From Arthrobacter antibioticus (lineage in GTDB: Bacteria > Actinomycetota > Actinomycetes > Actinomycetales > Micrococcaceae), in contig NZ_JASISQ010000008.1 of the NCBI RefSeq assembly GCF_030063205.1, positions 1 through 64,000 of the forward strand: a stretch of DNA of 64,000 nucleotides, written 5' to 3'. The position numbers and the translations under genes were made by a program. Under the pieces are notes generated by a model. The model saw only the letters and a list, made by a program, of their open reading frames with translations. It was not told the origin of the DNA and did no database searches. Below are positions 1 to 64,000 of this stretch, one piece after another; positions within the stretch are counted from its first letter, which is position 1; the number at the start of each line of letters is the position of its first letter.

Positions 1-141
1 ACCCGGCGCCGGGTGGCTTTATCCGCAAACGGCGGCTTTTTCAGTAAGTGGACGAATTTCCTTGAGCGCAACAAAATCCCCACACGTCGCTTCAGCTTTT
101 CTGCTGAGCGTCGTGCAGGGTTTGTTACGTTTGGTGTCTAA
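1..141 (+). CDS. C-terminal end of an unidentified protein (partial)
   Basis: The frame is open from the first base for 46 codons and stops with TAA at 139-141. The visible tail is rich in Arg, Ser and Phe and ends in AGFVTFGV. I do not recognise the family. It converges on the DUF3073 gene with only six bases between the stop codons, which is compatible with a real gene end. The open frame is short, so this could be chance. The upstream part outside the window would decide it. Confidence 0.4.
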   Translation, partial: TRRRVALSANGGFFSKWTNFLERNKIPTRRFSFSAERRAGFVTFGV

Positions 142-147
142 GCGTCC

Positions 148-378
148 CTAGCCAATGCGGCGGGTGTCCACTTCGTCGTCGTCCTCAAACTGATCCGCAT
201 ATTTATCTTCATATGCCGAATAATCCGGCTCTGCAGGAATCTCAACGTGATGGCTCGGGGCTCGCCGAGTAGTCGCACCGAGCTCTTTTTGCAGAGCAGA
301 ATAATCAGTGTTCGGGGAGTAGTACTTAATGTCCCGAGCCTGCTTGGTTGCCTTCGCCTTTTGACGGCCGCGCCCCAT
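148..378 (-). CDS. DUF3073 domain-containing protein
   Basis: A 76-residue protein that starts MGRGRQKAKATKQARDIKYY, the conserved opening of the actinobacterial DUF3073 family. The N-terminal half is basic with a conserved KYYSPNTDY stretch, and the C-terminal half is acidic (FEDDDEVD). No membrane segment or signal peptide is seen, so it is probably cytosolic. The start ATG at 378 follows a G-rich ribosome site (AAAGGGGG). In many actinobacteria this gene lies near purine biosynthesis genes, but none is visible here. The biochemical role of the family is not known to me. The assignment rests on length and the N-terminal motif. Confidence 0.9.
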   Translation of the reverse strand: MGRGRQKAKATKQARDIKYYSPNTDYSALQKELGATTRRAPSHHVEIPAEPDYSAYEDKYADQFEDDDEVDTRRIG

Positions 379-703
379 GGCGTGACCCCCTTTTTACACT
401 TGGACCAGAGGTGGTCGCTCGGGCTAAGAGCGAGGCTCCGGAATATTCGGTCAATTTGTCGTATTCCTAGATTACATTAGTTCTGCGACGGTAGTGTCCC
501 ACCATGGGGTGTTCTGCCCATAGCCAAACCGTGGGATTGGGCCGGTTGGAACGCTTTATTCGGTAGAGTCACGTGCAAGTAGAGTATTTATTCCATGAGG
601 GCGGCGTGCCGACGGCATCCACAAAGTGTCTGTAAACACTTTCCCTCACCACACGCACAACGTTTGCCCAAAGCAAAATGCGCAGCACGGAAGGTTAGTC
701 CCC
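379..703. other. Divergent intergenic region between DUF3073 and the septum-formation-type gene
   Basis: These 325 bases separate two divergently transcribed genes and must carry both promoters. An AT-richer stretch at about 455-485 could serve the leftward gene. A TAGAGT/TATTTATT stretch at about 565-592 and the sequence up to the GGAAGG ribosome site at 688-693 could serve the rightward one. An in-frame GTG at 626 would lengthen the rightward protein by 26 residues, but it lacks a ribosome site. I see no RNA gene or clear operator. Confidence 0.4.
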
Positions 704-2830
704 ATGAACGAGAGCAGCAACGCCAACGATCAGGGCGCCCAGAACAGCCCTCCACCGGAGCCGCTTGAGCCAACCACGGCTCCAGAGCCAGCAGCACCAG
801 CTCAGGAAAACCTCGAGCCTGTCATTTCAGGCTCGGACTACACCTTTGACGAGCCACAGCTTGGGGCCGCGGAAATCAGCGAGGAGGTCGCCGAAAGCGT
901 TGACCTGCAGGCTGCTGCCGCTGAGGCAGCGAAGGTAGAACACGAAGCCGAATTGGCCGCCCAGGGAGTGTCCTCAACCCTCGCCACTGACATTCCCGCG
1001 CCTACATTCAAATCCCCTGAGTCCACCCCGGAGCAACCGATCGATTGGGACGATGCGCCTACTGTTATGCGCACGGATTTCTCTAAGCCTCCTGTTGCGA
1101 GCAATCCCTGGACCCAGGGGGAGGCCGCACAGGGGGAGGCCGCACAGGGAGAGACCGCCCAGGCAGAGGCCGCCGTAGGACAGGTCGCTGACGTGGAGCC
1201 AGTTCAGCAAATGGCTACCCCCACCGAATCGGTGACACCCCCGAGGCAGGTTCCCGCAACGCCTCCAGCGCCCCCGACCATGCCACCTGCTTCCCCTCCC
1301 CGAGAGCAGCCGCAGAACGAGCAGCCCACGCAAGAGTTTGCTGCGCAGCCACAGAACCAGTCCGACGACGGCGCCCCTGCAGTTTCCGCTACTGAGGCTA
1401 TTGAGGCTACTGAGGCTGCCGCGCTCACAGAGCAGGCAGCAACCGCAGACTCTGTCGGTGGAGGTGCCCCTGACGTGGCGTCTGAAGCATCCCCCGATGC
1501 ATCAGGGCCCCTTGAAACTGCAGCTCCTGAAACTGCACCCCCTGCAGCTGCACCGCACTTTGGTCCTGGCGTGGCTGACGGTCACGGCTGGCGTCGTCCC
1601 GAAACCCAATGGCAGCAATCGGCTACGCCTTGGCAGCCGAAGGCCGGAGGCTGGCAATCCCCTGCCCAGCTGGCCCGCGGTGAAGCCGATGCTGCCGCCG
1701 CGGCTGCACTGGCAAGCTCGCAACAATCTGAAAATTCCGGCGCCCCTACCTCCGCAACCGGCGAAGTTCCCACTGCGGATCCAGGCTTCTCTGAGGCCAC
1801 GCTGCCCCTCGAACAGCAGCAGTATCAGGCTGGGCACAGTGCACCGGCTCCGTTTGGCCAGCAGCCTGCTCCTGGCGGCCAGGCACCCTTTGGCGCAACA
1901 GGTCAGCAGGGAGCGCCCACCCAACCGGCCACACAGCAGTACGGTGCAGGTCAATACGGCGCAGGTCAGTACGGCGCACAGCAGTACGGCGCAGCCGGTG
2001 TTCCGCCGGCACCGGGAACAGGCACCCCTCCATACCAAGGCGGACCGCAAGGCCCCGGCTATCCAGGTAATCAAGGCCCCGGGTACCCCGGCGGCCCACA
2101 AGGACCAGGCTACGCCGGTGGGCCACAGGGGCCAGGGTATCCTGGCGGTCCCCAGGGCCCCGGCAGCCCCAATGGAAGTGGCTCTGGCGGAAGTGGCCCT
2201 GGTGGAAACGGTGGTGGCAAGAAGAAGCTCTTCATTATCCTCGGTATTGCCGTACTTGGTTTAGGTCTGATCATCTTCTTCGTGTGGCTTCTCCTTGGTT
2301 TGATCCTTGGAAATATCAACAAAGCAGACCCCAGCCCGGTCGCCGCTTCGCAGTCGCAGCAGCAGAGTCCAGCCACTGAGCCCAGTGACAATGCCACTGC
2401 GGCTGCGAGCGCCTCACCCACCGAAGATGCAACGTCAACTGACGGAGCTGCGGATCCTGACACGGGCCTAATGTTCCCCGCTCTATCACCGTTGGAATGG
2501 CTGGAGGGGGATTGTTTGCGAGATTTTAAGAATGCTTCCACACCGGCCGACGTTGTACTTTGCAGCACACCTCACAACGCCCAGCTCGCAGGCACTTTCA
2601 ACTATGAAATCTCGGACGACTTCCCTGGGGCAGAAGCGCTTAAAGCTAAAGCTGCTGACGTGTGCAACGGCGTTGAGTTAACGTCAGCGGCCGCTAAAAT
2701 CACGACCCTGAAACAAACCACCGCTTATCCTTCGGAGTCCACCTGGACTGAACGCGATGATCGTCGGGTCGACTGCATGGTTCATGACACGCGGGACGGC
2801 AATCCGCTGGAAACCTCGCTGACAAAATAG
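704..2830 (+). CDS. Pro/Gly/Gln-rich membrane protein with C-terminal septum-formation-like domain
   Basis: A 708-residue bitopic protein. About 500 residues are low complexity: acidic/Ala-rich first, then QGEAA pentads, then QYGAG units and GPQGPGYPGG units. A basic KKK marks the inner face of one membrane helix at about 508-535. After a Ser/Ala/Thr linker, a folded extracytoplasmic domain (about 595-708) has WLEGDCLRDF and conserved cysteines (C..LCSTPHNAQ..C..C), typical of the septum-formation/DUF4190-type domain of Actinobacteria. The ATG at 704 is chosen because GGAAGG lies about ten bases upstream. The partner and exact role are unknown. A cell-division role is inferred from the domain only. 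A strong hairpin terminates the gene. Confidence 0.75.
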   Translation: MNESSNANDQGAQNSPPPEPLEPTTAPEPAAPAQENLEPVISGSDYTFDEPQLGAAEISEEVAESVDLQAAAAEAAKVEHEAELAAQGVSSTLATDIPAPTFKSPESTPEQPIDWDDAPTVMRTDFSKPPVASNPWTQGEAAQGEAAQGETAQAEAAVGQVADVEPVQQMATPTESVTPPRQVPATPPAPPTMPPASPPREQPQNEQPTQEFAAQPQNQSDDGAPAVSATEAIEATEAAALTEQAATADSVGGGAPDVASEASPDASGPLETAAPETAPPAAAPHFGPGVADGHGWRRPETQWQQSATPWQPKAGGWQSPAQLARGEADAAAAAALASSQQSENSGAPTSATGEVPTADPGFSEATLPLEQQQYQAGHSAPAPFGQQPAPGGQAPFGATGQQGAPTQPATQQYGAGQYGAGQYGAQQYGAAGVPPAPGTGTPPYQGGPQGPGYPGNQGPGYPGGPQGPGYAGGPQGPGYPGGPQGPGSPNGSGSGGSGPGGNGGGKKKLFIILGIAVLGLGLIIFFVWLLLGLILGNINKADPSPVAASQSQQQSPATEPSDNATAAASASPTEDATSTDGAADPDTGLMFPALSPLEWLEGDCLRDFKNASTPADVVLCSTPHNAQLAGTFNYEISDDFPGAEALKAKAADVCNGVELTSAAAKITTLKQTTAYPSESTWTERDDRRVDCMVHDTRDGNPLETSLTK
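1115..1174 (+). repeat. Four 15-bp tandem repeats encoding QGEAA-like pentads
   Basis: The unit CAGGGGGAGGCCGCA occurs exactly twice (1115-1144) and then in two diverged copies (1145-1174). They encode QGEAA, QGEAA, QGETA and QAEAA. The in-frame unit length keeps the protein intact, so copy number could vary between strains. Confidence 0.9.
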
Positions 2831-2858
2831 CAAGAAGTAGGCCAGCACCGAGAAATAC

Positions 2859-2899
2859 GAGAGGGGTGGGAAACGGATTACCCGTTTCCCACCCCTCTC
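2859..2899. terminator. Bidirectional terminator hairpin between convergent genes
   Basis: A perfect 18-bp inverted repeat (2859-2876 with 2882-2899) has a five-base loop. It lies between the end of the septum-type gene (2830) and the end of clpB (2932), and can fold on either transcript. There is no long U-tract. Confidence 0.85.
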
Positions 2900-2931
2900 A
2901 CCAGTTAGCCGGCCAGGATTCCCTGGGTTCT

Positions 2932-5547
2932 CTATTTCCGGCTGACAGTCAGTCCGGAGGTAGCACCTGAAATCGGGTCCAGTTCATCGAAGTCGGCCGA
3001 GGTATCCACCAAAACTGTGTCGCCGTCGGTAATGGCACCAGCCAAAATTTCCTTGGCCAGCCTGTCACCGATCTGTCGTTGCACCAACCTGCGCAGGGGC
3101 CGCGCACCGTAGGCAGGATCGTAACCCGTCAGAGCCAGCCATGCCTTCGCAGCCTCAGTCACCTCAAGGCTCAGGCGCCGCTGGTACAGCCGGGCTGCCA
3201 GAGACTGCACCTGCAGGTCAACAATTCGCGACAGTTCATCCACGGTGAGCGCATCAAACATGACGATCTCATCGAGCCGGTTCAGGAACTCAGGTTTGAA
3301 TGAGGACTCCACAATGGACATGACTGCCTTGTGCTTTTCATCCTCTGACAGTGACTGGTCAACTAAGAACTGGGAGCCCAAATTCGAGGTCAGGACAATG
3401 ATGACGTTGCGGAAATCAACTGTTCTACCCTGACCGTCGGTGAGCCGACCGTCGTCGAACACCTGCAGAAGGATGTCAAAGACTTCCGGGTGCGCCTTTT
3501 CAACTTCGTCCAAGAGCACAACGGAGTATGGCCGGCGGCGTACGGCCTCAGTCAGCTGCCCACCCTCGTCGTAACCCACGTAACCGGGGGGCGCACCAAC
3601 CAGCCTCGAGACGGAGTGCTTCTCAGAGTATTCGCTCATATCGATGCGGATCATGGCGCGTTCGTCGTCGAAGAGGAAGTCAGCCAACGCCTTGGCCAGC
3701 TCAGTTTTACCAACACCCGTGGGTCCAAGGAACAGGAACGAGCCCGTGGGCCTGTCCGGATCGCTGATGCCGGCGCGTGCCCGGCGGACGGCGTCAGAGA
3801 CAGCGGTGACAGCTGAGGCTTGGCCGATTAGTCGGGATCCCAAAACCTGCTCCATTTGCAGCAGCTTTTGGCTTTCACCCTGCAACATCCGTCCGGCCGG
3901 AATCCCTGTCCAGGCCGAAATGACTTCTGCTATATCATCAGCGGTGACTTCCTCTGCCACCATGAGTTCTGCCTTATCAGCGGACTCCTCCTCAGCCGCA
4001 GCAGCCTCTAATTCGTGCTGTAAAGCCGGGATTTCCCCGTACAGGACCCGAGACGCCTGCTCAAGATCGCCGTCGCGCTGTGCCTTGTCCGCAATGGAGC
4101 GCAGCTCATCAAGTTTGGCCTTCAGATCACCCACACGGTTCAGGCCGGCCTTCTCGGCTTCCCACCGGGCGTTCAATCCGGAAAGCTCTTCCTTTTTGTC
4201 AGCCATATCCGCGCGGAGGGCATCAAGGCGTTCCATGGATGCCGCATCAGTTTCCCCGCTGAGGGCCAGTTCCTCCATTGTCAGGCGGTCGACGGCGCGG
4301 CGCAGCTGGTCGATCTCCTCCGGCGCGGAGTCAATCTCCATGCGCAGCCGGGAAGCCGCCTCATCCATCAAGTCAATGGCCTTGTCAGGCAGGTGGCGGC
4401 CGCTGATGTAGCGGTTGGACAGTGTTGCGGCCGCGACCAGGGCAGAGTCTGCGATGGCCACTTTGTGGTGCGCTTCATAACGCTCCTTCAGCCCACGCAA
4501 AATACCGATGGTGTCATCAACACTGGGTTCACCAACGTAGACCTGCTGGAACCTGCGCTCCAAAGCCGGATCCTTCTCAATGTTTTCCCGGTACTCATCG
4601 AGGGTTGTGGCACCGATCAGGCGCAACTCACCGCGCGCCAGCATGGGTTTGAGCATATTGCCCGCATCCATGGAACCTTCCGAGGCACCAGCACCCACAA
4701 CCGTGTGGATTTCATCGATGAACGTCACGATCTGCCCATCGGAGGCCTTGATCTCCTCAAGGACAGCTTTGAGGCGCTCCTCAAATTCGCCACGGTATTT
4801 GGCCCCGGCCACCATGGCTGAGAGGTCAAGACTGATCAACGACTTACCGCGCAGCGATTCGGGCACATCCCCTGCAACCATCCGCTGGGCCAGACCTTCA
4901 ACAACGGCTGTTTTGCCAACGCCAGGCTCCCCGATCAACACCGGGTTATTCTTGGTGCGACGGCTCAGTACCTGGATGACCCGGCGAATCTCGGCATCGC
5001 GGCCAATCACCGGATCAAGCTTGCCGGAGCGGGCAATGGCTGTCATGTCAACACCAAATTTTTCCAGTGCTTCAAACGTGTTCTCGGGATCGGGGGTGGT
5101 GACCTTGCCATCGCCACGCACTGACGGAAGCGCCGCATCCAGCGCGGCTCTAGTGGCACCACTCTGGCGCAGGGCACTTCCTGTTGCTCCGGCGTCGTCC
5201 GCTAGACCCAAAAGCAGGTGCTCGGTGGAGACATAGTTATCTCCCATGCGCTCGGCGGTCTGCTGCGCGGCCTGCACCACCAACAGGGTGTTTCGGCTCA
5301 ATTGTGCCTGGGCTACCGAGGTCCCGGACGACGACGGGAGGTTGCGAATGGCTGTACTGGCACCAACACTGACCTCATCCGGGTCCACTCCTGCGCCCTT
5401 CAAAAGGGCCACAGCAACGCTTTGGCGCTGATCCATGAGGGCCTTGAGCAGGTGGGCGGGCTCCACCGCAGGATTCCCGGCGGTGGAGGCGTTCATGGCG
5501 GCGGCGGAAAGAGCCTCCTGGCTCTTAGTGGTGAATTTGGCGTCCAA
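2932..5547 (-). CDS. clpB: ATP-dependent chaperone ClpB (disaggregase)
   Basis: Hexameric AAA+ disaggregase that pulls polypeptides from aggregates together with DnaK-DnaJ-GrpE. The protein has an N-terminal Clp repeat domain, a first ATPase domain (GEPGVGKTA near residue 205, Walker B FIDEIHT), a coiled-coil middle domain rich in Glu/Leu, and a second ATPase domain (GPTGVGKTE near 605, LLDEVEKA). I place the start at TTG 5545-5547, giving [10 protein letters not shown], the usual family N-terminus, with AAAGGAC just upstream. The in-frame ATG at 5587-5589 would add 14 unrelated residues. Length (871 residues) is normal. A HAIR operator upstream points to HspR repression, and HspR is encoded near 30 kb. 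Confidence 0.96.
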
Positions 5548-5599
5548 GAGAAGTCCTTTCATCGGCTGGGGGAGGGCGTAAAAACCCATCCCGATAAAG

Positions 5600-5618
5600 T
5601 TGAGTCTACTACGCTCAA
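5600..5618 (-). promoter_or_regulatory. HAIR operator (HspR site) upstream of clpB
   Basis: TTGAGT-N7-GCTCAA, extended to a perfect AGTTGAG/CTCAACT palindrome. It matches the known HspR-associated inverted repeat (CTTGAGT-N7-ACTCAAG). It lies about 55 bases upstream of the clpB start. The same arms with the same N7 spacer occur twice before dnaK. Confidence 0.85.
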
Positions 5619-5869
5619 CTTTGAAATTGGGCGCCTTATTCCAAAGATTTTTTAGACCTCGAAAAATCCTGCGCCAAAAACGGCTCTTTAAGCACGGCTG
5701 TTGGCGGAATTATCCATCAACGCCAGGCATCAACCCATGCGGACGTCCCGGCAATCCCCGCCTGCCGGTAGCGTTCCTTTTGTCCGGGTTTTCAATGTGT
5801 GCGTTGAGGGAGAATTCCCTGAAGGGTTTCCCCTCCGTCCCACCCATCGAATAAAACATGGAAGTTTCC

Positions 5870-6565
5870 TCAGGTTGGCTTACGCGCCACCCAAATCATG
5901 TTGGTGCCCATGAACCTGGGCTTCACCTGGACGTGCTCAAACCCGGCCTGCTGGAACTTTTGCTCCAACGCCTTAGGGGTCAGGAAGCCCAGGGTGGAAT
6001 CGACCAGGTACTGGTATGCCTCACGGTCGCGGCCAATGATTGCCCCCAACGTTGGGATGACTATGCGCATGCCAAGACGGATGAATGGGGAAAGCATGCC
6101 GCTGGGAGGGGACGATTCAAGAGCTGCCACTACTCCGCCAGGCTTGAGTACGCGGAACTGCTCGTTCAACACCGTATCCAGATCGCTGACATTGCGCAGG
6201 AGGTATCCGTGACTCACGCCGTCGAACGTATTGTCCTTGAAGGGCAGTTCATGGGCATCGGCAAACTGCCACTGGATATTTGCGTTGCCCGCTTGCTGGC
6301 GGGCCACCTCCAGCATGGACTCGGAAAAATCAGCTCCAATGATGGTAGCCGCAGGGTGCACCGCTGCGATGGCCTTGGCAATGACGCCTGTCCCCGTGGC
6401 CAGATCAAGGTAGCTGCGTCCGGGCGCGGAGGTGGCAATGGCGGCAACGTCCCTGCACCAGCGCCTATGTGAATTCAGCGTCATGAGCCGGTTCATTAGG
6501 TCATAGCGCCGGGCGATGGCGTTGAAAGTAGCCTGAACTGAAGAATCTTCTTTTCGCATTGCCAT
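5870..6565 (-). CDS. UbiE/MenG-like class I SAM-dependent methyltransferase
   Basis: A 231-residue protein with a Rossmann methyltransferase fold. The SAM-binding motif LDLATGTGVIAKAI lies near residue 55, an acidic motif II at GADFS, and the UbiE-type segments NAIARRYDLMNRL at the N-terminus and RNVSDLDTVLNEQFRVLKPGG in the middle are present. These match the UbiE/COQ5/MenG family, which C-methylates demethylmenaquinone. No menaquinone genes are next to it, and the post-motif region (ALESSPPSGMLSP) differs from the usual CEFSxP, so it could be a paralogue with another substrate. The start is the ATG at 6565, with GAAGG a few bases upstream. It appears monocistronic. Confidence 0.75.
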   Translation of the reverse strand: MAMRKEDSSVQATFNAIARRYDLMNRLMTLNSHRRWCRDVAAIATSAPGRSYLDLATGTGVIAKAIAAVHPAATIIGADFSESMLEVARQQAGNANIQWQFADAHELPFKDNTFDGVSHGYLLRNVSDLDTVLNEQFRVLKPGGVVAALESSPPSGMLSPFIRLGMRIVIPTLGAIIGRDREAYQYLVDSTLGFLTPKALEQKFQQAGFEHVQVKPRFMGTNMIWVARKPT

Positions 6566-6668
6566 TGACCTTCATTTGATGTGTTGGACCCAAACGATTC
6601 TATGCGGGCGCAGCTCTGCGGCACATTCGCAGGGCAGTCCACTTGGAGCCAGGGCAGGAGCGAGCACC

Positions 6669-6674
6669 TAAGCT
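6669..6674 (+). promoter_or_regulatory. Candidate -10 box for a leaderless transcript
   Basis: TAAGCT is followed by exactly six bases and then the ATG at 6681. No ribosome site is present. The spacing would put the transcript start on the start codon. Confidence 0.6.
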
Positions 6675-6680
6675 AAAAGC

Positions 6681-7568
6681 ATGATCTTCATCGATCCGCC
6701 CTACTGGCCAGCGCACGGAACCGTGTTCTCGCATTTGATCTCCAACACCTCACTTGATGAGTTGCACGCCTTTGCGGCAGCCAATGGAGTCACCAGACGC
6801 GCTTTTGACCTTGATCACTACGACGTCGCGAAGCGCCGTTACGAGGGTCTGGTCGCAGCAGGAGCAATTCCGGTATCAGGCAAGGAGTTGGCCCGCACAC
6901 TGATGGACTCTGGGTTGCGAATCAAAGCAAAATACCGAGTCAAATCTGTTGCCTCGGTATTGGGGTTGCGCTGGAACGCCCTCCTGCCGGGCCAGCCACA
7001 CCTTGGCTCCGATTTACTCACCCGCTGGAACGAGCCGCACAGGCACTACCACTCGGGAACGCACCTACTGGCGGTACTGGAAGCACTAGAGCTGCTCACT
7101 GAGCGCTGCGTCCCCCGCACCGTGGAACTAGCCGCCTGGTTTCATGACGCCGTCTACAACGGCACCGCCACGGACGAAGAAGAGTCGGCCAAATTAGCGC
7201 AACTGTACTTAAAAGATGTAGTGACCCCCGCGGAAGTAGCAGAAGTTGCTCGGCTTGTTCGCCTCACAGCTACCCATGCCCCCGAGCCTGGCGATAGCTC
7301 CGGGCACTTGCTTTGCGACGCCGACCTAGCCATCCTTGGCGGTACGCCGGAACTCTATTCCCACTATATTGCTGGCATTCGACGCGACTATTCACACGTT
7401 ACGGACTGCAATTTTACCAACGGAAGAGCTACCGTAGTACGTCAATTACTAGCCCTGAGACCGCTATTCCATACGCGCAAAGGCCAGGCGCTGTGGGCGG
7501 CGCAGGCACAGCACAACCTCAGTCGGGAACTAAAACAGTTGAACCAAATAAATGCCGTGGGCTCATAG
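6681..7568 (+). CDS. DUF4031 domain fused to a predicted HD-type metal-dependent phosphohydrolase
   Basis: A 295-residue two-domain protein. Residues 1 to about 85 (MIFIDPPYWPAHGTVFSHL, later FDLDHYDVAKRRYEGL) match DUF4031. Residues about 100-290 match the COG4339 HD-superfamily type: HYHSGTHL (H124, H128), WFHDAVYN (H155-D156) and LCDADLAILG (D213, D215) are the likely metal ligands. The substrate is unknown. Both halves look intact, so this is a true fusion rather than two overlapping frames. The gene is followed one base later by an ASCH-domain gene, suggesting one transcript. The start is the ATG at 6681 behind a leaderless-type -10 box. Confidence 0.8.
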   Translation: MIFIDPPYWPAHGTVFSHLISNTSLDELHAFAAANGVTRRAFDLDHYDVAKRRYEGLVAAGAIPVSGKELARTLMDSGLRIKAKYRVKSVASVLGLRWNALLPGQPHLGSDLLTRWNEPHRHYHSGTHLLAVLEALELLTERCVPRTVELAAWFHDAVYNGTATDEEESAKLAQLYLKDVVTPAEVAEVARLVRLTATHAPEPGDSSGHLLCDADLAILGGTPELYSHYIAGIRRDYSHVTDCNFTNGRATVVRQLLALRPLFHTRKGQALWAAQAQHNLSRELKQLNQINAVGS

Positions 7569-7569
7569 T

Positions 7570-7998
7570 ATGACTGACTGCAGCTCCCTGCCGATTGTTG
7601 AGTCCGCCTTCCCGGGACTGCTACGCGAACAACTGCTCGCAGCAATCTTGGACGGCTCAAAAACTTCCACTACCCCCACACTCATCGAAGATGAGGTTGA
7701 AAACGAAGAATTACCCCGCATTGGCCAGCGGGAGCTGGTGATTAATTCGGCCGGAAAAGGTGTTGCCGTCATAGAAACTACCGAGGTGCGCCAAGCCAAG
7801 CTGGCCAACGTTGATCTCCAGCACGTCATCGATGAGGGCGAGGACTACACCACCGTGGCACAGTGGCGGGCCGGACATGAAGAGTTTTGGCACTCCCCGG
7901 ATATGCGCAAGGCCATGGGAGACCCAAAGTTTACGGTGGATGATGACACCATATTGGTGTTGCAGCGCTTTCGGGTCATCGCCAAACTCGAGTCCTAG
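7570..7998 (+). CDS. ASCH domain-containing protein
   Basis: A 142-residue protein resembling the ASCH (PUA-like) superfamily, proposed to bind RNA or modified nucleotides. Visible features are a KTSTTPTL segment after the first helix (the usual GxKxxT region), a central strand set (GQRELVINSAGKGVAVIETTEV), and FWHSPDMRKAMG followed by TVDDDTILVLQRFRV at the C-terminus. The ATG at 7570 is one base after the upstream stop, so translational coupling to the DUF4031-HD gene is likely. A GTG/ATG slightly upstream (7552) lies inside that gene and is less likely. Ligand and partner are unknown. Confidence 0.8.
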   Translation: MTDCSSLPIVESAFPGLLREQLLAAILDGSKTSTTPTLIEDEVENEELPRIGQRELVINSAGKGVAVIETTEVRQAKLANVDLQHVIDEGEDYTTVAQWRAGHEEFWHSPDMRKAMGDPKFTVDDDTILVLQRFRVIAKLES

Positions 7999-8057
7999 CA
8001 CCGGCGGCTTCCGTTCCCGCTGGTGGCTATCAGATTTTTTCGCTCACCGCGGCCGGG

Positions 8058-8063
8058 TACCCT
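8058..8063 (+). promoter_or_regulatory. Candidate -10 box for a leaderless transcript
   Basis: TACCCT sits exactly six bases before the ATG at 8070. No ribosome site precedes this gene. A GTG immediately after the box (8064) is in frame but would leave no room for the transcript start. Confidence 0.5.
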
Positions 8064-8069
8064 GTGTGC

Positions 8070-8729
8070 ATGGCTTCGAAGAATGAACCCCGCGCACCCC
8101 GCCTCTCTCCCCTAGAGCTGCATGACCTTGTAGTAAATGACGATGCTTTCTTTGGTCCCGGTGAGACGTATGACGGGCAACGTTTTGAGCAGACCTCCTT
8201 TGATGAAGCCGATCTGAGCTCAACGGACTTTCTGGACTGTGAGCTCAATAGACCAACTTTGAATAACACCGAGCTTCGTGGTGTGCGGTTCCGTGGCACG
8301 GTCGTCAATGACAGCTTCGCCCCGATCATGAAGGGCGCCCGAACCAGCTGGCGGGATACCGAAATCACTGCCCCACGGTGGGGCTCTGCAGAACTGTATG
8401 ACAGCAGTTGGCAGTCGGTACGGATCGACGGAGGGAAGATCGACTTTTTGAACCTGCGCACCGCTAAGATCACCGACCTTCAGATCAGCGATGCCATCAT
8501 TGGCGAACTCGACCTTGGCGGGGCAACAGTCACCCGCATGTCACTGAAGAACTGCCGGATTGGCACCCTCGACCTCCAGCAGGCCAAGCTCAAAGACCTC
8601 GATCTGCGCAGCACGGATTTTCGGATTCTCAACGGCATCGGTTCCATGTCCGGGGTTGTCATTGACGATTACCAACTAAGCCTGCTTGCCCCTTTCATGG
8701 CAGCGCACCTTGGCGTCACCACTGCCTAG
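8070..8729 (+). CDS. Pentapeptide-repeat-like protein
   Basis: A 219-residue soluble protein. From about residue 40 on, the sequence follows a loose A(D/N)LXX-type pentad rhythm: FEQTSFDEADLSSTDFLDCELN, then GELDLGGATVTRMSLKNCRIGTLDLQQAKLKDLDLRSTDF split by less regular stretches. This predicts a right-handed quadrilateral beta-helix, as in pentapeptide-repeat proteins. No catalytic site is visible. Functions in the family range from gyrase protection to scaffolding, and nothing here allows a choice. Neighbours are on the same strand but appear to have their own promoters. Confidence 0.75.
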   Translation: MASKNEPRAPRLSPLELHDLVVNDDAFFGPGETYDGQRFEQTSFDEADLSSTDFLDCELNRPTLNNTELRGVRFRGTVVNDSFAPIMKGARTSWRDTEITAPRWGSAELYDSSWQSVRIDGGKIDFLNLRTAKITDLQISDAIIGELDLGGATVTRMSLKNCRIGTLDLQQAKLKDLDLRSTDFRILNGIGSMSGVVIDDYQLSLLAPFMAAHLGVTTA

Positions 8730-8957
8730 CCCCTGGGCCATTGAGAAACCCGTGCCCAGAGATGATCGGGGCAGCGCTTAGTCCCTCACGCTTAGGTTCA
8801 GCAAAATCAACAAAGGCGAGCGCTATTTCCCCTCACCTAGCAATTTGCCAGCCATGGACCCTTGCCCCACAACCCAAAGTACGGCAGCATTTTGCTTGGC
8901 AGCCCCCACGCCGGACAATTCGGGTGGGCAGAGAGCCAAGTGAGGGCGCGAAGCAGT

Positions 8958-9941
8958 ATGCAAACAGTGAAATTAGGCGGCCAAGGACTTGTTGTATCCG
9001 TTGAGGGACTAGGCGCCATGGGCATGAGTGCGTTTTACGGTGCCCGCGATGACGCCGAATCAACGGCCACGCTCAACCGCGCCATTGATTTGGGCATCAG
9101 CTTGATTGACACGGCGGAGGTTTACGGGCCGTTCCTCAATGAGCAACTCATAGGCCAGGCCATTGGGCACCGCCGAGGCGAGTATGCCTTGGCCACGAAG
9201 TTTGGCAGCGAAGTTAACGATGATGGTTCCCGGCGGCCCGTCAATGGCAGCCCCGCCTATGCCCGCAGGGCGCTGGAGAGGTCCTTGCTTCACCTTGGCA
9301 CGGACTACGTGGACCTTTACTATCTGCATCGCGTGGACCCCAACACCCCGATCGAAGAAACTGTGGGAGCCATGGCCGAGTTCGTTGCCGAAGGCAAGGT
9401 GCGGTTTCTTGGCCTTTCAGAGGCGGCCCCGGCGACACTTCGGCGCGCACACGCCACCCATCCAATAACCGCGCTACAAACCGAGTACTCCATGTTTGAG
9501 CGCGAGCCGGAGAGCAACGGAGTCTTAGCGACAGCCCGCGAACTCGGCATCGGCTTCGTGGCGTACTCCCCGCTGGGCAGAGGTCTTTTGACAGGCGGGA
9601 TCACCAGTGAAGACGATCTCGCCGCGAACGACTGGCGTCGAGGCATGCCCCGCTTCACCCGTGAGAATATGGCAACGAACTTGTCCATGGTTGAGCAGAT
9701 CACCGCAATTGCCGCAGCCAAGGAGGTCACGGCCGCACAGCTGGCACTGGCATGGGTCATAGCCCAAAACACTGTTCCCATACCTGGCACCAAACAACGC
9801 AAGTATTTGGAGGAGAACGCGGCAGCGCCGGACATTGTGCTCACCACCGAAGATCTTGCCGCTATTGAAGCAGCCGTGCCTGCCGGCAGCGCGGCAGGCA
9901 CCCGATACGATGAAGCCGGCCTAAAGTCCGTCTACAAGTAG
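8958..9941 (+). CDS. Aldo/keto reductase
   Basis: A 327-residue NAD(P)H-dependent oxidoreductase of the aldo/keto reductase superfamily with a TIM-barrel fold. The catalytic tetrad is complete: D51 and Y56 in LIDTAEVYGP, K81 in ATKFG, and H124 in YYLHRVD. The C-terminal cofactor segment IPIPGTKQRKYLEEN is present as PIPGTKQRKYLEENAAA. The start at ATG 8958 gives the family-typical N-terminus (VKLGGQGLVVSVEGLGAMGMS). The longer frame from 8862 adds residues unlike the family. The substrate cannot be told from sequence. The closest general type is the YakC/general stress protein 69-like group. It appears to be a single-gene unit. Confidence 0.9.
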   Translation: MQTVKLGGQGLVVSVEGLGAMGMSAFYGARDDAESTATLNRAIDLGISLIDTAEVYGPFLNEQLIGQAIGHRRGEYALATKFGSEVNDDGSRRPVNGSPAYARRALERSLLHLGTDYVDLYYLHRVDPNTPIEETVGAMAEFVAEGKVRFLGLSEAAPATLRRAHATHPITALQTEYSMFEREPESNGVLATARELGIGFVAYSPLGRGLLTGGITSEDDLAANDWRRGMPRFTRENMATNLSMVEQITAIAAAKEVTAAQLALAWVIAQNTVPIPGTKQRKYLEENAAAPDIVLTTEDLAAIEAAVPAGSAAGTRYDEAGLKSVYK

Positions 9942-10043
9942 TCCGGACAGCATGGACCGTGAACTGGAGGCAGTTCGGTGTAGTCATTCAGCCAACACAG
10001 CGGCACACAATACCCATGAACTCCCCGTGGCATCAGGGCTGGA

Positions 10044-10049
10044 TATAAT
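10044..10049 (+). promoter_or_regulatory. Candidate -10 box (TATAAT) upstream of the frameshifted membrane gene
   Basis: A consensus TATAAT lies 23 bases before the ATG at 10073. A clear -35 is not seen. Its intact state suggests the gene is, or was recently, expressed. Confidence 0.45.
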
Positions 10050-10072
10050 TCAAAGCTGGTCAGTTGGAAACC

Positions 10073-10467
10073 ATGACGTTAGAGAGCCCAGGATTCCCCG
10101 CCAACCCGCCCATCCTGCTCTCGCTCGGGCATATCCAGGTCACCGAGCAATACGTCATAACTCCGGCCGGAACGTGGCCCTTGGCCGAAGTGACGTCACA
10201 TCCGTTGATCAAACCAGGGTCACCACTTTCACCCCTACTTGGGCTATTGTCATGGTGTTTTTATTCATTTGGTTTTTCCTCATTAGCCTGCTTTTTCTCC
10301 TCGCCCGCGATACTCGCATGGAGGGTTTCATCGCCGTGAATATTCAGGCCGGTAAATACTCCTACACGGAGCAGCTTCCCGTGGGCAATGAGGTTCAAAG
10401 GATCGATGTGTTCAACAGGGTGCATTTCTTGCAAACCCAGATCGGTCGGGCCCGCTCAGTCGGTTAG
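10073..10467 (+). pseudogene. Small membrane protein interrupted by an apparent frameshift
   Basis: Two overlapping frames each hold half of one coherent protein. The first frame, from ATG 10073, encodes PPILLSLGHIQVTEQYVITPAGTWPLAEVTS. The second frame takes over near 10195-10208 with VDQTRVTTFTPTWAIVMV, a strong membrane segment, LARDTRMEGF and FNRVHFLQTQIGRAR, ending at 10467. Joined, they resemble a conserved hypothetical membrane protein I recall from Arthrobacter relatives. The join needs a one-base loss (or two-base gain) near the run of GACGTCACATCC. The cause may be a real recent mutation, programmed slippage or a sequencing error. No slippery heptamer is visible, so slippage is the least likely. 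Confidence 0.6.
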
Positions 10468-10494
10468 CCCCACGCATCTGGGTTCCATCACGGC

Positions 10495-10500
10495 TAAGCT
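10495..10500 (+). promoter_or_regulatory. Candidate -10 box for a leaderless transcript
   Basis: TAAGCT is followed by exactly six bases and the GTG start at 10507. It is the same hexamer and spacing as at 6669 and 13978. Confidence 0.6.
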
Positions 10501-10506
10501 CATCAT

Positions 10507-12132
10507 GTGACCACTCGTCCTACCTCCTCTGAGTTTGTTCTTGCCCGTCGCGGTGTTTCCGGGCACCGCCAGTACCGCATCCCGGCCCTCGCGGTATCCA
10601 CTCACGGCACACTCCTGGCCGCCTACGACGGCCGGCCCAATTTGGATGACCTCCCCAACCCAATCGATCTGCTGATCCGCCGCAGCACCGATAATGGAAC
10701 CTCGTGGGGTCCGCAACAAACAATCCGCACAGGCACCGGTTTGGACGGTTACGGGGATCCAAGTCTGCTTGTTGACACCGAAACCGGGCGCATTTTTTGC
10801 TTCCACGCGGCAGGGACCCACGCTGGTTTCTTTGAGGCAGTTGAAGGACTAGAGGATAAGGATGCCATCCAGCACGCGGACCTGAGCTTCTCAGACGACG
10901 ACGGTCTCACGTGGCAGCACCGCAGCCTCACAACCATGCTCAAACGCCCGGGTATAACCGGTCTTTTTGCTGCTGCGGGCGCTGGCATTCAAATTCACAC
11001 CGGCCCGTTCACGGGGCGTCTTGTGCAGCAGTTCGTGCTACTTCACCAGGGCAACATTAAGGCCGCCAGCGCCTATAGCGACGATCATGGCGAGACTTGG
11101 ACTCTCGGCGAATTCATTTCTGGAGCCAATGAAAACAAGGTTGTTTGTTTGGCTGACGGATCACTGCTGATGCACTCCCGCGCCACACCGCACAGGCTCA
11201 CTGCCCTTTCCACAGACGGCGGTCACAGCTATACAACCGCGCAACCGCACCGTGAATTGCCCGACCCCAGCGACAACGGTTCGGTGGCACGCTTCGACGG
11301 CTTACCCAATGTGGCAGCGTGGGCCACACCTGAGACTGAGAACTGGCTCATCGCCACCCACAATCATGACCCCCTGCTGCGCCGCAATACGCTCCTGAAG
11401 CTATCTGTGGACAACGGCGCAACCTGGCCGTACGCCGTCGTACTGTGTGCAGGCAGTTCACAGTATTCCACCGCTGCCCGCCTGCCCGACGGCCGGATTG
11501 GTGTGTTGTATGAGCGCCAGGGGTACCAGGAAATCGTTTTTGTTGCCTTCGATCCGCAAGAGCTCCTCACCTCCCCTGTCGGCTCACTGAAGCACGACGT
11601 CGGCACCTCCTATGCCGGAAGCGTTGGGCTGAGCGTTGTGCTGCGTTCCATCACGCCGGGACGCCCAGTGGTTTGGAACAGTGTTGGCGAGACTTTTGTA
11701 TTGGCTGCGACTGAAGGTGATTGGGACCCGGCCGCTTGGAAGGAAGTCGGTCAGGGCTATTCTGATGAGGCTCCTCAGGTACTTTCAAACCGCGAATCAC
11801 AGGATGGAAACTACGGTGCCATCATTCCTGGCTACAAGGCTGGAGACGTTCTGGCGTTTGCCGGGAGGGTGGAGAATTCTGCGCAAACCAATGTTCCGGT
11901 GGTGTCGGTGCTTCGTGAGAACGGCTCTACCGAGGTTGTTGCCTGCCCTGAACCGTTGCCAGCCGGGACGGCTCGTAGTTTCAATGCCACATACGAGGTG
12001 ACTCAGGCCGACATTAACGCCGGCTGCCTCACCGTTGCATTCGTCATGGGTGTGCGGGACTGCGGCCAGGGTCTTGAGGCCAAACGATCCTTCACCTTCG
12101 ACGTTGCCACTGGCGATATTTCCGAAAGCTGA
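10507..12132 (+). CDS. Exo-sialidase (neuraminidase), GH33-type
   Basis: A 541-residue glycoside hydrolase that should release terminal sialic acids. The arginine-triad YRIP motif (R24-I25-P26) and the acid/base aspartate in AAYDGRP (D41) are present. Four Asp-boxes (STDNGTSWG near 60, SDDDGLTW near 137, SDDHGETW near 193, STDGGHSY near 236) mark a six-bladed propeller, and a typical YSTAARLPDGRIGVLYE segment follows. Residues beyond about 390 form an extra beta-rich domain of unknown role. There is no signal peptide or membrane anchor, so it appears cytoplasmic unless exported another way. No sialic acid uptake or catabolic genes are adjacent. The start is GTG 10507 behind a leaderless-type box. 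Confidence 0.9.
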   Translation: MTTRPTSSEFVLARRGVSGHRQYRIPALAVSTHGTLLAAYDGRPNLDDLPNPIDLLIRRSTDNGTSWGPQQTIRTGTGLDGYGDPSLLVDTETGRIFCFHAAGTHAGFFEAVEGLEDKDAIQHADLSFSDDDGLTWQHRSLTTMLKRPGITGLFAAAGAGIQIHTGPFTGRLVQQFVLLHQGNIKAASAYSDDHGETWTLGEFISGANENKVVCLADGSLLMHSRATPHRLTALSTDGGHSYTTAQPHRELPDPSDNGSVARFDGLPNVAAWATPETENWLIATHNHDPLLRRNTLLKLSVDNGATWPYAVVLCAGSSQYSTAARLPDGRIGVLYERQGYQEIVFVAFDPQELLTSPVGSLKHDVGTSYAGSVGLSVVLRSITPGRPVVWNSVGETFVLAATEGDWDPAAWKEVGQGYSDEAPQVLSNRESQDGNYGAIIPGYKAGDVLAFAGRVENSAQTNVPVVSVLRENGSTEVVACPEPLPAGTARSFNATYEVTQADINAGCLTVAFVMGVRDCGQGLEAKRSFTFDVATGDISES

Positions 12133-12150
12133 CGCTCGCGTCTTTGACTC

Positions 12151-12221
12151 CTGCGCACCGTGAGTTGTCATGGTGCCGCCACTTCGACGGTGGCGGCACG
12201 GGCACAACTGACCATGCGCAG
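12151..12221. terminator. Long nested inverted repeat between convergent genes
   Basis: The inner 10-bp stem pairs 12173-12182 with 12190-12199. The middle arms AGTTGT/ACAACT and the outer arms CTGCGCA (12151-12157)/TGCGCAG (12215-12221) pair further out. It lies between the sialidase and the PspA-like gene, so it can terminate both. The outer arms recur at 16908-16979. Confidence 0.7.
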
Positions 12222-12229
12222 AGCTCAAA

Positions 12230-12751
12230 CTACGGGCGCTCCGCCTGCCCTCGCTCTGGCTTTTTGAATTCCTCGAGCGCTTGGGCGATGGCGTGATCGG
12301 CGTGCGCCGCAGATTGCGTGGCCTTGAGCGTTTCAACTGTGACGTTGAAGCCGCTGACGCGGGCTTGGAGCTGAGCTAGGGCGCCAATCAGCATGGTTTC
12401 CTGTTCGGCCAGGGCGTTGCGCTGGTTGACGATGTCCGCCAGCTGCCCGCCCATAATCAGGTGGCGGCCCATGGCAGTTTGGGCAGCTAGCTCATCCCCG
12501 TCAAGGCGAGATTTTTCCGCTTGCCGCACCAGTCTGTCAAGGGCCTGTTCTAGATCCGCGGCCTGGATGTCCAACCGCTGCCTACTCACCGAAACATCGG
12601 CAACTCCACGGCGCATCTTTTGCACGGCGTTCCTTTGCTTAAACTGGGCATCCCTCAAGGTGAGCGGGTCACGGCTGGAGGCTCCGCCGTCGTACTTCAC
12701 CGAGAGATTTGGGCGAGAAAAAATGCCCACAATCCGCGCAAAAAAACTCAT
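12230..12751 (-). CDS. Short PspA/IM30-like coiled-coil protein
   Basis: A 173-residue, highly helical protein with heptad-like Leu/Ala/Gln patterns over almost its full length. The N-terminus (MSFFARIVGIFSRP) resembles the membrane-binding start of PspA family proteins, and the body (RDAQFKQRNAVQKM, AALEQ-like helices) fits the family. It is shorter than typical PspA (about 220-250 residues). It probably coats or stabilises the inner membrane. It is the second gene of a two-gene leftward unit, nine bases after the gene for a membrane-anchored coiled-coil protein, and the two may interact. No PspC or stress-response regulator is nearby. Function is inferred from resemblance only. Confidence 0.6.
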   Translation of the reverse strand: MSFFARIVGIFSRPNLSVKYDGGASSRDPLTLRDAQFKQRNAVQKMRRGVADVSVSRQRLDIQAADLEQALDRLVRQAEKSRLDGDELAAQTAMGRHLIMGGQLADIVNQRNALAEQETMLIGALAQLQARVSGFNVTVETLKATQSAAHADHAIAQALEEFKKPERGQAERP

Positions 12752-12760
12752 CGTTCTCAG

Positions 12761-13336
12761 TTAGTCTTCGCCAAGGTCCGTGTATGTTTTAGACCAATTT
12801 TTAAGCATCGAAGCCTCAATTTCAAGCGTCCGGGTGAGGTCTTTGAGGTCAACTTCGGCAGTTGGCGCGCCAGCACTGGCGAGAGCGTTGCGGACTCCCC
12901 TGGCGGTCTGGGTGATCTGCTCCACTTGCACGCTGAGTGTCTTAGCATAGAGGGCCTGAACAGCGGGTTCGGGTTCCCGTTGTGCCACAATTAACTGGTG
13001 TTCCATGACGGCGGCTGTTTGCTGCAAGGTCTTGAATATGGACTCAAGATTTCCGGTATATTGACCGGTGGACTGGGCCACACCCAACGACCTGTGCGTC
13101 GCTTCAAGGGATTCTTGCAGGGCCACACGCTGCTTGAGGATCTCCGCAACGGGGCCGGTACTGGAGCTGGCCCGAACTTTCAGGGCGCTACGCTTTGCCG
13201 ACTCGATCCTGGGCTTAGAAAGTTTCGCTAAGCCAATGGCGCCCCGGGAAACTAATATCCCCAAGGTGACGGCGACGCCCAAAAAAATGGCAACGATCAC
13301 CAAGAGAAGAATCAAAAAGACTGTGCCTAAGTCCAT
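12761..13336 (-). CDS. Membrane-anchored coiled-coil protein of unknown function
   Basis: A 191-residue protein with a single N-terminal membrane helix (about residues 5-30, MDLGTVFLILLLVIVAIFL) and no signal-cleavage site. A basic stretch follows (KPRIESAKRSALKVR), and then a mostly helical cytoplasmic part rich in Gln, Leu and Ala. I do not recognise a named family. It lies directly upstream of the PspA-like gene in the same unit, with AAGGAAAC as a ribosome site. The pairing of a membrane anchor and a PspA-like partner suggests a membrane-integrity module, but that is inference. Confidence 0.65.
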   Translation of the reverse strand: MDLGTVFLILLLVIVAIFLGVAVTLGILVSRGAIGLAKLSKPRIESAKRSALKVRASSSTGPVAEILKQRVALQESLEATHRSLGVAQSTGQYTGNLESIFKTLQQTAAVMEHQLIVAQREPEPAVQALYAKTLSVQVEQITQTARGVRNALASAGAPTAEVDLKDLTRTLEIEASMLKNWSKTYTDLGED

Positions 13337-13505
13337 GGAATGGTAGGTTTCCTTGCCAGATTGAGGAACTGAGCCGTTGCAGATCAGCGTAACACCGCAA
13401 GGCTATCCCAGAGATTCACTCCTACAAGAGAGGTGTTATGCCGGGCGGCTCCTTCGTTTCAGTTCGAAAGCGCCCTTTGTCGGTGCCAGCGGGCAGAATG
13501 GGGTG

Positions 13506-13907
13506 ATGAAGACAATTTTGAATGTTATTTGGTTGGTGTTCGGCGGCTTTTGGTTGGCGCTGAGCTACTTTTTTGCCGGAATTTTGTGCTGCATTCTCAT
13601 CATCACCATCCCCTGGGGTATAGCCTCATTCCGCATTGCCGGGTACGCCCTGTGGCCTTTTGGCCGAACCGTTGTTGATAAGCCCGGCGGCACGGGCCTG
13701 GCCAGTACGCTGGGCAACGTCATTTGGATTTTGGTGGCGGGAATCTGGATAGTGATTGCACACGTCAGCACTGCAGTTGCCATGGCAATCACCATCATCG
13801 GTATCCCCTTGGCTATTGCCAATCTGAAGATGATCCCTGTTTCTTTGATGCCGTTAGGCAAGGAGATAGTGCCCACCAACCGGCCATTTGTGGCCAGTTA
13901 CCGCTAG
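13506..13907 (+). CDS. yccF: YccF domain-containing inner membrane protein
   Basis: A 134-residue integral membrane protein with two YccF-type units. The first has NVIWLVFGGFWLAL...IPWGIASFRIAGYALWPFG and the second has GNVIWILVAGIWIVI...IGIPLAIANLKMIPVSLMPLG. The paired WPFG/MPLG endings are diagnostic. Four hydrophobic segments are predicted. The start at ATG 13506 matches the family N-terminus (MKTILNVIWLVFGG). The upstream extension to 13377 is not membrane-like and lacks a start signal. A CAGAAT box lies exactly six bases before this ATG, as in the leaderless genes. The cellular role is unknown. Confidence 0.92.
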   Translation: MKTILNVIWLVFGGFWLALSYFFAGILCCILIITIPWGIASFRIAGYALWPFGRTVVDKPGGTGLASTLGNVIWILVAGIWIVIAHVSTAVAMAITIIGIPLAIANLKMIPVSLMPLGKEIVPTNRPFVASYR

Positions 13908-13977
13908 AACGGTCAGCCCCTGAACCATCCACGCCAAAGAGGAGGTGTCCACGAATCTGGTGAAGACGTTTGCCGCG

Positions 13978-13983
13978 TAAGCT
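13978..13983 (+). promoter_or_regulatory. Candidate -10 box for a leaderless transcript
   Basis: TAAGCT is followed by exactly six bases (TGTCTC) and the ATG at 13990. No ribosome site is seen. Confidence 0.6.
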
Positions 13984-13989
13984 TGTCTC

Positions 13990-14223
13990 ATGCGCAATAA
14001 GACCGATTGGTTGGACGTCATCGTCAACTTCGCCAGTTTCGCGGCCATGATTTTAGTGCTGAGTTTTGCTAGATTCGGCCTGCCTGTAAAGATTGTGCTC
14101 GCCTTCGCTGTTTCCCTGGCCATCACAGGTGGTTGGTCTTATTACAAACGAAAGCTCCGCCGTCGTCCATCTGACCCGAAGCGGCTGCATGTTTACAGCG
14201 TGAAGAATGCGGACGAAAAATAA
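13990..14223 (+). CDS. Small membrane protein of unknown function
   Basis: A 77-residue protein with two hydrophobic segments (about residues 10-27 and 31-48), then a basic tail (YYKRKLRRRPSDPKRLHVYS), which predicts both ends in the cytoplasm. I do not recognise a family. Its TAA stop overlaps the ATG of the HutD-like gene by one base, so the two are translationally coupled and probably co-transcribed from the leaderless-type promoter ahead of this gene. Confidence 0.7.
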   Translation: MRNKTDWLDVIVNFASFAAMILVLSFARFGLPVKIVLAFAVSLAITGGWSYYKRKLRRRPSDPKRLHVYSVKNADEK

Positions 14224-14825
14224 TGCAAATCATCCGCTACTCCGCACTCGAAGCAACGCCTTGGCACAATGGCGGTGGGCTAAGCCGGCAAATTGCTGCC
14301 GGCCCGGCAGGATCAGAGCCGTGGCAATGGCGTGTGAGTCTGGCAGAGGTTTCCAAAGCCGGCCCCTTCTCGGAACTACCAGGGGTGGATCGCATCATCA
14401 CGGTGGTAGAGGGCGAACTGATCGCACTGACAATAGATGGTGTGGAGCAGGCACTTGAAAAGTACCGTCCGTTCCGTTTTTCAGGCGATTCGCAGACCTG
14501 CGCAGCCCTACCAACAGGTGCTCTCAAGGACTTGAATCTCATGACCCGACGTGGCGCTTTCAAGGGCTACGCCGCCATCATCGAACTGTCCAAGAAGCGT
14601 CCACACCCGGTCTTTGCCGACCAGTTTGCCGTGCTGCTTCAGGGCTCGGCCAGCGTTACGCCAGCGCCCTCGACTGTTGCCCCGGACCATCCGCAGGCAT
14701 CTTCGCCAGTGCCAGCCGCTGAGGCGCTTGGCAAGTTCGATACGGTGGTAGGTTCCGAGGATGCCCCGGAGGTTTCCGGCCGCGGCTTCCTTGCTGTGCT
14801 CAGCATCGACCCGGTCGGCACCTGA
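14223..14825 (+). CDS. HutD/Ves family protein
   Basis: A 200-residue cupin-like protein of the HutD/Ves family. It starts with the diagnostic RYSALEATPWHNGGGLSRQIA, followed by WQWRVSLAEVSKAGPFSELPGVDRIITVVEGE, and NLMTRRG downstream. Family members often accompany histidine utilisation genes, where their role is regulatory or unclear. No hut genes are visible here. The C-terminal third (Pro/Ala/Ser-rich, about 140-175) is less conserved. The start overlaps the stop of the small membrane protein gene. A hairpin follows at 14929-14955. Confidence 0.85.
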   Translation: MQIIRYSALEATPWHNGGGLSRQIAAGPAGSEPWQWRVSLAEVSKAGPFSELPGVDRIITVVEGELIALTIDGVEQALEKYRPFRFSGDSQTCAALPTGALKDLNLMTRRGAFKGYAAIIELSKKRPHPVFADQFAVLLQGSASVTPAPSTVAPDHPQASSPVPAAEALGKFDTVVGSEDAPEVSGRGFLAVLSIDPVGT

Positions 14826-14865
14826 ATAGAGATCCAGCTCCAAACGAAGTGGGACCGCCATCCGG

Positions 14866-14895
14866 CAGTCCATCAGATACCAGTCCATCAGATAC
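14866..14895. repeat. 15-bp perfect tandem duplication
   Basis: CAGTCCATCAGATAC occurs twice head to tail, followed by a further CAG. It lies in the spacer between the HutD-like gene and the helicase terminator. No function is evident. Confidence 0.9.
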
Positions 14896-14928
14896 CAGAG
14901 GGTTGCACACTGGCATTAGTTAAAAAGA

Positions 14929-14955
14929 ATCGGGCCCGCAGGAAGCGGGCCCGAT
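14929..14955. terminator. Bidirectional intrinsic terminator
   Basis: An 11-bp GC-rich stem (ATCGGGCCCGC, loop AGGAA, complement) is flanked by A-rich sequence on the left and TCCTTTT on the right. It works as a terminator for the rightward HutD gene and, with the U-tract TTCTTTTT, for the leftward helicase gene. Confidence 0.9.
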
Positions 14956-14966
14956 CCTTTTGGTAT

Positions 14967-16661
14967 CTAGCGGCTGCGACGCTGGTTCGAAGCCGGTGCA
15001 GAAGCGCGGCGGGGTCCGCCGGATCGAGAGGAGCCACCACCGTTGGCGTTGTAGCTGCCACCGGAAGTACCTCCGGTGTTGGATGACCAAGCAACACTGG
15101 AGCTGCTTCGTGCACCCTCGCGGGCGCCTTCACGTGAACCACTTGAATGAGGTGCGCGCTTGCCGCGGGCGCCCTCACCATCGCGTGCCGGACGGCCAGC
15201 ACCAGCTGGGCGGCCCTCGCCGGAACGTGCCGGACGCCCAGCGCCAGCTGGGCGTGAAACCTGACCATCGCGACGCTCTGAACGGTTACCCTGTCCCGCA
15301 GGAGCCGAACGCTCGCCACCTTCTGATGAGACGCGGCCACGTCCACCACGGCCACCCCGGCCACCGGCTGTGGGAGCGGCACCGGAACGAACTGAGCGCT
15401 TGCGCTGAGCATTGGCTCCGGTTGATGAACCGCCACCCTGTGCCGGCGCCTTTGCGGCAAGCAGTGCCGCGCGGGTGCGTGGATCAATCTTGTCAGCTAC
15501 GTTGCCCACCAATGTAGCAATGACCGGTGAGCTGGTGGTGACGCGCTCAAAGTTCACGTCAACGCCTGCTGCACGCATGAGCTTCTTGACGTCGCTCTGC
15601 TGCTCCGGCAAGGTCAAGGTAACAACAACGCCGTCGGACCCGGCACGCGCCGTACGTCCTGAGCGGTGCAGGTATGCCTTGTGCTCTGTGGGCGGATCAA
15701 CGTGGATGACCAATTCGATGTCATCGACGTGGACGCCGCGGGCAGCAACGTCGGTGGCAACCAGCACGCGGACGCCGCCGGTGGAGAATTCGGCCAGGTT
15801 CCTATCGCGTGCGTTCTGTGAGAGGTTGCCGTGCAGATCAACGGCGGGGATACCGGCGTCGGTCAAGGTTTTGGCCAGCTTGCGGGCGTGGTGCTTGGTG
15901 CGCATGAAAAGAATGCGGCGACCGGCGCCCGATGCCAGCTCAACGATGACCTGCTTCTTCACCGTCTGGTCACCAACAACGAGTACGTGGTGTTCCATGG
16001 TGGAGACAGCAGCCTTGGCCTCGTCTACCGAGTGGGTGAGCTGGTTGGAGAGGTAACGCTGGACGATCTTGTCCACGCCGTTATCCAACGTTGCGGAGAA
16101 CAGCATGCGCTGGCCCTGCGTGGGAGTGGTGTCCAGCAAGCGCTTAACAACGGGCAAGAAGCCAAGGTCGGCCATGTGGTCGGCCTCGTCCAAAACGGTG
16201 ATCTCAACATTTTCCAGCGACACGATGCGCTGCTTCATGAGGTCCTCTAGACGGCCGGGGCAGGCAATGACAATGTCAACGCCTGCGCGCAAAGCCTTTT
16301 CCTGACGAGCCTGTGAAACGCCACCGTAAATGACCGTGGTATTCAAGCCCATGGACTTGGCCAGCGGCTCAATGGTGTTGTTCAGCTGTGTGGCCAGTTC
16401 GCGGGTTGGTGCCAAAACCAGGCCAATGGGACGGCCCGGCTTGCGGAAGTAAGGGGCTTCGCGCTCAGCCAAACGGGCAACGAGCGGGATGGCGAAGGCA
16501 ATGGTCTTGCCGGAGCCGGTGCGGCCGCGCCCCAACACGTCCCGTCCTGCCAAAGTATCTGGCAAGGTCTTGACCTGAATGGGGAATGCTTCCTCAATGC
16601 CCTGAGCGGCGAGTGAAGCAACGATTTCCTTGGGCGCACCAAGGGCAGCAAAAGTTGTCAT
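14967..16661 (-). CDS. DEAD-box ATP-dependent RNA helicase with basic RGG-rich tail
   Basis: A 564-residue helicase that should unwind or remodel RNA, for instance in ribosome assembly or mRNA turnover. All core motifs are present: Q motif (GIEEAFPIQ), I (GRTGSGKT), Ia (PTRELATQ), II (DEADHMADLGF), III (SAT), V (TDVAARGVHVDD) and VI (HRSGRTARAG). After about residue 420 comes a long disordered tail rich in Arg, Gly and Ser (RGGRGGRGR, GAGRPARDGE) typical of RNA-binding extensions. The ATG at 16661 gives MTTFAALGAPKEI. The upstream in-frame extension to 16733 lacks family similarity. About 200 bases of leader may precede it. Subfamily (RhlE versus CsdA-like) is uncertain. Confidence 0.93.
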   Translation of the reverse strand: MTTFAALGAPKEIVASLAAQGIEEAFPIQVKTLPDTLAGRDVLGRGRTGSGKTIAFAIPLVARLAEREAPYFRKPGRPIGLVLAPTRELATQLNNTIEPLAKSMGLNTTVIYGGVSQARQEKALRAGVDIVIACPGRLEDLMKQRIVSLENVEITVLDEADHMADLGFLPVVKRLLDTTPTQGQRMLFSATLDNGVDKIVQRYLSNQLTHSVDEAKAAVSTMEHHVLVVGDQTVKKQVIVELASGAGRRILFMRTKHHARKLAKTLTDAGIPAVDLHGNLSQNARDRNLAEFSTGGVRVLVATDVAARGVHVDDIELVIHVDPPTEHKAYLHRSGRTARAGSDGVVVTLTLPEQQSDVKKLMRAAGVDVNFERVTTSSPVIATLVGNVADKIDPRTRAALLAAKAPAQGGGSSTGANAQRKRSVRSGAAPTAGGRGGRGGRGRVSSEGGERSAPAGQGNRSERRDGQVSRPAGAGRPARSGEGRPAGAGRPARDGEGARGKRAPHSSGSREGAREGARSSSSVAWSSNTGGTSGGSYNANGGGSSRSGGPRRASAPASNQRRSR

Positions 16662-17027
16662 GTAAAGAGAGAATCTTTCGTAAGGCGGTTCAACGTCCCA
16701 CGAGCAGTTTTGACCGCGGGTTCGCCGATTCAATGCCAGAGCGTGTCAACCGCGATTTGCCTGAAGCAAAATCAGTGCGGGACAAGTTGAATGCGTTCAT
16801 CGACGCAGAATGCACTAGACGCGCATTAAGTAATGTCAGTCTAGCAGCGGTACGACGCCGGAGCTCCCCTTAGTGCCCCAACTCACGTTCGAGTACGTGT
16901 TGAACCCCTGCGCACCGTCAGTGGCGTACGTGCCGCACAAGTGGCTGTGGCGCACGCTCCCCACGCCAACCATGCGCAGGCGTGAAAGTCGCGCTACTGC
17001 CCGTGGTCACCGGTACGCTTAAGAGTG
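16662..17027. other. Divergent intergenic region between helicase and trmB
   Basis: The left part is the upstream leader of the helicase. It holds a CTAGAC/GTCTAG inverted repeat (16815-16844) with an AT-rich centre that may overlap its promoter. The right part holds the long inverted repeat at 16908-16979 and a TACGCT box (17014-17019) for trmB. I see no small RNA gene with confidence. Confidence 0.4.
16908..16979. repeat. Inverted repeat sharing termini with the 12151-12221 hairpin
   Basis: The outer arms CTGCGCA (16908-16914) and TGCGCAG (16973-16979) carry the same inner neighbours (CCGT on the left, ACCA on the right) as at 12151-12221. A middle pair TGGCGT/ACGCCA is also present. Unlike the first copy it lies between divergent genes, so a terminator role alone does not explain it. 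Confidence 0.6.
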
Positions 17028-17939
17028 ATGAGCGAAAACCCAGTCCCCGAACCCTCCGCACGCGTTAACACCTCCACCGGGCAGCCGGCCCCCCGCACCG
17101 AAGACGGCTCGGCACGCCCTGTCACCCCGGGAAGCCAGGCCGCAGAAGGTACCTACCGCGCCCAACCGGTGTCATTTGTGCGCCGCGGAACACGTCTGCA
17201 GGGTCGCCGCCAGCAGGCGTGGGACGATCACTCAGACACTCTGGCAGTGGATGTTCCGCGCCACATTTCAGACACCTCGGTGCACCCCGAGTACGTTTTT
17301 AGCGCAGCCGAAGAGTTTGGCCGCACCGCGCCGCTCGTTGTTGAAATTGGCTCAGGTCTGGGCGATGCCGTGGTCTACGCCGCAAAAGAAAATCCCGACA
17401 TGGACTTTCTGGCCGTGGAGGTTTACACACCAGGACTGGCCCAGACCATCCAAAAAATCGTTGCCAACAAGCTGACCAATGTGCGGGTCGTCCAGGCTAA
17501 CGCCCCTGAAGTTCTCAGTACTATGCTGCCGGCTGGATCTGTCAGCCAGGTGTGGGTATTTTTCCCGGACCCCTGGCACAAGACCAAGCACAATAAACGT
17601 CGGATGGTGAAGGACACTTTCGCCCCATTGGTTGCCCGCGTACTCAGCCCTGGCGGCACATGGCGCTTGGCCACCGACTGGTCAACGTATGCCGAGCAAA
17701 TGCGCGAGGTGGGCACTGACTCGAAGGAATTCACCAACCCGCACGACGGCGAGCGCAAGTCCGCCGAGAGCCCCCTCACCCAGGCGCGGCTCAGCGGCGT
17801 GGACTGCGAGCAAAGCAACGAACCGGATGACATTGGCGGTTGGGCGCCGCGCTTTGACGGTCGAGTTCTGACGAGTTTTGAAAACAAGGCCCACAAAGCG
17901 GGGCGTGTGATTTTCGATCTGGCCTTTCGACGGAACTAG
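17028..17939 (+). CDS. trmB: tRNA (guanine-N7-)-methyltransferase TrmB
   Basis: A 303-residue SAM-dependent enzyme that makes m7G46 in tRNA. The SAM motif VEIGSGLGDAVVYAA and the family signature VWVFFPDPWHKTKHNKRRMV are intact, and a conserved WRLATDW follows. About 75 residues of disordered Pro/Thr/Ala-rich sequence precede the domain, common in actinobacterial TrmB. ATG 17028 is taken as the start. GTG 17025 directly before it is equally possible, because TACGCT ends five bases before the GTG and eight before the ATG. The nitrate reductase operon follows but has its own promoter region. Confidence 0.95.
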   Translation: MSENPVPEPSARVNTSTGQPAPRTEDGSARPVTPGSQAAEGTYRAQPVSFVRRGTRLQGRRQQAWDDHSDTLAVDVPRHISDTSVHPEYVFSAAEEFGRTAPLVVEIGSGLGDAVVYAAKENPDMDFLAVEVYTPGLAQTIQKIVANKLTNVRVVQANAPEVLSTMLPAGSVSQVWVFFPDPWHKTKHNKRRMVKDTFAPLVARVLSPGGTWRLATDWSTYAEQMREVGTDSKEFTNPHDGERKSAESPLTQARLSGVDCEQSNEPDDIGGWAPRFDGRVLTSFENKAHKAGRVIFDLAFRRN

Positions 17940-18070
17940 CACGCTTGGAGCCAACACATGGGCGGAGGTAAACGTCCTACTTTCGTCATCTAGGCGCTTT
18001 GCCATGACACAAAAGTCAGCACAAAATCCTAAAGTCGCATAATTTGGGCAAGAATTAGATCAGCCTTGTG

Positions 18071-18118
18071 TTGACTAATCAAATGGCTATAGAAATCGGC
18101 CCAACCGCACCCTAGGGT
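18071..18118 (+). promoter_or_regulatory. Candidate narG promoter and activator site
   Basis: TAGGGT (18113-18118) lies exactly six bases before the narG ATG. No good -35 is present, as expected for an activated promoter. TTGACTAATCAA (18071-18082) is a TTGA-N4-TCAA palindrome centred about 48 bases upstream of the predicted start. It resembles Crp/FNR half-sites but with N4 rather than the canonical N6 spacing. Confidence 0.4.
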
Positions 18119-18124
18119 GGGGTC

Positions 18125-21100
18125 ATGACTGCTGAACCTTTAGTCGCTGGGGTCGATGGACCGGCGTCGGACGCCATGTTGAAATTGGGCCGCTTCTTCA
18201 CCAAGTGGGACCAGACCGACGATTCCCGCGTGGTCTTCCGCGAGGGCGGACGCGCCGGTGACATCTTCTACCGTGACCGGTGGAGCCACGACAAAGTGGT
18301 GCGCTCCACGCACGGGGTGAACTGCACAGGATCGTGCTCGTGGAAGGTGTACGTCAAAGACGGCATCATCACGTGGGAATCCCAGCAGACCGACTACCCC
18401 AGCGTGGGCCCGGACAGTCCCGAATACGAGCCCCGCGGCTGCCCCCGCGGCGCCGCCTTCTCTTGGTACACCTACTCTCCCACCCGCGTGCGCTTCCCCT
18501 ACGCCCGTGGCGTGCTGGTGGAAATGTACCGCGAAGCCAAATCCCGGCTGAAGGACCCCGTCCTGGCGTTCGCCGCGGTCGCCGGAGACCCCGAAAAGCG
18601 CAAACGCTACCAAAATGCTCGCGGCAAGGGCGGCCTGGTCCGCACCTCCTGGGCTGAGGCCCTGGAAATCGCCGCCGCAGCACACGTGAACACCATTAAA
18701 ACGTACGGCCCCGACCGCTGCTCAGGGTTCTCCCCCATCCCGGCCATGTCCATGGTCAGCCACACCATCGGAACCCGCTTTGTCCAGCTCGTGGGCGGGG
18801 TCATGACCTCCTTCTACGACTGGTACGCGGATCTTCCCGTGGCCAGCCCGCAGGTCTTTGGCGACCAGACGGACGTCCCCGAATCCGGCGACTGGTGGGA
18901 CGCCACCTACCTGATGATGTGGGGCTCCAACGTCCCCGTCACCCGCACCCCGGATGCCCACTGGATGACCGAGGTCCGGTACCGCGGCACGAAGGTCATC
19001 GCCATCAGCCCCGACTACGCGGACAACACCAAATTCGCCGACGAATGGCTTCCTGCACAGGCCGGCACCGACGCCGCGCTGGCCATGGGCATGGGGCACG
19101 TGACGCTGAAGGAATTCTTCGTTGACCGTCAGGTCCCCTTCTTCCAGGGATACGTGCGCCAGTTCACCGATCTGCCGTTCCTGGTGCGTTTGGTGAAGAA
19201 CGACGACGGGACGTACTGTCCCGGGAAATTTCTCACCGCCGCCTTCGTCCCCGGCAACGAGAACGAAGAAGATGCAGCCTTCAAAACGATGCTCTTTGAC
19301 AAGGTCACCGGCACGGCCATCATTCCCAATGGAACGCTGGGCCACAGGTACTCCAAGACTGGTGAGGGCAAATGGAACCTTGACCTAACAGGCATTGAAC
19401 CGGCCTTGAGCTTGGATGAAATTTCCACCGAATCCGCAGAAATTCTGCTGCCATGCTTTGAGGATCCGGGCGGGGCAGGCTCTGTGTTGCGGCGCGGCGT
19501 TCCTACCACTCGAGTGGGTGAACACCTGGTCACCACGGTGTATGACCTGATGCTCGCCCAGTACGGCGTAGGCCGTGACGGTCTCCCCGGAGACTGGGCC
19601 AAAGACTACAACGACACCAGCACTCCTTACACCCCTGCGTGGCAGGAGGAGATCACCTCTGTTCCCGCACAGGCCTGCATCCGGATTGCCCGCGAGTTTG
19701 CTCGCAATGCCGAGCAGTCCAAGGGCCGCTCCATGATCATCATGGGCGCCGGTATCTGCCAGTGGTTCCATGGCGACACCACCTACCGCGCCATTTTGGC
19801 TCTCGTCATGTTGACAGGCTGCATGGGCCGCAACGGCGGTGGCTGGGCGCACTATGTGGGCCAGGAAAAGACGCGTCCACTCACCGGTTGGGTCTCTCTT
19901 GCTAACGCCCTTGACTGGTCGCGCCCGCCGCGGACCATGATTGGCACCGGCTACTGGTACATGCACACTGACCAGTGGCGTCAGGACGGGTACTCGGCGG
20001 ATGCGCTGAAGTCGCCGCTATCCACCGGCAGCCTTGACGGCATGCATACCGCCGATGCCTTGGCGCAGTCCGCCCGGCTGGGCTGGATGCCCTTCTACCC
20101 GTTCTTTGATAAGAACCCGTTGGACATCGCCGATCGGGCCATTGCGGGGGTTGCCGCCGGCGAAGCCCCGGATGAAAAGACGTGGGTGGCGCAGGAACTC
20201 AAGAACCGTCATCTGGACCTGGCCATCGAGGACATCGATGCCCCGGAGAACTGGCCGCGGACCTTAATCCTGTGGCGCTCAAACCTGTTTGGCTCCTCTG
20301 CCAAGGGCAACGAGTACTTCCTGCGCAATTTATTAGGCACGCACAACAATGTGATGGGCCAAGACAGTGAGTCCTCACTGAAACCGAAAACCGTCAAATG
20401 GCATGAAAAGGGCCCGGAAGGAAAGCTTGACTTCTTAATGTCAGCGGACTTCCGCATGACCAGCACCACCTTGCTCTCCGACGTGGTATTCCCCGCGGCC
20501 ACCTGGTATGAGAAGCACGATCTCTCTTCCACTGACATGCACCCGTTTGTGCACGCCTTCACCCCGGCCATCGATCCGCCGTGGGAAACCAAGACTGACT
20601 TTGAGATGTTCCACCTCCTCGCCGAGGAATTCTCCCGCCAGGCAGCCAAACATTTGGGCACCCGCAAGGACCTGGTGACGGTGCCGATGATCCACGACAC
20701 CGTGGGCCAGATCGCCCAGCCCGGCGGAGTGGTTCGCGACTGGCGCGAAGACGGCATCGACGGCGTACCGGGGCAAAACATGCCGAACTTCACCATTGTT
20801 GAGCGGGACTACACAGCCATCGCACACAAGCTCTCCGCCGTCGGGCCGCTAGCTGACAAGCTGGGTTTCACCGTCAAGGACGTCAACTACAAGCTGGATA
20901 AAGCCCTCGACCATCTGGCCAAACAAAACGGTGTCATGATGGGCGGATTCGCGCACGGGCGCCCCGCGATCGACACGGACGCGAAAATGGCAGAAGCCAT
21001 CCTGACATTCTCCGGTACCTGCAACGGTCAGCTGGCCGTCAGCGGCTTCAAGGAGTTGGAGAAGCGCACCGGCGTCAAGCTGGCGGACCTGGCCGAAGGG

Positions 21101-21838
21101 TCCGAGGAAAAGATTATTTCCTTCGCCATGACCCAGGCCGGGCCGGTCCCTGTCATTACTTCCCCGGAGTGGTCGGGTTCGGAAACTGGTGGGCGGCGCT
21201 ATTCACCGTTCACGCAGAACATCGAGCGGCTCAAACCGTTCCACACGCTGACCGGGCGCATGCATTTCTTCCTGGACCACGACTGGATCATCGACATTGG
21301 CGAGGCCTTGCCGATCTACCGTCCGCCGCTGGATATGCAGCGCCTGTTTGGTGAACCGAAGTTTGGTCCCAATGGGGAGAAGGAGGTGGTGGTGCGCTAC
21401 CTGACCCCGCACTCCAAGTGGTCCATCCACTCCGAATATCAGGACAACCTGCTGATGCTCTCGCTCTCCCGCGGTGGTCCCACCGTGTGGATGAGCCCGC
21501 AGGACGCCAAATCCATCAAGGTCAAGGACAACGACTGGGTGGAGGCCGTGAACATGAACGGTGTGTTCGTTGCCCGAGCCGTGGTCAGCCACCGCATGCC
21601 AGAGGGTGTGGTGTACGTCTATCACGCGCAAGAGCGCACCATCGATGTACCCAAGTCCGAGGCCACCGGCCGCCGCGGCGGTATCCACAACTCCCTGACT
21701 CGCCTGCTCGTTAAGCCGTCACACCTGATCGGCGCCTACGGGCAGCTGACCTACGCCTTCAACTATCTTGGCCCCACCGGAAACCAGCGTGACAACGTTT
21801 CCACTATCCGCCGTCGTTCCCAGGAGGTGCAGTACTAA
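18125..21838 (+). CDS. narG: Respiratory nitrate reductase alpha subunit NarG
   Basis: The 1237-residue molybdenum catalytic subunit that reduces nitrate to nitrite with electrons passed through NarH from NarI. The FS0 iron-sulfur cluster ligands are visible as H63, C67, C71 and C106 in STHGVNCTGSCSW and PRGCPRG. The molybdenum-ligand aspartate lies in the conserved YDWYADLP segment (231-238), and the substrate-channel part NVPVTRTPDAHW follows. No twin-arginine signal is seen, which fits the cytoplasm-facing Nar type. Length is normal. narG starts the narGHJI-narK cluster, and its TAA overlaps the narH ATG. The start fits a leaderless-type -10 box. Confidence 0.98.
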   Translation: MTAEPLVAGVDGPASDAMLKLGRFFTKWDQTDDSRVVFREGGRAGDIFYRDRWSHDKVVRSTHGVNCTGSCSWKVYVKDGIITWESQQTDYPSVGPDSPEYEPRGCPRGAAFSWYTYSPTRVRFPYARGVLVEMYREAKSRLKDPVLAFAAVAGDPEKRKRYQNARGKGGLVRTSWAEALEIAAAAHVNTIKTYGPDRCSGFSPIPAMSMVSHTIGTRFVQLVGGVMTSFYDWYADLPVASPQVFGDQTDVPESGDWWDATYLMMWGSNVPVTRTPDAHWMTEVRYRGTKVIAISPDYADNTKFADEWLPAQAGTDAALAMGMGHVTLKEFFVDRQVPFFQGYVRQFTDLPFLVRLVKNDDGTYCPGKFLTAAFVPGNENEEDAAFKTMLFDKVTGTAIIPNGTLGHRYSKTGEGKWNLDLTGIEPALSLDEISTESAEILLPCFEDPGGAGSVLRRGVPTTRVGEHLVTTVYDLMLAQYGVGRDGLPGDWAKDYNDTSTPYTPAWQEEITSVPAQACIRIAREFARNAEQSKGRSMIIMGAGICQWFHGDTTYRAILALVMLTGCMGRNGGGWAHYVGQEKTRPLTGWVSLANALDWSRPPRTMIGTGYWYMHTDQWRQDGYSADALKSPLSTGSLDGMHTADALAQSARLGWMPFYPFFDKNPLDIADRAIAGVAAGEAPDEKTWVAQELKNRHLDLAIEDIDAPENWPRTLILWRSNLFGSSAKGNEYFLRNLLGTHNNVMGQDSESSLKPKTVKWHEKGPEGKLDFLMSADFRMTSTTLLSDVVFPAATWYEKHDLSSTDMHPFVHAFTPAIDPPWETKTDFEMFHLLAEEFSRQAAKHLGTRKDLVTVPMIHDTVGQIAQPGGVVRDWREDGIDGVPGQNMPNFTIVERDYTAIAHKLSAVGPLADKLGFTVKDVNYKLDKALDHLAKQNGVMMGGFAHGRPAIDTDAKMAEAILTFSGTCNGQLAVSGFKELEKRTGVKLADLAEGSEEKIISFAMTQAGPVPVITSPEWSGSETGGRRYSPFTQNIERLKPFHTLTGRMHFFLDHDWIIDIGEALPIYRPPLDMQRLFGEPKFGPNGEKEVVVRYLTPHSKWSIHSEYQDNLLMLSLSRGGPTVWMSPQDAKSIKVKDNDWVEAVNMNGVFVARAVVSHRMPEGVVYVYHAQERTIDVPKSEATGRRGGIHNSLTRLLVKPSHLIGAYGQLTYAFNYLGPTGNQRDNVSTIRRRSQEVQY

Positions 21839-23559
21839 TGCGTGTAATGGCTCAAATGGGCATGGTCATGAATCTGGACAAGTGCATTGGCTGTCACACG
21901 TGTTCTGTCACGTGCAAGCAGGCATGGACCAACCGGGCTGGGGTGGAATACGTCTGGTTCAACAATGTTGAGACCCGCCCTGGGCAGGGTTACCCGCGCC
22001 GCTACGAGGATCAGGAAAAGTGGAAGGGCGGCTGGGAACTGAACAAGCGCGGCCGCCTCAAGCTCAAGGCCGGCGGACGTGTGAAGAAGCTGTTTGGGCT
22101 CTTCGCCAACCCCATCCAGCCCGAGCTCAAGGACTACTACGAGCCCTGGACCTACGATTACAAGACCCTTGTTGACGCTCCCCTGGGTGATGACTTCCCG
22201 GTGGCCAGGCCCAAGTCCCTGATCACCGGCAAGGATACGAAGATCACCTGGAGCGCCAATTGGGACGACGACCTGGGCGGCACCGAAGAAATGGGTCACC
22301 TCGACCCGATCGTGGAGAAGGTGCGCCGCGAGTCCGAGGACAAGATCAAGTTTGAGTTTGAGCAAACGTTCATGTTCTACCTGCCCCGCATCTGTGAACA
22401 CTGCCTGAACCCGTCCTGCATGGCCTCCTGCCCTTCCGGCGCTATTTACAAGCGGGTGGAGGACGGCATTGTTCTGGTTGACCAGGACCAATGCCGCGGC
22501 TGGCGCCAGTGCATGACGGGTTGCCCGTACAAGAAAATTTACTTCAACCACAAGACCGGCAAGGCCGAGAAGTGTACGTTCTGCTACCCGCGGATCGAGG
22601 TGGGCCTGCCCACCGTGTGCTCGGAAACCTGTGTTGGCCGGCTGCGTTATTTGGGGCTTTTTCTGTACGACGCCGACGCCGTCACCGCAGCTGCCTCCGT
22701 CACCGACCCAAAGCACCTGTACCAGGCACAGATGGATGTGCTGCTGGACCCCAACGATCCTGCGGTCATCAAAGCTGCCCGCGAACAGGGCATCGCCGAA
22801 GACTGGATCGATGCGGCCCAGAAGTCGCCCGTCTATGCGCTGACAAAGGTGTACAAGCTGGCGCTTCCGCTGCACCCGGAATACCGCACCATGCCCATGG
22901 TTTGGTACATCCCGCCGCTGTCCCCGGTGGTTGACCTTCTGCGCGAGCAGGGGCACGACGCCGAGAACCAGGACGTTCTCTTCGGTGCCATTGACGCTTT
23001 GCGCATCCCGGTGGAATACCTGGCCGAGCTGTTTACGGCCGGAGATACCGAGCTGGTCACCGAGGTACTGCGCAAGCTGGCAGCCATGCGCTCCTACATG
23101 CGCGGTATCTCCTTGGGTAACGATCCCGATGAGTCCATTCCCGCCTCCGTGGGCATGGATGGGGAAACCATGTATGAGATGTACCGGCTCATGGCCATCG
23201 CCAAATACGAGGAACGCTATGTGATTCCCAAGGCGCACGCCGAGCAGGCCCATGACCTGGAGGAGATGGGCTGCTCCCTGGACTTCGACGGCGGACCCGG
23301 CATGGGCGCCATGGGAGACTCCCCGTTCGGGGAAGCCAGCGGACGGCCCACCCCCGTCGCCGTGGAAACCTTCAACGCCCTGCGGGACCGGCAGACTTCT
23401 GACTCGGTGGCCGGGGCTGATACCTTGCGCGGCCGGGTGAACCTGCTCAACTGGGACGGCAACGGCGCACCCGCCGGACTGTTCCCGCAACACCATCCCA
23501 CGGAGCCGCCACGGGAGATTGACCGCGAAGATGCCCTCGAAGGCGGTGGGGGGGCATGA
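21838..23559 (+). CDS. narH: Nitrate reductase beta subunit NarH
   Basis: The 573-residue electron-transfer subunit with one [3Fe-4S] and three [4Fe-4S] clusters. The first cluster group is CIGCHTCSVTCKQAW (C16, C19, C22, C26). Further groups are CEHCLNPSCMASCPSG, CRGWRQCMTGCPY, where Trp replaces the second Cys as expected for the 3Fe centre, and CTFCYPRIEVGLPTVC. The start ATG overlaps the narG stop (TAATG) and the stop overlaps narJ (ATGA), so translation of the three is coupled. The C-terminal tail after about 500 (PRTPVAVETF, HHPTEPPREID) is longer and less conserved than in enterobacterial NarH. Confidence 0.98.
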   Translation: MRVMAQMGMVMNLDKCIGCHTCSVTCKQAWTNRAGVEYVWFNNVETRPGQGYPRRYEDQEKWKGGWELNKRGRLKLKAGGRVKKLFGLFANPIQPELKDYYEPWTYDYKTLVDAPLGDDFPVARPKSLITGKDTKITWSANWDDDLGGTEEMGHLDPIVEKVRRESEDKIKFEFEQTFMFYLPRICEHCLNPSCMASCPSGAIYKRVEDGIVLVDQDQCRGWRQCMTGCPYKKIYFNHKTGKAEKCTFCYPRIEVGLPTVCSETCVGRLRYLGLFLYDADAVTAAASVTDPKHLYQAQMDVLLDPNDPAVIKAAREQGIAEDWIDAAQKSPVYALTKVYKLALPLHPEYRTMPMVWYIPPLSPVVDLLREQGHDAENQDVLFGAIDALRIPVEYLAELFTAGDTELVTEVLRKLAAMRSYMRGISLGNDPDESIPASVGMDGETMYEMYRLMAIAKYEERYVIPKAHAEQAHDLEEMGCSLDFDGGPGMGAMGDSPFGEASGRPTPVAVETFNALRDRQTSDSVAGADTLRGRVNLLNWDGNGAPAGLFPQHHPTEPPREIDREDALEGGGGA

Positions 23560-24176
23560 GCCGCAAAGATCAGGTAACATTTCTGGCCGCAGCCTGGTGC
23601 CTGTCCTACCCGGATGAGCAACTCCTTGAACGCATTCCGCTGATGAGGGCAGCCCTCGGTGAGTTTCCCGGCGCAACCAAGCCATTCGACGTCGTACTTT
23701 CCACATTGGAAAGCAAAGACTTAATGGCTTCGCAAACCCAATATGTCAAGGAGTTTGACCTTGGCAAGCGGCATGCGCTGCACCTCTCCTACTGGACCGA
23801 TGGCGATACGCGTCGCCGCGGCGAGGTGCTGGGAGCGTTTAAGAAGGTGTATCGCGGATCGGACACCTTAGTGGATACCCGAGGCGAACTTCCCGATTAT
23901 TTGCCCATGGTGCTGGAGTATGCGGCCACCGTAGACATGGGCGCGGGCAAGGATCTCCTGCAGCAGTACCGGCCCAGCCTTGAGCTGATTAAATTTGGTC
24001 TGCTTCGGGACGATCTGCCGCATACCCACATTGTGCAGGCCATTTGCAACACGCTTCCGGGAGCTTCTCCGGCGGACGAACAAGCCGTGATGCGCATGGC
24101 AGGCTACGGACCGCCCACTGAATCCGTGGGCCTTGACCCTTACGACCCGCGACTGCTGCCCATGAAAGGCGCTTGA
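23556..24176 (+). CDS. narJ: Nitrate reductase molybdenum cofactor assembly chaperone NarJ
   Basis: A 206-residue helical chaperone of the TorD/NarJ family needed to insert the molybdenum cofactor into NarG before membrane docking. Typical features are LSYPDEQLLERIPLMRAAL near the N-terminus, YVKEFDLGKRHALHLSYWTDGDTRRRG in the middle and DYLPMVLEYAA later. It is not part of the mature enzyme. The start overlaps the end of narH by four bases, and narI begins three bases after its stop. Confidence 0.96.
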   Translation: MSRKDQVTFLAAAWCLSYPDEQLLERIPLMRAALGEFPGATKPFDVVLSTLESKDLMASQTQYVKEFDLGKRHALHLSYWTDGDTRRRGEVLGAFKKVYRGSDTLVDTRGELPDYLPMVLEYAATVDMGAGKDLLQQYRPSLELIKFGLLRDDLPHTHIVQAICNTLPGASPADEQAVMRMAGYGPPTESVGLDPYDPRLLPMKGA

Positions 24177-24179
24177 GCA

Positions 24180-24926
24180 ATGGACATATTTTTGTGGGGC
24201 GTGCTGCCGTACCTCATGGTGGTCATCCTGGTGGGCGGCTCCATCTGGCGGTACAAATATGACCAGTTTGGGTGGACAACCCGTTCCTCCCAACTTTATG
24301 AATCCAGGCTGCTGCGCATTGGCTCACCGGTCTTCCACTTTGGTTTGCTGGCCGTCATTGCCGGGCACTTCTTTGGTCTTGTCATCCCCAAATCGTGGAC
24401 AGAAGCTGTGGGCATGAGCGAGAATATTTACCATTTCAACGCCCTTTTTGTGGGTACTGTTGCCGGGGTTGGCACGCTGGGCGGAATCATTCTCTTGATC
24501 TACCGTCGCCGCAAAACCGGGCCGGTCTTTATGGCAACCACCAAAAATGACAAGTTGATGTATGTGGTGCTGGTGGCCGCCATCGTGTTTGGCTTGTGGA
24601 CAACGTTGGCCAGCGTTTTTTGGCCCGATCACGACTTGACCTACCGGGACACGGTGTCACCGTGGTTCCGTTCACTGTTTATCTTCAGCCCCGACGTTGC
24701 CGCCATGGCTGCTGCGCCGACGGCCTTCCACATACACACACTGGTAGGAATGGCATTGTTTGTCATCTGGCCGTTCACCCGTTTGGTGCACGCCTTCACA
24801 GCCCCCTTGCACTACCTGTTCCGGCCCTACATTGTGTACCGCTCACGGGACAAGGGCCCCACCGTGGCCAACCAGCATGGTTGGTCCGATGTGGGCACGC
24901 ACGACCGGGACACCAAACACCGTTAA
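24180..24926 (+). CDS. narI: Nitrate reductase gamma subunit NarI (cytochrome b)
   Basis: A 248-residue membrane subunit with five hydrophobic segments that oxidises menaquinol and anchors NarGH. Candidate heme-ligand histidines lie in VFHFGLLAVIAGHFFGL and in the C-terminal helices (FHIHTLVGMALF, TRLVHAFTAPLHYLFRPY), matching the bis-heme b pattern of the family. The sequence ends in a conserved basic cytoplasmic tail. It follows narJ directly and precedes narK by about 80 bases. Confidence 0.97.
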   Translation: MDIFLWGVLPYLMVVILVGGSIWRYKYDQFGWTTRSSQLYESRLLRIGSPVFHFGLLAVIAGHFFGLVIPKSWTEAVGMSENIYHFNALFVGTVAGVGTLGGIILLIYRRRKTGPVFMATTKNDKLMYVVLVAAIVFGLWTTLASVFWPDHDLTYRDTVSPWFRSLFIFSPDVAAMAAAPTAFHIHTLVGMALFVIWPFTRLVHAFTAPLHYLFRPYIVYRSRDKGPTVANQHGWSDVGTHDRDTKHR

Positions 24927-25008
24927 TTACTGCTTTTTGAACCGCCACTAGTTGCACGGCTACTAGTTGCATCAGCCATTGCCTGCACCAGCCACTACAG
25001 GAGAAATC

Positions 25009-26250
25009 ATGGCACGAGAAACCACAACAAGCGCGCCTGCGCTTGAAGCAGTCAAGGGCCAGGCCCTGAACCTTATTTTGGCCACAGCCGCCTCGGTGGT
25101 GGGCTTCTGGGCGTGGAACGTCATAGCCACGTTGAGCACACACTATGCAAAGAACATGGAACTCTCTGCCGGGACCATGGGTATTTTGGTGGCTATGCCC
25201 ATCTTTGTGGGTTCCTTGGGGCGCATTGTGGTGGGCGCCATGACTGACAAGTACGGCGGACGGGCACTGTTCACCTTTGTTTTGCTGGCCACCATCCCCA
25301 CAGTTCTGCTCGTCGCTTGGGGCGGGGCAATAAACTCCTTCCCGATGGTACTCGCCGCCGGTTTTTTGCTGGGCGTAGCCGGCACGGTCTTTGCTGTCGG
25401 CATCCCCTTTGTCAGCGCGTGGTACCCGCCGGCCAGGCGCGGATTTGCCACGGGAGTTTTTGGGGCCGGAATGGGCGGCACGGCCCTTGCCGCCTTCTTG
25501 AACCCGCGCCTTGTTAAGTCCATAGGCTACGTTCCCACCCACCTATTGATTGCCGTTCTCTTGGCTGTCATGGCAGGCCTTGTCTGGTTTTTCATGAAGA
25601 ACTCCCCCGACTGGGTGCCCAGTAAGGAACCAGTACTACCTAAACTCTTGGACGCCTCAAAACTGGCTGTCACCTGGAAACTGTGCTTCTTGTACGCCGT
25701 GGTCTTTGGCGGGTTCGTTTCCTTCGCCACGTATCTGCCCACATACCTGCGTGACGTCTACGAATTTGATCCCAGCGCGGCCGGTGCCCGAACAGCCGGG
25801 TTCGCGTTGGCAGCAGTGCTGGCCCGCCCCATTGGCGGCGTGCTGGCCGATAAAATTGGTTCCAAACCTGTAGTGATTGCATCGCTTGTGGGCGTGGGCA
25901 TTTTGGGCTTCATAGTAGCCCTTGAACCGGCCGCCGATGTGCAGGCCGGCCCCATTTTCATTGGCCTGGCTGCCGCGCTTGGGCTGGGTACCGGTGGTGT
26001 TTTTGCTTGGGTAGGCAAACTATCCCCTGAAGGAAAAATGGGCACAGTGGGCGGTATTGTCAGTGCCGCCGGTGGCTTGGGCGGTTACTTCCCACCACTG
26101 ATTATGGGTATGACGTACAACGCCGACGCCGAAAGTTACAAGTACGCCATAGGACTTTCACTCCTGGTGGTCACGGCCGTGGTGGCTTTGCTGTTTGCAT
26201 TGATTTTTGTGAAGACGCCCGCAATGGAGCCCGTACCAGCCACGAAATAG
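25009..26250 (+). CDS. narK: Nitrate/nitrite transporter NarK
   Basis: A 413-residue MFS transporter with 12 predicted membrane helices that imports nitrate and/or exchanges it for nitrite. The NarK/NasA signature regions are recognisable: FWAWNVIATLS in helix 1, GRIVVGAMTDKYGGR (motif A) after helix 2, and GGFVSFATYLP and GTGGVFAWVGKL in the second half. It is a single-domain protein of the NarK1/NarK2 size. The ATG at 25009 has a strong ribosome site (ACAGGAG), so the upstream TTG/ATG options are rejected. It is probably co-transcribed with narGHJI and ends before a 27-bp hairpin. Confidence 0.96.
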   Translation: MARETTTSAPALEAVKGQALNLILATAASVVGFWAWNVIATLSTHYAKNMELSAGTMGILVAMPIFVGSLGRIVVGAMTDKYGGRALFTFVLLATIPTVLLVAWGGAINSFPMVLAAGFLLGVAGTVFAVGIPFVSAWYPPARRGFATGVFGAGMGGTALAAFLNPRLVKSIGYVPTHLLIAVLLAVMAGLVWFFMKNSPDWVPSKEPVLPKLLDASKLAVTWKLCFLYAVVFGGFVSFATYLPTYLRDVYEFDPSAAGARTAGFALAAVLARPIGGVLADKIGSKPVVIASLVGVGILGFIVALEPAADVQAGPIFIGLAAALGLGTGGVFAWVGKLSPEGKMGTVGGIVSAAGGLGGYFPPLIMGMTYNADAESYKYAIGLSLLVVTAVVALLFALIFVKTPAMEPVPATK

Positions 26251-26287
26251 TTCCTTCTCCGTGCTGCGCCCCTTCCTCTCCTTCGTG

Positions 26288-26344
26288 GGTTGAGGTTGGA
26301 GGTAATGACGTCCCTGCGGGACGTCATTACCTCCAACCTCAACC
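26288..26344. terminator. 27-bp perfect hairpin after narK
   Basis: 26288-26314 pairs perfectly with 26318-26344 around a three-base loop (TGC). It directly follows the nar operon. It is longer and more perfect than an ordinary intrinsic terminator and has no U-tract. Confidence 0.8.
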
Positions 26345-26458
26345 TCGTGTGGCGGGCTTGTCACGCTGTCGGGTAAATGAGTCTCTCAATACTGCGTAGG
26401 ATTGATAGATGTGGTTCTTGCTCTTGGACCACCCTCAACCGACAGGTGGAAAAGTTCC

Positions 26459-29400
26459 GTGACGCACTCCTCCGCTGATTCCCGTCTCCTAACCCGAATC
26501 GCCGAGTTCACCGAGAATTCCATTGCCGCTGGCCGGGTCTATGCTGATCAGGGCCGGGTCAGCGACATTGTTTTGGAACCTGCCACCGGACTGCTTTCGG
26601 GCAGGGTGACCGGAACCCACGAATACCGGAGCACGGCGAAACTTGTGCGTGAGCATGACGGCGTCATTGCCTGCCGAGTGGGCATCTGCAACTGCCCTGT
26701 ACGCCAAAATTGCAAGCATGTTGTTGCCCTCATCTCTGCCGCCGAACACGACCAGTCATTCACGGACTTTTTTGTTCCCGATGAAGCACCCCGGGAACCA
26801 ACATTCCTGGAGACCCTGCTGGCAAAAGCCAAGGACGGAAAGTCAGCAGCAGCCGCGGCGCCCATTCACAGCGAAGACGAACCGGCCGTTGATTCCTGGG
26901 AAGCTGCATTGTCAGCGCTGCTGCCTCCCGCGGCGGCCGCTCCCAGCCAGGACACGCCCGCGCTTGGACTGCAGTTTGAACTTCATCTGCCGCCACCGCG
27001 CTTTTCCTACCGCGGCCGCGGCAACACAGTGCCCTCCGAACCTGTTCTGAACGTCCGTCCCGTTGTTATGGGCACCCGCGGAAAATGGGTCAAGACAGGA
27101 GTCAGCTGGGCAACCCTGGGCTACCTTGCCTACGGTGGCGCGCATGACCGCACCCAGTTGGAATGGCTCAGCGAATTCCTGTCCTCACACAGCCCGCGCC
27201 AGTACAACCACGGAAACGCCGGTGCGTGGCTATCCATAAATGACTTCGCTGGCCGTAACCTGTGGCAGCTGCTGTCCAGTGCCCACAAGAACGGCATAGC
27301 CCTGATCCAGTCAGGCGGCGGGGACCCCATCAGAGTTGTCAGTCAGGAAGCATCACTGCAGTTGGATGTTAGCCAGGCGGACTCAGGGGGACTGGATGTT
27401 AGTCCGCTGATTGACCTTGATGGTGTCCGGATCGAGGCTGAGGTTCTTGGCCGAGTTGGGTCTCCCGTCAGTGGACTCTTTTTCAGCTCCAAAGCCGAGA
27501 CCGGCGGCACCGCAGGGAGCACTGCCCAAGGCCGCGACGCCGTCGTCCGCGGAAGTATCACGCTGGCACCTCTGCCCGCAGATGTCTCTGCCCAAATGCT
27601 CGATTTTGCACTGCGGAAGGAAACAGTCCACGTCCCTGCGCAGGCGCGGGATAAGTTCCTCACCCAGATTTATCCGCAACTCAAGCAGGCTGCCGCAGTG
27701 GTTTCGGCCGATCATTCGGTGGAATTGCCCGCATACGTGGAACCTACCTTGTCGCTTCTGGCGGCGTATGGCGGTGACCACACTGTGCGTTTGCATTGGG
27801 AGTGGCATTACCCTGTGGGCTCCCGCGTGACGTCCCTGCCCTTGTGGCCTGAGCTCGGGGAGAGCGCTGTCCGGGATGCCGGGGCAGAGGCCCGCTTAAT
27901 CGAGAGTGTGGGCCAGCCGTGGGAGGACATCACGGCTATGGGCGTTGCGGCTAACCATGCGTGGGGGGAGCCTTCACTTGCAGGTTCCGCTTCCTTGACA
28001 GATTTGGACACGCTCACATTTACCGAGACTGTGTTGCCTAGACTAGAGGCACTGCCCGGGGTTCAGGTTGAAACTTCCGGCAACATTGCCAGCTACCGCG
28101 AAGTTACCGAAGCACCCATCGTCACTATTTCAACCAAGGCTACCGACGAGCGCGACTGGTTTGATCTGGGCATTGTCATTACGCTCGAAGGCCAGTACGT
28201 CTCCTTTGCCGCCGTCTTCTCGGCTTTGGCTGCCGGAAATTCACGCATGCTGCTGCCTAGCGGAGCTTACTTCTCCTTGGACCGCCCCGAACTCCATCAG
28301 CTGCGTGCCTTGATAGATGAAGCTCGCAGTCTCAATGACAGCAAAGATGGCGAACTGCGCATCAGCCGGTTCCAGGCCGGGCTTTGGGATGAGCTGGCCC
28401 AGCTTGGCATCGTTGACGAGCAGGCACAGGCTTGGCGCAAGACCATCTCTGGCCTGCTCGACGGCGGACCCCCCGTTGCACTGCCTGCGCCCCCAGGGTT
28501 GAATGCAACCCTGCGCCCCTACCAGCTGGATGGCTTTAACTGGCTGCACTTTTTGTATAGCTTTGGTTTGGGCGGCGTCCTTGCAGATGACATGGGTTTG
28601 GGAAAGACAGTCCAGACCCTGGCGTTGATGTGCCAGGTCAAGGCCGATAACGATGCACGCGGTTCGAGCAACCCGCCGTTTCTTGTAGTTGCACCCACCT
28701 CCGTGGTGGGTAACTGGGCCAGTGAGAGCATTAAGTTTGCGCCTGGGCTCAAGGTCGTGACAGTCTCTGAAACCTTTGCCAAGAGCGGGCTGGACTCGGC
28801 AGAATTCTTTGGCGATGCCGACATTGTCATCACGTCCTACGCACTGTTCCGCATCGATTTTCCTGAATATGGAATGCAGGATTTTGCCGGACTGATTTTG
28901 GATGAGGCGCAGTTCGTCAAGAACCACCAGTCGAAGGCATACCAGTGCGCACGGAAATTGAAGTCCCCCTTCAAGCTGTCCGTCACAGGAACACCCATGG
29001 AAAACAACCTCATGGAGTTGTGGGCGTTGCTGTCCATTGTGGCTCCTGGACTTTTCCCCAGCCCAAAGCGATTCGCCGAATTTTACCAGCGTCCCATTGA
29101 AAAGAACGCAGACTCTGAGCTGTTGGCGAAGCTGCGTGCGCGCGTCAAGCCACTCATGCTGCGACGCACCAAGGAACAGGTGATTGCTGATCTGCCTGCC
29201 AAGCAGGAACAGATACTGGAAGTGGAGTTGAATCCACGTCACCAGAAAATCTACCAAACGCATTTGCAGCGGGAACGTGCCAAGATCCTTGGCCTGCTAG
29301 AAAATGTTAATAAGAACCGCTTCACTATTTTCCAGTCCCTGACATTGCTTCGTCAGCTCAGTCTGGACGTGTCCCTTGTTGATGAAAATCATGCCGGAGT

Positions 29401-29911
29401 ACGCTCCTCGAAGCTGGATGTGTTGTTCGAGCAGCTAGAAGACGTGGTCAGAGAAGGCCACAGGGCACTGATATTTAGCCAGTTTACGGGTTTCTTGGGT
29501 AAGGTTCGTGAGCGTCTCATAGCTGAAGGCATTGACTTCACGTATCTTGACGGAGGCACACGCAACAGAGCCGCCGTCGTTGATGAATTCAAGACCGGGA
29601 CGGCACCACTGTTCTTGATTAGTCTCAAAGCCGGTGGTTTTGGATTGAACCTGACGGAGGCGGACTACGTGTTCATTCTTGATCCGTGGTGGAACCCCGC
29701 CTCGGAGGCGCAGGCGGTGGACCGTACGCACCGCATCGGGCAGAAGAAGAACGTCATGGTGTACCGATTGGTTGCCAAAGACACGATCGAAGAAAAGGTC
29801 ATGGCGTTGAAGGCGAAGAAATCCCAGCTGTTCTCAGATGTAATGAGTGGAGATTCGCTCTCCAGCGGGGCACTGACGGCAACCGACCTGGCCGGGCTCT
29901 TCCGGGACTAA
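26459..29911 (+). CDS. SWIM zinc-finger SNF2-family helicase/translocase
   Basis: An 1150-residue Swi2/Snf2 ATPase. The N-terminus holds a SWIM zinc finger (CRVGICNCPVRQNCKHVVALI, CxCx(n)CxH ligands at about residue 65-85). A variable region follows to about 690. The helicase core has motif I DDMGLGKTVQT, II DEAQFVKN, III VTGTPMENN and VI RTHRIGQKKNV. It should translocate on duplex DNA, but no specific role is established. GTG 26459 is chosen over TTG 26402 because GGTGGA lies eight bases upstream of the GTG. A long hairpin separates it from the convergent hspR. Confidence 0.93.
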   Translation: MTHSSADSRLLTRIAEFTENSIAAGRVYADQGRVSDIVLEPATGLLSGRVTGTHEYRSTAKLVREHDGVIACRVGICNCPVRQNCKHVVALISAAEHDQSFTDFFVPDEAPREPTFLETLLAKAKDGKSAAAAAPIHSEDEPAVDSWEAALSALLPPAAAAPSQDTPALGLQFELHLPPPRFSYRGRGNTVPSEPVLNVRPVVMGTRGKWVKTGVSWATLGYLAYGGAHDRTQLEWLSEFLSSHSPRQYNHGNAGAWLSINDFAGRNLWQLLSSAHKNGIALIQSGGGDPIRVVSQEASLQLDVSQADSGGLDVSPLIDLDGVRIEAEVLGRVGSPVSGLFFSSKAETGGTAGSTAQGRDAVVRGSITLAPLPADVSAQMLDFALRKETVHVPAQARDKFLTQIYPQLKQAAAVVSADHSVELPAYVEPTLSLLAAYGGDHTVRLHWEWHYPVGSRVTSLPLWPELGESAVRDAGAEARLIESVGQPWEDITAMGVAANHAWGEPSLAGSASLTDLDTLTFTETVLPRLEALPGVQVETSGNIASYREVTEAPIVTISTKATDERDWFDLGIVITLEGQYVSFAAVFSALAAGNSRMLLPSGAYFSLDRPELHQLRALIDEARSLNDSKDGELRISRFQAGLWDELAQLGIVDEQAQAWRKTISGLLDGGPPVALPAPPGLNATLRPYQLDGFNWLHFLYSFGLGGVLADDMGLGKTVQTLALMCQVKADNDARGSSNPPFLVVAPTSVVGNWASESIKFAPGLKVVTVSETFAKSGLDSAEFFGDADIVITSYALFRIDFPEYGMQDFAGLILDEAQFVKNHQSKAYQCARKLKSPFKLSVTGTPMENNLMELWALLSIVAPGLFPSPKRFAEFYQRPIEKNADSELLAKLRARVKPLMLRRTKEQVIADLPAKQEQILEVELNPRHQKIYQTHLQRERAKILGLLENVNKNRFTIFQSLTLLRQLSLDVSLVDENHAGVRSSKLDVLFEQLEDVVREGHRALIFSQFTGFLGKVRERLIAEGIDFTYLDGGTRNRAAVVDEFKTGTAPLFLISLKAGGFGLNLTEADYVFILDPWWNPASEAQAVDRTHRIGQKKNVMVYRLVAKDTIEEKVMALKAKKSQLFSDVMSGDSLSSGALTATDLAGLFRD

Positions 29912-29924
29912 CGAATTTTCCACC

Positions 29925-29992
29925 TGAGGGCGTGCCATGCTGGCGGGGGCGTGTGAACTTTCATACGCCCCCGCCAGCATGGCACGCCCTCA
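29925..29992. terminator. 28-32-bp near-perfect hairpin between the SNF2 gene and hspR
   Basis: 29925-29952 pairs perfectly with 29965-29992, and four more pairs (one G-U) close to an ACTT-type loop. It sits between convergent genes. Its right arm overlaps the last three bases of hspR. Confidence 0.85.
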
Positions 29993-30430
29993 GCGCTGTG
30001 GACGCCAGATGACAACTGCCTGGCTACGGGGACGCGGGCGCTGACCGCGGGCCAGCGCAACAATATCCCCGCCGGTGAGCCCACCGGCAAATACTCGGGT
30101 GTTGGCACGGGGCGGACGCGAGGCCATCTGCGCTGCGGCGTCTTCGAGTGCATCGCTGAGCTCCACGACTTTTGCGCGCAGGACATCCACCTCGTTTTGC
30201 AGCTCCATGACCCGTCGGATCCCCTCAAGGGAGATCCCTTCTTGCGACAGTCGCTGAACTTCACGCAGCATCTCAACATCGTGCTGGGAATAGCGGCGCG
30301 ACCTGCCCGGGGCACGGCGGGGTTTGACGATGCCCAACCTGTCATATTGGCGCAGCGTTTGTGGGTGCATCTCTGCCAGCTCGGCCGCCACGGAAATCAC
30401 AAAAATGGGTGAGTGGGGATCAACAAACAT
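29990..30430 (-). CDS. hspR: Heat-shock repressor HspR (MerR family)
   Basis: A 146-residue MerR-type regulator. The winged-helix N-terminus reads FVISVAAELAEMHPQTLRQYDRLGIVKPRRAPGRSRRYS, the diagnostic HspR sequence, followed by a coiled-coil (RLSQEGISLEGIRRVMELQNEV...KVVELSDALEDAA). The tail is basic and Pro/Arg-rich. In Streptomyces and Mycobacterium, HspR with DnaK as co-repressor binds HAIR elements and represses dnaK and clpB. The three HAIR sites in this window (5600, 34279, 34331) fit exactly that. It is the last gene of dnaK-grpE-dnaJ-hspR, so it should be autoregulated. The start has AAAGGACG as a ribosome site. Confidence 0.95.
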   Translation of the reverse strand: MFVDPHSPIFVISVAAELAEMHPQTLRQYDRLGIVKPRRAPGRSRRYSQHDVEMLREVQRLSQEGISLEGIRRVMELQNEVDVLRAKVVELSDALEDAAAQMASRPPRANTRVFAGGLTGGDIVALARGQRPRPRSQAVVIWRPQR

Positions 30431-30442
30431 TGCAACGTCCTT

Positions 30443-30478
30443 TCTTTGGCGGCTCTGGTGTCTTTGGCGGCTCTGGTG
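30443..30478. repeat. 18-bp perfect tandem duplication between dnaJ and hspR
   Basis: TCTTTGGCGGCTCTGGTG occurs twice head to tail in the 110-base spacer. On the transcript strand it gives two CACCAGAGCCGCCAAAGA units just before the hspR ribosome site. Its effect on hspR translation is unknown. Confidence 0.9.
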
Positions 30479-30540
30479 CTCACGGAGCCTGCCGTCCCGC
30501 GGGCCCCGTTATGGGTCCGCGAGAGTGGTCAGGTAGCAAG

Positions 30541-31548
30541 CTACAGCTTTGCTTTGTCCTTGAGTGCAGCACGGACGTCCTCGTCAGCTGTTGCTGAAGC
30601 GAAAGCGCGCACGGCGGCTTCAGCTTCCTTGTTCAGCTTTTGCGGCACTGTCACGTCAATGGTGACGAGAAGGTCACCATCACCCTTCTTGGTTTTAACG
30701 CCTGCCCCCTTGACGCGTAGCGTCCGTCCGGAAGGGGTTCCGGCCGGAACGCGGACACGCACAGTTTCTCCCGTCAGCGTGGGCACGCTGATGTCTGCCC
30801 CTAGCGCGGCTTCATGGAATGCCACGGGGACATGGACACGAATGTTGTTGCCATCACGCACGAAGAAGTCGTGCGGCTTGACCTTAACAGTGACCATTAG
30901 GTCACCCGGGCCGGCAGCACCTGACTGGCCCTTGCCTCTGACCCTGACCTTCTGACCATCCTTGATACCTGCGGGAATCCGTACATCGATCACGTCGCCG
31001 TTAGGCTCACGCAGACCAATCTTGGTTCCGGTAATTGACCCGCCAAAGGAGATGGTTGTTGAGGCGCTGCGGTCAGCACCTTTCGTAGGTGTTGACTGGA
31101 AGCCGCCAAAACCGCCGCCACCGCCGCCAAAGAGGTCCGCGAACTCCGGCGGTAAGCCTGAGCCGTATCCTGGGTTCCCACGAGGTGAGCCACCAAATCC
31201 GGGATTCCCCCGGGGCGCTCCGCGGCCGCCACCAAAGAGGTCGCCAAAGACATCCTCGAAGCCACCGCCTCCGCCGTGTCCACCAGTGCCGCCTGCGCTG
31301 AAGCGGGCGCCGCCTCCCATGGCACGGATGGCGTCATATTGTTCGCGATCTTCTTTACTTGAGAGTACTGAATACGCTTCGGAGACGTCCTTGAAAGTTT
31401 TTTCCGACGCAGGATCACCAGAGTTTGTGTCCGGGTGATACTTACGGGCTAACTTCCGGTAGGCCTTCTTGATGTCGGTGTCCGATGCATCTTTGGACAC
31501 TCCGAGGATTTTATAGAAGTCTTTCTCGACCCAATCCTGACTTGCCAA
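30541..31548 (-). CDS. dnaJ: DnaJ-type co-chaperone lacking the zinc-finger domain
   Basis: A 335-residue J-domain protein. The J domain (residues 9-75) contains the HPD tripeptide at 38-40 that stimulates DnaK ATPase. A long Gly/Phe-rich region (about 80-150, with FGDLFGG and GGGGGFGGF) is followed directly by the C-terminal substrate-binding domains (TTISFGGSITGTKIGL, VKVKPHDFFVRDGNNI). No CxxCxGxG zinc-finger repeats are present, so this is a type II/CbpA-like protein rather than a classical type I DnaJ. A second, zinc-containing DnaJ may be encoded elsewhere. It lies between grpE and hspR on one strand. Its start codon ATG has AAAGGAGG upstream. Confidence 0.95.
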   Translation of the reverse strand: MASQDWVEKDFYKILGVSKDASDTDIKKAYRKLARKYHPDTNSGDPASEKTFKDVSEAYSVLSSKEDREQYDAIRAMGGGARFSAGGTGGHGGGGGFEDVFGDLFGGGRGAPRGNPGFGGSPRGNPGYGSGLPPEFADLFGGGGGGFGGFQSTPTKGADRSASTTISFGGSITGTKIGLREPNGDVIDVRIPAGIKDGQKVRVRGKGQSGAAGPGDLMVTVKVKPHDFFVRDGNNIRVHVPVAFHEAALGADISVPTLTGETVRVRVPAGTPSGRTLRVKGAGVKTKKGDGDLLVTIDVTVPQKLNKEAEAAVRAFASATADEDVRAALKDKAKL

Positions 31549-31644
31549 GACGCCTCCTTTCTAAAAGTTTGTTGGGGGTAATGCTTCGCCAAGGGTGGGG
31601 CTGACCGGGACACAAGTGCCTCGATCAACCCCACCGGTGGCTTA

Positions 31645-31700
31645 GGCCCACCAGGGGGCCCCGGGACGAGCTTGCGCGTCCCGGGAGGCACTGGTGGGCC
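31645..31700 (-). other. Nested intercistronic hairpin between grpE and dnaJ
   Basis: The inner 9-bp stem (31660-31668 with 31677-31685) lies inside an outer 10-bp stem (31645-31654 with 31691-31700). The 214-base gap between grpE and dnaJ is large for an operon. This structure could attenuate read-through or act as an mRNA processing or stability site. No U-tract follows. Confidence 0.6.
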
Positions 31701-31762
31701 CACAGTTCCGAGGCCCCCGGTCGAATCTGCGCCAGCGGATTCAACCGGGGAGGAATCGGGGA

Positions 31763-32326
31763 CTATTCAGGTACTGCCACGATGACCTGTGCGGCGCGCA
31801 GAATTCGCTCACCGGACTTGTATCCGTTGCGTAGCACCTGACTAACAGTGTCAACCTCAATATCGGCGCCAGGCTGCTGAATGAGTGCCTCGTGAATGGT
31901 CGGATCAAATGCCACACCAGTTGTGTTGATCTTTTCCAAACCGTAGGTAGCCAAAGCTGTTTCCAGCTTTGCCGCGATGGCCGAAAAGGGGCCATCGGTG
32001 AGGTCGCCGTGCGCACGCGCCGCGTCAATGTCATCCACCACGGGCAGTAGCGAGTTCAGTACGCCAATGACGGCCATCTGTCCTGCCACTGCTCGGTCGC
32101 GTTCAACACGCTTGCGGTAGTTGACGTATTCGGCTTGTAAGCGAAGAAGGTCATTCTTCCACTCGGCAGCCTCATCGGTGAGCACACCTTGGGCAACTGA
32201 CTCATCAGCCGGAACCTCAACACCGTTGAGGATATCTTCCGCCTGGGAGAGCGCATCGCCCTCGTTAGTAGCGTCTTCGGGGATTCCGTCTTCCGGAACC
32301 TCTTCAGGGTTTACTGACTCAGACAT
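31763..32326 (-). CDS. grpE: Nucleotide exchange factor GrpE
   Basis: A 187-residue dimeric nucleotide exchange factor for DnaK. The N-terminus (about 1-55) is acidic and disordered. The long coiled-coil helix (WKNDLLRLQAEYVNYRKRVERDR) and the C-terminal beta domain ending in GYKSGERILRAAQVIVAV are intact. FDPTIHEAL is the conserved family motif. The gene starts two bases after the dnaK stop, and is therefore tightly coupled to it. Confidence 0.97.
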   Translation of the reverse strand: MSESVNPEEVPEDGIPEDATNEGDALSQAEDILNGVEVPADESVAQGVLTDEAAEWKNDLLRLQAEYVNYRKRVERDRAVAGQMAVIGVLNSLLPVVDDIDAARAHGDLTDGPFSAIAAKLETALATYGLEKINTTGVAFDPTIHEALIQQPGADIEVDTVSQVLRNGYKSGERILRAAQVIVAVPE

Positions 32327-32328
32327 GC

Positions 32329-34206
32329 TTACTTCTTCTCGTCTGCGTCTTCGTCGATGATCTCGGCGTCAACGATGTCTTCTTCGGCGTCACCTTCCGG
32401 TGCGGCGCCTGTGGCACCTTCGGAAGCTCCGGCGTCGGCCGTTGCACCCTCAGCCTGCGCTGCGGCGTAAATTGCCTCGCCCAGGGTTGACTGTGAAGCC
32501 TGCAACTTCTCAAACGCAGTCTTCACTGCTTCGTCGTCGTCGCCGGCCAGGGCTGTCTTGAGCGCGGTGACATCTTCCTTCACCGGGTTCTTGACATCGT
32601 CAGCGAGCTTGTCGTCGTTATCAGCCAAGACCTTGTCCACGGAGTAGTGGAGCTGCTCTGCGGAGTTGCGCAGATCGGCTGCCTCGCGGCGGGTCTTGTC
32701 TTCAGCTGCGTGCTCTTCAGCTTCCTGAACCATGCGCTCAATGTCTTCCTTGGACAGTGAGGAGCCGCCCGTGATGGTCATTGACTGCTCAACACCGGTG
32801 CCCTTGTCCTTAGCGGAGACGTGCACAATACCGTTGGCGTCAATGTCGAAGGTGACCTCAACCTGCGGGACGCCGCGCGGAGCCGGCGCAATACCGGTCA
32901 GCTCGAACGTGCCCAGCGGCTTGTTATCGCGTGTGAACTGACGCTCCCCCTGGAAGACCTGAATGGCCACCGAGGGCTGGTTGTCATCAGCGGTTGTGAA
33001 GGTCTCGGAACGCTTGGTGGGGATGGCCGTGTTGCGTTCGATCAGGTTGGTCATCACTCCGCCCTTGGTTTCAATTCCGAGGGACAACGGGGTGACGTCA
33101 ATGAGCAGAACGTCCTTGCGCTCACCCTTGAGGACACCGGCCTGCAGTGCTGCGCCAACGGCCACCACCTCATCCGGGTTGACGCCCTTGTTGGGCTCCT
33201 TGCCGCCAGCCAATTCCTTGACCAGTTCAACAACGGCAGGCATACGGGTGGAGCCACCGACCAGAACAATGTGATCAATGTCAGAAACCTTGATCCCGGC
33301 TTCCTTGATGACGTCATTGAACGGCTTCTTGGTGCGCTCGAGCAGGTCCTTGGTCAGCTCCTGGAGCTTGGCACGGGTGAGCTGCTCGTCCAGGTGCACC
33401 GGTCCGTCAGCGGTAACCGAAAGATACTGCAAGGAGATGTTGGTGCTGGATGCCGAAGAGAGTTCCTTCTTGGCCTGCTCTGCTGATTCCTTCAGACGCT
33501 GCAGGGCGATCTTGTCCTTCGACAGGTCGATGCCCTTGACCTTGAGCTGGTTCAGCAGGAAGTCAACGATCCGCTGATCCCAGTCGTCACCACCGAGGCG
33601 GTTGTCACCGTAGGTCGCGCGAACCTGAATGGTGGAGAACTCGTCTTCATCCTTGCCAACTTCAAGCAAGGAAACGTCGAACGTTCCGCCACCGAGGTCG
33701 AATACCAGGATGAGTTCGTCTTCTTTGCCTTTTTCCAAGCCGTAGGCCAGCGCTGCTGCAGTGGGCTCGTTAACAATGCGCAATACGTTCAGACCGGCAA
33801 TTTCGCCGGCTTCCTTCGTTGCCTGACGCTCAGCGTCATTGAAGTAGGCCGGGACGGTGATAACAGCGTCGGTGACCTTCTCGCCCAGGTAAGCTTCGGC
33901 GTCGTTCTTGAGCTTCATCAAGGTACGAGCGGAGATTTCCTGCGCCGTGTACTTTTTGTCATCGATCGAAACTGACCAGTCGGTGCCCATGTGGCGCTTG
34001 ACGGATGCGATGGTGCGATCAATGTTGTTCACTGCCTGGCGCTTGGCGATCTCGCCGACCAGGACTTCGCCGCTCTTGGAGAAGGCGACTACTGAGGGGG
34101 TGGTGCGGCCGCCTTCAGCGTTGGCGATGACTGTGGGCTCGCCACCTTCGAGGACGGATACAACAGAGTTGGTGGTTCCGAGGTCAATACCTACGGCACG
34201 TGACAT
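32329..34206 (-). CDS. dnaK: Molecular chaperone DnaK (Hsp70)
   Basis: A 625-residue Hsp70. The ATPase domain (1-360) begins [15 protein letters not shown] and includes the phosphate-binding loop ([18 protein letters not shown]) and adenosine motif ([12 protein letters not shown]). The linker region ([17 protein letters not shown]), substrate domain and helical lid follow. The tail is acidic ([16 protein letters not shown]). It folds and protects proteins with DnaJ and GrpE, hands aggregates to ClpB, and in Actinobacteria also acts as HspR co-repressor. It heads the operon, and two HAIR operators surround its promoter. Confidence 0.98.
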
Positions 34207-34278
34207 AAGTGGTTCCTTTCATGAGCCGCTGCGTGAACTTATCCGCCATGATGGCGGCGGGTCGCTCAACCAGCGGTA

Positions 34279-34297
34279 TTGAGCGTTCTGGACTCAA
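34279..34297 (-). promoter_or_regulatory. HAIR operator, promoter-proximal, dnaK
   Basis: TTGAGC-N7-ACTCAA on the plus strand, matching the HspR-associated inverted repeat. It starts immediately downstream of the predicted -10, covering the likely transcription start, so HspR binding would block polymerase. Confidence 0.85.
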
Positions 34298-34324
34298 CTT
34301 TACTCAGCCTCGCCGCCATGTCAA
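34297..34324 (-). promoter_or_regulatory. Predicted dnaK promoter (-35/-10)
   Basis: On the minus strand, TTGACA (34324-34319) and TAAAGT (34302-34297) are separated by 16 bases. The two HAIR elements sit on either side. The -35 is a perfect consensus for the housekeeping sigma factor. Confidence 0.65.
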
Positions 34325-34330
34325 ATGAAC

Positions 34331-34349
34331 TTGAGCGTAGTAGGCTCAA
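34331..34349 (-). promoter_or_regulatory. HAIR operator, promoter-distal, dnaK
   Basis: TTGAGC-N7-GCTCAA, a perfect inverted repeat with the same N7 spacer as the other two sites. It lies just upstream of the -35 box of dnaK. Its N7 core (GTAGTAG) is the complement of the clpB site core (CTACTAC). Confidence 0.85.
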
Positions 34350-34474
34350 CTTTCACTTTAGGCGAACATGCGCGACGTCGGATGGCTGGCTTGGGCTGGC
34401 AGACCCGCCACCGGGCCAGAAGGCCAGCAGGTGCTGCTATATCGACAATCGTCAATCGCGGGGATAATGGGGCC

Positions 34475-34882
34475 ATGGACACTTCGCCCTCACTCAGCCC
34501 GGGCCCTGCTCTCGCCAGCTCAGCTCTCGCCAGCTCTGCACTCGCCAGCCCAACACTCGCCAGTCCGGCAGCTGCGTGCGGCCCCGGCACTGAACCAACT
34601 CTGAGCGCAATCCAGGCCCAACAGACCGCCCGGCTACTTAAAGCTCTCGCCGATCCCAACCGTTTACGGCTGCTCTCCATCGTTAAAGCGGGCAACGGCG
34701 GTGAGGCCTGCGTATGCGACCTCACTGAGCCACTGGACCTTGGCCAGCCCACCATTTCCCACCACCTAAAAATCCTGGTGGATGCGGGCTTGCTGAGTCG
34801 CGAAAAACGCGGCACGTGGGCTTATTACTCCTTGGTGCCAGGGGCACTCGAGGCTGCCTCAACAAGTATTCTTAGCCTGTAA
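34475..34882 (+). CDS. ArsR-family metal(loid)-responsive repressor
   Basis: A 135-residue winged-helix regulator. The domain begins at QQTARLLKALADPNRLRLLSIV. ACVCDLTEPLDLGQPTISHHLKIL contains the CxC pair in the recognition-helix region that binds As(III)/Sb(III) in ArsR, so metalloid sensing is likely. The first about 50 residues are Ser/Ala/Pro-rich and encoded by four 15-bp repeats, an unusual extension. ATG 34475 is chosen because a GATAAT box lies exactly six bases before it. Earlier in-frame starts overlap the dnaK operator region. No ars pump or reductase genes are beside it, so its target is unknown. Confidence 0.85.
   Translation: MDTSPSLSPGPALASSALASSALASPTLASPAAACGPGTEPTLSAIQAQQTARLLKALADPNRLRLLSIVKAGNGGEACVCDLTEPLDLGQPTISHHLKILVDAGLLSREKRGTWAYYSLVPGALEAASTSILSL
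34511..34570 (+). repeat. Four 15-bp tandem repeats in the ArsR N-terminus
   Basis: Units beginning CTCGCCAG at 34511, 34526, 34541 and 34556 encode LASSA, LASSA, LASPT and LASPA. They lie before the DNA-binding domain and are in frame. Confidence 0.9.
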
Positions 34883-34947
34883 AATCCAGGGTTCGCAGGC
34901 TGAGGGCCCAGTGCCGACCCTGTCAGCACGAACCCGCTTCCGCACCC

Positions 34948-34953
34948 TAAACT
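34948..34953 (+). promoter_or_regulatory. Candidate -10 box for a leaderless transcript
   Basis: TAAACT is followed by exactly six bases (GAACGG) and the GTG start at 34960. Confidence 0.6.
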
Positions 34954-34959
34954 GAACGG

Positions 34960-35580
34960 GTGCAATTCTCCCTTTGGCTAGCCCTAGCAGGCGCTGGCGC
35001 CATGATCTCCCTGACTCCCGGCGCGGGCGCCATTAACACCATGTCCAACTCGTTAACGGCAGGCTTCCGCCGCTCATTTTGGGGCATCCTGGGCCAGCAA
35101 TTGGCCTTGGTAATTCATATTGTCATCGTGGCCGCAGGAGTTGGCATCATCGTTTCCAGCTCCCCGATCCTCTTCCTCCTCATCCGTTACGTGGGCGCCG
35201 CCTACCTGGTTTATCTAGGCATCAGGTCGCTGCTGGCTAAGGTTGAGAAGAACGACGGCGGGAAATCCGCTGCCGCTGTTGAGCCGGGCCTCTCGATGTT
35301 CCGTCGCGGCCTGTGGGTGAATCTCCTCAACCCCAAAGCGATCGTCTTCTTCCTAGCGTTCATGCCCCAGTTCATTCGGCCGGCGGATCCGCTGCTCCCG
35401 CAATACGTAGTCCTGACCGCGACGGTGGTGCTCATTGACATCATTGTCATGTGGTTTGTTTTTGCCGCCGGCGCAAAGCAACTCAAACACCTAACGGCCA
35501 GCGAGCACGGGCAATTACTGCTCAACAGAATTTTTGGCGTGATGTTCATTGTTGTTGGGATCCTGCTCGCGCTGGTCTAG
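34960..35580 (+). CDS. LysE/RhtB-family amino acid exporter
   Basis: A 206-residue membrane protein with six predicted helices. The family motif appears near the N-terminus (LTPGAGAINTMSNSLTAGFRR) followed by GILGQQLAL, and NPKAIVFFLAFMPQF is the conserved segment in the second half. Proteins of this type export lysine, arginine, threonine or homoserine derivatives. The substrate is not predictable here. The GTG start fits a leaderless promoter. The neighbours do not suggest a pathway. Confidence 0.88.
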   Translation: MQFSLWLALAGAGAMISLTPGAGAINTMSNSLTAGFRRSFWGILGQQLALVIHIVIVAAGVGIIVSSSPILFLLIRYVGAAYLVYLGIRSLLAKVEKNDGGKSAAAVEPGLSMFRRGLWVNLLNPKAIVFFLAFMPQFIRPADPLLPQYVVLTATVVLIDIIVMWFVFAAGAKQLKHLTASEHGQLLLNRIFGVMFIVVGILLALV

Positions 35581-35623
35581 CGTCGCGCTGGTCCGCAGGC
35601 TAATCCACCAAACTTCACGCCGA

Positions 35624-35629
35624 TAGACT
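35624..35629 (+). promoter_or_regulatory. Candidate -10 box for a leaderless transcript
   Basis: TAGACT is followed by exactly six bases (AACCCC) and the ATG at 35636. Confidence 0.6.
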
Positions 35630-35635
35630 AACCCC

Positions 35636-36121
35636 ATGACCACTCCTTATCGGATCATGACCGTTTGTACCGGCAATATCTGCCGCTCCCCTATGGCCGA
35701 ATACATGTTGGTCAGCGCCGCAACAGAGGCTGGCCTGGATCTCGAGATTGATTCCTGCGGGACTACGGCATGGGAGGTTGGGAACGCGATTGACCCGCGC
35801 GCCAAAGCACTCTTGGCGCGCCACGCCATTGAGAGCAGTGACCATCGTGCTCGGGCATTTAATCCTAGTTGGTTCGCCGAACGGGACCTCATCCTGGCCC
35901 TAGACATAGACCACTTCCAAGCTCTGCGGGCGCTTGCCCCGGACGCAGCTGCAGCCGCCAAGATCCGCATGCTGCGCTCCTTCGATCCGGCGTTGTCCGG
36001 CGCCAAACCCAAACAACAGGGCATCTACGATCCTTGGTTTGGGGACGCGAAGGACTTTCAGGTCAGCTGGGATCTGATTGCGGCAGCAATTCCAGGTATT
36101 TTGGCACACACTCGTGGCTAG
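35636..36121 (+). CDS. Low-molecular-weight protein-tyrosine phosphatase
   Basis: A 161-residue phosphatase. The P-loop VCTGNICRSP contains the nucleophile C11 and R17 (CX5R), and the general-acid loop reads YDPWFGDAKDF with the essential Asp. These match the LMW-PTP family, related to mycobacterial PtpA. It should dephosphorylate tyrosine phosphates, but the substrate is unknown. No tyrosine kinase lies nearby. The start is ATG 35636 behind a leaderless-type box. The next gene starts eight bases before its stop, so the two are probably co-translated. Confidence 0.92.
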   Translation: MTTPYRIMTVCTGNICRSPMAEYMLVSAATEAGLDLEIDSCGTTAWEVGNAIDPRAKALLARHAIESSDHRARAFNPSWFAERDLILALDIDHFQALRALAPDAAAAAKIRMLRSFDPALSGAKPKQQGIYDPWFGDAKDFQVSWDLIAAAIPGILAHTRG

Positions 36122-38261
36122 TACCCCACGGCCTGTCATCATCGCCATTGACGGCCGCTCCGGTGCGGGAAAAACTACCGTGGCGGTGGAGCTGGCCGCA
36201 CTACTGCGCCGCCATAGGGCCGTGTCGTTGTTTCATCTGGAAGACATCTACCCGGGGTGGGATGGCTTGGCCGGCGGCGTGCAGCGCTACATCGACTCCG
36301 TTCTGCGCCCCTTGCACCAGGGCCTGCCCGCTACCTGGACCGCGTGGGATTGGGAGTCCAAGAACGACGGCGCCCCGCGCACCACCGCCGTGGCCCCGGT
36401 GGTGCTCGTGGAGGGTGTGGGTTCCTCGCATGGGAAGGCTGCCGAGTTCCTCGACGCGATCATTTGGGTTGATGCTCCCGGCTTGGTTCGCAAGCAACGC
36501 GCTTTGGCCCGTGACGGGGACATCTATGCGCCTTTCTGGGATATTTGGGCCGAGCAGGAGGAACGGCTGCTGGAGCAGGATGCAGGTGAGAGCGCGTCAG
36601 CTGCTGTGGCCGACATTATTATTGACGGCACCCACGGCGTCGCTGACGCACCTCCGGTGGTTCTTCAGGCGCTCTCAACTCTTCCCGCCATGGAGCATGT
36701 GCTGGGGCCCGAACTTGCACGCCGCCGCGGCCTGGACTTTTCAGTAGTTTGCCTTGACGGTCTGCCACCTGCCGCTATCCTCTTTGACGTACTCTATGGC
36801 AACGCACAAAACGCCGTGTGGCTGGACAGTTCCGACTCCGCCACGGATAAGCAAGCGGCCTCCCGTTCACGGTTTTCAGTCATGGCCGATGATTCCGGTT
36901 GCTTCGGCCAGCTCGCCCGCCATGAGCATGGTGTGACAACTGTGTTGGCCAGTCAGGTTACAACCCGTATTGGCGGCCCCTTCTTCCAGTGGCTGGATTC
37001 TGTCTGGGGGAGAAAAGCTGTGCGGGCCCCATCGCATTACCCCGGTGATTTCACCCTGGGCTGGCTAGGTTATCTGGGCTACGACCTCAAAGCTGAAACC
37101 GGCGGTTGCGCGTCCCCCACCCCAAGGAGCGCCACGCCCTCTGATGACATGCCCTCTGATGACACTGCCCCTGGCGTGACTGTCCCCGCAGCGGCTTTGC
37201 TCTTTGCCGGCCGCGCCGTGGTTCTTGACCATCTACAAGACTGCCTTTACGTTTTGACGCTGACAAGCCCCCACCAGCCTGGCTCCACCCAAGAATCAGC
37301 GGACTTTTGCGCCAGGGTCCGTACGGCCCTTGCCGCCGCAAGGGCCGCCGCACCCAACGAACCTGGCCAGTCGGCGTCGTCCGTCTGTGGAGCCGCGCCG
37401 CAGTTCACAATCCGTGACGGGGAACTGCGCTACAAGTCGATGATCGCCGCCGCGAAAGCTGAAATTCACGACGGCAACAGCTATGAAATTTGCCTGACCA
37501 CCCAGTTGGAGGCCCGCTTACCGCTCAGAATGGCGCCCTTGAGCACCTATGCAGCGTTGCGAAAGCGGAACCCAACACCGTTTTCGGCCTTTCTGCGCCT
37601 CGGCACAATGAGTGTTTGCAGCACCTCCCCCGAACGTTTTCTGCGCATTGACTCTGAGGGACTCATGCGCGCCGAACCCATCAAGGGCACGCGCCGCCGC
37701 GATGCAGATCCGGAGCTGGACGCCGCGCTCAAGGAAGATCTGGGCGTCTCGGAGAAAGACAGGGCGGAGAACATCATGATCGTGGATCTGCTCCGGAACG
37801 ACCTCTCCCGCTTCGCCATCCCGCAATCCCTGACAGTCCCGCGCCTGTGCCAGATCGAAACTTACGCCACCGTGCACCAGATGGTCAGCACCATCGAAGC
37901 CCGGCTGGCCCCCGGAAGTTCGCGGGCACAAGCCGTTGCCGCAGCATTCCCGGCCGGTTCAATGACGGGCGCCCCCAAAATCAGCACCATGGCCATCCTT
38001 GACGCGCTCGAGGCCGGGACCCGCGGGATCTATTCGGGCGCCATTGGCTACTTTTCGCTTAACGCGGCCACCGATCTCTCTGTTGTGATCCGTACGCTAA
38101 TCTTGCAGGACACGCACGACGGCGGCACGCACCTTTCCCTGGGTATCGGCGGCGCCATTACGGCTGACTCCCAGGACGAGGCAGAGTGGCAGGAGATCCA
38201 GGCCAAAGCCCATGGCGTCCTGTCTACGTTGGGCTCAACCTTTCCTGCGCACCATTGTTGA
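36114..38261 (+). CDS. pabB: P-loop (uridine kinase-like) domain fused to aminodeoxychorismate synthase component I
   Basis: A 715-residue fusion. The first about 195 residues form a P-loop kinase-like domain (GRSGAGKT at 14-21, then HLEDIYPGWDGLAGG, resembling uridine kinase-type proteins). From about 225 on is a chorismate-binding PabB domain, which aminates chorismate to ADC using ammonia from PabA. Active-site segments are EPIKGTRRR near 521, DLLRNDLSR and GSMTGAPK near 615. GTG 36114 overlaps the phosphatase stop by eight bases. TTG 36078 would start inside that gene. A PabA partner is not in view. PabC lies 2.3 kb downstream. The role of the kinase domain is unknown. Confidence 0.9.
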   Translation: MASTPRPVIIAIDGRSGAGKTTVAVELAALLRRHRAVSLFHLEDIYPGWDGLAGGVQRYIDSVLRPLHQGLPATWTAWDWESKNDGAPRTTAVAPVVLVEGVGSSHGKAAEFLDAIIWVDAPGLVRKQRALARDGDIYAPFWDIWAEQEERLLEQDAGESASAAVADIIIDGTHGVADAPPVVLQALSTLPAMEHVLGPELARRRGLDFSVVCLDGLPPAAILFDVLYGNAQNAVWLDSSDSATDKQAASRSRFSVMADDSGCFGQLARHEHGVTTVLASQVTTRIGGPFFQWLDSVWGRKAVRAPSHYPGDFTLGWLGYLGYDLKAETGGCASPTPRSATPSDDMPSDDTAPGVTVPAAALLFAGRAVVLDHLQDCLYVLTLTSPHQPGSTQESADFCARVRTALAAARAAAPNEPGQSASSVCGAAPQFTIRDGELRYKSMIAAAKAEIHDGNSYEICLTTQLEARLPLRMAPLSTYAALRKRNPTPFSAFLRLGTMSVCSTSPERFLRIDSEGLMRAEPIKGTRRRDADPELDAALKEDLGVSEKDRAENIMIVDLLRNDLSRFAIPQSLTVPRLCQIETYATVHQMVSTIEARLAPGSSRAQAVAAAFPAGSMTGAPKISTMAILDALEAGTRGIYSGAIGYFSLNAATDLSVVIRTLILQDTHDGGTHLSLGIGGAITADSQDEAEWQEIQAKAHGVLSTLGSTFPAHHC

Positions 38262-38263
38262 CC

Positions 38264-38296
38264 AATAGTGCGCCACGGGCACTGTGGCGCACTATT
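38264..38296. terminator. 13-bp hairpin between convergent pabB and cardiolipin synthase genes
   Basis: AATAGTGCGCCAC pairs with GTGGCGCACTATT around a seven-base loop. It lies between two convergent stop codons and can act in both directions. It is flanked by TTGTT/AACAA that extend the pairing. Confidence 0.85.
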
Positions 38297-38323
38297 CGTT
38301 AACAATGGCGCGCAGAAGCGACG

Positions 38324-39802
38324 CTACTGCAGGGTGGCCGTCAGCCTGGCCACGTTATCCACATACCGGGCAAGAATAGGTCGGTTGAGCCACTCCTCCA
38401 GTTTGAGCTCACGCGACATGGCGCGGTAATTATCTTCCACCAAGTGCATTTGTTTGACCACGTCGCGATCAATCATCATCACAGTCACTTCAAGGTTCAA
38501 CGAGAAGCTGCGCATGTCCATATTCGAGGATCCAATCACCGCAACGTCGTAGTCAACTGTGAAGTGCTTGGCATGCAGAACCAATGGCTTGGGATACAAG
38601 AAAATGTGCACCCCAGCCTTCAGTAAAGCCTCATAGTAAGAACGCTGGGCGTGGTGGACAAGAAACTGATCTCCCACCTCAGAGACAAATAGCTCCACGA
38701 GCACCCCGCGCTGGGCGGCCGTTGTGATGGCGTAGAGCAGCGAGTCATCGGGCACAAAATAGGGGCTGGAGATGGTGATGCACTCCTCCGCGGAATACAG
38801 CAGCGTGTTGAATAAGCGCAGGTTATTCTCCGTAACGAATCCCGGACCACTGGGTACCACCTGACACAACGAACCACCCGAGAACGAGTCCCAGTGGTAG
38901 GCCGCGAGCTGCGATTCAAGAGTCTCTTCAGTCTCCGCAGACCAGTCGGTGGCGAACATGACGTTCAGCGTTCCCACAATGGGGCCTTCTAGACGAGACA
39001 TCAATTCCACCCATTGGCGGCCAACCCTGTGGTTTTTCCTTTTATGATAAGAAGGCTCAATAATATTTTGGGATCCCGTAAACCCGATTCGACCATCCAC
39101 CACCAGTATTTTGCGGTGGTTGCGAAGATCTGGTCTACGCCACTGCCGCTTGACGGGCATCAGGGGAAGCATTCGTCGCCACTGAATCTGGCTGGCATTT
39201 AAACGCCGAATCATGGTCCTATATCCGGGCACCCGTAAAGAACCGATGTGATCAAAGAGAACCCTGACTCTGACCCCACGCTCCGCTGCCGCCTCAAGTT
39301 CGCAAAACAACCTATTGGTGCAGCTGTCCGAGCTCATAATATAAAACTCGGCGTTGACGTACTCGGTGGCCTTGCTCACCTCATCAGCCATAGCATCAAG
39401 TGAGGCTTGGTATCCATCTATGAGCTGTACCGAATTTCCACCCAACGCCGGGAAGAAACCAAGGTTCTGGTTCAGTTCCATAGCCGATCTCACCCAGGCG
39501 GGTCCCTCATATGTCCCCACTTGAGAGGCCACCTCCCGGGTGCCCTCAACGATGCGTTTGTTAACCGCATCCTGGGCCTCGCGTCGGCGCCTGGAAAGCC
39601 GGAAGTTTCCAAACATCAGGAACAAGATCAACCCAATATAAGGCAAGAAAAAAATGCACAAAAGCCACGCCATGGCAGTTGTGGGACGGCGGTTTCCAGG
39701 GATGATGCCAAGCACAACGATTCGAATCGCTAGATCCACCACGATAATGAGCACCGAAAACCAAGAACCAGCTGTGGGCAGACTAAACGCCGTCCAGATC
39801 AT
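38324..39802 (-). CDS. cls: Cardiolipin synthase (phospholipase D family)
   Basis: A 492-residue membrane enzyme that joins two phosphatidylglycerols, or a PG-type pair, to form cardiolipin. Two N-terminal membrane helices (about 10-30 and 40-62) precede two HKD catalytic motifs: NHRKILVVDGRIGFTGSQN near 225 and LHAKHFTVDYDVAVIGSSN near 405, both complete. ATG 39802 is chosen since AGGAG lies nine bases upstream; the longer frame to 39832 has no such signal. It converges on pabB and is divergent from the HdeD-like gene. Confidence 0.93.
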   Translation of the reverse strand: MIWTAFSLPTAGSWFSVLIIVVDLAIRIVVLGIIPGNRRPTTAMAWLLCIFFLPYIGLILFLMFGNFRLSRRRREAQDAVNKRIVEGTREVASQVGTYEGPAWVRSAMELNQNLGFFPALGGNSVQLIDGYQASLDAMADEVSKATEYVNAEFYIMSSDSCTNRLFCELEAAAERGVRVRVLFDHIGSLRVPGYRTMIRRLNASQIQWRRMLPLMPVKRQWRRPDLRNHRKILVVDGRIGFTGSQNIIEPSYHKRKNHRVGRQWVELMSRLEGPIVGTLNVMFATDWSAETEETLESQLAAYHWDSFSGGSLCQVVPSGPGFVTENNLRLFNTLLYSAEECITISSPYFVPDDSLLYAITTAAQRGVLVELFVSEVGDQFLVHHAQRSYYEALLKAGVHIFLYPKPLVLHAKHFTVDYDVAVIGSSNMDMRSFSLNLEVTVMMIDRDVVKQMHLVEDNYRAMSRELKLEEWLNRPILARYVDNVARLTATLQ

Positions 39803-39966
39803 GCAGGTGACTCCTAGTTTGTTTCCAAGCAATCCACACAGCGTATGCCACCGCTAGTGACAATAGCCTAGCCGCATGAGGCATCTGCGTAGCCTGTGCC
39901 GCTCCGGACACTGTCGCGGCTATGCTGTGCATAAAGTGCAGGTCAACAGCAGAAAGAAGCGCCGTC

Positions 39967-40578
39967 ATGAGTAGCACGGACAGCCCCCACAGCAACACCG
40001 ACGTCTTTGCTCTTGATCCGCACAGGCTTACCCAAACAGCGGTCAAGGGACTGCGTATTGCGTTTGCCATCAGCGGCGCAGTGGCCCTGGTCCTGGGTCT
40101 GCTGCTTTTGCTCTGGCCCACCAAGACGTTGGCTGTCGTGGCCATTTTCCTTGGCATCAACTTTCTCATCACCGGAGGCGTGAAAGTAGCGCTCGGAATT
40201 TTCAGCCACAGCCTCTCCGCAGGCATGCGCGTCTTAGATATCCTGCTCGGTCTATTCGTTATGGTTGCAGGCATCATCGCCCTGCGGAACTCTGCCGCCA
40301 CCGGCGAAGCCCTTTTGGTGTTCACTGTCATCTTGATCGGCATCGGCTGGATCTTCGAGGGCATCATCGCTATGGCCGAAGCTGGCAAGGGCCCCACCCG
40401 TCTCTGGGCCATAGTCTTTGCCGTCATCAGTGTCCTAGCGGGAATCATGGTGCTGGCGGTTCCCGCTTGGACGGCCATGTGGTTGCTGCTGATGACTGCC
40501 ATCATGTTGATCATTCTGGGCATAGTTGGTCTGGTTAGGGCGCTAACGTTCGGCAAGAAAATCACCCACACCCGCTAA
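39967..40578 (+). CDS. HdeD/DUF308-like membrane protein
   Basis: A 203-residue protein with six hydrophobic segments in three hairpin-like pairs, matching the HdeD/DUF308 family (ALVLGLLLLLWPTKTLAVVAIFLGINFLITGG, repeated in pattern by GIIALRNSAATGEALLVFTVILIGIGWIFEGI). HdeD is linked with acid resistance in E. coli, but the role here is unknown. The start at ATG 39967 gives a polar N-terminus (MSSTDSPHS). A TATGCT box at 39921-39926 may be its -10, giving a leader of about 34 bases. Its TAA stop coincides with the -10 box of pabC. Confidence 0.85.
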   Translation: MSSTDSPHSNTDVFALDPHRLTQTAVKGLRIAFAISGAVALVLGLLLLLWPTKTLAVVAIFLGINFLITGGVKVALGIFSHSLSAGMRVLDILLGLFVMVAGIIALRNSAATGEALLVFTVILIGIGWIFEGIIAMAEAGKGPTRLWAIVFAVISVLAGIMVLAVPAWTAMWLLLMTAIMLIILGIVGLVRALTFGKKITHTR

Positions 40579-40581
40579 ACT
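40576..40581 (+). promoter_or_regulatory. Candidate -10 box for leaderless pabC, overlapping the upstream stop codon
   Basis: TAAACT lies exactly six bases before the pabC ATG at 40588. Its first three bases are also the stop codon of the HdeD-like gene. Confidence 0.6.
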
Positions 40582-40587
40582 CCGAAC

Positions 40588-41478
40588 ATGACAGTTTTGG
40601 TATTTTTGGACCCCGCCCATCCGGCAGGACGGTTGGCCGACGCCGCCTCGCCCACCATTTTGGCCACGGATCAGGGCGTCACCAGGGGAGATGGAATCTT
40701 CGAATCCCTCCTAGCCATTGACGGTGTCCCGCTCAAAATTCAGGCGCACCTTGACCGTTTTGCCGTATCCGCGAACACCATGAGCTTAGAGATACCCGCG
40801 GCAAAGGTATGGCAGGCGGCAATTACGACGGCGTTGCAGGCCTATGCTGGCGCCACCGACCAAGCCGTTGTGAAACTGGTAGCCACGCGTGGCCCCGAGG
40901 GAGCCAACACCGCCTCCGCTTGGGTGCAAGTCTCGGAAATTTCGCCAAAGCTGGCGCAACAACGGGCCCAAGGTTTGGACGTTATTTTCTTGGAGCGTGG
41001 CTACGACAGCCAGATTGCCGCCCGCGCACCGTGGCTGCTGATGGGCGCTAAAACACTCTCCTACGCGCTCAACATGGCAGCCCTGCGGTATGCGCACCAG
41101 CAAGGTGCTGATGACGTGATCTTCACCAGCTCAGACGGATTGGTGCTGGAAGGCCCAACATCGTCGGTGCTTTTGGCCCACATTACAGATGAATTCGGTG
41201 CGCCCATCAAACGACTCATCACACCCCACTTAGACACGGGTATTTTGCCCGGCACCACCCAAGGGGCACTTTTTGCTGCTGCAAAGTCCGCCGGATGGGA
41301 GTTGGGATACGGCCCCGTTGCCCCAGCGGATTTGCTCGATGCAGACGCGGTGTGGCTCATCTCCAGCCTGCGCTTGTTGGCGCCGGTGAATACGATCGAT
41401 GGCACGGAAATTGGTACCCCCAAGATCCGGGCAGAACTGAGCACCGAACTTGGGGAGCTATTGGCAAAAACCCTTTAG
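40588..41478 (+). CDS. pabC: 4-amino-4-deoxychorismate lyase (PLP class IV aminotransferase fold)
   Basis: A 296-residue PLP-dependent enzyme of the branched-chain aminotransferase fold type IV. K155 in MGAKTLSYALNM is the predicted PLP lysine, and DQGVTRGDGIFESLLAIDG is the conserved N-terminal segment. EGPTSSVLL and LDTGILPGTTQG match the cofactor phosphate-binding regions. PabC converts ADC to p-aminobenzoate and pyruvate for folate synthesis. The nearby pabB supports the folate role over D-amino acid or branched-chain transamination. Its stop overlaps the stop of the convergent Pr6Pr gene by four bases. Confidence 0.85.
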   Translation: MTVLVFLDPAHPAGRLADAASPTILATDQGVTRGDGIFESLLAIDGVPLKIQAHLDRFAVSANTMSLEIPAAKVWQAAITTALQAYAGATDQAVVKLVATRGPEGANTASAWVQVSEISPKLAQQRAQGLDVIFLERGYDSQIAARAPWLLMGAKTLSYALNMAALRYAHQQGADDVIFTSSDGLVLEGPTSSVLLAHITDEFGAPIKRLITPHLDTGILPGTTQGALFAAAKSAGWELGYGPVAPADLLDADAVWLISSLRLLAPVNTIDGTEIGTPKIRAELSTELGELLAKTL

Positions 41479-42110
41479 GTGGCACTAGCGACGGGCGCAA
41501 TAGCGGGACGCAGCTTGTTTCCCAGCGCAATCATCAACACACTCATGATCACAAAAGCAACCGCGATGATCAGGCAGGTCAACAAAACTGCACCGTAGCC
41601 GCCGTCGTCCGGGTTCAGGAACGGGTAGGCATACCAGTTGGTAGCCGCCCCACGAATCAGCGAATACGCCAGGTACACGAGCGGGAACACCATGGCGATC
41701 CCAACTCTCTTCAAGGGAATCCGCTGGCGAGGCGGTTGGATCAGCCAGTCTGCCACCACAACCACGGGCATCACATAGTGCAGCCATGTGTTGATCCATG
41801 GAAGTAACGCACCCAAATCCACATCGCGCAGCAGCGCCTGAAAAACGATACCAACCAACGCCATGCACACCACCGAAATACAGCGCAACAGCTGCCACAC
41901 CGGGCCTAATTCTTTCCCGCGCCACGTCAGCACGGACTCTACAACGAGGACGACGGCGGCGAAGATGTTTGAGAGGTTGGTGAAGTAGCTGAAGAAGTTC
42001 AGCACACTGAAGCCGTGGCCGGCATGGATGCCCAGTTGGATTCCTACGGCGGTGAGGGCCACCGCTCCAAACAGGAAGCGGATAGCAGCAAATGTGCGGT
42101 GCGAAGTCAT
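41475..42110 (-). CDS. Pr6Pr family membrane protein
   Basis: A 211-residue protein with six predicted membrane helices that matches the Pr6Pr/FAR-17a-like family (FFSYFTNLSNIFAAVVLVVESV near the start, LLPWINTWLHYVMPVVVVADWL in the middle). The function is unknown. The ATG at 42110 begins MTSHRTFAAIRFLFG. It has a CACTAT box exactly six bases upstream on the minus strand. The longer frame from TTG 42218 adds about 36 polar residues and would run to the edge of the SAM-IV aptamer, so it is less likely. It is divergent from the methionine operon. Confidence 0.8.
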   Translation of the reverse strand: MTSHRTFAAIRFLFGAVALTAVGIQLGIHAGHGFSVLNFFSYFTNLSNIFAAVVLVVESVLTWRGKELGPVWQLLRCISVVCMALVGIVFQALLRDVDLGALLPWINTWLHYVMPVVVVADWLIQPPRQRIPLKRVGIAMVFPLVYLAYSLIRGAATNWYAYPFLNPDDGGYGAVLLTCLIIAVAFVIMSVLMIALGNKLRPAIAPVASAT

Positions 42111-42221
42111 GGTTTCATAGTGCCAGTACAGTGGGCCGCGTGTCTGTAGCGCAGCCGTCATGTTCCGCCACACTTCCCAGTTTTTAGTATTGGCAAGGGA
42201 TCGGTGTGTTAGCTTCAAAGT

Positions 42222-42325
42222 GAGTAATGAGTGCCAGTGTCAAGCCCTGACTTGCTGGCCGGCAACCCTCTTTCCGGCGGGGTGCCTCAGGTGAATACTC
42301 GGCAAATCAAGCTATCAACGGCTTA
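42222..42325 (+). promoter_or_regulatory. SAM-IV-type riboswitch upstream of the DUF1737-rhodanese-metZ operon
   Basis: The core GAGTGCCAGTGTCAAGCCCTGACTTGCTGGCCGGCAACCC (with GGGTGCC-like return and a GAGTA/TACTC closing helix at 42223-42227 and 42296-42300) matches my recall of SAM-IV aptamers, which share the SAM-I binding core and occur in Actinobacteria before methionine genes. TAGCTT at 42210-42215 could be the -10 with transcription starting at the aptamer edge. The expression platform is unclear. A CCCTCC stretch (42406-42411) could pair with GAGGAG at 42425-42430. Confidence 0.8.
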
Positions 42326-42435
42326 AGTTTGCAAGCGTGGACGTAACTTGCAGTGTGTATTTAGGAGCTCAGTTTCTAAATACCTGCACAGCTCCCCCCT
42401 TGCAGCCCTCCGGCCATTTGCAATGAGGAGAAATT

Positions 42436-42696
42436 ATGTCCACTGACCCATCCAGCTTGGCCTACAGGCTCATTACAGGTCCCGATGACCGTTCCTTCTG
42501 CGAGTGCATCTCAACGGCCCTGGATGAGGGCTATGTTTTGCACGGGGGTCCTGCGCTCACCTTCGATGGCAGCTCCGTGATCTGCGCCCAAGCTCTCATC
42601 CTTCCGCAGGCCGTTGCCACCAGTGACGCCGCAGTGGCCACGGCAATAGACGAGCTGGATACAGAGTTGGCACTTCATGGAGAGGTCATCAAATGA
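42436..42696 (+). CDS. DUF1737 domain-containing protein
   Basis: An 86-residue protein with the DUF1737 sequence LAYRLITGPDDRSFCECISTALDEGYVLHGGPALTFDGSSVICAQALILP at residues 8-58. The C-terminal part is helical and acidic. No catalytic residues are known. The start has a strong GAGGAG ribosome site. It is the first gene after the SAM-IV-type riboswitch, and its TGA overlaps the rhodanese ATG (ATGA), so both belong to the methionine/sulfur unit. I recall the family mostly as a small uncharacterised protein, so a link to sulfur metabolism here is from context. Confidence 0.85.
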   Translation: MSTDPSSLAYRLITGPDDRSFCECISTALDEGYVLHGGPALTFDGSSVICAQALILPQAVATSDAAVATAIDELDTELALHGEVIK

Positions 42697-43085
42697 GCTA
42701 CGCAGGGGATTTGCCGCCGGTAACAGCATGGGAGCATGTGGCGGCCGGCGCTGTTCTGTTGGATGTGCGCACCCGCAGTGAATGGGAGCATATTGGTGTT
42801 CCCGATACTTCCGCCCTTAATACCGAGCCGCTTTTTATCCAATGGAACCTTGCCGACGGCAGCCACAACCCCGAATTTTTGGCGCAGCTACAGGCCGCGG
42901 TACCCCGTCAGGCACCCCTTGTGGTGCTGTGCCGTTCGGGCGCCCGCTCCATTGCCGCTGCCGAGGCTGCTACGGCCGTCGGCTACACGGCGTACAACGT
43001 CTTGGAAGGCTTCGAAGGCGTCCCCGACCCCTACGGCGACAGGGTGATCAACGGCTGGAAGAACCAACAACTACCCTGGCGCTGA
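42693..43085 (+). CDS. Rhodanese-like sulfurtransferase
   Basis: A 130-residue single rhodanese domain. The conserved LLDVRTRSEWEHIGVP and the active-site loop LCRSGARS with C80 as the persulfide-bearing cysteine are present, as is GYTAYNVLEGFEG near the C-terminus. It should transfer sulfane sulfur to an unknown acceptor. The start overlaps the DUF1737 stop by four bases. It lies between DUF1737 and metZ under one riboswitch, so it may supply sulfide or sulfane sulfur for direct sulfhydrylation by MetZ. That is an inference. Confidence 0.9.
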   Translation: MSYAGDLPPVTAWEHVAAGAVLLDVRTRSEWEHIGVPDTSALNTEPLFIQWNLADGSHNPEFLAQLQAAVPRQAPLVVLCRSGARSIAAAEAATAVGYTAYNVLEGFEGVPDPYGDRVINGWKNQQLPWR

Positions 43086-43147
43086 ACCGCCGTCGCACCT
43101 TATGACACGCCACTGAGAGACCACCAGCGAAAGCCAAGGATACGTAA

Positions 43148-44359
43148 TTGAGCAACTTCAACCAGCACGCAGCCACCTGGGCAGAGGACACCCAAGCCGT
43201 ACGGGGCGGCCTTGACCGCAGCAATTTTCAAGAAACCTCCGAAGCCCTCTTTTTAAACTCCGGCTTTGTGTATGAATCGGCGGAAGCCGCAGAAGCCGCT
43301 TTCACCGGCGAAACGGAGAGGTTTGTGTACTCCCGGTATGGGAACCCCTCAGTGGCCACCTTTCAGGAACGGCTGCGACTGTTGGAAGGTAAAGAAGCTT
43401 GCTTTGCGACGGCGTCGGGAATGTCTGCTGTATTTACCGCCTTGGGTGCATTACTGGCGGCCGGGGACCGCGTGGTTGCCTCACGCTCGCTCTTTGGCTC
43501 CTGCTTTGTCATCCTTAACGAACTGCTGCCGCGTTGGGGAGTGGAGACCGTGTTTGTTGACGGACCCGATTTGGATCAGTGGCGAACCGCCCTCTCGGTT
43601 CCCACAACAGCTGTGTTCTTTGAATCCCCCTCAAACCCCATGCAAGAAATCATCGATGTAGCGGCTGTGTGCGATCTTGCCCATGCAGCCGGTGCGCAGG
43701 TGGTGGCCGATAACGTGTTCGCCACTCCTCTCCTACAACGCTGCGGGGACTTTGGTGCTGACATTATTGTGTACTCGGGCACCAAACATATTGATGGCCA
43801 GGGCCGGGTATTGGGTGGCGCCATCTTGGGTACCAAGGAATTCATCCAGGGCCCCGTCAAAAACCTGATGCGCCACACCGGACCGGCATTATCTGCCTTC
43901 AACGCCTGGGTGTTGACGAAGGGGCTGGAGACTATGAGTTTGCGCGTTTCACATTCATGCAGGAGCGCGCTGGCATTGGGTGAGTTCTTGGAGTCTGCGC
44001 CAGCTGTCAGCCGTGTCCTCTACCCGCACCTGCCATCGCACCCACAGTTTGAACTAGCTAAAAAACAGATGAAAGCCGGCGGAACTGTCCTGACGTTTGA
44101 GCTGGCAGAACCTACTGTAGGCACCGCAAAAGATGCGGCCTTTTCGTTTTTGAATGCGTTGAAGATTATCGATATCTCCAACAATCTTGGCGACGCAAAG
44201 TCCCTGATTACCCATCCAGCAACAACCACTCACCGTGCCATGGGGCCCGATGCCCGCGCCGCTATCGGACTCAGCGATGGCCTTTTGCGCCTCTCCATTG
44301 GCCTGGAGGACGTTGACGATTTGCGCGCCGACGTGGCTCAGGCCCTGGCCGCCATTTGA
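43148..44359 (+). CDS. metZ: O-succinylhomoserine sulfhydrylase
   Basis: A 403-residue PLP enzyme of the Cys/Met metabolism family (cystathionine gamma-synthase fold) that makes homocysteine from O-acyl-homoserine and sulfide. YSGTKHIDGQGRVLGG contains the PLP lysine K213. FVYSRYGNPSV and ATASGMSAVFTAL are the substrate and PLP loops. The N-terminus (AVRGGLDRSNFQETSEALFLNSGFVY) and the GQGRVLGGAILG segment are typical of MetZ rather than MetB/MetC. TTG at 43148 is the start, with AAGGA seven bases upstream. It ends the SAM-riboswitch operon. Confidence 0.88.
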   Translation: MSNFNQHAATWAEDTQAVRGGLDRSNFQETSEALFLNSGFVYESAEAAEAAFTGETERFVYSRYGNPSVATFQERLRLLEGKEACFATASGMSAVFTALGALLAAGDRVVASRSLFGSCFVILNELLPRWGVETVFVDGPDLDQWRTALSVPTTAVFFESPSNPMQEIIDVAAVCDLAHAAGAQVVADNVFATPLLQRCGDFGADIIVYSGTKHIDGQGRVLGGAILGTKEFIQGPVKNLMRHTGPALSAFNAWVLTKGLETMSLRVSHSCRSALALGEFLESAPAVSRVLYPHLPSHPQFELAKKQMKAGGTVLTFELAEPTVGTAKDAAFSFLNALKIIDISNNLGDAKSLITHPATTTHRAMGPDARAAIGLSDGLLRLSIGLEDVDDLRADVAQALAAI

Positions 44360-44401
44360 ACGCTTAGGCCCTGGGCCACCACCAGCCGTGCAGAGCGCGG
44401 G

Positions 44402-45934
44402 CTAGTCCTGGAAGTACTCGATCTCAGCACCCACTGTGTTCAGCCGCTCGGCTAGGTCTTCATAGCCGCGTTCAATGACGTATATGTTGCGTAACTCGGA
44501 GGTGCCCTTCGCAGCGAGCATAGCCAGTAATATGCAGGCCGCAGGGCGCAGGGCCGGGGGACAGCCGATTTCTGCGGCGCGCCATGCGGTGGGTCCGGTG
44601 ATGTCAATCCGGTGTGGATCCAGCAGGCGGACACCTGCCCCCAAACGGTTCAACTCCGTCAAATAGATGGCCCGGCCCTCGTAGACCCAGTCATGGATCA
44701 AGGTGGTGCCCTCTGCGCAGGAAGCAATGACGGCAAAGAACGGTAGATTATCTATGTTCAGGCCGGGGAAGGGCATGGGGTGGATCTTATCCGGGGCGGC
44801 CACCAGATCAGAGGGCAAAGTGGTGATGTCTACTAGACGTGTTTTGCCGTTGCGAGCCATGTACTCGGCAGATTTCAGGTAGTGGAACCCCATCTGCTCC
44901 AGCACCTTCAGTTCGATTTCCATGAATTCGATGGGTACGCGCGTTACCGTCACCTTTGACTTTGTCACGATGCCGGCAGTAATCAGGCTCATGGCCTCGA
45001 TGGGGTCCTCAGAAGGTGCGTATTCAATATCAATATCAATCCGGGCCTTGCCGGTGATGGTCAACGTGGTGGAGCCAACGCCCTCAACTTGCACTCCCAA
45101 ACCCTGGAGATAAAAGCATAGATCCTGCACCATATAGTTGGGGCTGGCATTGCGGATGACTGTTTTGCTTTCCCGGTGGGCAGCCGCCATGATGGCATTT
45201 TCCGTCACTGTGTCACCCCGCTCGGTTAACACAAAGGTCCTGTCCTCGCTGTCACTGAACGGGGCCTGTACTTGGTAGAACCCGTCGTGGGCATTGACCG
45301 TGAGCCCAAACTCTCGAAGTGCCTGCATATGCGGTTCAACCGTGCGCGTGCCAAGGTCGCAGCCTCCGGCGTACGGGATACGGTAAGAGTTTTCTTCATC
45401 CAACAGCGGGCCCAGGAGCATGATGACACTGCGGGTGCGCTTCGCTGCTGCGATGTCCATAGAAGCCAAGTCCAGCATGGCGGGACGGCGGATTCGCAGG
45501 TCGTTGTCTTCCAGCCACGTGCATTCAACGCCGATGGAGGTCAGCAACTCAACAATACGGTTGACTTCTTCAATGCGTGCCAGGCGCCGCAACGTGGTGG
45601 TTCCTCGGTTGATTAGACTGGCACAGAGCAGGGCCACACCTGCATTCTTGCTGGTATTAACCTCAACACTGCCAGAGAGTTCACGTCCACCATGAACCCG
45701 CAGGTGTGTCACGGCGTTCTTGCTTGCCGCACCAACGTTAAAGAGATTTGCTTCCAGCAGCGTCTCCATTCGCTGGATCATTTTTAGACTCAAGTTCTGC
45801 TTGCCTTGTTCCATCCGGGCTACAGCACTTTGGCTAGTTCCCAGCTGGGTGGCCAGTTCCCCTTGGGTCCAGCCTTTTTCGGCTCGCGCATCTCGGAGCA
45901 ATACGCCAACGGTTTCTGCAGCCATTTGAGTCAT
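44402..45934 (-). CDS. XRE helix-turn-helix fused to MurA-like enolpyruvyltransferase
   Basis: A 510-residue fusion. Residues about 8-65 form an XRE DNA-binding domain (LLRDARAEKGWTQGELATQLGTSQSAVARMEQG). Residues about 75-510 match the EPSP/MurA inverse-barrel. K96-N97 in NTSKNAGV correspond to the MurA K22-N23, and GGCDLG places a cysteine (C192) where MurA has its loop C115. The region where MurA has DMQAQ is instead GLNIDNLPFF, so a catalytic Asp may be missing. It could be a PEP/UDP-GlcNAc-responsive regulator, an enzyme with a DNA-binding domain, or both. An AT-rich palindrome-like stretch overlaps its start. Confidence 0.85.
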   Translation of the reverse strand: MTQMAAETVGVLLRDARAEKGWTQGELATQLGTSQSAVARMEQGKQNLSLKMIQRMETLLEANLFNVGAASKNAVTHLRVHGGRELSGSVEVNTSKNAGVALLCASLINRGTTTLRRLARIEEVNRIVELLTSIGVECTWLEDNDLRIRRPAMLDLASMDIAAAKRTRSVIMLLGPLLDEENSYRIPYAGGCDLGTRTVEPHMQALREFGLTVNAHDGFYQVQAPFSDSEDRTFVLTERGDTVTENAIMAAAHRESKTVIRNASPNYMVQDLCFYLQGLGVQVEGVGSTTLTITGKARIDIDIEYAPSEDPIEAMSLITAGIVTKSKVTVTRVPIEFMEIELKVLEQMGFHYLKSAEYMARNGKTRLVDITTLPSDLVAAPDKIHPMPFPGLNIDNLPFFAVIASCAEGTTLIHDWVYEGRAIYLTELNRLGAGVRLLDPHRIDITGPTAWRAAEIGCPPALRPAACILLAMLAAKGTSELRNIYVIERGYEDLAERLNTVGAEIEYFQD

Positions 45935-46176
45935 TATACTTTTATATCATAGGGTGCATATTTCCAAGGAATCAGATGACCTTTGGGGCAGTTTCGGGAC
46001 AATTCTGGACGATTTTGGACGATTCACGCCAAATTATTCGTCAAATAACCGTTTCATGCGATAATTTCCATGGCCGGATCAGCCAGCCTCGCAGCATTCC
46101 TCCACGTTACCCCCTCTGGAGATTTTTAGCTGAAACGGCAGGCTTGCCCACGGCGAGGCTGCACCGTGTTGACGCT
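45935..46176. promoter_or_regulatory. Promoter region of the XRE-MurA-like gene
   Basis: On the minus strand a TATGAT/TATAAA run (45941-45951) lies directly upstream of the ATG at 45934. The stretch ATTATACTTTTATATCAT is a loose palindrome that could be an autoregulatory operator for the XRE domain. Further right, GGACGATT occurs twice (46007-46026). I see no terminator for the ykoC gene that ends at 46177. Confidence 0.45.
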
Positions 46177-46974
46177 TTAGCCCAGTACCGGATTCCATGT
46201 TCCCAGAACAAGTGCGGCACCCATCGACAGTGCCGCAATCGCTACTCCGCCGGCGGCCACCACCAGGTCCCTGCGGACGAAGACGGATTCCCGCGCCCAA
46301 GTCCGCGGTCCCGCTCCGAAGCCCTTTGCTTCCATGGTGACGGCAAGTCGCGAGGCACGCCGCACGGCCTGCACCAACAAGGCCATGGCCTGGCCCAGCT
46401 GTGATTCGATCCCGCGGAAGAAACCGGGCTCTCCGCCGACACCTCGTGCGCGCCTGGCCATACCGAGTGTTTGCCACTCAGCAACAAGCAGTCCGACCAG
46501 GCGCATGGCTGCCAATGCCCCCAGTACAAAGCGGTGCGGAAGGCGCAGCTTCTGCGCCAAGGCGTCGGCCAGATCCGTGGGATCGGTGGAGAAAAGGACA
46601 ATGATGCCAGGCAAAGCTACCGCCAAACCACGCAAGGCAATTGCCACACCGGCTTCCAAGGATCCGGAGGTAAAAGTGACTGGGCCGAAGGCGAGCAGCA
46701 GTTCCCCGGTTTTGGGCGCCAGCAACGCCGTGCCATACCCGCCCACAACGGCCGCAATGAGAATGGGCCAGCCGCGCAGCAAGAGCAGCCGGGCGCTCAC
46801 ACCGGCCAGCGGCAGCAAAGCACATTCGATCACCAGCGCAACCGTGGCCGAGACCCAGTCCACACTGATCAGCAGCACCACGGTCAGGAACATCCCCGCC
46901 CCCAGCTTCGCCAACGGGTTGATTTGCGCCAGCCAGGCCGCTGAGCGCTGGGTCTGGATAATCTGCGCGCTCAT
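46177..46974 (-). CDS. ykoC: ECF transporter T component (YkoC/EcfT-like)
   Basis: A 265-residue integral membrane coupling protein of energy-coupling-factor transporters. Four to six helices are predicted. The C-terminal cytoplasmic region has the basic coupling segments (MARRARGVGGEP, then AVRRASRLAVTMEAKGFG) that bind the ATPase dimer. It is the last gene of a unit that holds a double ATPase and a YkoE-type S component, so it should serve uptake of the thiamine precursor HMP or a related pyrimidine. Its start overlaps the stop of the ATPase gene. Confidence 0.88.
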   Translation of the reverse strand: MSAQIIQTQRSAAWLAQINPLAKLGAGMFLTVVLLISVDWVSATVALVIECALLPLAGVSARLLLLRGWPILIAAVVGGYGTALLAPKTGELLLAFGPVTFTSGSLEAGVAIALRGLAVALPGIIVLFSTDPTDLADALAQKLRLPHRFVLGALAAMRLVGLLVAEWQTLGMARRARGVGGEPGFFRGIESQLGQAMALLVQAVRRASRLAVTMEAKGFGAGPRTWARESVFVRRDLVVAAGGVAIAALSMGAALVLGTWNPVLG

Positions 46975-48545
46975 CGCCGCACCGGCTTCGTTAGCTCGTC
47001 TTTTGTGGCAGCAGGAGGGGCACTTTCAAACGGCTCAACGCCGGCCCCCAGTACCAGGCGGTCCCCGCCCAGGACGGCACTAAATGCGGCATCATGTGTC
47101 ACAGACACCACGGCAGTTCCTGCATCAAGTAATTCGCGCAGCAACGATGCCAGCTCCGCCCACGTGTTCGCATCCTGACCAAAAGTGGGCTCATCCAGCA
47201 CCAGGACTTGCGGACTGGCGGCCAGAACCGTCGCCACGGACAGTCGCCGTTTCTCGCCTCCAGAAAGAGTAAACGGATTCGCCTCCGCTAGATGCTCTAA
47301 CCGCAGCCGCACCAGTAGCTCGTCCACGGAATCTCCACCACGGCCCAGTAGTTTCGGGGCAAAAAGCAGCTCGTCCCGGACGCTGCCAGTAACGAACTGG
47401 TGCTCTGGTTCCTGAAAAACGGTGCCAATCCTGCTAATCAGTTCCTTGCCCCGCCACTTCACTGGGGATATTCCGGCCCCTCGTGCCAGCTCAGGTAAGG
47501 CTGTTAGCTCGCCACCAACAGCCGGCAGCAGTCCCGCCAACGTCAGTGCCAGAGTAGATTTTCCCGAACCGTTGGGTCCTGTCACGCTCAGGGCTTCCCC
47601 TGCCCGCACCAGCACGGATGGCACCACAGCGGCCGGCACCACAGGATGTTTGCGTCGACTTTTGGTGCGGGAAACAGCCAAATTGTGCGCTTCAAGGAGA
47701 AGTGGGGAGCCGCCGTCGTCCAGGGAATGCTGGAACTGCGGACGCGCGCGCGGCCGAACCGCTGGGATATGCCCAGGTACCCAAATCCCTGCACCGGCCA
47801 AAAGCTCCTTACTTTGCGCAAGAACCGTGGCGGGCGGGCCGTCAAAAAGGACGCCGCCAGGTTCACCGAGCCGTGTTGGGGCCAGCACCACGATCCGATC
47901 CACAACATCCAACCAGACCGACACCCGGTGCTCCACAACCACTAAGGTTGCCCCGGTTTCAGCCAAACTACGACTAACGGCGTCGCGCACCTCCACAACT
48001 CCCGCGGGATCCAAATTGGCTGTGGGCTCATCAAGTAACAACAAACCGGGGCGCATAGCCAGCATTCCGGCCAACCCCAGGCGCTGCTTTTGCCCACCGG
48101 AGAGGGCGGAACTGGAATGATCCAACGGTAGATCAAGACCAACAGATTCCAGCGCTGCATTGACCCGGCGCCAGATTTCATCCCGTGGGACTGCCAAGTT
48201 TTCCGCTCCAAAGGCAACGTCGTCACCAATACGCGAAAGGACCACCTGCGCATCCGGGTCCTGCTGCATGAGCCCTGCCCGGCCGCGGGATTCCACTGCG
48301 GGACGGCCATCTATGAGCAGTTCACCGATCTCATTCGCGTCCTCGTTCTCTCCCAGGACACCAGCCAAGGCGTGCAGCAAAGTGGACTTTCCGGCCCCGG
48401 AAGGCCCCAACAACAGGACCCGCTCACCCGGCTCGATCACCAGATCCAGTCCGTGCACGGCCCGGGCAGCGCGGCCGGAATGCTGCCAGCCCCAGCCCTT
48501 GGCATTCACTCGCGCCGGTGCTCCGCGGTTCTGCACACCAGCCAT
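46971..48545 (-). CDS. ykoD: ECF transporter ATPase, two fused ABC domains (YkoD-like)
   Basis: A 524-residue protein with two complete ABC ATPase modules: Walker A GPSGAGKST and signature LSGGQKQRLGL in the first, and GPNGSGKST with LSGGEKRRLSV in the second. Walker B LLLDEPTANLD and VLDEPTFGQD are also present. The tandem arrangement is that of YkoD/CbiO-like ECF ATPases. The ATG at 48545 (MAGVQNRGAP) starts two bases after the ykoE stop. The longer frame to 48695 overlaps ykoE and is not family-like. It drives transport with the T and S components next to it. Confidence 0.92.
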   Translation of the reverse strand: MAGVQNRGAPARVNAKGWGWQHSGRAARAVHGLDLVIEPGERVLLLGPSGAGKSTLLHALAGVLGENEDANEIGELLIDGRPAVESRGRAGLMQQDPDAQVVLSRIGDDVAFGAENLAVPRDEIWRRVNAALESVGLDLPLDHSSSALSGGQKQRLGLAGMLAMRPGLLLLDEPTANLDPAGVVEVRDAVSRSLAETGATLVVVEHRVSVWLDVVDRIVVLAPTRLGEPGGVLFDGPPATVLAQSKELLAGAGIWVPGHIPAVRPRARPQFQHSLDDGGSPLLLEAHNLAVSRTKSRRKHPVVPAAVVPSVLVRAGEALSVTGPNGSGKSTLALTLAGLLPAVGGELTALPELARGAGISPVKWRGKELISRIGTVFQEPEHQFVTGSVRDELLFAPKLLGRGGDSVDELLVRLRLEHLAEANPFTLSGGEKRRLSVATVLAASPQVLVLDEPTFGQDANTWAELASLLRELLDAGTAVVSVTHDAAFSAVLGGDRLVLGAGVEPFESAPPAATKDELTKPVRR

Positions 48546-48547
48546 GA

Positions 48548-49198
48548 CTAAACGGCCCGCTCTGTGGCAGCGCCCCGGGATGGCAGATTCGCCAGTGCAC
48601 CCGTGCGGGCTAGTCCGCGCACAGCCAGCCACGGCACCAGTCCGGCAATGAGCGCACCGGAGATCATGGAGAACAGAACGTAGACCAGCTTCCATTCAAT
48701 TGCCCAGGCGACGTTATAAATAAAGGCTCCGTTGACGCCCATGGCCAACCCAGCCAGCACCCCTGCCAATGCTGCTACGGGGAGGTTGAACTTGCGGTAG
48801 CGGAACAGTGCAAAGCCCAACTCGGCACCCAGGCCCTGGACCAGTCCGGAGATCAGTATAGTGAATCCAAAGTGTGTGCCCAGCAAACCCTCGACGGCTG
48901 CGGCAATGAGTTCGCAATACAAGGCGGCGCCCGGTTTGCGGATCACAAGCCCACCCAGGATGCCAGCGATCAACCAGCCGCCGCCGTACAGGGCCCCGGC
49001 GGGTGGAAAGGCAATCGAGAGTGCGCTGATCAACCCGTAGCCGGCGGACCAGAGCCAGAAAATAACACCCACGGCCACGCCCAGCACTGAGAGGACAACA
49101 ATATCCACTACACGCCACGTGCTCTTTTTGGCTGGTGCAGCGTTGTTAGGTGTGTTTTGATTTTGCCTGGCGTTTTCGCCCGCTAATGACTTGCTCAT
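48548..49198 (-). CDS. ykoE: ECF transporter S component (YkoE-like, thiamine precursor)
   Basis: A 216-residue membrane protein with six predicted helices after a polar N-terminus of about 30 residues. VDIVVLSVLGVAVGVIFWLWSAGYG, AFPPAGALYGGGWLIAGILGGLVIRKPGAA and ELIAAAVEGLLGTHFG match the YkoE family of ECF substrate-binding components. A TPP riboswitch lies directly upstream, which supports HMP or thiamine as the substrate. The ATG at 49198 follows AGGAGG at a four-base spacing, and that ribosome site can be hidden in a hairpin. The YkoF binding protein is not present. Confidence 0.9.
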   Translation of the reverse strand: MSKSLAGENARQNQNTPNNAAPAKKSTWRVVDIVVLSVLGVAVGVIFWLWSAGYGLISALSIAFPPAGALYGGGWLIAGILGGLVIRKPGAALYCELIAAAVEGLLGTHFGFTILISGLVQGLGAELGFALFRYRKFNLPVAALAGVLAGLAMGVNGAFIYNVAWAIEWKLVYVLFSMISGALIAGLVPWLAVRGLARTGALANLPSRGAATERAV

Positions 49199-49202
49199 GT
49201 TT

Positions 49203-49218
49203 CCTCCTTTTCAGGAGG
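49203..49218 (-). promoter_or_regulatory. Ribosome-site-sequestering hairpin of the TPP riboswitch
   Basis: On the transcript, CCTCCT-GAAA-AGGAGG forms a 6-bp stem closed by a GNRA-type tetraloop, and its 3' arm is the ykoE ribosome site. Its formation would block translation. It is the likely expression platform of the TPP riboswitch. Confidence 0.75.
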
Positions 49219-49257
49219 GGCGGTTGCGGCGGTATTTCCGCGCAGCCGAAGAGAACT

Positions 49258-49356
49258 CGACTTCCTTCGCCGGTACTAGCCGGGGCAGGTTCGAGGGTCT
49301 GCGGCGAACCGCACTCTCAGCGTCGATACCCGGGTCGGGTAGACGCTCCCCTGTCG
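49258..49356 (-). promoter_or_regulatory. TPP riboswitch (THI element)
   Basis: On the minus strand the aptamer has the conserved GCTGAGAG after the first arm, ACCCTCGAACCTG in the middle and GCTAGTACCGGCGAAGGAAG at the 3' end, closed by CGAC/GTCG (49353-49356 with 49258-49261). All invariant core segments are present. It should shut off ykoEDC when TPP is high. Confidence 0.93.
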
Positions 49357-49374
49357 TGTTTGAATTGCGGCTTC

Positions 49375-49404
49375 ATCATACCTCGCTCATGTAGAGAGGG
49401 ACAA
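49375..49404 (-). promoter_or_regulatory. Predicted promoter of the TPP riboswitch-ykoEDC transcript
   Basis: On the minus strand, TTGTCC (49404-49399) and TATGAT (49380-49375) are separated by 18 bases. The transcript would start about 15 bases before the aptamer. Confidence 0.6.
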
Positions 49405-49570
49405 TGCGTGAACCACGATGAAGTCACACGGCAGAAGCTCTGCGCATCGTAGTTGTGCGAACACGGATTCGCACAAACATGCAGCGGGCCCCTGTGGAGG
49501 GAAGGGAGCGGCTAGGCTAACATTAAGGTTTTGCCCGCCACGGGGCCCGAAAAGACTAAAGGAGTCCTTC

Positions 49571-49831
49571 ATGAACATCGTCTTCAAATTGCTTGGAACC
49601 GGAGTGAGCCTGGGTGCCGGGTTTGTGGCCAGCAAACTCGTTGATAAGGCTTGGGAAAAGAGCACTGGCAATAAGCCGCCCAAGGACGGAGCTGATCTAG
49701 AGAATAGTCTCCGTTCAGCGCTGACGTTTGCGCTGGTTTCTTCGGTTGTTGCAGCCATAATCCAGACACTGGCCAGCCGGACCACTCAAAAAGCGATAGC
49801 ACGGTTCAACAAACACCCAGAAGAGGTCTAG
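49571..49831 (+). CDS. DUF4235 family membrane protein
   Basis: An 86-residue protein. MNIVFKLLGTGVSLGAGFVASKLVDKAWEKSTGNKPP is the typical DUF4235 opening, and a second hydrophobic stretch (LTFALVSSVVAAIIQTLASR) follows. The function is unknown. The start at ATG 49571 has AAAGGAG seven bases upstream. The upstream frame to 49418 is not conserved. It converges on mrpG and is separated from it by a 25-bp hairpin. Confidence 0.9.
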   Translation: MNIVFKLLGTGVSLGAGFVASKLVDKAWEKSTGNKPPKDGADLENSLRSALTFALVSSVVAAIIQTLASRTTQKAIARFNKHPEEV

Positions 49832-49856
49832 GCGCCCGCGGCTCTCACCCCACGAC

Positions 49857-49917
49857 CGCGAGTTGCCACTTGTGGTGTCCAAAACCCAATTGTGGACACC
49901 ACAAGTGGCAACTCGCG
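49857..49917. terminator. 25-bp perfect hairpin between DUF4235 and mrpG
   Basis: 49857-49881 pairs perfectly with 49893-49917. A further outer pair CTCACCC (49844-49850)/GGGTGAG (49924-49930) extends it, the latter inside the mrpG coding end. It lies between convergent genes. Confidence 0.85.
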
Positions 49918-50280
49918 TTAGTTGGGTGAGGCGTCCTCGATCACGGCAGCCACAACCTCATCGAGTTCATCAACGCTGAGCAGTTCTGGACGTCGATACT
50001 TGGTACGGTATCCGGCGCGTCCCACCATGTGCGCTGATACCGGAACGGTAAGAAGTTGAAAGAGCCACGCGACAAGCAGGATCGGCGCCAGCACCCATAA
50101 ACGCAGTTGCAATCCCATGGCTGCAAGCATCAACAATAAACCTAAAACCTGTGGTTTCGTGGCAGCGTGCATGCGGCTCATCAGATCCGGGAATCTCAAC
50201 AGCCCGATGGCCGCTGCCAGACTCATGAGCGCACCAAGGAGCAGGCAGATGGCCGTGAGCACATCTAGAAAAGTGTTCAT
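49918..50280 (-). CDS. mrpG: Mrp Na+/H+ antiporter subunit G
   Basis: A 120-residue membrane protein with three predicted helices. FLDVLTAICLLLGALMSLAAAIGLLRFPDLMSRMHAATKPQVLGLLLML is the family-diagnostic region (MrpG/PhaG). The C-terminal tail is cytoplasmic and acidic. Subunit G is needed for a stable multi-subunit Na+(K+)/H+ antiporter. Its start overlaps the mrpF stop by four bases. Confidence 0.95.
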   Translation of the reverse strand: MNTFLDVLTAICLLLGALMSLAAAIGLLRFPDLMSRMHAATKPQVLGLLLMLAAMGLQLRLWVLAPILLVAWLFQLLTVPVSAHMVGRAGYRTKYRRPELLSVDELDEVVAAVIEDASPN

Positions 50281-50552
50281 GCATCCTCCTTTTTATGTCC
50301 CACGAATCGAGCCACAGTAACTGACCCTAAGAAGCCGATCACTGTTAGCACCACCAAGAGTGCCAGGTTGTCCATGTGCTTGTTCACAGCCATTTCCGTA
50401 GCCAGCGCAGCTCCAAAAATGGCCAGTAGAACATCTGCGGCAATGACCCTATCAAGCAGAGACGGCCCCTTGGCAATACGGTAGATAGTCCCAGCGCCAG
50501 CCAATGAGAGCACCACAGCGACGATTATTGCAATAATTTCCAGGACCGTCAT
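50277..50552 (-). CDS. mrpF: Mrp Na+/H+ antiporter subunit F
   Basis: A 91-residue membrane protein with three helices. KGPSLLDRVIAADVLLAIFGAALATEM is typical of MrpF, including the conserved PSxxDRVIAxD motif with an Asp in a helix. It stabilises the antiporter complex. It overlaps mrpE by one base and mrpG by four, which indicates coupled translation in one operon. Confidence 0.95.
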   Translation of the reverse strand: MTVLEIIAIIVAVVLSLAGAGTIYRIAKGPSLLDRVIAADVLLAIFGAALATEMAVNKHMDNLALLVVLTVIGFLGSVTVARFVGHKKEDA

Positions 50553-51223
50553 TATCCCTCACCTTCAGGTTTTTTCGTAGCCGTTGTGGCCTCTCGTCCG
50601 TGGGAATGGGCTTCGGCATCGGAGTGCTTCGCTAGTGCCCGGACGCGATCCGCGTGCGTAAGCATTAACTCCCCTGCCTTCTCCGATTTCAAGGCCGCGA
50701 GTTCAGCTTGGGTCCCCATGACACGGATTAGCCGGGCCTCGATATCCTGAATACCTGCACGGACCTGTTCAACACTTTCCGCCGTTGGTGCGTTCATCGC
50801 ATGAACATAAAGCGTCGCCGAACCTCTATCCACCTCAACCACCAATGAACCCGGAATCAGCGACAACACGTGCCCTACTGCCGTCATGAGCAGGTCCGAG
50901 GGGCTGCGCAAAGGCACCGCAATGACCGCATTGCGTATGCGTGGGCCCTTCATAACGGCCCAATACAGGACCTGAAAGCTGGCAATGGTGACCTGCTTGA
51001 GGAACCACAGCAAGAAAGTCACGGCACGCAGGACATTGAATCGGCCGCTCAATTCAATGGGTGGGAGATAGAACGCTTGGAAAACGACGAGCGATATCAG
51101 CGCACCAAAAAGAAGGTTCCCCGCACTGAAATCCTGCCACAGAGCACCCCACACCAGTACTAGCCAGATCAGCAGCGGCAGTTTTTGCACAAGATTCCAC
51201 TTCGGAGTCTTAGAGAGGTTCAT
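50552..51223 (-). CDS. mrpE: Mrp Na+/H+ antiporter subunit E
   Basis: A 223-residue protein. The membrane part includes LLIWLVLVWGALWQDFSAGNLLFG and FLLWFLKQVTIASFQVLYWAV, followed by the conserved VPLRSPSDLLMTAVGHVLSLIPGSLVVEVD. It is longer than typical MrpE (about 160 residues). The extra C-terminus (about 165-223) is hydrophilic with His, Glu and Lys (KHSDAEAHSHGREATT) and looks disordered. Its role in the complex is structural or assembly-related. Confidence 0.93.
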   Translation of the reverse strand: MNLSKTPKWNLVQKLPLLIWLVLVWGALWQDFSAGNLLFGALISLVVFQAFYLPPIELSGRFNVLRAVTFLLWFLKQVTIASFQVLYWAVMKGPRIRNAVIAVPLRSPSDLLMTAVGHVLSLIPGSLVVEVDRGSATLYVHAMNAPTAESVEQVRAGIQDIEARLIRVMGTQAELAALKSEKAGELMLTHADRVRALAKHSDAEAHSHGREATTATKKPEGEG

Positions 51224-52848
51224 CGCGTTCCCGCCCCTAGACCCAGCACAGCTTCGATATAGGGAGTGCGTTCAAGCATGCCTGTAGCTGCTGTCTGGCA
51301 CAGCTCAAAGAGCGGTCCCGCAAAGACTGTCATGGCCACCCCAAGAACTACCAAGCCCATCGTGGAATACACCATTGCACTGGGCAGGATCGGAATCTCA
51401 TTGTCTCCGGCAAAACGCCCCTTGGTGGCATCAACATGTTTACTGGTGCGAAGTGCCCGCATACTTGGCGTACCCGAAGCGTCGGGGGCAGTTGCCAGCA
51501 GCACTGGATCCGGGTCCTGTGCATCTGCGGTACTACGCCAAAATACACGGTTCCACACTCTGGCCATGACTAGCAGTGTGAGCAAACTGGCCACCACTGC
51601 GCCCACCACAAGGGCGTAAGCGAGCGGCGTACCGTCAGCCACACCTGCCTGCAGCAAGCCCAGTTTGCCCAGGAATCCGGAGAACGGCGGGATTCCGGCC
51701 AGGTTCATGGCGGGGACAAAGTACAGCACCGCCAGTATGGGAGAGAGCTTCGCCAGACCCCCCAGACGCGCAATCGAGGAGGTCCCGCCACGCCGTTCGA
51801 TCAGCCCCGTCACCATGAACAGACTGGTTTGGACGGTGATGTGGTGAATGACGTAGAAGATTGTTGCGGCCAAACCCAGCACCGATGAAAGTGCGACGCC
51901 GAAGATCATGTACCCGATGTGGCTCACCAGGGTGAAGGAGAGCATGCGCTTGATATCAGTTTGTGCCACGGCCCCCAGGACACCCACGATCATGGTCAGC
52001 AGGGCCACAACCAGAAGCGCAGAGTTAAAATCATTCGAGGGGAAGAGTAGTGTTTCGGTTCGGATGATGGCATAGACGCCAACTTTGGTGAGCAGCCCCG
52101 CAAATACTGCTGTGACCGGTGCTGGAGCTGTTGGATAGGAGTCCGGGAGCCAAAAGGACAACGGGAAAACGGCTGCCTTGATCCCAAAGGCTACCAGCAA
52201 CAACACATGCAATAGGTTCTGCGTGCCTTGGTCCAGTTCGCCAAGCTTCACCGCCAGATCAGCCAAGTTCACTGTTCCCGTTGCACCATAAACCATCCCA
52301 ATGGCAATCAGAAACAGCAATGAGGAAACCACGCTGACAACTACATAGGTGATGCCAGCCCTGATCCGGGAGCCGGTGCCGCCGAACGTCATGAGGACGT
52401 AACTGGCAGTCAACAGGATCTCAAAGCCCACATAAAGATTGAATAAATCTCCTGCTAGGAACGCATTGGAAACCCCTGCCACCAGAATCAAATAGGTGGG
52501 GTGGAAAACCGAAACGGGTCCACCTTCTTCACCGTCCGCGGCACCCTGACCTGTGGCATAAGCAAGGACCGCCAAACTTACAGCAGAGGAGACAACTAAC
52601 AGTAATGAAGAGAACTGGTCGGCAACCATCACAATGCCGAAAGGAGGGGACCAGCCACCAAGCTGAACGGCAATGGGTCCGCTTGTCCAGACGCTGGCCA
52701 ACACCCAGATTTCTAGTGCCAAGGTGGCGCTGATGGTTGTGAGACTGACCCGGCGCTGCGCTCCGGGGCGCCTGATCAGCACGAATGCTAAAGCCGCACC
52801 CAGGAAAGGCAGGACTACGGCCAGTGGCGCAAAGCTAGCGACATTCAT
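51220..52848 (-). CDS. mrpD: Mrp Na+/H+ antiporter subunit D
   Basis: A 542-residue membrane protein homologous to complex I proton-channel subunits, with about 14 helices. FLAGDLFNLYVGFEILLTASYVLMTFGG and GLLTKVGVYAIIRTETLLF include the conserved glutamate and lysine of the family, and DIKRMLSFTLVSHIGYMIFG is the loop typical of MrpD. It should carry proton or cation translocation with MrpA. It overlaps mrpC by four bases. Confidence 0.96.
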   Translation of the reverse strand: MNVASFAPLAVVLPFLGAALAFVLIRRPGAQRRVSLTTISATLALEIWVLASVWTSGPIAVQLGGWSPPFGIVMVADQFSSLLLVVSSAVSLAVLAYATGQGAADGEEGGPVSVFHPTYLILVAGVSNAFLAGDLFNLYVGFEILLTASYVLMTFGGTGSRIRAGITYVVVSVVSSLLFLIAIGMVYGATGTVNLADLAVKLGELDQGTQNLLHVLLLVAFGIKAAVFPLSFWLPDSYPTAPAPVTAVFAGLLTKVGVYAIIRTETLLFPSNDFNSALLVVALLTMIVGVLGAVAQTDIKRMLSFTLVSHIGYMIFGVALSSVLGLAATIFYVIHHITVQTSLFMVTGLIERRGGTSSIARLGGLAKLSPILAVLYFVPAMNLAGIPPFSGFLGKLGLLQAGVADGTPLAYALVVGAVVASLLTLLVMARVWNRVFWRSTADAQDPDPVLLATAPDASGTPSMRALRTSKHVDATKGRFAGDNEIPILPSAMVYSTMGLVVLGVAMTVFAGPLFELCQTAATGMLERTPYIEAVLGLGAGTR

Positions 52849-53411
52849 TCCTGCTCCTTCCCTGGCTTCTTAGGTGCTGGCTTCTTAGATGCTGACTTCT
52901 TCGGTGCCGGCCTACTGGGTGCTGGCTTCTTCGGATCAATTACCTTGCGATAATGCATGCCAGGGACTGTCTCACGTTTGTTCGCTGGCTGGTTGTTCTC
53001 GTGAAAATCGGAGATCTCAATGGCAATCTCGGAGTCCTCCTCGTTGTCATACAGGTCTTGTTTGGCGACCCGGAGATCCTCCGTATCAACTTGAATATCA
53101 TCTGCGCGGCTCAACAACCATGAGCGGTATATCAGGCTCAACATGAATGCTGTGACCGCAAAAGAAATCACAATCGAGGTCAGGATGAACGCTTGAGGCA
53201 AGGGATCATTGAACTCTGTGGGGGAAATATCCTTATCAAAGATCGGTGCCAAACCTGCGTATCCACCAGTTGTTAGCAGGAGCAGGTTTGTGGCATTGGC
53301 CAGCAGCATCAGGCCCAGCAGCACACGGGTGAGGCTTCGTTCCAACAATAGGTAAATGCCCACGGCAAACAGGACACCCATCACCAGGAGCAGGGTCAGG
53401 TTTACACTCAT
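52845..53411 (-). CDS. mrpC: Mrp Na+/H+ antiporter subunit C with basic Lys/Pro/Ala tail
   Basis: A 188-residue protein. The first about 110 residues are MrpC, a NuoK-like three-helix subunit (GIYLLLERSLTRVLLGLMLLANATNLLLLTTGG, and DPLPQAFILTSIVISFAVTAFML). The rest is a hydrophilic extension. It is acidic first (DTEDLRVAKQDLYDNEEDSE) and then a low-complexity basic tail with repeated PAPKKP/SKKPAP units. The tail should lie in the cytoplasm. The extension is unusual for MrpC and resembles histone-like basic tails, though its function is unknown. It overlaps mrpA and mrpD by four bases each. Confidence 0.93.
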   Translation of the reverse strand: MSVNLTLLLVMGVLFAVGIYLLLERSLTRVLLGLMLLANATNLLLLTTGGYAGLAPIFDKDISPTEFNDPLPQAFILTSIVISFAVTAFMLSLIYRSWLLSRADDIQVDTEDLRVAKQDLYDNEEDSEIAIEISDFHENNQPANKRETVPGMHYRKVIDPKKPAPSRPAPKKSASKKPAPKKPGKEQE

Positions 53412-56386
53412 CGACCCACCTCCATTGGTTCGTCGTCTTCAATTAGTTCAAACCCATCCATGCCGTTTTCTTCATGCTGGTCAATTTCTGAACCAAGGCT
53501 GCGCAGCACATCAATGACCAAGCCCACCACCACTAAATACACGCCAATGTCGAAGAGAGTGGAGGTCACGAATTTCACGTGTCCAAAAATGGGTAGATCG
53601 AAAGCGAAAATGGCACTTTGGAAGATTTCTCCACCAAAGAATAGCGGTACCAGTCCTGTCAGCGCGGCCATGGCCAGTCCGAGGCCCAACAACGTACCAG
53701 CTGAAATCCGGGTAGCTTCTTCCAGCTCAAAACGGCCGCCAGCCAAGTAACGGGCGGTGAGCGCCAGCCCGGCTACCAGGCCACCGGCAAAGCCGCCCCC
53801 TGTGCCGTTGTGCCCAGCCAAAAGCAGGTAAATGGAAATGATGATAATGCTGTGGAACACCAGCCGGGTGACCACTTCAATAATGATTGAACGCCGTTCC
53901 GGGGCTAGTGTGCGGCCCGCTACGAGCCAGGGATTCTCAGACGATGCCGTGAACTTTCTAGCGACTTGAATGGCTGGGTGGAACCCCGGCTGCGCCAACT
54001 TGCCAATGCTGCCCGTCTCCACGGTCTCAGCACGCGGCAACCGTTGGCCACGGCCCCTAACAAAGATCAAGCTCGCCACCCCTGTGGCGGCCATGGCCAG
54101 AACAGAGATCTCGCCAAAGGTATCCCAGGCGCGAATATCCACCAGGGTCACATTGACAACGTTGAGTCCACCACCGCCTTCATACGCCAGTTTCGGCAAA
54201 CTCAAGCTGACGGGGTCGTGAATGCGCGCGCCCATGGCGACGATGGCTACCACCACCATGGTTGCACCAAAACCAACCCCAATAATCAACCGCACAATAC
54301 GGTGCGTACCGGTTGCCGTGCGCTCACGCAGACGCGGCGGCAGAGAACGCATGGCCAAGACAAACGCCACCAAAATTATTGTTTCCACAAGCATCTGGGT
54401 TAACGCCAGGTCGGGGGCACCTTGTAACGCGAAGAGCAGTGCGACGCCGTAGCCGGTGACTGACACAAGCAAAACAGCCATGAACCTTTTATTCGCTCTA
54501 GCGGCTGCAACGGCGCCAATGACTATCACTGCACCGGCGATCATTTGGAACGGGGATGAAGGATCTATGAAATAAATATTCGTAGTCCACTGCTGTTCGT
54601 TCAGGAACAGTACCGCCAACACCGCAGAAATCGCTGTTGATAAAATTACCGCAAGGTAAAAGAACAAGGAACCACGCTGAGTGCGTCCGGTAACCCAAAT
54701 GGCCACGGCATCCAAGGCCACAACTGATTGGCGGTATCCCCGTTCAAAGTCAATGACGCCTTGGACTCGACGCTGCCAGCTTTCCAGCGTGCCGCGCATC
54801 AGGAACAGGCCGATTCCTCCCGCAACCACGATGGCACTGAGTCCCAGCGCCGGGGTGAAACCATGCCACAACAGCAGATGCATCCCTTCGGTGTCATACG
54901 CGGGAAACTGTGCGCTGTAGGGTGCAATCCAGCGTTCAACCACATGGGGTAGGAAACCAAAAATAAGCGTCAACGCACTTAGTGTGGCTGGGGCGGCAAG
55001 GAACAACCAGTCCACTCGCTTAAAAGCGGTAGCCATACCCTTGGCCTTGGTACCGAAACCACCCCAGAAGAACCGTGCACTGTAGGCAAATGTCAGCACC
55101 GATCCCACCACCATGCCTACCAAAACTAGCCAGCCAACTAACGGACCAGCAGGGCCGTTAACGGCCGAGGCGATGAACGCCGTAAAGATAGCTTCCTTGG
55201 CAACAAACCCAGCCAGAGGCGGCAACCCGGCCATTGATGCCGCACCTATCAGTGCCACAACCCCTAATTTTGGTGCGGATTTAAAAACGCCGGAGAGCTG
55301 GCGTATATCGCGGGTTCCGCTTTGGTGGTCAATAATACCGACGACCAAGAATAGGGATGCCTTGAATAGGCCGTGCGCCAACACCATCGCCATACCTGCC
55401 ATGGCCGCTTCTTGACCCCCCAACCCGACAACTAGGGTGATAAAACCCAGTTGACTGACAGTTCCGTAGGCCAAAATTAATTTCAGGTCATGCTGCCGAA
55501 GTGCACGCCAACCGCCCAGCAGCATGGTGCTTAGACCCAGCACTACAATTATTGTCTGCCAATACTGGGTCTGGGAAAAACCTGGTGCCAGGCGTGCAAT
55601 GAGGTAAATTCCAGCCTTCACCATCGCGGCAGCATGTAGATACGCGCTGACGGGGGTGGGCGCAGCCATAGCGCCCGGAAGCCAGAAGTGGAAGGGCAGC
55701 AGAGCCGATTTTGTCACGGCCCCCACGAGGATCAACGCGATGGCAATATCGATGATTGTGCCAGAACTTCCGACGGCGCTCATCAGCTCCGGTGCTTTGT
55801 CCAAAACCCCGGAAATACTGTACGTTCCGGCACTTTCGCCCAGCACGATCAAGCCCACCAGCATGGCCAGCCCACCAAAGGTTGTCACCATCAGCGCCTG
55901 CAACGCTGCACGCCTTGCGGCAACGCGTGTCCGGGCATAGCCGATCAGCAGGTAGGAAAGTACTGTGGTTAGTTCCCAAAAAACAAACAACAAGATCAAG
56001 TTGTCTGCGGTTACCAGCCCAAACATGACTCCGGCAAAGGCCAGGAGTTGCGCGCCGAACCCGCCCAATCCGGCGTCGTTGGATTTAAAGTACCTGGCAC
56101 AGTAGGCGAGCACCAGAGCACCAACACCCAGGACCAGCAGAGACAGCAGCCAAGATAGTTGATCCATGTGAAAGGAGAGTTCCAGGCCCAACGCGTGAAC
56201 CCAGGAGATCTCTAACGAAGGGTTAGCGTGTGTGAGTGAATACACATTTTGGTATTGCGACACGAGCCAGATGAAGCTGATTCCAGGAACCGCAGCAAGA
56301 AAATAAAATGCTGCTCTGCCGAATCGAGAAAATAATATGGGCGCGAAAATGGCGACGATGAAGTGCGCGCAAAGGACAAACAACAC
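53408..56386 (-). CDS. mrpA: Mrp Na+/H+ antiporter subunit A fused to subunit B
   Basis: A 992-residue membrane protein. The N-terminal about 800 residues are MrpA, related to NuoL (GYARTRVAARRAALQALMVTTFGG and KSALLPFHFWLPGAMAAPTPVSAYLHAA are the conserved helices), followed by its C-terminal extension. Residues about 850-985 hold the MrpB domain (RLVFHSIIIISIYLLLAGHNGTGGGFAGGL), so a separate mrpB is absent. It is the first gene of mrpA-C-D-E-F-G and exports Na+ in exchange for H+. GTG 56384-56386 is the start, with GGAG seven bases upstream. The frame continues to 56524 without a membrane-like sequence. Confidence 0.95.
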   Translation of the reverse strand: MLFVLCAHFIVAIFAPILFSRFGRAAFYFLAAVPGISFIWLVSQYQNVYSLTHANPSLEISWVHALGLELSFHMDQLSWLLSLLVLGVGALVLAYCARYFKSNDAGLGGFGAQLLAFAGVMFGLVTADNLILLFVFWELTTVLSYLLIGYARTRVAARRAALQALMVTTFGGLAMLVGLIVLGESAGTYSISGVLDKAPELMSAVGSSGTIIDIAIALILVGAVTKSALLPFHFWLPGAMAAPTPVSAYLHAAAMVKAGIYLIARLAPGFSQTQYWQTIIVVLGLSTMLLGGWRALRQHDLKLILAYGTVSQLGFITLVVGLGGQEAAMAGMAMVLAHGLFKASLFLVVGIIDHQSGTRDIRQLSGVFKSAPKLGVVALIGAASMAGLPPLAGFVAKEAIFTAFIASAVNGPAGPLVGWLVLVGMVVGSVLTFAYSARFFWGGFGTKAKGMATAFKRVDWLFLAAPATLSALTLIFGFLPHVVERWIAPYSAQFPAYDTEGMHLLLWHGFTPALGLSAIVVAGGIGLFLMRGTLESWQRRVQGVIDFERGYRQSVVALDAVAIWVTGRTQRGSLFFYLAVILSTAISAVLAVLFLNEQQWTTNIYFIDPSSPFQMIAGAVIVIGAVAAARANKRFMAVLLVSVTGYGVALLFALQGAPDLALTQMLVETIILVAFVLAMRSLPPRLRERTATGTHRIVRLIIGVGFGATMVVVAIVAMGARIHDPVSLSLPKLAYEGGGGLNVVNVTLVDIRAWDTFGEISVLAMAATGVASLIFVRGRGQRLPRAETVETGSIGKLAQPGFHPAIQVARKFTASSENPWLVAGRTLAPERRSIIIEVVTRLVFHSIIIISIYLLLAGHNGTGGGFAGGLVAGLALTARYLAGGRFELEEATRISAGTLLGLGLAMAALTGLVPLFFGGEIFQSAIFAFDLPIFGHVKFVTSTLFDIGVYLVVVGLVIDVLRSLGSEIDQHEENGMDGFELIEDDEPMEVGR

Positions 56387-56607
56387 TGAAGACTCCGCAT
56401 GTTTCGGGCTGAAGATGAGCGAATCACGGGGGTTAAAGTCGGTTCCCGACCCCTGTAGTCTACCAACTCGCACCCCGGAATTTACCCTCCCGCTGCGTGG
56501 CCGGCCCCAATTGTGGCACCGCAAAAACTGGCCAGAGGAAGCGGTCCGCCCAAAACGTTCATCCGAGGTTACCTCCTTGATCGTTTTCCCCGGATAACAT
56601 GTGCCCT

Positions 56608-57939
56608 ATGACTGACTACCCTTCCGTAGCCGCCTCGCCGCCATCGGGCACGAGCAAAACGACCGGCACAACATGGCAAATTGTTGCGTGGTCGTTGTGG
56701 GATTGGGGTGGTGCAGCATTCAACGCCGTCATGACCACTTTCATCTTCACAGCTTTGTATCTCACAGGGGATGCTTTCGGAGGTGCTGACCGCGCCTCGG
56801 CGCTACTTGGTCTAACCATGTCCATAGGTGGCTTAGCCATCGCGCTACTTGCCCCAGTCTCGGGACAACGCACCGACCATAGCGGACGGCGCAAGATGTG
56901 GCTAGGCATCAACACTTTAGTGGTGGCATTGTTGACCGCGGCCTGCTTTTTTGTCCAACCGCAGGAGTCCTATCTACTCCTGGGATGCCTGCTCATCGCG
57001 GCTGGGCATGTTTTCTTTGAGATCGCGGGCGTCAATTACAACGCCATGTTGCTGCAAATCTCCACCAAGTCAACGATTGGCAAGGTCAGCGGCTTTGGCT
57101 GGGCGACCGGATATCTTGGCGGCATCGTGGCCTTGCTGTTCGTTTATTTCACCTTGATCCAGCCGGATGTCGGGATCTTCGGGATCACCAGCGAGAACGG
57201 CATGACCTACCGTGTGGTGGCATTATTCTCCGCCGTGTGGATAATTATTTTCGCCATCCCACTCATGTTCGCCATCCCCGAAGCGCCGCGCAACCCAAAC
57301 ATGCCCAAAGTGGGCTTCTTTGCGGCCTACCTAGAGTTGTGGCACACAATCGTCAGGCTTTTCCGCACCTCCCGTCACACCCTGTTTTTTCTGATTGCCA
57401 GCGCAGTTTTCCGCGACGGTCTGGCCGCGATCTTCACTTTTGGTGCCGTCATCGCAGTGGGAACATTCGGCTTCAAGACGGCCGATGTGCTCATCTTCGC
57501 CATTGCCGGCAATGTTGTGGCTGCTGCGGGAGCCCTCTCCGCCGGATTCTTCGATGACAAATTTGGTCCCAAGGCAGTCATTGTGACGTCCCTGTTGGGC
57601 CTAATCATCAGTGCCACTTTCTTGTTTTTCCTCCACGGCCAAACAGCATTCTGGGTCTTCGGACTGTTACTGACCCTGTTCGTGGGCCCAGCCCAATCAT
57701 CCTCACGGACGTTCATCGCAAGGCTTGCACCGGATGGACAAGAGGGCGAACTCTTCGGCCTCTACGCCACCACAGGGCGGGCCGTATCCTTCATGGCACC
57801 GGCACTCTTTACCCTCTTCATCACCCAATTCGGCTCCCAGCGCTGGGGCATCTTAGGGATCTTGGTGGTCCTGGTGCTGGGCCTGGTACTGCTATTACCT
57901 GTCAAGAAACCAGAATTTCACACAGCCACACGCGTCTAA
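56608..57939 (+). CDS. MFS transporter, UMF1/Atg22-like
   Basis: A 443-residue membrane protein with 12 predicted helices. SLWDWGGAAFNAVMTTFIFTALYL is the signature start of the UMF1/Atg22-like MFS group, and APVSGQRTDHSGRRKMWL gives motif A. GPAQSSSRTFIARLAPDGQEGELFGLYATTGR is another conserved stretch. Substrates in this family are poorly known (efflux of amino acids or similar). ATG 56608 has a TAACAT box seven bases upstream. ATG 56599 directly after that box is less likely. It is divergent from the mrp operon. Confidence 0.88.
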   Translation: MTDYPSVAASPPSGTSKTTGTTWQIVAWSLWDWGGAAFNAVMTTFIFTALYLTGDAFGGADRASALLGLTMSIGGLAIALLAPVSGQRTDHSGRRKMWLGINTLVVALLTAACFFVQPQESYLLLGCLLIAAGHVFFEIAGVNYNAMLLQISTKSTIGKVSGFGWATGYLGGIVALLFVYFTLIQPDVGIFGITSENGMTYRVVALFSAVWIIIFAIPLMFAIPEAPRNPNMPKVGFFAAYLELWHTIVRLFRTSRHTLFFLIASAVFRDGLAAIFTFGAVIAVGTFGFKTADVLIFAIAGNVVAAAGALSAGFFDDKFGPKAVIVTSLLGLIISATFLFFLHGQTAFWVFGLLLTLFVGPAQSSSRTFIARLAPDGQEGELFGLYATTGRAVSFMAPALFTLFITQFGSQRWGILGILVVLVLGLVLLLPVKKPEFHTATRV

Positions 57940-58034
57940 TTATGGCGCGCTCATCCCGCTGAAGTACGACGACGGCGGGCGCCTTCTTAAGGGAAGGACA
58001 GGTTCTGGGTGCGTACTTTAAGCGAACCCCGGTT

Positions 58035-58085
58035 CACTAGGACTTCGTGTCCACTAGGACTTCGTGTCCACTAGATCTTCGTGCG
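58035..58085. repeat. 17-bp tandem repeats that duplicate the dcd 3' end
   Basis: CACTAGGACTTCGTGTC occurs twice (58035-58051, 58052-58068). A third diverged copy (58069-58085) spans the dcd stop codon and last codons. The coding copy appears to have been duplicated into the downstream spacer. Confidence 0.9.
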
Positions 58086-58646
58086 GTGGAAGTTAAGGAA
58101 GGAACGTGACGCTGTTGGGCCGCGCTGACCCTGATAGCGGTTCTGGTGCGGGCCCGTGCCGTACGGGTTCTCGGCGGGTGAGCTCAGCTGGAAGAAACAA
58201 AGCTGACCAATCTTCATCCCCGGCCAGAGTTTGATGGGCAGAGTCGCCGCATTGGAAAGTTCTAAGGTGATGTGACCGGAAAACCCCGGATCAATGAAGC
58301 CCGCCGTGGAGTGCGTAACAAGACCAAGACGGCCCAGCGAGGATTTTCCTTCTAGGCGCGCGGCGACGTCGTCCGGCAGCGTGACGGTTTCATAGGTGGA
58401 GGCTAAGGCGAACTCCCCCGGGTGCAGAATGAAAGGTTCCTCCGGCGCAACCTCAATCATCCGAGTCAGCTCGGGCTGCTCCTCCGCCGGATCGATGTGA
58501 GCGTAGCGGTGGTTATCGAACAGGCGGAAATACCTGTCAATGCGCACGTCAACACTCGACGGCTGCACCATGGCAGGGTCATAGGGGTCCAAGACAATGC
58601 GCTTGGCTGCAATTTCGGCACGTATATCGCGGTCAGAGATCAGCAC
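58071..58646 (-). CDS. dcd: dCTP deaminase, dUMP-forming (bifunctional DCD:DUT type)
   Basis: A 191-residue enzyme converting dCTP directly to dUMP, which feeds thymidylate synthesis. The catalytic segment [32 protein letters not shown] contains the conserved Ser-Arg pair, the histidine and the Glu. The C-terminal lid [12 protein letters not shown] is present. The THSTAGF variant matches the mycobacterial bifunctional enzyme rather than the plain E. coli type. The start is GTG 58646 with TATTTT seven bases upstream on the minus strand, which suggests a leaderless transcript. Confidence 0.95.
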
Positions 58647-58733
58647 CTACTAAAAATAGCGCATTTACCCCCAAGAACTACAGCAAGAGTCCTGCGTGGG
58701 CCTTGTGCGCGTTCCACAGCTAAAGTAAGAACC

Positions 58734-59219
58734 ATGAATATTGAAGAGACGCCTCTTCCAGGCATTGGTGTGCGCAGAGAACTGCGGCTAGCCACCGGAC
58801 GGCGCGTTGGTGTTGTAACCCATCGTGACGGCCACACAGAACTGATCCTCTCGCGTGTGGATGACCCGGACGCTTGTGCCGCTTCCATACCGCTCAGCGC
58901 CGAGGAAGCCGCAGCGCTGGGAACGCTCTTGGGATCAGCCCAGCTCATTGCTCAACTCAGCGCCGAGCAGGAAAGTGTTTCGGGTGTCAGTACGCACCAA
59001 ATCATGATTCGCAAGGGCTCCGCATTCGCTGGACGGCCCTTGGGCGATACACAGATGCGCACCCGGACAGGGACCTCCATAGTCGCCTTGCTGCGGGACG
59101 GTGACGTGCTTGGTTCACCGCGTCCGGACGCAACCCTGCATGTAGGTGACATGGTTGTCATAGTTGGTACCGATGAAGGGCTTGCGGAAGCTGCACTCAT
59201 CTTGCAGTCACGGTTGTAG
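58734..59219 (+). CDS. Cation:proton antiporter regulatory subunit (KhtT-like, TrkA_C)
   Basis: A 161-residue soluble protein. The N-terminal half is a small alpha/beta domain (LPGIGVRRELRLATGRRVGVVTHRDGHTELIL) as in KhtT. The C-terminal half (about 85-161) is a TrkA-C/RCK-C domain (MIRKGSAFAGRPLGDTQMRTRTGTSIVALLRDG, then LHVGDMVVIVGTDEGL) that should bind a nucleotide-type ligand and gate the antiporter next door. The ATG 58734 has a TAAAGT box seven bases upstream. The antiporter gene follows after six bases, so they form one operon. Confidence 0.9.
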   Translation: MNIEETPLPGIGVRRELRLATGRRVGVVTHRDGHTELILSRVDDPDACAASIPLSAEEAAALGTLLGSAQLIAQLSAEQESVSGVSTHQIMIRKGSAFAGRPLGDTQMRTRTGTSIVALLRDGDVLGSPRPDATLHVGDMVVIVGTDEGLAEAALILQSRL

Positions 59220-59225
59220 ATCGCC

Positions 59226-60404
59226 GTGGAAGCAACGACCCTCTCCCTCATCCAGCTTGGAATAGTCTTTTTCGGGCTCGGTTTTTTGGGTCGTCTCGCG
59301 GGGCGCATTGGGATGTCTCCCGTACCGCTTTACTTGCTTGGAGGCCTGGCTTTCGGTGAAGGTGGCTTCGTTAACTTGGGTGGGATTGACGGCTTCGCCC
59401 ATATCGCCAGCGAAATTGGTGTCATCCTCCTGCTGCTTATGCTTGGTTTGGAATATACGGCAAAGGAGCTCGTAACAGGCCTGAAACAGTCCTGGTTGGC
59501 AGGTTTGGTTGACCTGGTTCTGAACATGCTGCCAGGGGTAGGAGTTGCGTTGATCCTGGGCTGGGGTCCCGTGGGTGCCCTGGTGATGGCCGGTATCACC
59601 TACAGTTCTTCCTCCGGCATCATTGCTAAGGTGCTTGGCGATCTTGGCCGGCTCGGAAACCGTGAAACTCCTGTCATTTTGGCTATTTTGGTGATTGAAG
59701 ACCTCGCCATGGCGGCCTATTTACCTATTTTGACTGCCGTCTTATCGGGCATGTCTTTCATGGGAGGATTCACGGCCGTGGGTATTTCGCTGGCCGTCAT
59801 CACCTTGGTCCTGCTGGGTGCGCTGCGATACGGGCACATGGTCTCCAGCGTTTTAGACAGCCCCGACCGGGAATCTTTTCTACTAAAGCTGCTCGGTGCG
59901 GCACTGCTTGTGGCTGGGGTGGCATCAGCGTTGCAGGTCTCGGCAGCCGTTGGGGCGTTCCTGCTTGGGATCGCAATATCAGGGGGCACCGCAGAGAACG
60001 CCACACGGGTCCTTGAGCCCTTGCGTGATCTCTTCGCCGCCATGTTCTTTGTTCTTTTCGGACTGAACACCGATCCGCGCAGCATCCCTCCTGTTCTCGG
60101 TGTGGCACTCCTCCTAGCTCTTGTCACAACGATCACCAAGGTGGCCACCGGCTGGTGGGCGGCGCAGCGGCAGGGCATTGGCATCCCCGGCCGTGCCCGT
60201 GCCGGTGCCGCTTTGATTGCGCGTGGAGAATTCTCAATCGTCATTGCCGGCTTAGCCGTGGCCTCCGGAGCAGTACCTGGGGAGCTTGCCGCCCTGGCCG
60301 CCACATATGTGCTCATCATGGCCGTCAGCGGCCCCATTGCCGCCCGTTATGTGGAGCCACTGGTCCGCGCCCTCCAGGGCAAGAAGCCGGAGCCGGTCTT
60401 TTAG
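59226..60404 (+). CDS. CPA2-family cation:proton antiporter (KhtU/KefB-like membrane subunit)
   Basis: A 392-residue membrane protein with about 12 helices. GVILLLLMLGLEYTAKEL carries the CPA2-type motif and ITYSSSSGIIAKVLGDLGRLGNRE is the core unwound region. It lacks a C-terminal TrkA-N domain, so regulation must come from the separate KhtT-like subunit. It should exchange K+ or Na+ for H+. The GTG at 59226 starts six bases after the regulatory gene stop. It is of the KhtU type known from Bacillus. Confidence 0.9.
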   Translation: MEATTLSLIQLGIVFFGLGFLGRLAGRIGMSPVPLYLLGGLAFGEGGFVNLGGIDGFAHIASEIGVILLLLMLGLEYTAKELVTGLKQSWLAGLVDLVLNMLPGVGVALILGWGPVGALVMAGITYSSSSGIIAKVLGDLGRLGNRETPVILAILVIEDLAMAAYLPILTAVLSGMSFMGGFTAVGISLAVITLVLLGALRYGHMVSSVLDSPDRESFLLKLLGAALLVAGVASALQVSAAVGAFLLGIAISGGTAENATRVLEPLRDLFAAMFFVLFGLNTDPRSIPPVLGVALLLALVTTITKVATGWWAAQRQGIGIPGRARAGAALIARGEFSIVIAGLAVASGAVPGELAALAATYVLIMAVSGPIAARYVEPLVRALQGKKPEPVF

Positions 60405-60482
60405 TTCACCGACTGTGCCCGTCCGCCGACAATGCTCGGCTGTCGACTGCCCCAGCCCGCCCACGGTGATATCCCGTCCACA

Positions 60483-60516
60483 GTGCTTTCCCGCCGAAGG
60501 TGCTTTCCCGCCGAAG
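60483..60516. repeat. 17-bp perfect tandem duplication
   Basis: GTGCTTTCCCGCCGAAG occurs twice head to tail between the antiporter gene and the tRNA gene. The rest of this 243-base spacer shows nothing clear apart from the tRNA promoter region. Confidence 0.9.
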
Positions 60517-60647
60517 GCGGAGTGCCACGAGTAAGGTATTTGCGTTGCCAGACGCTAAAAAGTGCGTGTCACTGGTAATAAGCAGGCCCGCAGACCGGCT
60601 ACAATCAATAGCGGAACATTGAGTCAGCTTGCTGGATCTTTTCCAAT

Positions 60648-60718
60648 GCGGGCGTAGCTCAATGGTAGAGCGCTAGCTTCCCAAGCTCGATACGCGGGTT
60701 CGATTCCCGTCGCCCGCT
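60648..60718 (+). tRNA. tRNA-Gly (anticodon CCC)
   Basis: 71 bases fold as a complete cloverleaf. The 7-bp acceptor is GCGGGCG/CGCCCGC, the D arm GCTC/GAGC, the anticodon loop TTCCCAA (60678-60684) and the T arm has loop TTCGATT. The 3' CCA is not encoded. The anticodon stem CTAGC/GCTCG has one T-C mismatch (60674-60688). It is followed by a strong terminator. It reads GGG codons. Confidence 0.95.
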
Positions 60719-60725
60719 CGTTGCG

Positions 60726-60756
60726 AAACACCCCGGCCCAATGGGCCGGGGTGTTT
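60726..60756 (+). terminator. Rho-independent terminator after tRNA-Gly
   Basis: A 14-bp stem (AAACACCCCGGCCC with its complement) has a three-base loop and is followed by TTCTTTTTG. Confidence 0.95.
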
Positions 60757-60880
60757 CTTTTTGCGCCGCTTCACACACAGCATGAAACGCACATTCTCAT
60801 GCTGCCAACGTCCTTGTCACAGCCCGGGGAGTGTAAGGTCAGGCCATGGGGTCACTTTGACCCAACCTTAGGGAGCTGAC

Positions 60881-61015
60881 ATGGGCGACAAATCACCACG
60901 GCAAACTGCATCAAAGAAATCAAGCAAATCCATCAAGGAAAAGCGCGCTGACAAACGGGCCGGCGAATCCACAGCCCCCATCGCGGACAAGCCCACACCC
61001 GCAAAGAAGAAATGA
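60881..61015 (+). CDS. 44-residue Lys/Arg/Ser-rich small protein
   Basis: A short frame reading MGDKSPRQTASKKSSKSIKE then KRADKRAGES and ending TPAKKK. It is strongly basic and has no hydrophobic segment. I recall similar tiny actinobacterial proteins that start MGDKSP and contain KSIKEKRAxKRA, so this is probably conserved. Its function is unknown, with nucleic acid or ribosome contact a guess from charge. The ATG at 60881 has GGGAG nine bases upstream. The stop overlaps the next gene start as ATGA, so the two are translationally coupled. Confidence 0.75.
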   Translation: MGDKSPRQTASKKSSKSIKEKRADKRAGESTAPIADKPTPAKKK

Positions 61016-62175
61016 GCGCCCAAACAAACGGGCTGCGTCTGGGTGTATTGGGAGCCTCGCGCAAGCCTGATGAACGGCGGGCACCGATCCATCCCGAACA
61101 TTTCGTCCGGCTGGAACCGGAGATTCTCGCCCAGATGGTGGTCGAAGAGGGTTACGGAGACCGTTTTGGCATGTCCAATGCCGTCTTGGCCACCTTGGTG
61201 GGCGCTGTCGCCTCCCGCGAGCAAGTCATTGCGCAGTCTGACGTCATCCTGCTACCGAAGCCACAGGCCTCAGACCTGGCGGATCTCAAGGACGGACAAA
61301 TCCTCTGGGGTTGGCCGCACTGCGTCCAGGACCGCGCCATAACTCAACTTGCTATCGATAAAAAGTTGACGCTGATCGCCTTTGAAGTCATGAACCACTG
61401 GGCCTCAGACGGAGGTTTCGGGCTCCACGTGTTTCACAAGAACAACGAACTCGCCGGTTATTCCTCAGTCATGCATTCCTTGGCGTTAACAGGTTCAACA
61501 GGTGACTACGGACGGCGCCTCAGTGCGGTGGTAATTGGTTTCGGTGCCACGGCTCGTGGCGCGGTGACAGCCTTGAAGGCACTGGGCATTTACGATATTC
61601 AGGTTTTGACCAGCCGCTACGTTGCAGCAGTTGCAGCACCTATTCACTCGGTTGAAATGGTGCAGTTTGATTTTGCTCCTGAGCCGCCGTACATGGGTTT
61701 TGTCATGCTCGATGACGGCGATGTGCCGTTGAGCGACTTCCTGGCTGATGCGGACATAATTGTGAACTGTACTTTGCAGGATCCCAACGCGCCCATGACC
61801 TACTTGACGGAAGCAGACCTGGCCGCACTCCGGCCGGGCAGCTTGATTGTTGACGTTTCCTGCGATGAAGGTATGGGGTTCAGCTGGGCCCGCAGCACAA
61901 CCTTTGCCGATCCCATGTTCACTGTTGGTGACCACATCAATTACTACGCGGTTGACCACAGCCCCAGTTACCTGTGGAACTCGGCTACGTGGGAAATAAG
62001 TGAAGCGCTGATGCCGTTCATTGAACCGGTCCTGGCTGGCCGTGAGACGTGGGCCCAAACAGATACCATCCAACGCGCTGTTGAGATTTCCGCCGGCGTC
62101 ATCATCAATCCGGCAATCCTGGAGTTCCAAAAACGCCAAGAAAGTTATCCGCACCTCCCGCTTGACCAGGCTTAA
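61012..62175 (+). CDS. Alanine dehydrogenase/PNT-family oxidoreductase
   Basis: A 387-residue protein. The N-terminal domain (LRLGVLGASRKPDERRAPIHPEHF) is typical of alanine dehydrogenase/transhydrogenase-type enzymes, and the Rossmann segment LSAVVIGFGATARGAVTALKALG carries the dinucleotide-binding glycines. VDVSCDEGMGFSWAR is another conserved stretch. Similar proteins have been named N5-(carboxyethyl)ornithine synthase, a reductive condensation of pyruvate and ornithine. The exact substrate is uncertain. It starts inside the ATGA overlap with the 44-residue gene. A nested hairpin follows at 62221. Confidence 0.75.
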   Translation: MSAQTNGLRLGVLGASRKPDERRAPIHPEHFVRLEPEILAQMVVEEGYGDRFGMSNAVLATLVGAVASREQVIAQSDVILLPKPQASDLADLKDGQILWGWPHCVQDRAITQLAIDKKLTLIAFEVMNHWASDGGFGLHVFHKNNELAGYSSVMHSLALTGSTGDYGRRLSAVVIGFGATARGAVTALKALGIYDIQVLTSRYVAAVAAPIHSVEMVQFDFAPEPPYMGFVMLDDGDVPLSDFLADADIIVNCTLQDPNAPMTYLTEADLAALRPGSLIVDVSCDEGMGFSWARSTTFADPMFTVGDHINYYAVDHSPSYLWNSATWEISEALMPFIEPVLAGRETWAQTDTIQRAVEISAGVIINPAILEFQKRQESYPHLPLDQA

Positions 62176-62220
62176 TCTCCGAGCTTAGTCTCCGGGGCTG
62201 AGTCTCCGGGCTGATCGTGG

Positions 62221-62263
62221 GCAGCTGGGATGTATTTACCTCTGGGTAAAACAGCCCAGCTGC
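62221..62263. terminator. Nested hairpin between convergent genes
   Basis: GCAGCTGGG (62221-62229) pairs with CCCAGCTGC (62255-62263), and inside it TTTACC pairs with GGTAAA. It separates the PNT-family gene from the leftward MFS gene. Confidence 0.7.
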
Positions 62264-62284
62264 TGCGCAGCCCAAAGCAGTTGC

Positions 62285-63583
62285 TCAGCCAGTCTTTGGC
62301 ACAATAAACACGGGTCGTCGCACGCTACGCAGATTCACCTGCAATGTCAGCTGCCCCTTCTTAGCCAGCACAAGGCCAAACACCAGGGCTGCCATCGCTA
62401 GCATCCCGCCGGCCATCAGCATGGCCCACTGCACGCCCAAACGCTCGGCCAGCCAGCCCATCAGTGGGCCTCCCAGCGCCTGGCCCCCTATTAAAACCAT
62501 GATGTACAGGCTCATGACGCGCCCGCGGATCAGTACGTTCGTAGACATTTGCACCAATTGGTTGGCGCTCGTAAGGAAAAGTAACGAGGCGAGCCCCGCA
62601 ACTACCATGACTGCCCCAAAGGTGAGCATATTTGGTGCCCGCGAAGCGATGATCAACACCACACCATATGAACCAGCAGCCGCCATGACCCCGCGTAGCC
62701 TAAGGGTGGCAATGCGAGTGGAGGCAAGCGCCCCGCAGAGCGCGCCCAGCGCAACGAGCGTATTGAGCAGACCATAGCCTCCGGCACCGACGTCGAACAC
62801 GTTGTTGGCATAGGCAGCCATCAGCACGGGAAGACTCAGCCCAAACAATGCGAATACGGCCGCCATAGCCGCTGGCCAAACAATGGTCGGCCTACTCACG
62901 GCGTACCGAACACCCTCCATCAGCTGACCTTTGGCACGTTTTACCGGCGGCATCCGGATGAGGTCATTGGTGCGGATGAACAGCAGCGAGAGCACCGTGA
63001 CTGTGCATGCCACCGCATTGGCGGCAAAGGCCCAGCCGCCGCCAACAGCCATGATCAGCACGCCGCTGACGGCCGGGCCGATCATTCCACCCATTTGAAA
63101 AATGGAGGAATTCAAGCTGATGGCGTTTCGTAGCTGGCCAGGGCCAACAAGCTCGTTGACAAAGACTTGACGTGCGGGCTGGTCGGCAACCACCACCAGG
63201 CCCAGAACGAAAGCAATGACGTAAATGTGCCAGACCTCCAGGTGTCCGGACAGCGCCAGGACAGCCAGGATCGCCGCAAGGCCACCAGCCACACCTTGGC
63301 TGATCATCAGGATCATCCGCTTTGAATACCTGTCGGCAAGAATTCCACCCAACGGCATAAGGACAAGGGAAGGAATGAACTGCATAAACACGGTAATTCC
63401 GACGGCGGTGACCGACCCCGAGAGTTCGAGCACCATCCAGTCCTGCGCCACGCGCTGCATCCACAAGGCGATGACGGCAAGGAGGTTCGCCGAGGCAAAG
63501 ATTCGGTAGTTGCGGATTTTTAGTGACGAGAAAGTCTGATTCCACGGCGGACGTGTTCTCACTAGGTTGATTGGTGCGGTCAT
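62285..63583 (-). CDS. MFS exporter (EntS/MFS_3-like)
   Basis: A 432-residue membrane protein with 12 predicted helices. NYRIFASANLLAVIALWMQRVAQDWMVLELSGS is the typical MFS_3 start, and GGILADRYSKRMILMISQ is motif A. ADQPARQVFVNELVGPGQLRNAISLNSSIFQMGGMIGPAVSG matches the EntS-like exporters of siderophores or drugs. The substrate is unknown. ATG 63583 is taken as the start. TTG 63616 would add 11 residues and cannot be excluded, since neither has a clear ribosome site. It is divergent from the LysR gene, so that protein may control it. Confidence 0.85.
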   Translation of the reverse strand: MTAPINLVRTRPPWNQTFSSLKIRNYRIFASANLLAVIALWMQRVAQDWMVLELSGSVTAVGITVFMQFIPSLVLMPLGGILADRYSKRMILMISQGVAGGLAAILAVLALSGHLEVWHIYVIAFVLGLVVVADQPARQVFVNELVGPGQLRNAISLNSSIFQMGGMIGPAVSGVLIMAVGGGWAFAANAVACTVTVLSLLFIRTNDLIRMPPVKRAKGQLMEGVRYAVSRPTIVWPAAMAAVFALFGLSLPVLMAAYANNVFDVGAGGYGLLNTLVALGALCGALASTRIATLRLRGVMAAAGSYGVVLIIASRAPNMLTFGAVMVVAGLASLLFLTSANQLVQMSTNVLIRGRVMSLYIMVLIGGQALGGPLMGWLAERLGVQWAMLMAGGMLAMAALVFGLVLAKKGQLTLQVNLRSVRRPVFIVPKTG

Positions 63584-63690
63584 GGCGGCATCTGGTGAAA
63601 CTGGAGGGGGCGTCAACGCTTTGGTCCTGGGACTTTGAGGGCGGAAGGGGTTTACCTCTTCAAGCCTAGGCGGTGGGGATCTATAACGAA

Positions 63691-63715
63691 ATAGTATGAT
63701 GCCTATAAGTACTAT
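63691..63715. promoter_or_regulatory. Inverted repeat between the divergent MFS and LysR genes
   Basis: ATAGTA-N13-TACTAT contains a T-N11-A LysR-type half-pattern and overlaps a TATGAT box that may be the LysR -10. It is the best candidate operator for the LysR protein. Confidence 0.5.
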
Positions 63716-63747
63716 TGGAGTTCGTAATTACACAAGGGAGTCCTACA

Positions 63748-64000
63748 GTGTCCGACACCCCCATTTTTGACCCCATCCAACTCAAAAGTTTCTTAGTTCT
63801 AGCCGAAACACGTAACTTCACCCGGGCCGCCGAGCGTCTTGGTATTAGCCAACCCACAGTCAGCCAGCATGTTCGCAAACTCGAGCAGGCGGCCGGCCGT
63901 GTTCTTGTCACCCGTGACACGCGTGAAGTACGTCTGACCGATAATGGCGATGCAATGGCAGGGTTTGCCAGAACCATTCTGGCCGCCAACAATGTAGCCA
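63748..64000 (+). CDS. LysR-family transcriptional regulator (partial, runs off the window)
   Basis: The first 84 residues are visible. DPIQLKSFLVLAETRNFTRAAERLGISQPTVSQHVRKLEQAAGRVLVTRDTREVRLT is a classic LysR winged helix-turn-helix. The effector domain lies beyond the window. The GTG start at 63748 follows GGGAG. It is transcribed away from the MFS exporter gene, which suggests it regulates that gene and itself. Confidence 0.92.
   Translation, partial: MSDTPIFDPIQLKSFLVLAETRNFTRAAERLGISQPTVSQHVRKLEQAAGRVLVTRDTREVRLTDNGDAMAGFARTILAANNVA

Follow-up and report, generated by a model that had tools for sequence, protein, structure and literature searches.

In this work, we found a gene that encodes an XRE-type helix-turn-helix (HTH) domain fused to a MurA-like enolpyruvyl transferase in Arthrobacter antibioticus, within the 64,000-nt stretch of contig NZ_JASISQ010000008.1 analyzed here (hereafter the window). 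MurA commits the cell to peptidoglycan synthesis and is the target of fosfomycin. From comparisons of sequences and one predicted structure, the fusion appears to be an active MurA with a built-in autorepressor of its own promoter, a reading to which we give a probability of roughly three in four. We infer that the XRE domain, as a dimer, would bind a palindrome overlapping the −10 element of a leaderless promoter, that the bound dimer would block RNA polymerase and repress the fusion's own gene, and that MurA ligands may modulate the binding. With RNA polymerase blocked at its own promoter, the abundance of the enzyme would set its own transcription.

Architecture of the Fusion Protein

The features of the gene, the protein, and the promoter are listed in Table 1. 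The HTH_3 match in Pfam (residues 13–60) scored 44.3 bits against a cut-off of 23, and the EPSP_synthase match (residues 81–498) scored 147.5 bits against a cut-off of 22.8. Among the NCBIfam models, the MurA subfamily NF006873 gave 311.6 bits, above its cut-off of 297, and TIGR01072 (murA) gave 302.2 bits, under its equivalog cut-off of 392.7. The latter is the naming threshold for the canonical MurA branch, and because the score lies under it, the fusion is classed as a divergent MurA branch rather than a canonical equivalog. The AlphaFold2 model (25 sequences) has a pLDDT of 85.4 and a pTM of 0.79, with residues 67–74 below 50. When residues 75–510 of the model were aligned to MurA structures with VIA-align, the best match was 4e7g (Z 44.7, rmsd 2.1, 415 residues); the scores were lower for NikO (Z 39.5) and for EPSP synthases (Z at most 36.6). 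The open reading frame, Pfam, NCBIfam, and the fold model thus all bear out the initial annotation, which had described an XRE HTH fused to a full MurA-like domain. In a PHROGs search, the MurA part matched a family of unknown function and the HTH part matched assorted HTH families.

Table 1. Coordinates of the fusion gene, its domains and key residues, and its promoter elements (positions in the window).
Feature	Position	Strand	Remarks
XRE-MurA fusion gene	44402..45934	(-)	ATG start; single open frame; 510 codons + stop
HTH_3 (XRE) domain, residues 13–60	45755..45898	(-)	Pfam; helices 3–20, 24–31, 35–42, and 50–60 in the model
Recognition helix region, TSQSAVARMEQG	inside the HTH_3 domain, 45755..45898	(-)	
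MurA (inverse alpha/beta barrel) domain, residues 77–510	44405..45706	(-)	NCBIfam and PDB sequence matches, AlphaFold2 model, VIA-align
K96 (E. coli MurA K22)	45647..45649	(-)	K in 99/100 fusions, X in one
C192 (E. coli MurA C115)	45359..45361	(-)	C in 100/100 fusions
D395 (E. coli MurA D305), within the altered NIDN[LV]PF segment	44750..44752	(-)	D in 100/100 fusions
−10-like hexamer TATAAA	45941..45946	(-)	6 nt before ATG; overlaps the operator; predicted leaderless transcript
Degenerate operator copy, TATGCACCCTATGATATA	45943..45960	(-)	9 of 14 positions; right arm agrees at 6 of 7, left arm has drifted

No conserved operon partner was found in 35 fusion loci, based on mechanically taken open reading frames. 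The 14 largest groups of neighboring genes in these loci are confined to Micrococcaceae or Nocardioidaceae, one Micrococcaceae group also including one Brachybacterium locus. Elsewhere in the window (36078–38261, forward strand), inspection by eye suggested a P-loop kinase-like N-terminus joined to a PabB/anthranilate synthase-like chain.

Distribution and Phylogeny of the Fusion

At least 589 genomic stretches encode a relative of the fusion, and the best 80 of these include Arthrobacter, Pseudarthrobacter, Sinomonas, Brachybacterium, Nocardioides, Aeromicrobium, Mumia, and Streptomyces. The best named relatives have 90–93% identity to the fusion of the window. Among the 58 genomes that comprise A. 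antibioticus and its relatives, the fusion is present in 29 and the other 29 lack the gene; therefore, organisms with a canonical MurA can do without the fusion. When 248 genomes were drawn evenly from the phylum, 16 carried the fusion among the matches listed, all of them within the 37 genomes of the same class or nearer, and the fusion is absent, among the matches listed, from the 211 genomes outside the class. One of these 16 carriers (G171) has a frame-shifted fusion. The identity is 87–95% through the genus of the window and approximately 61–68% in more distant families, and a recent chimera or assembly fault was rejected on these grounds. Among the papers listed in our literature search, no description of an XRE-MurA fusion was found.

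For phylogenetic inference, a quick tree was built from 74 rows, namely, 34 fusions picked by lineage from the 100 distinct ones, 39 non-fusion MurAs, and E. coli MurA. The fusions form one group in this tree (SH-aLRT 100, quick method). The stem of the group is long (3.64) and drew a long-branch warning from the tool, so its sister group is unsure. These sequence comparisons indicate that the fusion is one branch of MurA that is old, slowly changing, and widespread in Actinomycetes.

Two placements stand out. In the quick tree, the Brachybacterium fusions (L045, L047, and L055) fall together with the Aeromicrobium rows, which may reflect horizontal transfer. Also, a record titled Sporosarcina beigongshangi REN13, a Firmicute, contains an Arthrobacter-type fusion with 93% identity (L005); this assembly is probably mislabeled or contaminated.

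Catalytic Residues

To compare residues, we made an alignment of 100 distinct fusions, 41 non-fusion MurAs, and the MurA of E. coli. Using E. coli numbering, N23, R91, C115, R120, H125, D231, D305, R331, L370, R371, and R397 are invariant in all 100 fusions. The residues that we take to be the catalytic set (K22, C115, R120, D305, R331, R371, and R397) are all retained, with one X at K22; these and the other aligned residues, such as Asp369, are assumed to have the roles known for MurA. Of the 41 non-fusion MurAs, 15 have D at the position of C115. The initial annotation was right that K96 and C192 are retained (K in 99 and C in 100 of the 100 fusions). It was also right that the segment of DMQAQ type is replaced, here reading NIDNLPF, but it overlooked Asp305 inside this segment, which is kept as D395.

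The differences are concentrated elsewhere. Position 369 is Pro with an adjacent inserted Ala in all 100 fusions and Asp in all 41 non-fusion MurAs, and positions 162, 163, and 188 are invariantly G, D, and N in the fusions, compared with S162 (41), V163 (38), and E188 (40) among the 41 non-fusion MurAs. Accordingly, the fusions lack Asp369 together with S162, V163, and E188, presumably markers of the active site and the nucleotide site. More broadly, positions 160–165, 188, and 190 hold other, invariant residues in the 100 fusions; positions 121 and 124 also differ, yet these vary among non-fusion MurAs as well. Catalysis by the fusion looks largely kept judging from its residues, and the kinetics or substrate preference may differ from those of the usual MurA because Asp369 and the nucleotide-site positions are replaced.

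Canonical MurA and Genomes in Which the Fusion Is the Only MurA Found

The genome of A. antibioticus is 3.79 Mb in size and 99.99% complete. A second MurA gene had been anticipated by the initial annotation for the case that the fusion is a regulator, and a canonical one was indeed found at C11:764617-765909 (421.2 bits for TIGR01072). The other TIGR01072 matches in this genome are the fusion (302.5 bits) and one weak match (23 bits). The MurA domain of the fusion and the canonical MurA share 25% identity. In six more distant genomes that have both genes, the identity to the proteins of A. antibioticus is 68–71% for the fusion domain and 68–70% for canonical MurA; in two nearer genomes with both, the corresponding values are 79–81% and 83–86%. 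The fusion domain thus diverges about as slowly as canonical MurA.

Some genomes have the fusion as the only MurA found. With TIGR01072 matches of at most 40 bits set aside, this was observed in G220 (single contig, 100% complete), G264, and G171, as well as in the drafts G044 (91% complete) and G048 (99% complete). Named loci led to 31 genomes; in 12 of these, the fusion stands alone (Mumia quercus, five of five Aeromicrobium, five of five Nocardioides, and Piscicoccus), and in the other 19 a canonical MurA is also present. We further sampled 80 genomes (at least 95% complete) from the family of G220, which we read as Nocardioidaceae because match coordinates coincide with those in the Mumia and Aeromicrobium genomes above. 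A fusion-type match to TIGR01072 (approximately 300 bits) is present in 79 of them (in two pieces in G361) and is the only match in 55, including 16 single-contig genomes; 24 of the 79 also have a MurA above the cut-off, and one genome (G406) has no TIGR01072 match at all. All six fusion-type genes fetched from this family search were confirmed by direct reading to have the HTH, and all six have the palindrome described below, one with one mismatch. These genome sets (the phylum draw, the TIGR01072 checks, the named-locus genomes, and the family sample) overlap, such that the counts are not additive. MurB was found above the cut-off in all 16 fusion-only genomes tested, so the MurA step must occur in fusion-only genomes, in which the fusion is the sole candidate seen.

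In 24 genomes of the same family (L217–L240), another MurA type (438–519 bits for TIGR01072) exists beside the fusion. Most of these MurAs outscore the canonical MurA of Arthrobacter, Brachybacterium, and Streptomyces (412–437 bits).

These results bear on what kind of protein the fusion is. The initial annotation had offered a regulator that senses through a retired enzyme, in which the MurA domain would be only the ligand sensor of a transcription factor, similar to BzdR. In its favor, a canonical MurA is also present in A. antibioticus and 19 of the 31 named-locus genomes, Asp369 and the nucleotide-site residues are replaced, and the score lies under the equivalog cut-off. However, fusion-only genomes with MurB exist, and the other catalytic residues are kept in the 100 fusions, including those from genomes with canonical MurA. 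Because the catalytic core is kept, the divergence is about as slow as that of canonical MurA, and the fusion is the sole profile-found MurA in many relatives, we disfavor the retired-enzyme idea and consider it very unlikely. Another alternative is an enolpyruvyl transferase that acts on a different sugar-nucleotide substrate and is not MurA. The invariant replacement of nucleotide-site residues and the long stem branch are consistent with this, but the fusion is the sole MurA candidate found in genomes that keep MurB, and the model fits MurA (Z 44.7) somewhat better than NikO (39.5) or EPSP synthases (at most 36.6), making this alternative highly improbable.

A Conserved Palindrome at the Promoter

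In the upstream DNA of 100 distinct fusion genes, we found a new, conserved promoter palindrome that extends into the −10 element of what is probably a leaderless promoter. The family consensus, located directly before the start, is TATCTCA-N4-TGAGATA or a worn form thereof, and its last TA is common to the −10-like hexamer. In 96 of the 100 genes, a hexamer of the form TANNN[TA] precedes a possible start by 5–8 nt (a raw count with no control), and no clear ribosome-binding site was recognized by eye upstream of the fusion genes. A leaderless promoter is predicted because of this hexamer near the start and the lack of a clear ribosome-binding site by eye.

For promoter counts, genes with less than 50% identity, short matches, and loci with scant upstream DNA were dropped, and identical genes were counted once. 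The recognition helix is intact in 119 of the 124 distinct genes that the loci provided. The palindrome reaches 13–14 of 14 positions in 54 of these 119 genes and at least 10 in 92, as scored with a consensus drawn from the same genes. For the background of 4,720 random windows from the same loci, none reaches 13, 30 reach at least 10, and 119 reach at least 9. A palindrome at the target promoter, as expected for an XRE regulator, is thus found for the family and in degenerate form in the genus of the window; we refer to it as a putative operator.

A whole-genome search for ATCTCA-N{3,5}-TGAGAT was conducted in 12 genomes. The exact N4 form was found upstream of the fusion in nine of these, none of which has another N4 copy; two of the nine have an N5 copy elsewhere. 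No exact operator core was found in G171 and G048 by this pattern search, and the fusion gene of G048 has an operator copy with one mismatch. In A. antibioticus, the search found three sites (one of them N4), none at the fusion gene.

It is also conceivable that the HTH activates the gene or has its main targets elsewhere. XRE proteins can activate, and the regulon was probed by pattern search alone. Yet the position of the operator, overlapping the −10-like hexamer and no more than approximately 30 bp from the start, is that of a repressor, and in nine genomes no second copy of the exact N4 core was found. We regard activation or other main targets as quite unlikely.

State of the Putative Operator in Arthrobacter

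In 22 distinct genes of the window's type (at least 86.9% identity), the place of the operator is occupied by TATGC...TGATATA, which agrees with the consensus at 9 of 14 positions, and the recognition helix TSQSAVARME is unchanged. The 9-of-14 copy in the window is unremarkable on its own, given that 119 of the 4,720 background windows score at least as high. When the genome of A. antibioticus was searched with the genus form of the motif, one perfect match (the fusion gene) and one with three mismatches were found; the reversed control gave one match. A regulon in this genome was rejected, with the three exact-pattern sites located away from the fusion and the genus form perfect only at the fusion.

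These observations allow another reading, in which the protein is an active MurA but its HTH has ceased to act on the fusion's own promoter in the genus of the window, and the conserved TGATATAAA would be nothing more than an extended −10 promoter. In all 22 window-type genes, the left arm departs from the consensus, and the kept motif resembles an extended −10. On the other hand, the helix is unchanged in the same 22 genes, the outer TAT and the right arm are kept, and the genus-form motif is perfect only at the fusion gene; we consider this reading unlikely, though deserving of serious attention. Given the divergence of the left arm and the chance that the right part is an extended −10, the case for autoregulation in A. 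antibioticus draws mainly on its relatives. The initial annotation's AT-rich, palindrome-like sequence at the start holds up insofar as an AT-rich −10 overlaps the site and the relatives have a clean palindrome, but the copy in the window is degenerate (9 of 14). Similarly, the evidence favors its proposal that the fusion is a second, active MurA and a repressor of its own gene, given the presence of canonical MurA and the family palindrome at the fusion's own promoter, with the qualification that the palindrome is degenerate in this genus.

Co-variation of the Helix and the Putative Operator

If the HTH and the palindrome form a pair, joint loss or change would be predicted, and two events of this kind were found. 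The first is in the genus of G171, which has five genomes; the P0001 search at E 1e-12 finds the fusion only. In G334, the helix TSQSAVARIEQG is kept and the palindrome has one mismatch. In the other four genomes, the helix is rewritten (e.g., MTGTDIEQIEAG) and the palindrome scores 6–8, which is the background level; a TACGAT hexamer is still found before the start. Compared with G334, two of the four rewritten-helix genes have 47% identity in the HTH and 81–83% in the MurA domain; the corresponding values for two other lineages are 89% and 84–85%. Three of the four genes are unbroken and retain their catalytic residues; in the remaining one (G171), a frameshift near residue 389 divides the gene. 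The second event is in Aeromicrobium sp. Root495, which has TTQSV in the helix and TATCGCA-N4-TGCGATA as the operator, with both arms changed alike. There are only two such events, but they agree with the prediction for an HTH-operator pair. Moreover, the subclade that lost the helix and the palindrome keeps its MurA domain, which is the opposite of what a sensor-only role of this domain predicts.

The rewritten-helix, palindrome-less subclade, with the MurA domain kept, corresponds to the loci L137 (G171), L213, L214, and L215. A programmed frameshift in G171 was not supported, as G332, G333, and G335 of the same genus have a single open frame.

Comparison With Known Systems

BirA, NadR, and PutA are bifunctional enzyme-regulators, each with an active enzyme and a fused DNA-binding domain that controls transcription. 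By analogy, the fusion would be like these proteins in kind, and there is sequence evidence for each half of an enzyme and repressor in one chain of the BirA/NadR type. Unlike the fusion, for which the sole recognized site is at its own promoter, BirA, NadR, and PutA belong to other pathways and control other genes or operons. Canonical MurA (TIGR01072) shares the fold and the core catalytic residues with the fusion, but it has no HTH and keeps Asp369 and the usual nucleotide-site residues. BzdR has an XRE HTH located N-terminal to a metabolic-enzyme fold, as in the fusion, with a shikimate kinase-like fold in BzdR (PMC3602430). The enzyme of BzdR is dead and senses benzoyl-CoA (PMC3602430), whereas the active site of the fusion appears largely kept, and many genomes yielded no MurA other than the fusion. 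The loss of ancestral catalytic residues that characterizes a retired enzyme of this type was not found in the fusions, in which the core set is kept with Asp369 as the exception.

An extension of the active, autorepressing MurA is a ligand-gated trigger enzyme. The substrate- or UDP-MurNAc-bound state would alter the affinity of the HTH, peptidoglycan flux would set transcription, and the changed nucleotide site would be an adaptation for sensing. We advance this extension tentatively, at somewhat less than even odds.

In 7 of 12 named Streptomycetaceae loci, a divergent open reading frame with an aconitase motif lies upstream of the fusion, no farther than 4 kb away; five of the seven are within approximately 1.3 kb and two are nearer 4 kb. 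SCO5998 is next to SCO5999 acnA, a DmdR1 site is predicted in the interval that separates SCO5998 from acnA, and SCO5998/MurA2 is described as one of a pair of UDP-GlcNAc transferases (PMC12161575). Based on gene neighborhood rather than the sequence of SCO5998, Streptomyces MurA2/SCO5998 is very probably an ortholog of the fusion. SCO5998/MurA2 is reported to have a SigB-dependent promoter (PMC8346170), BldM-WhiI is reported to bind the murA2 promoter of S. venezuelae (sven5810, vnz_28735; PMC4125116), and overexpression of MurA2 is reported not to have reproduced the whiI phenotype (PMC11005364). In the excerpts consulted, MurA2/SCO5998 is treated as a UDP-GlcNAc transferase or a cell-wall enzyme, with no mention of an HTH or a self-operator (PMC12161575, PMC8346170, PMC11005364, PMC4125116).

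At the Streptomyces buecherae locus (L068, 6927–10106), a siderophore-type binding protein-like gene and two permease-like genes were recognized by eye downstream of the fusion. These genes recall the predicted iron-regulator site at SCO5998.

Biological Implications

In A. antibioticus, the fusion would serve as an additional MurA alongside the canonical enzyme, and its operator would be a weakened one. A large actinobacterial group that includes Streptomyces has a MurA with a fused HTH and what appears to be a dedicated promoter palindrome. If the proposed explanation is true, the fusion would be a direct genetic circuit that ties the enzyme level, and perhaps the precursor flux, to cell-wall synthesis, and the MurA2 of Streptomyces would be more than a spare copy.
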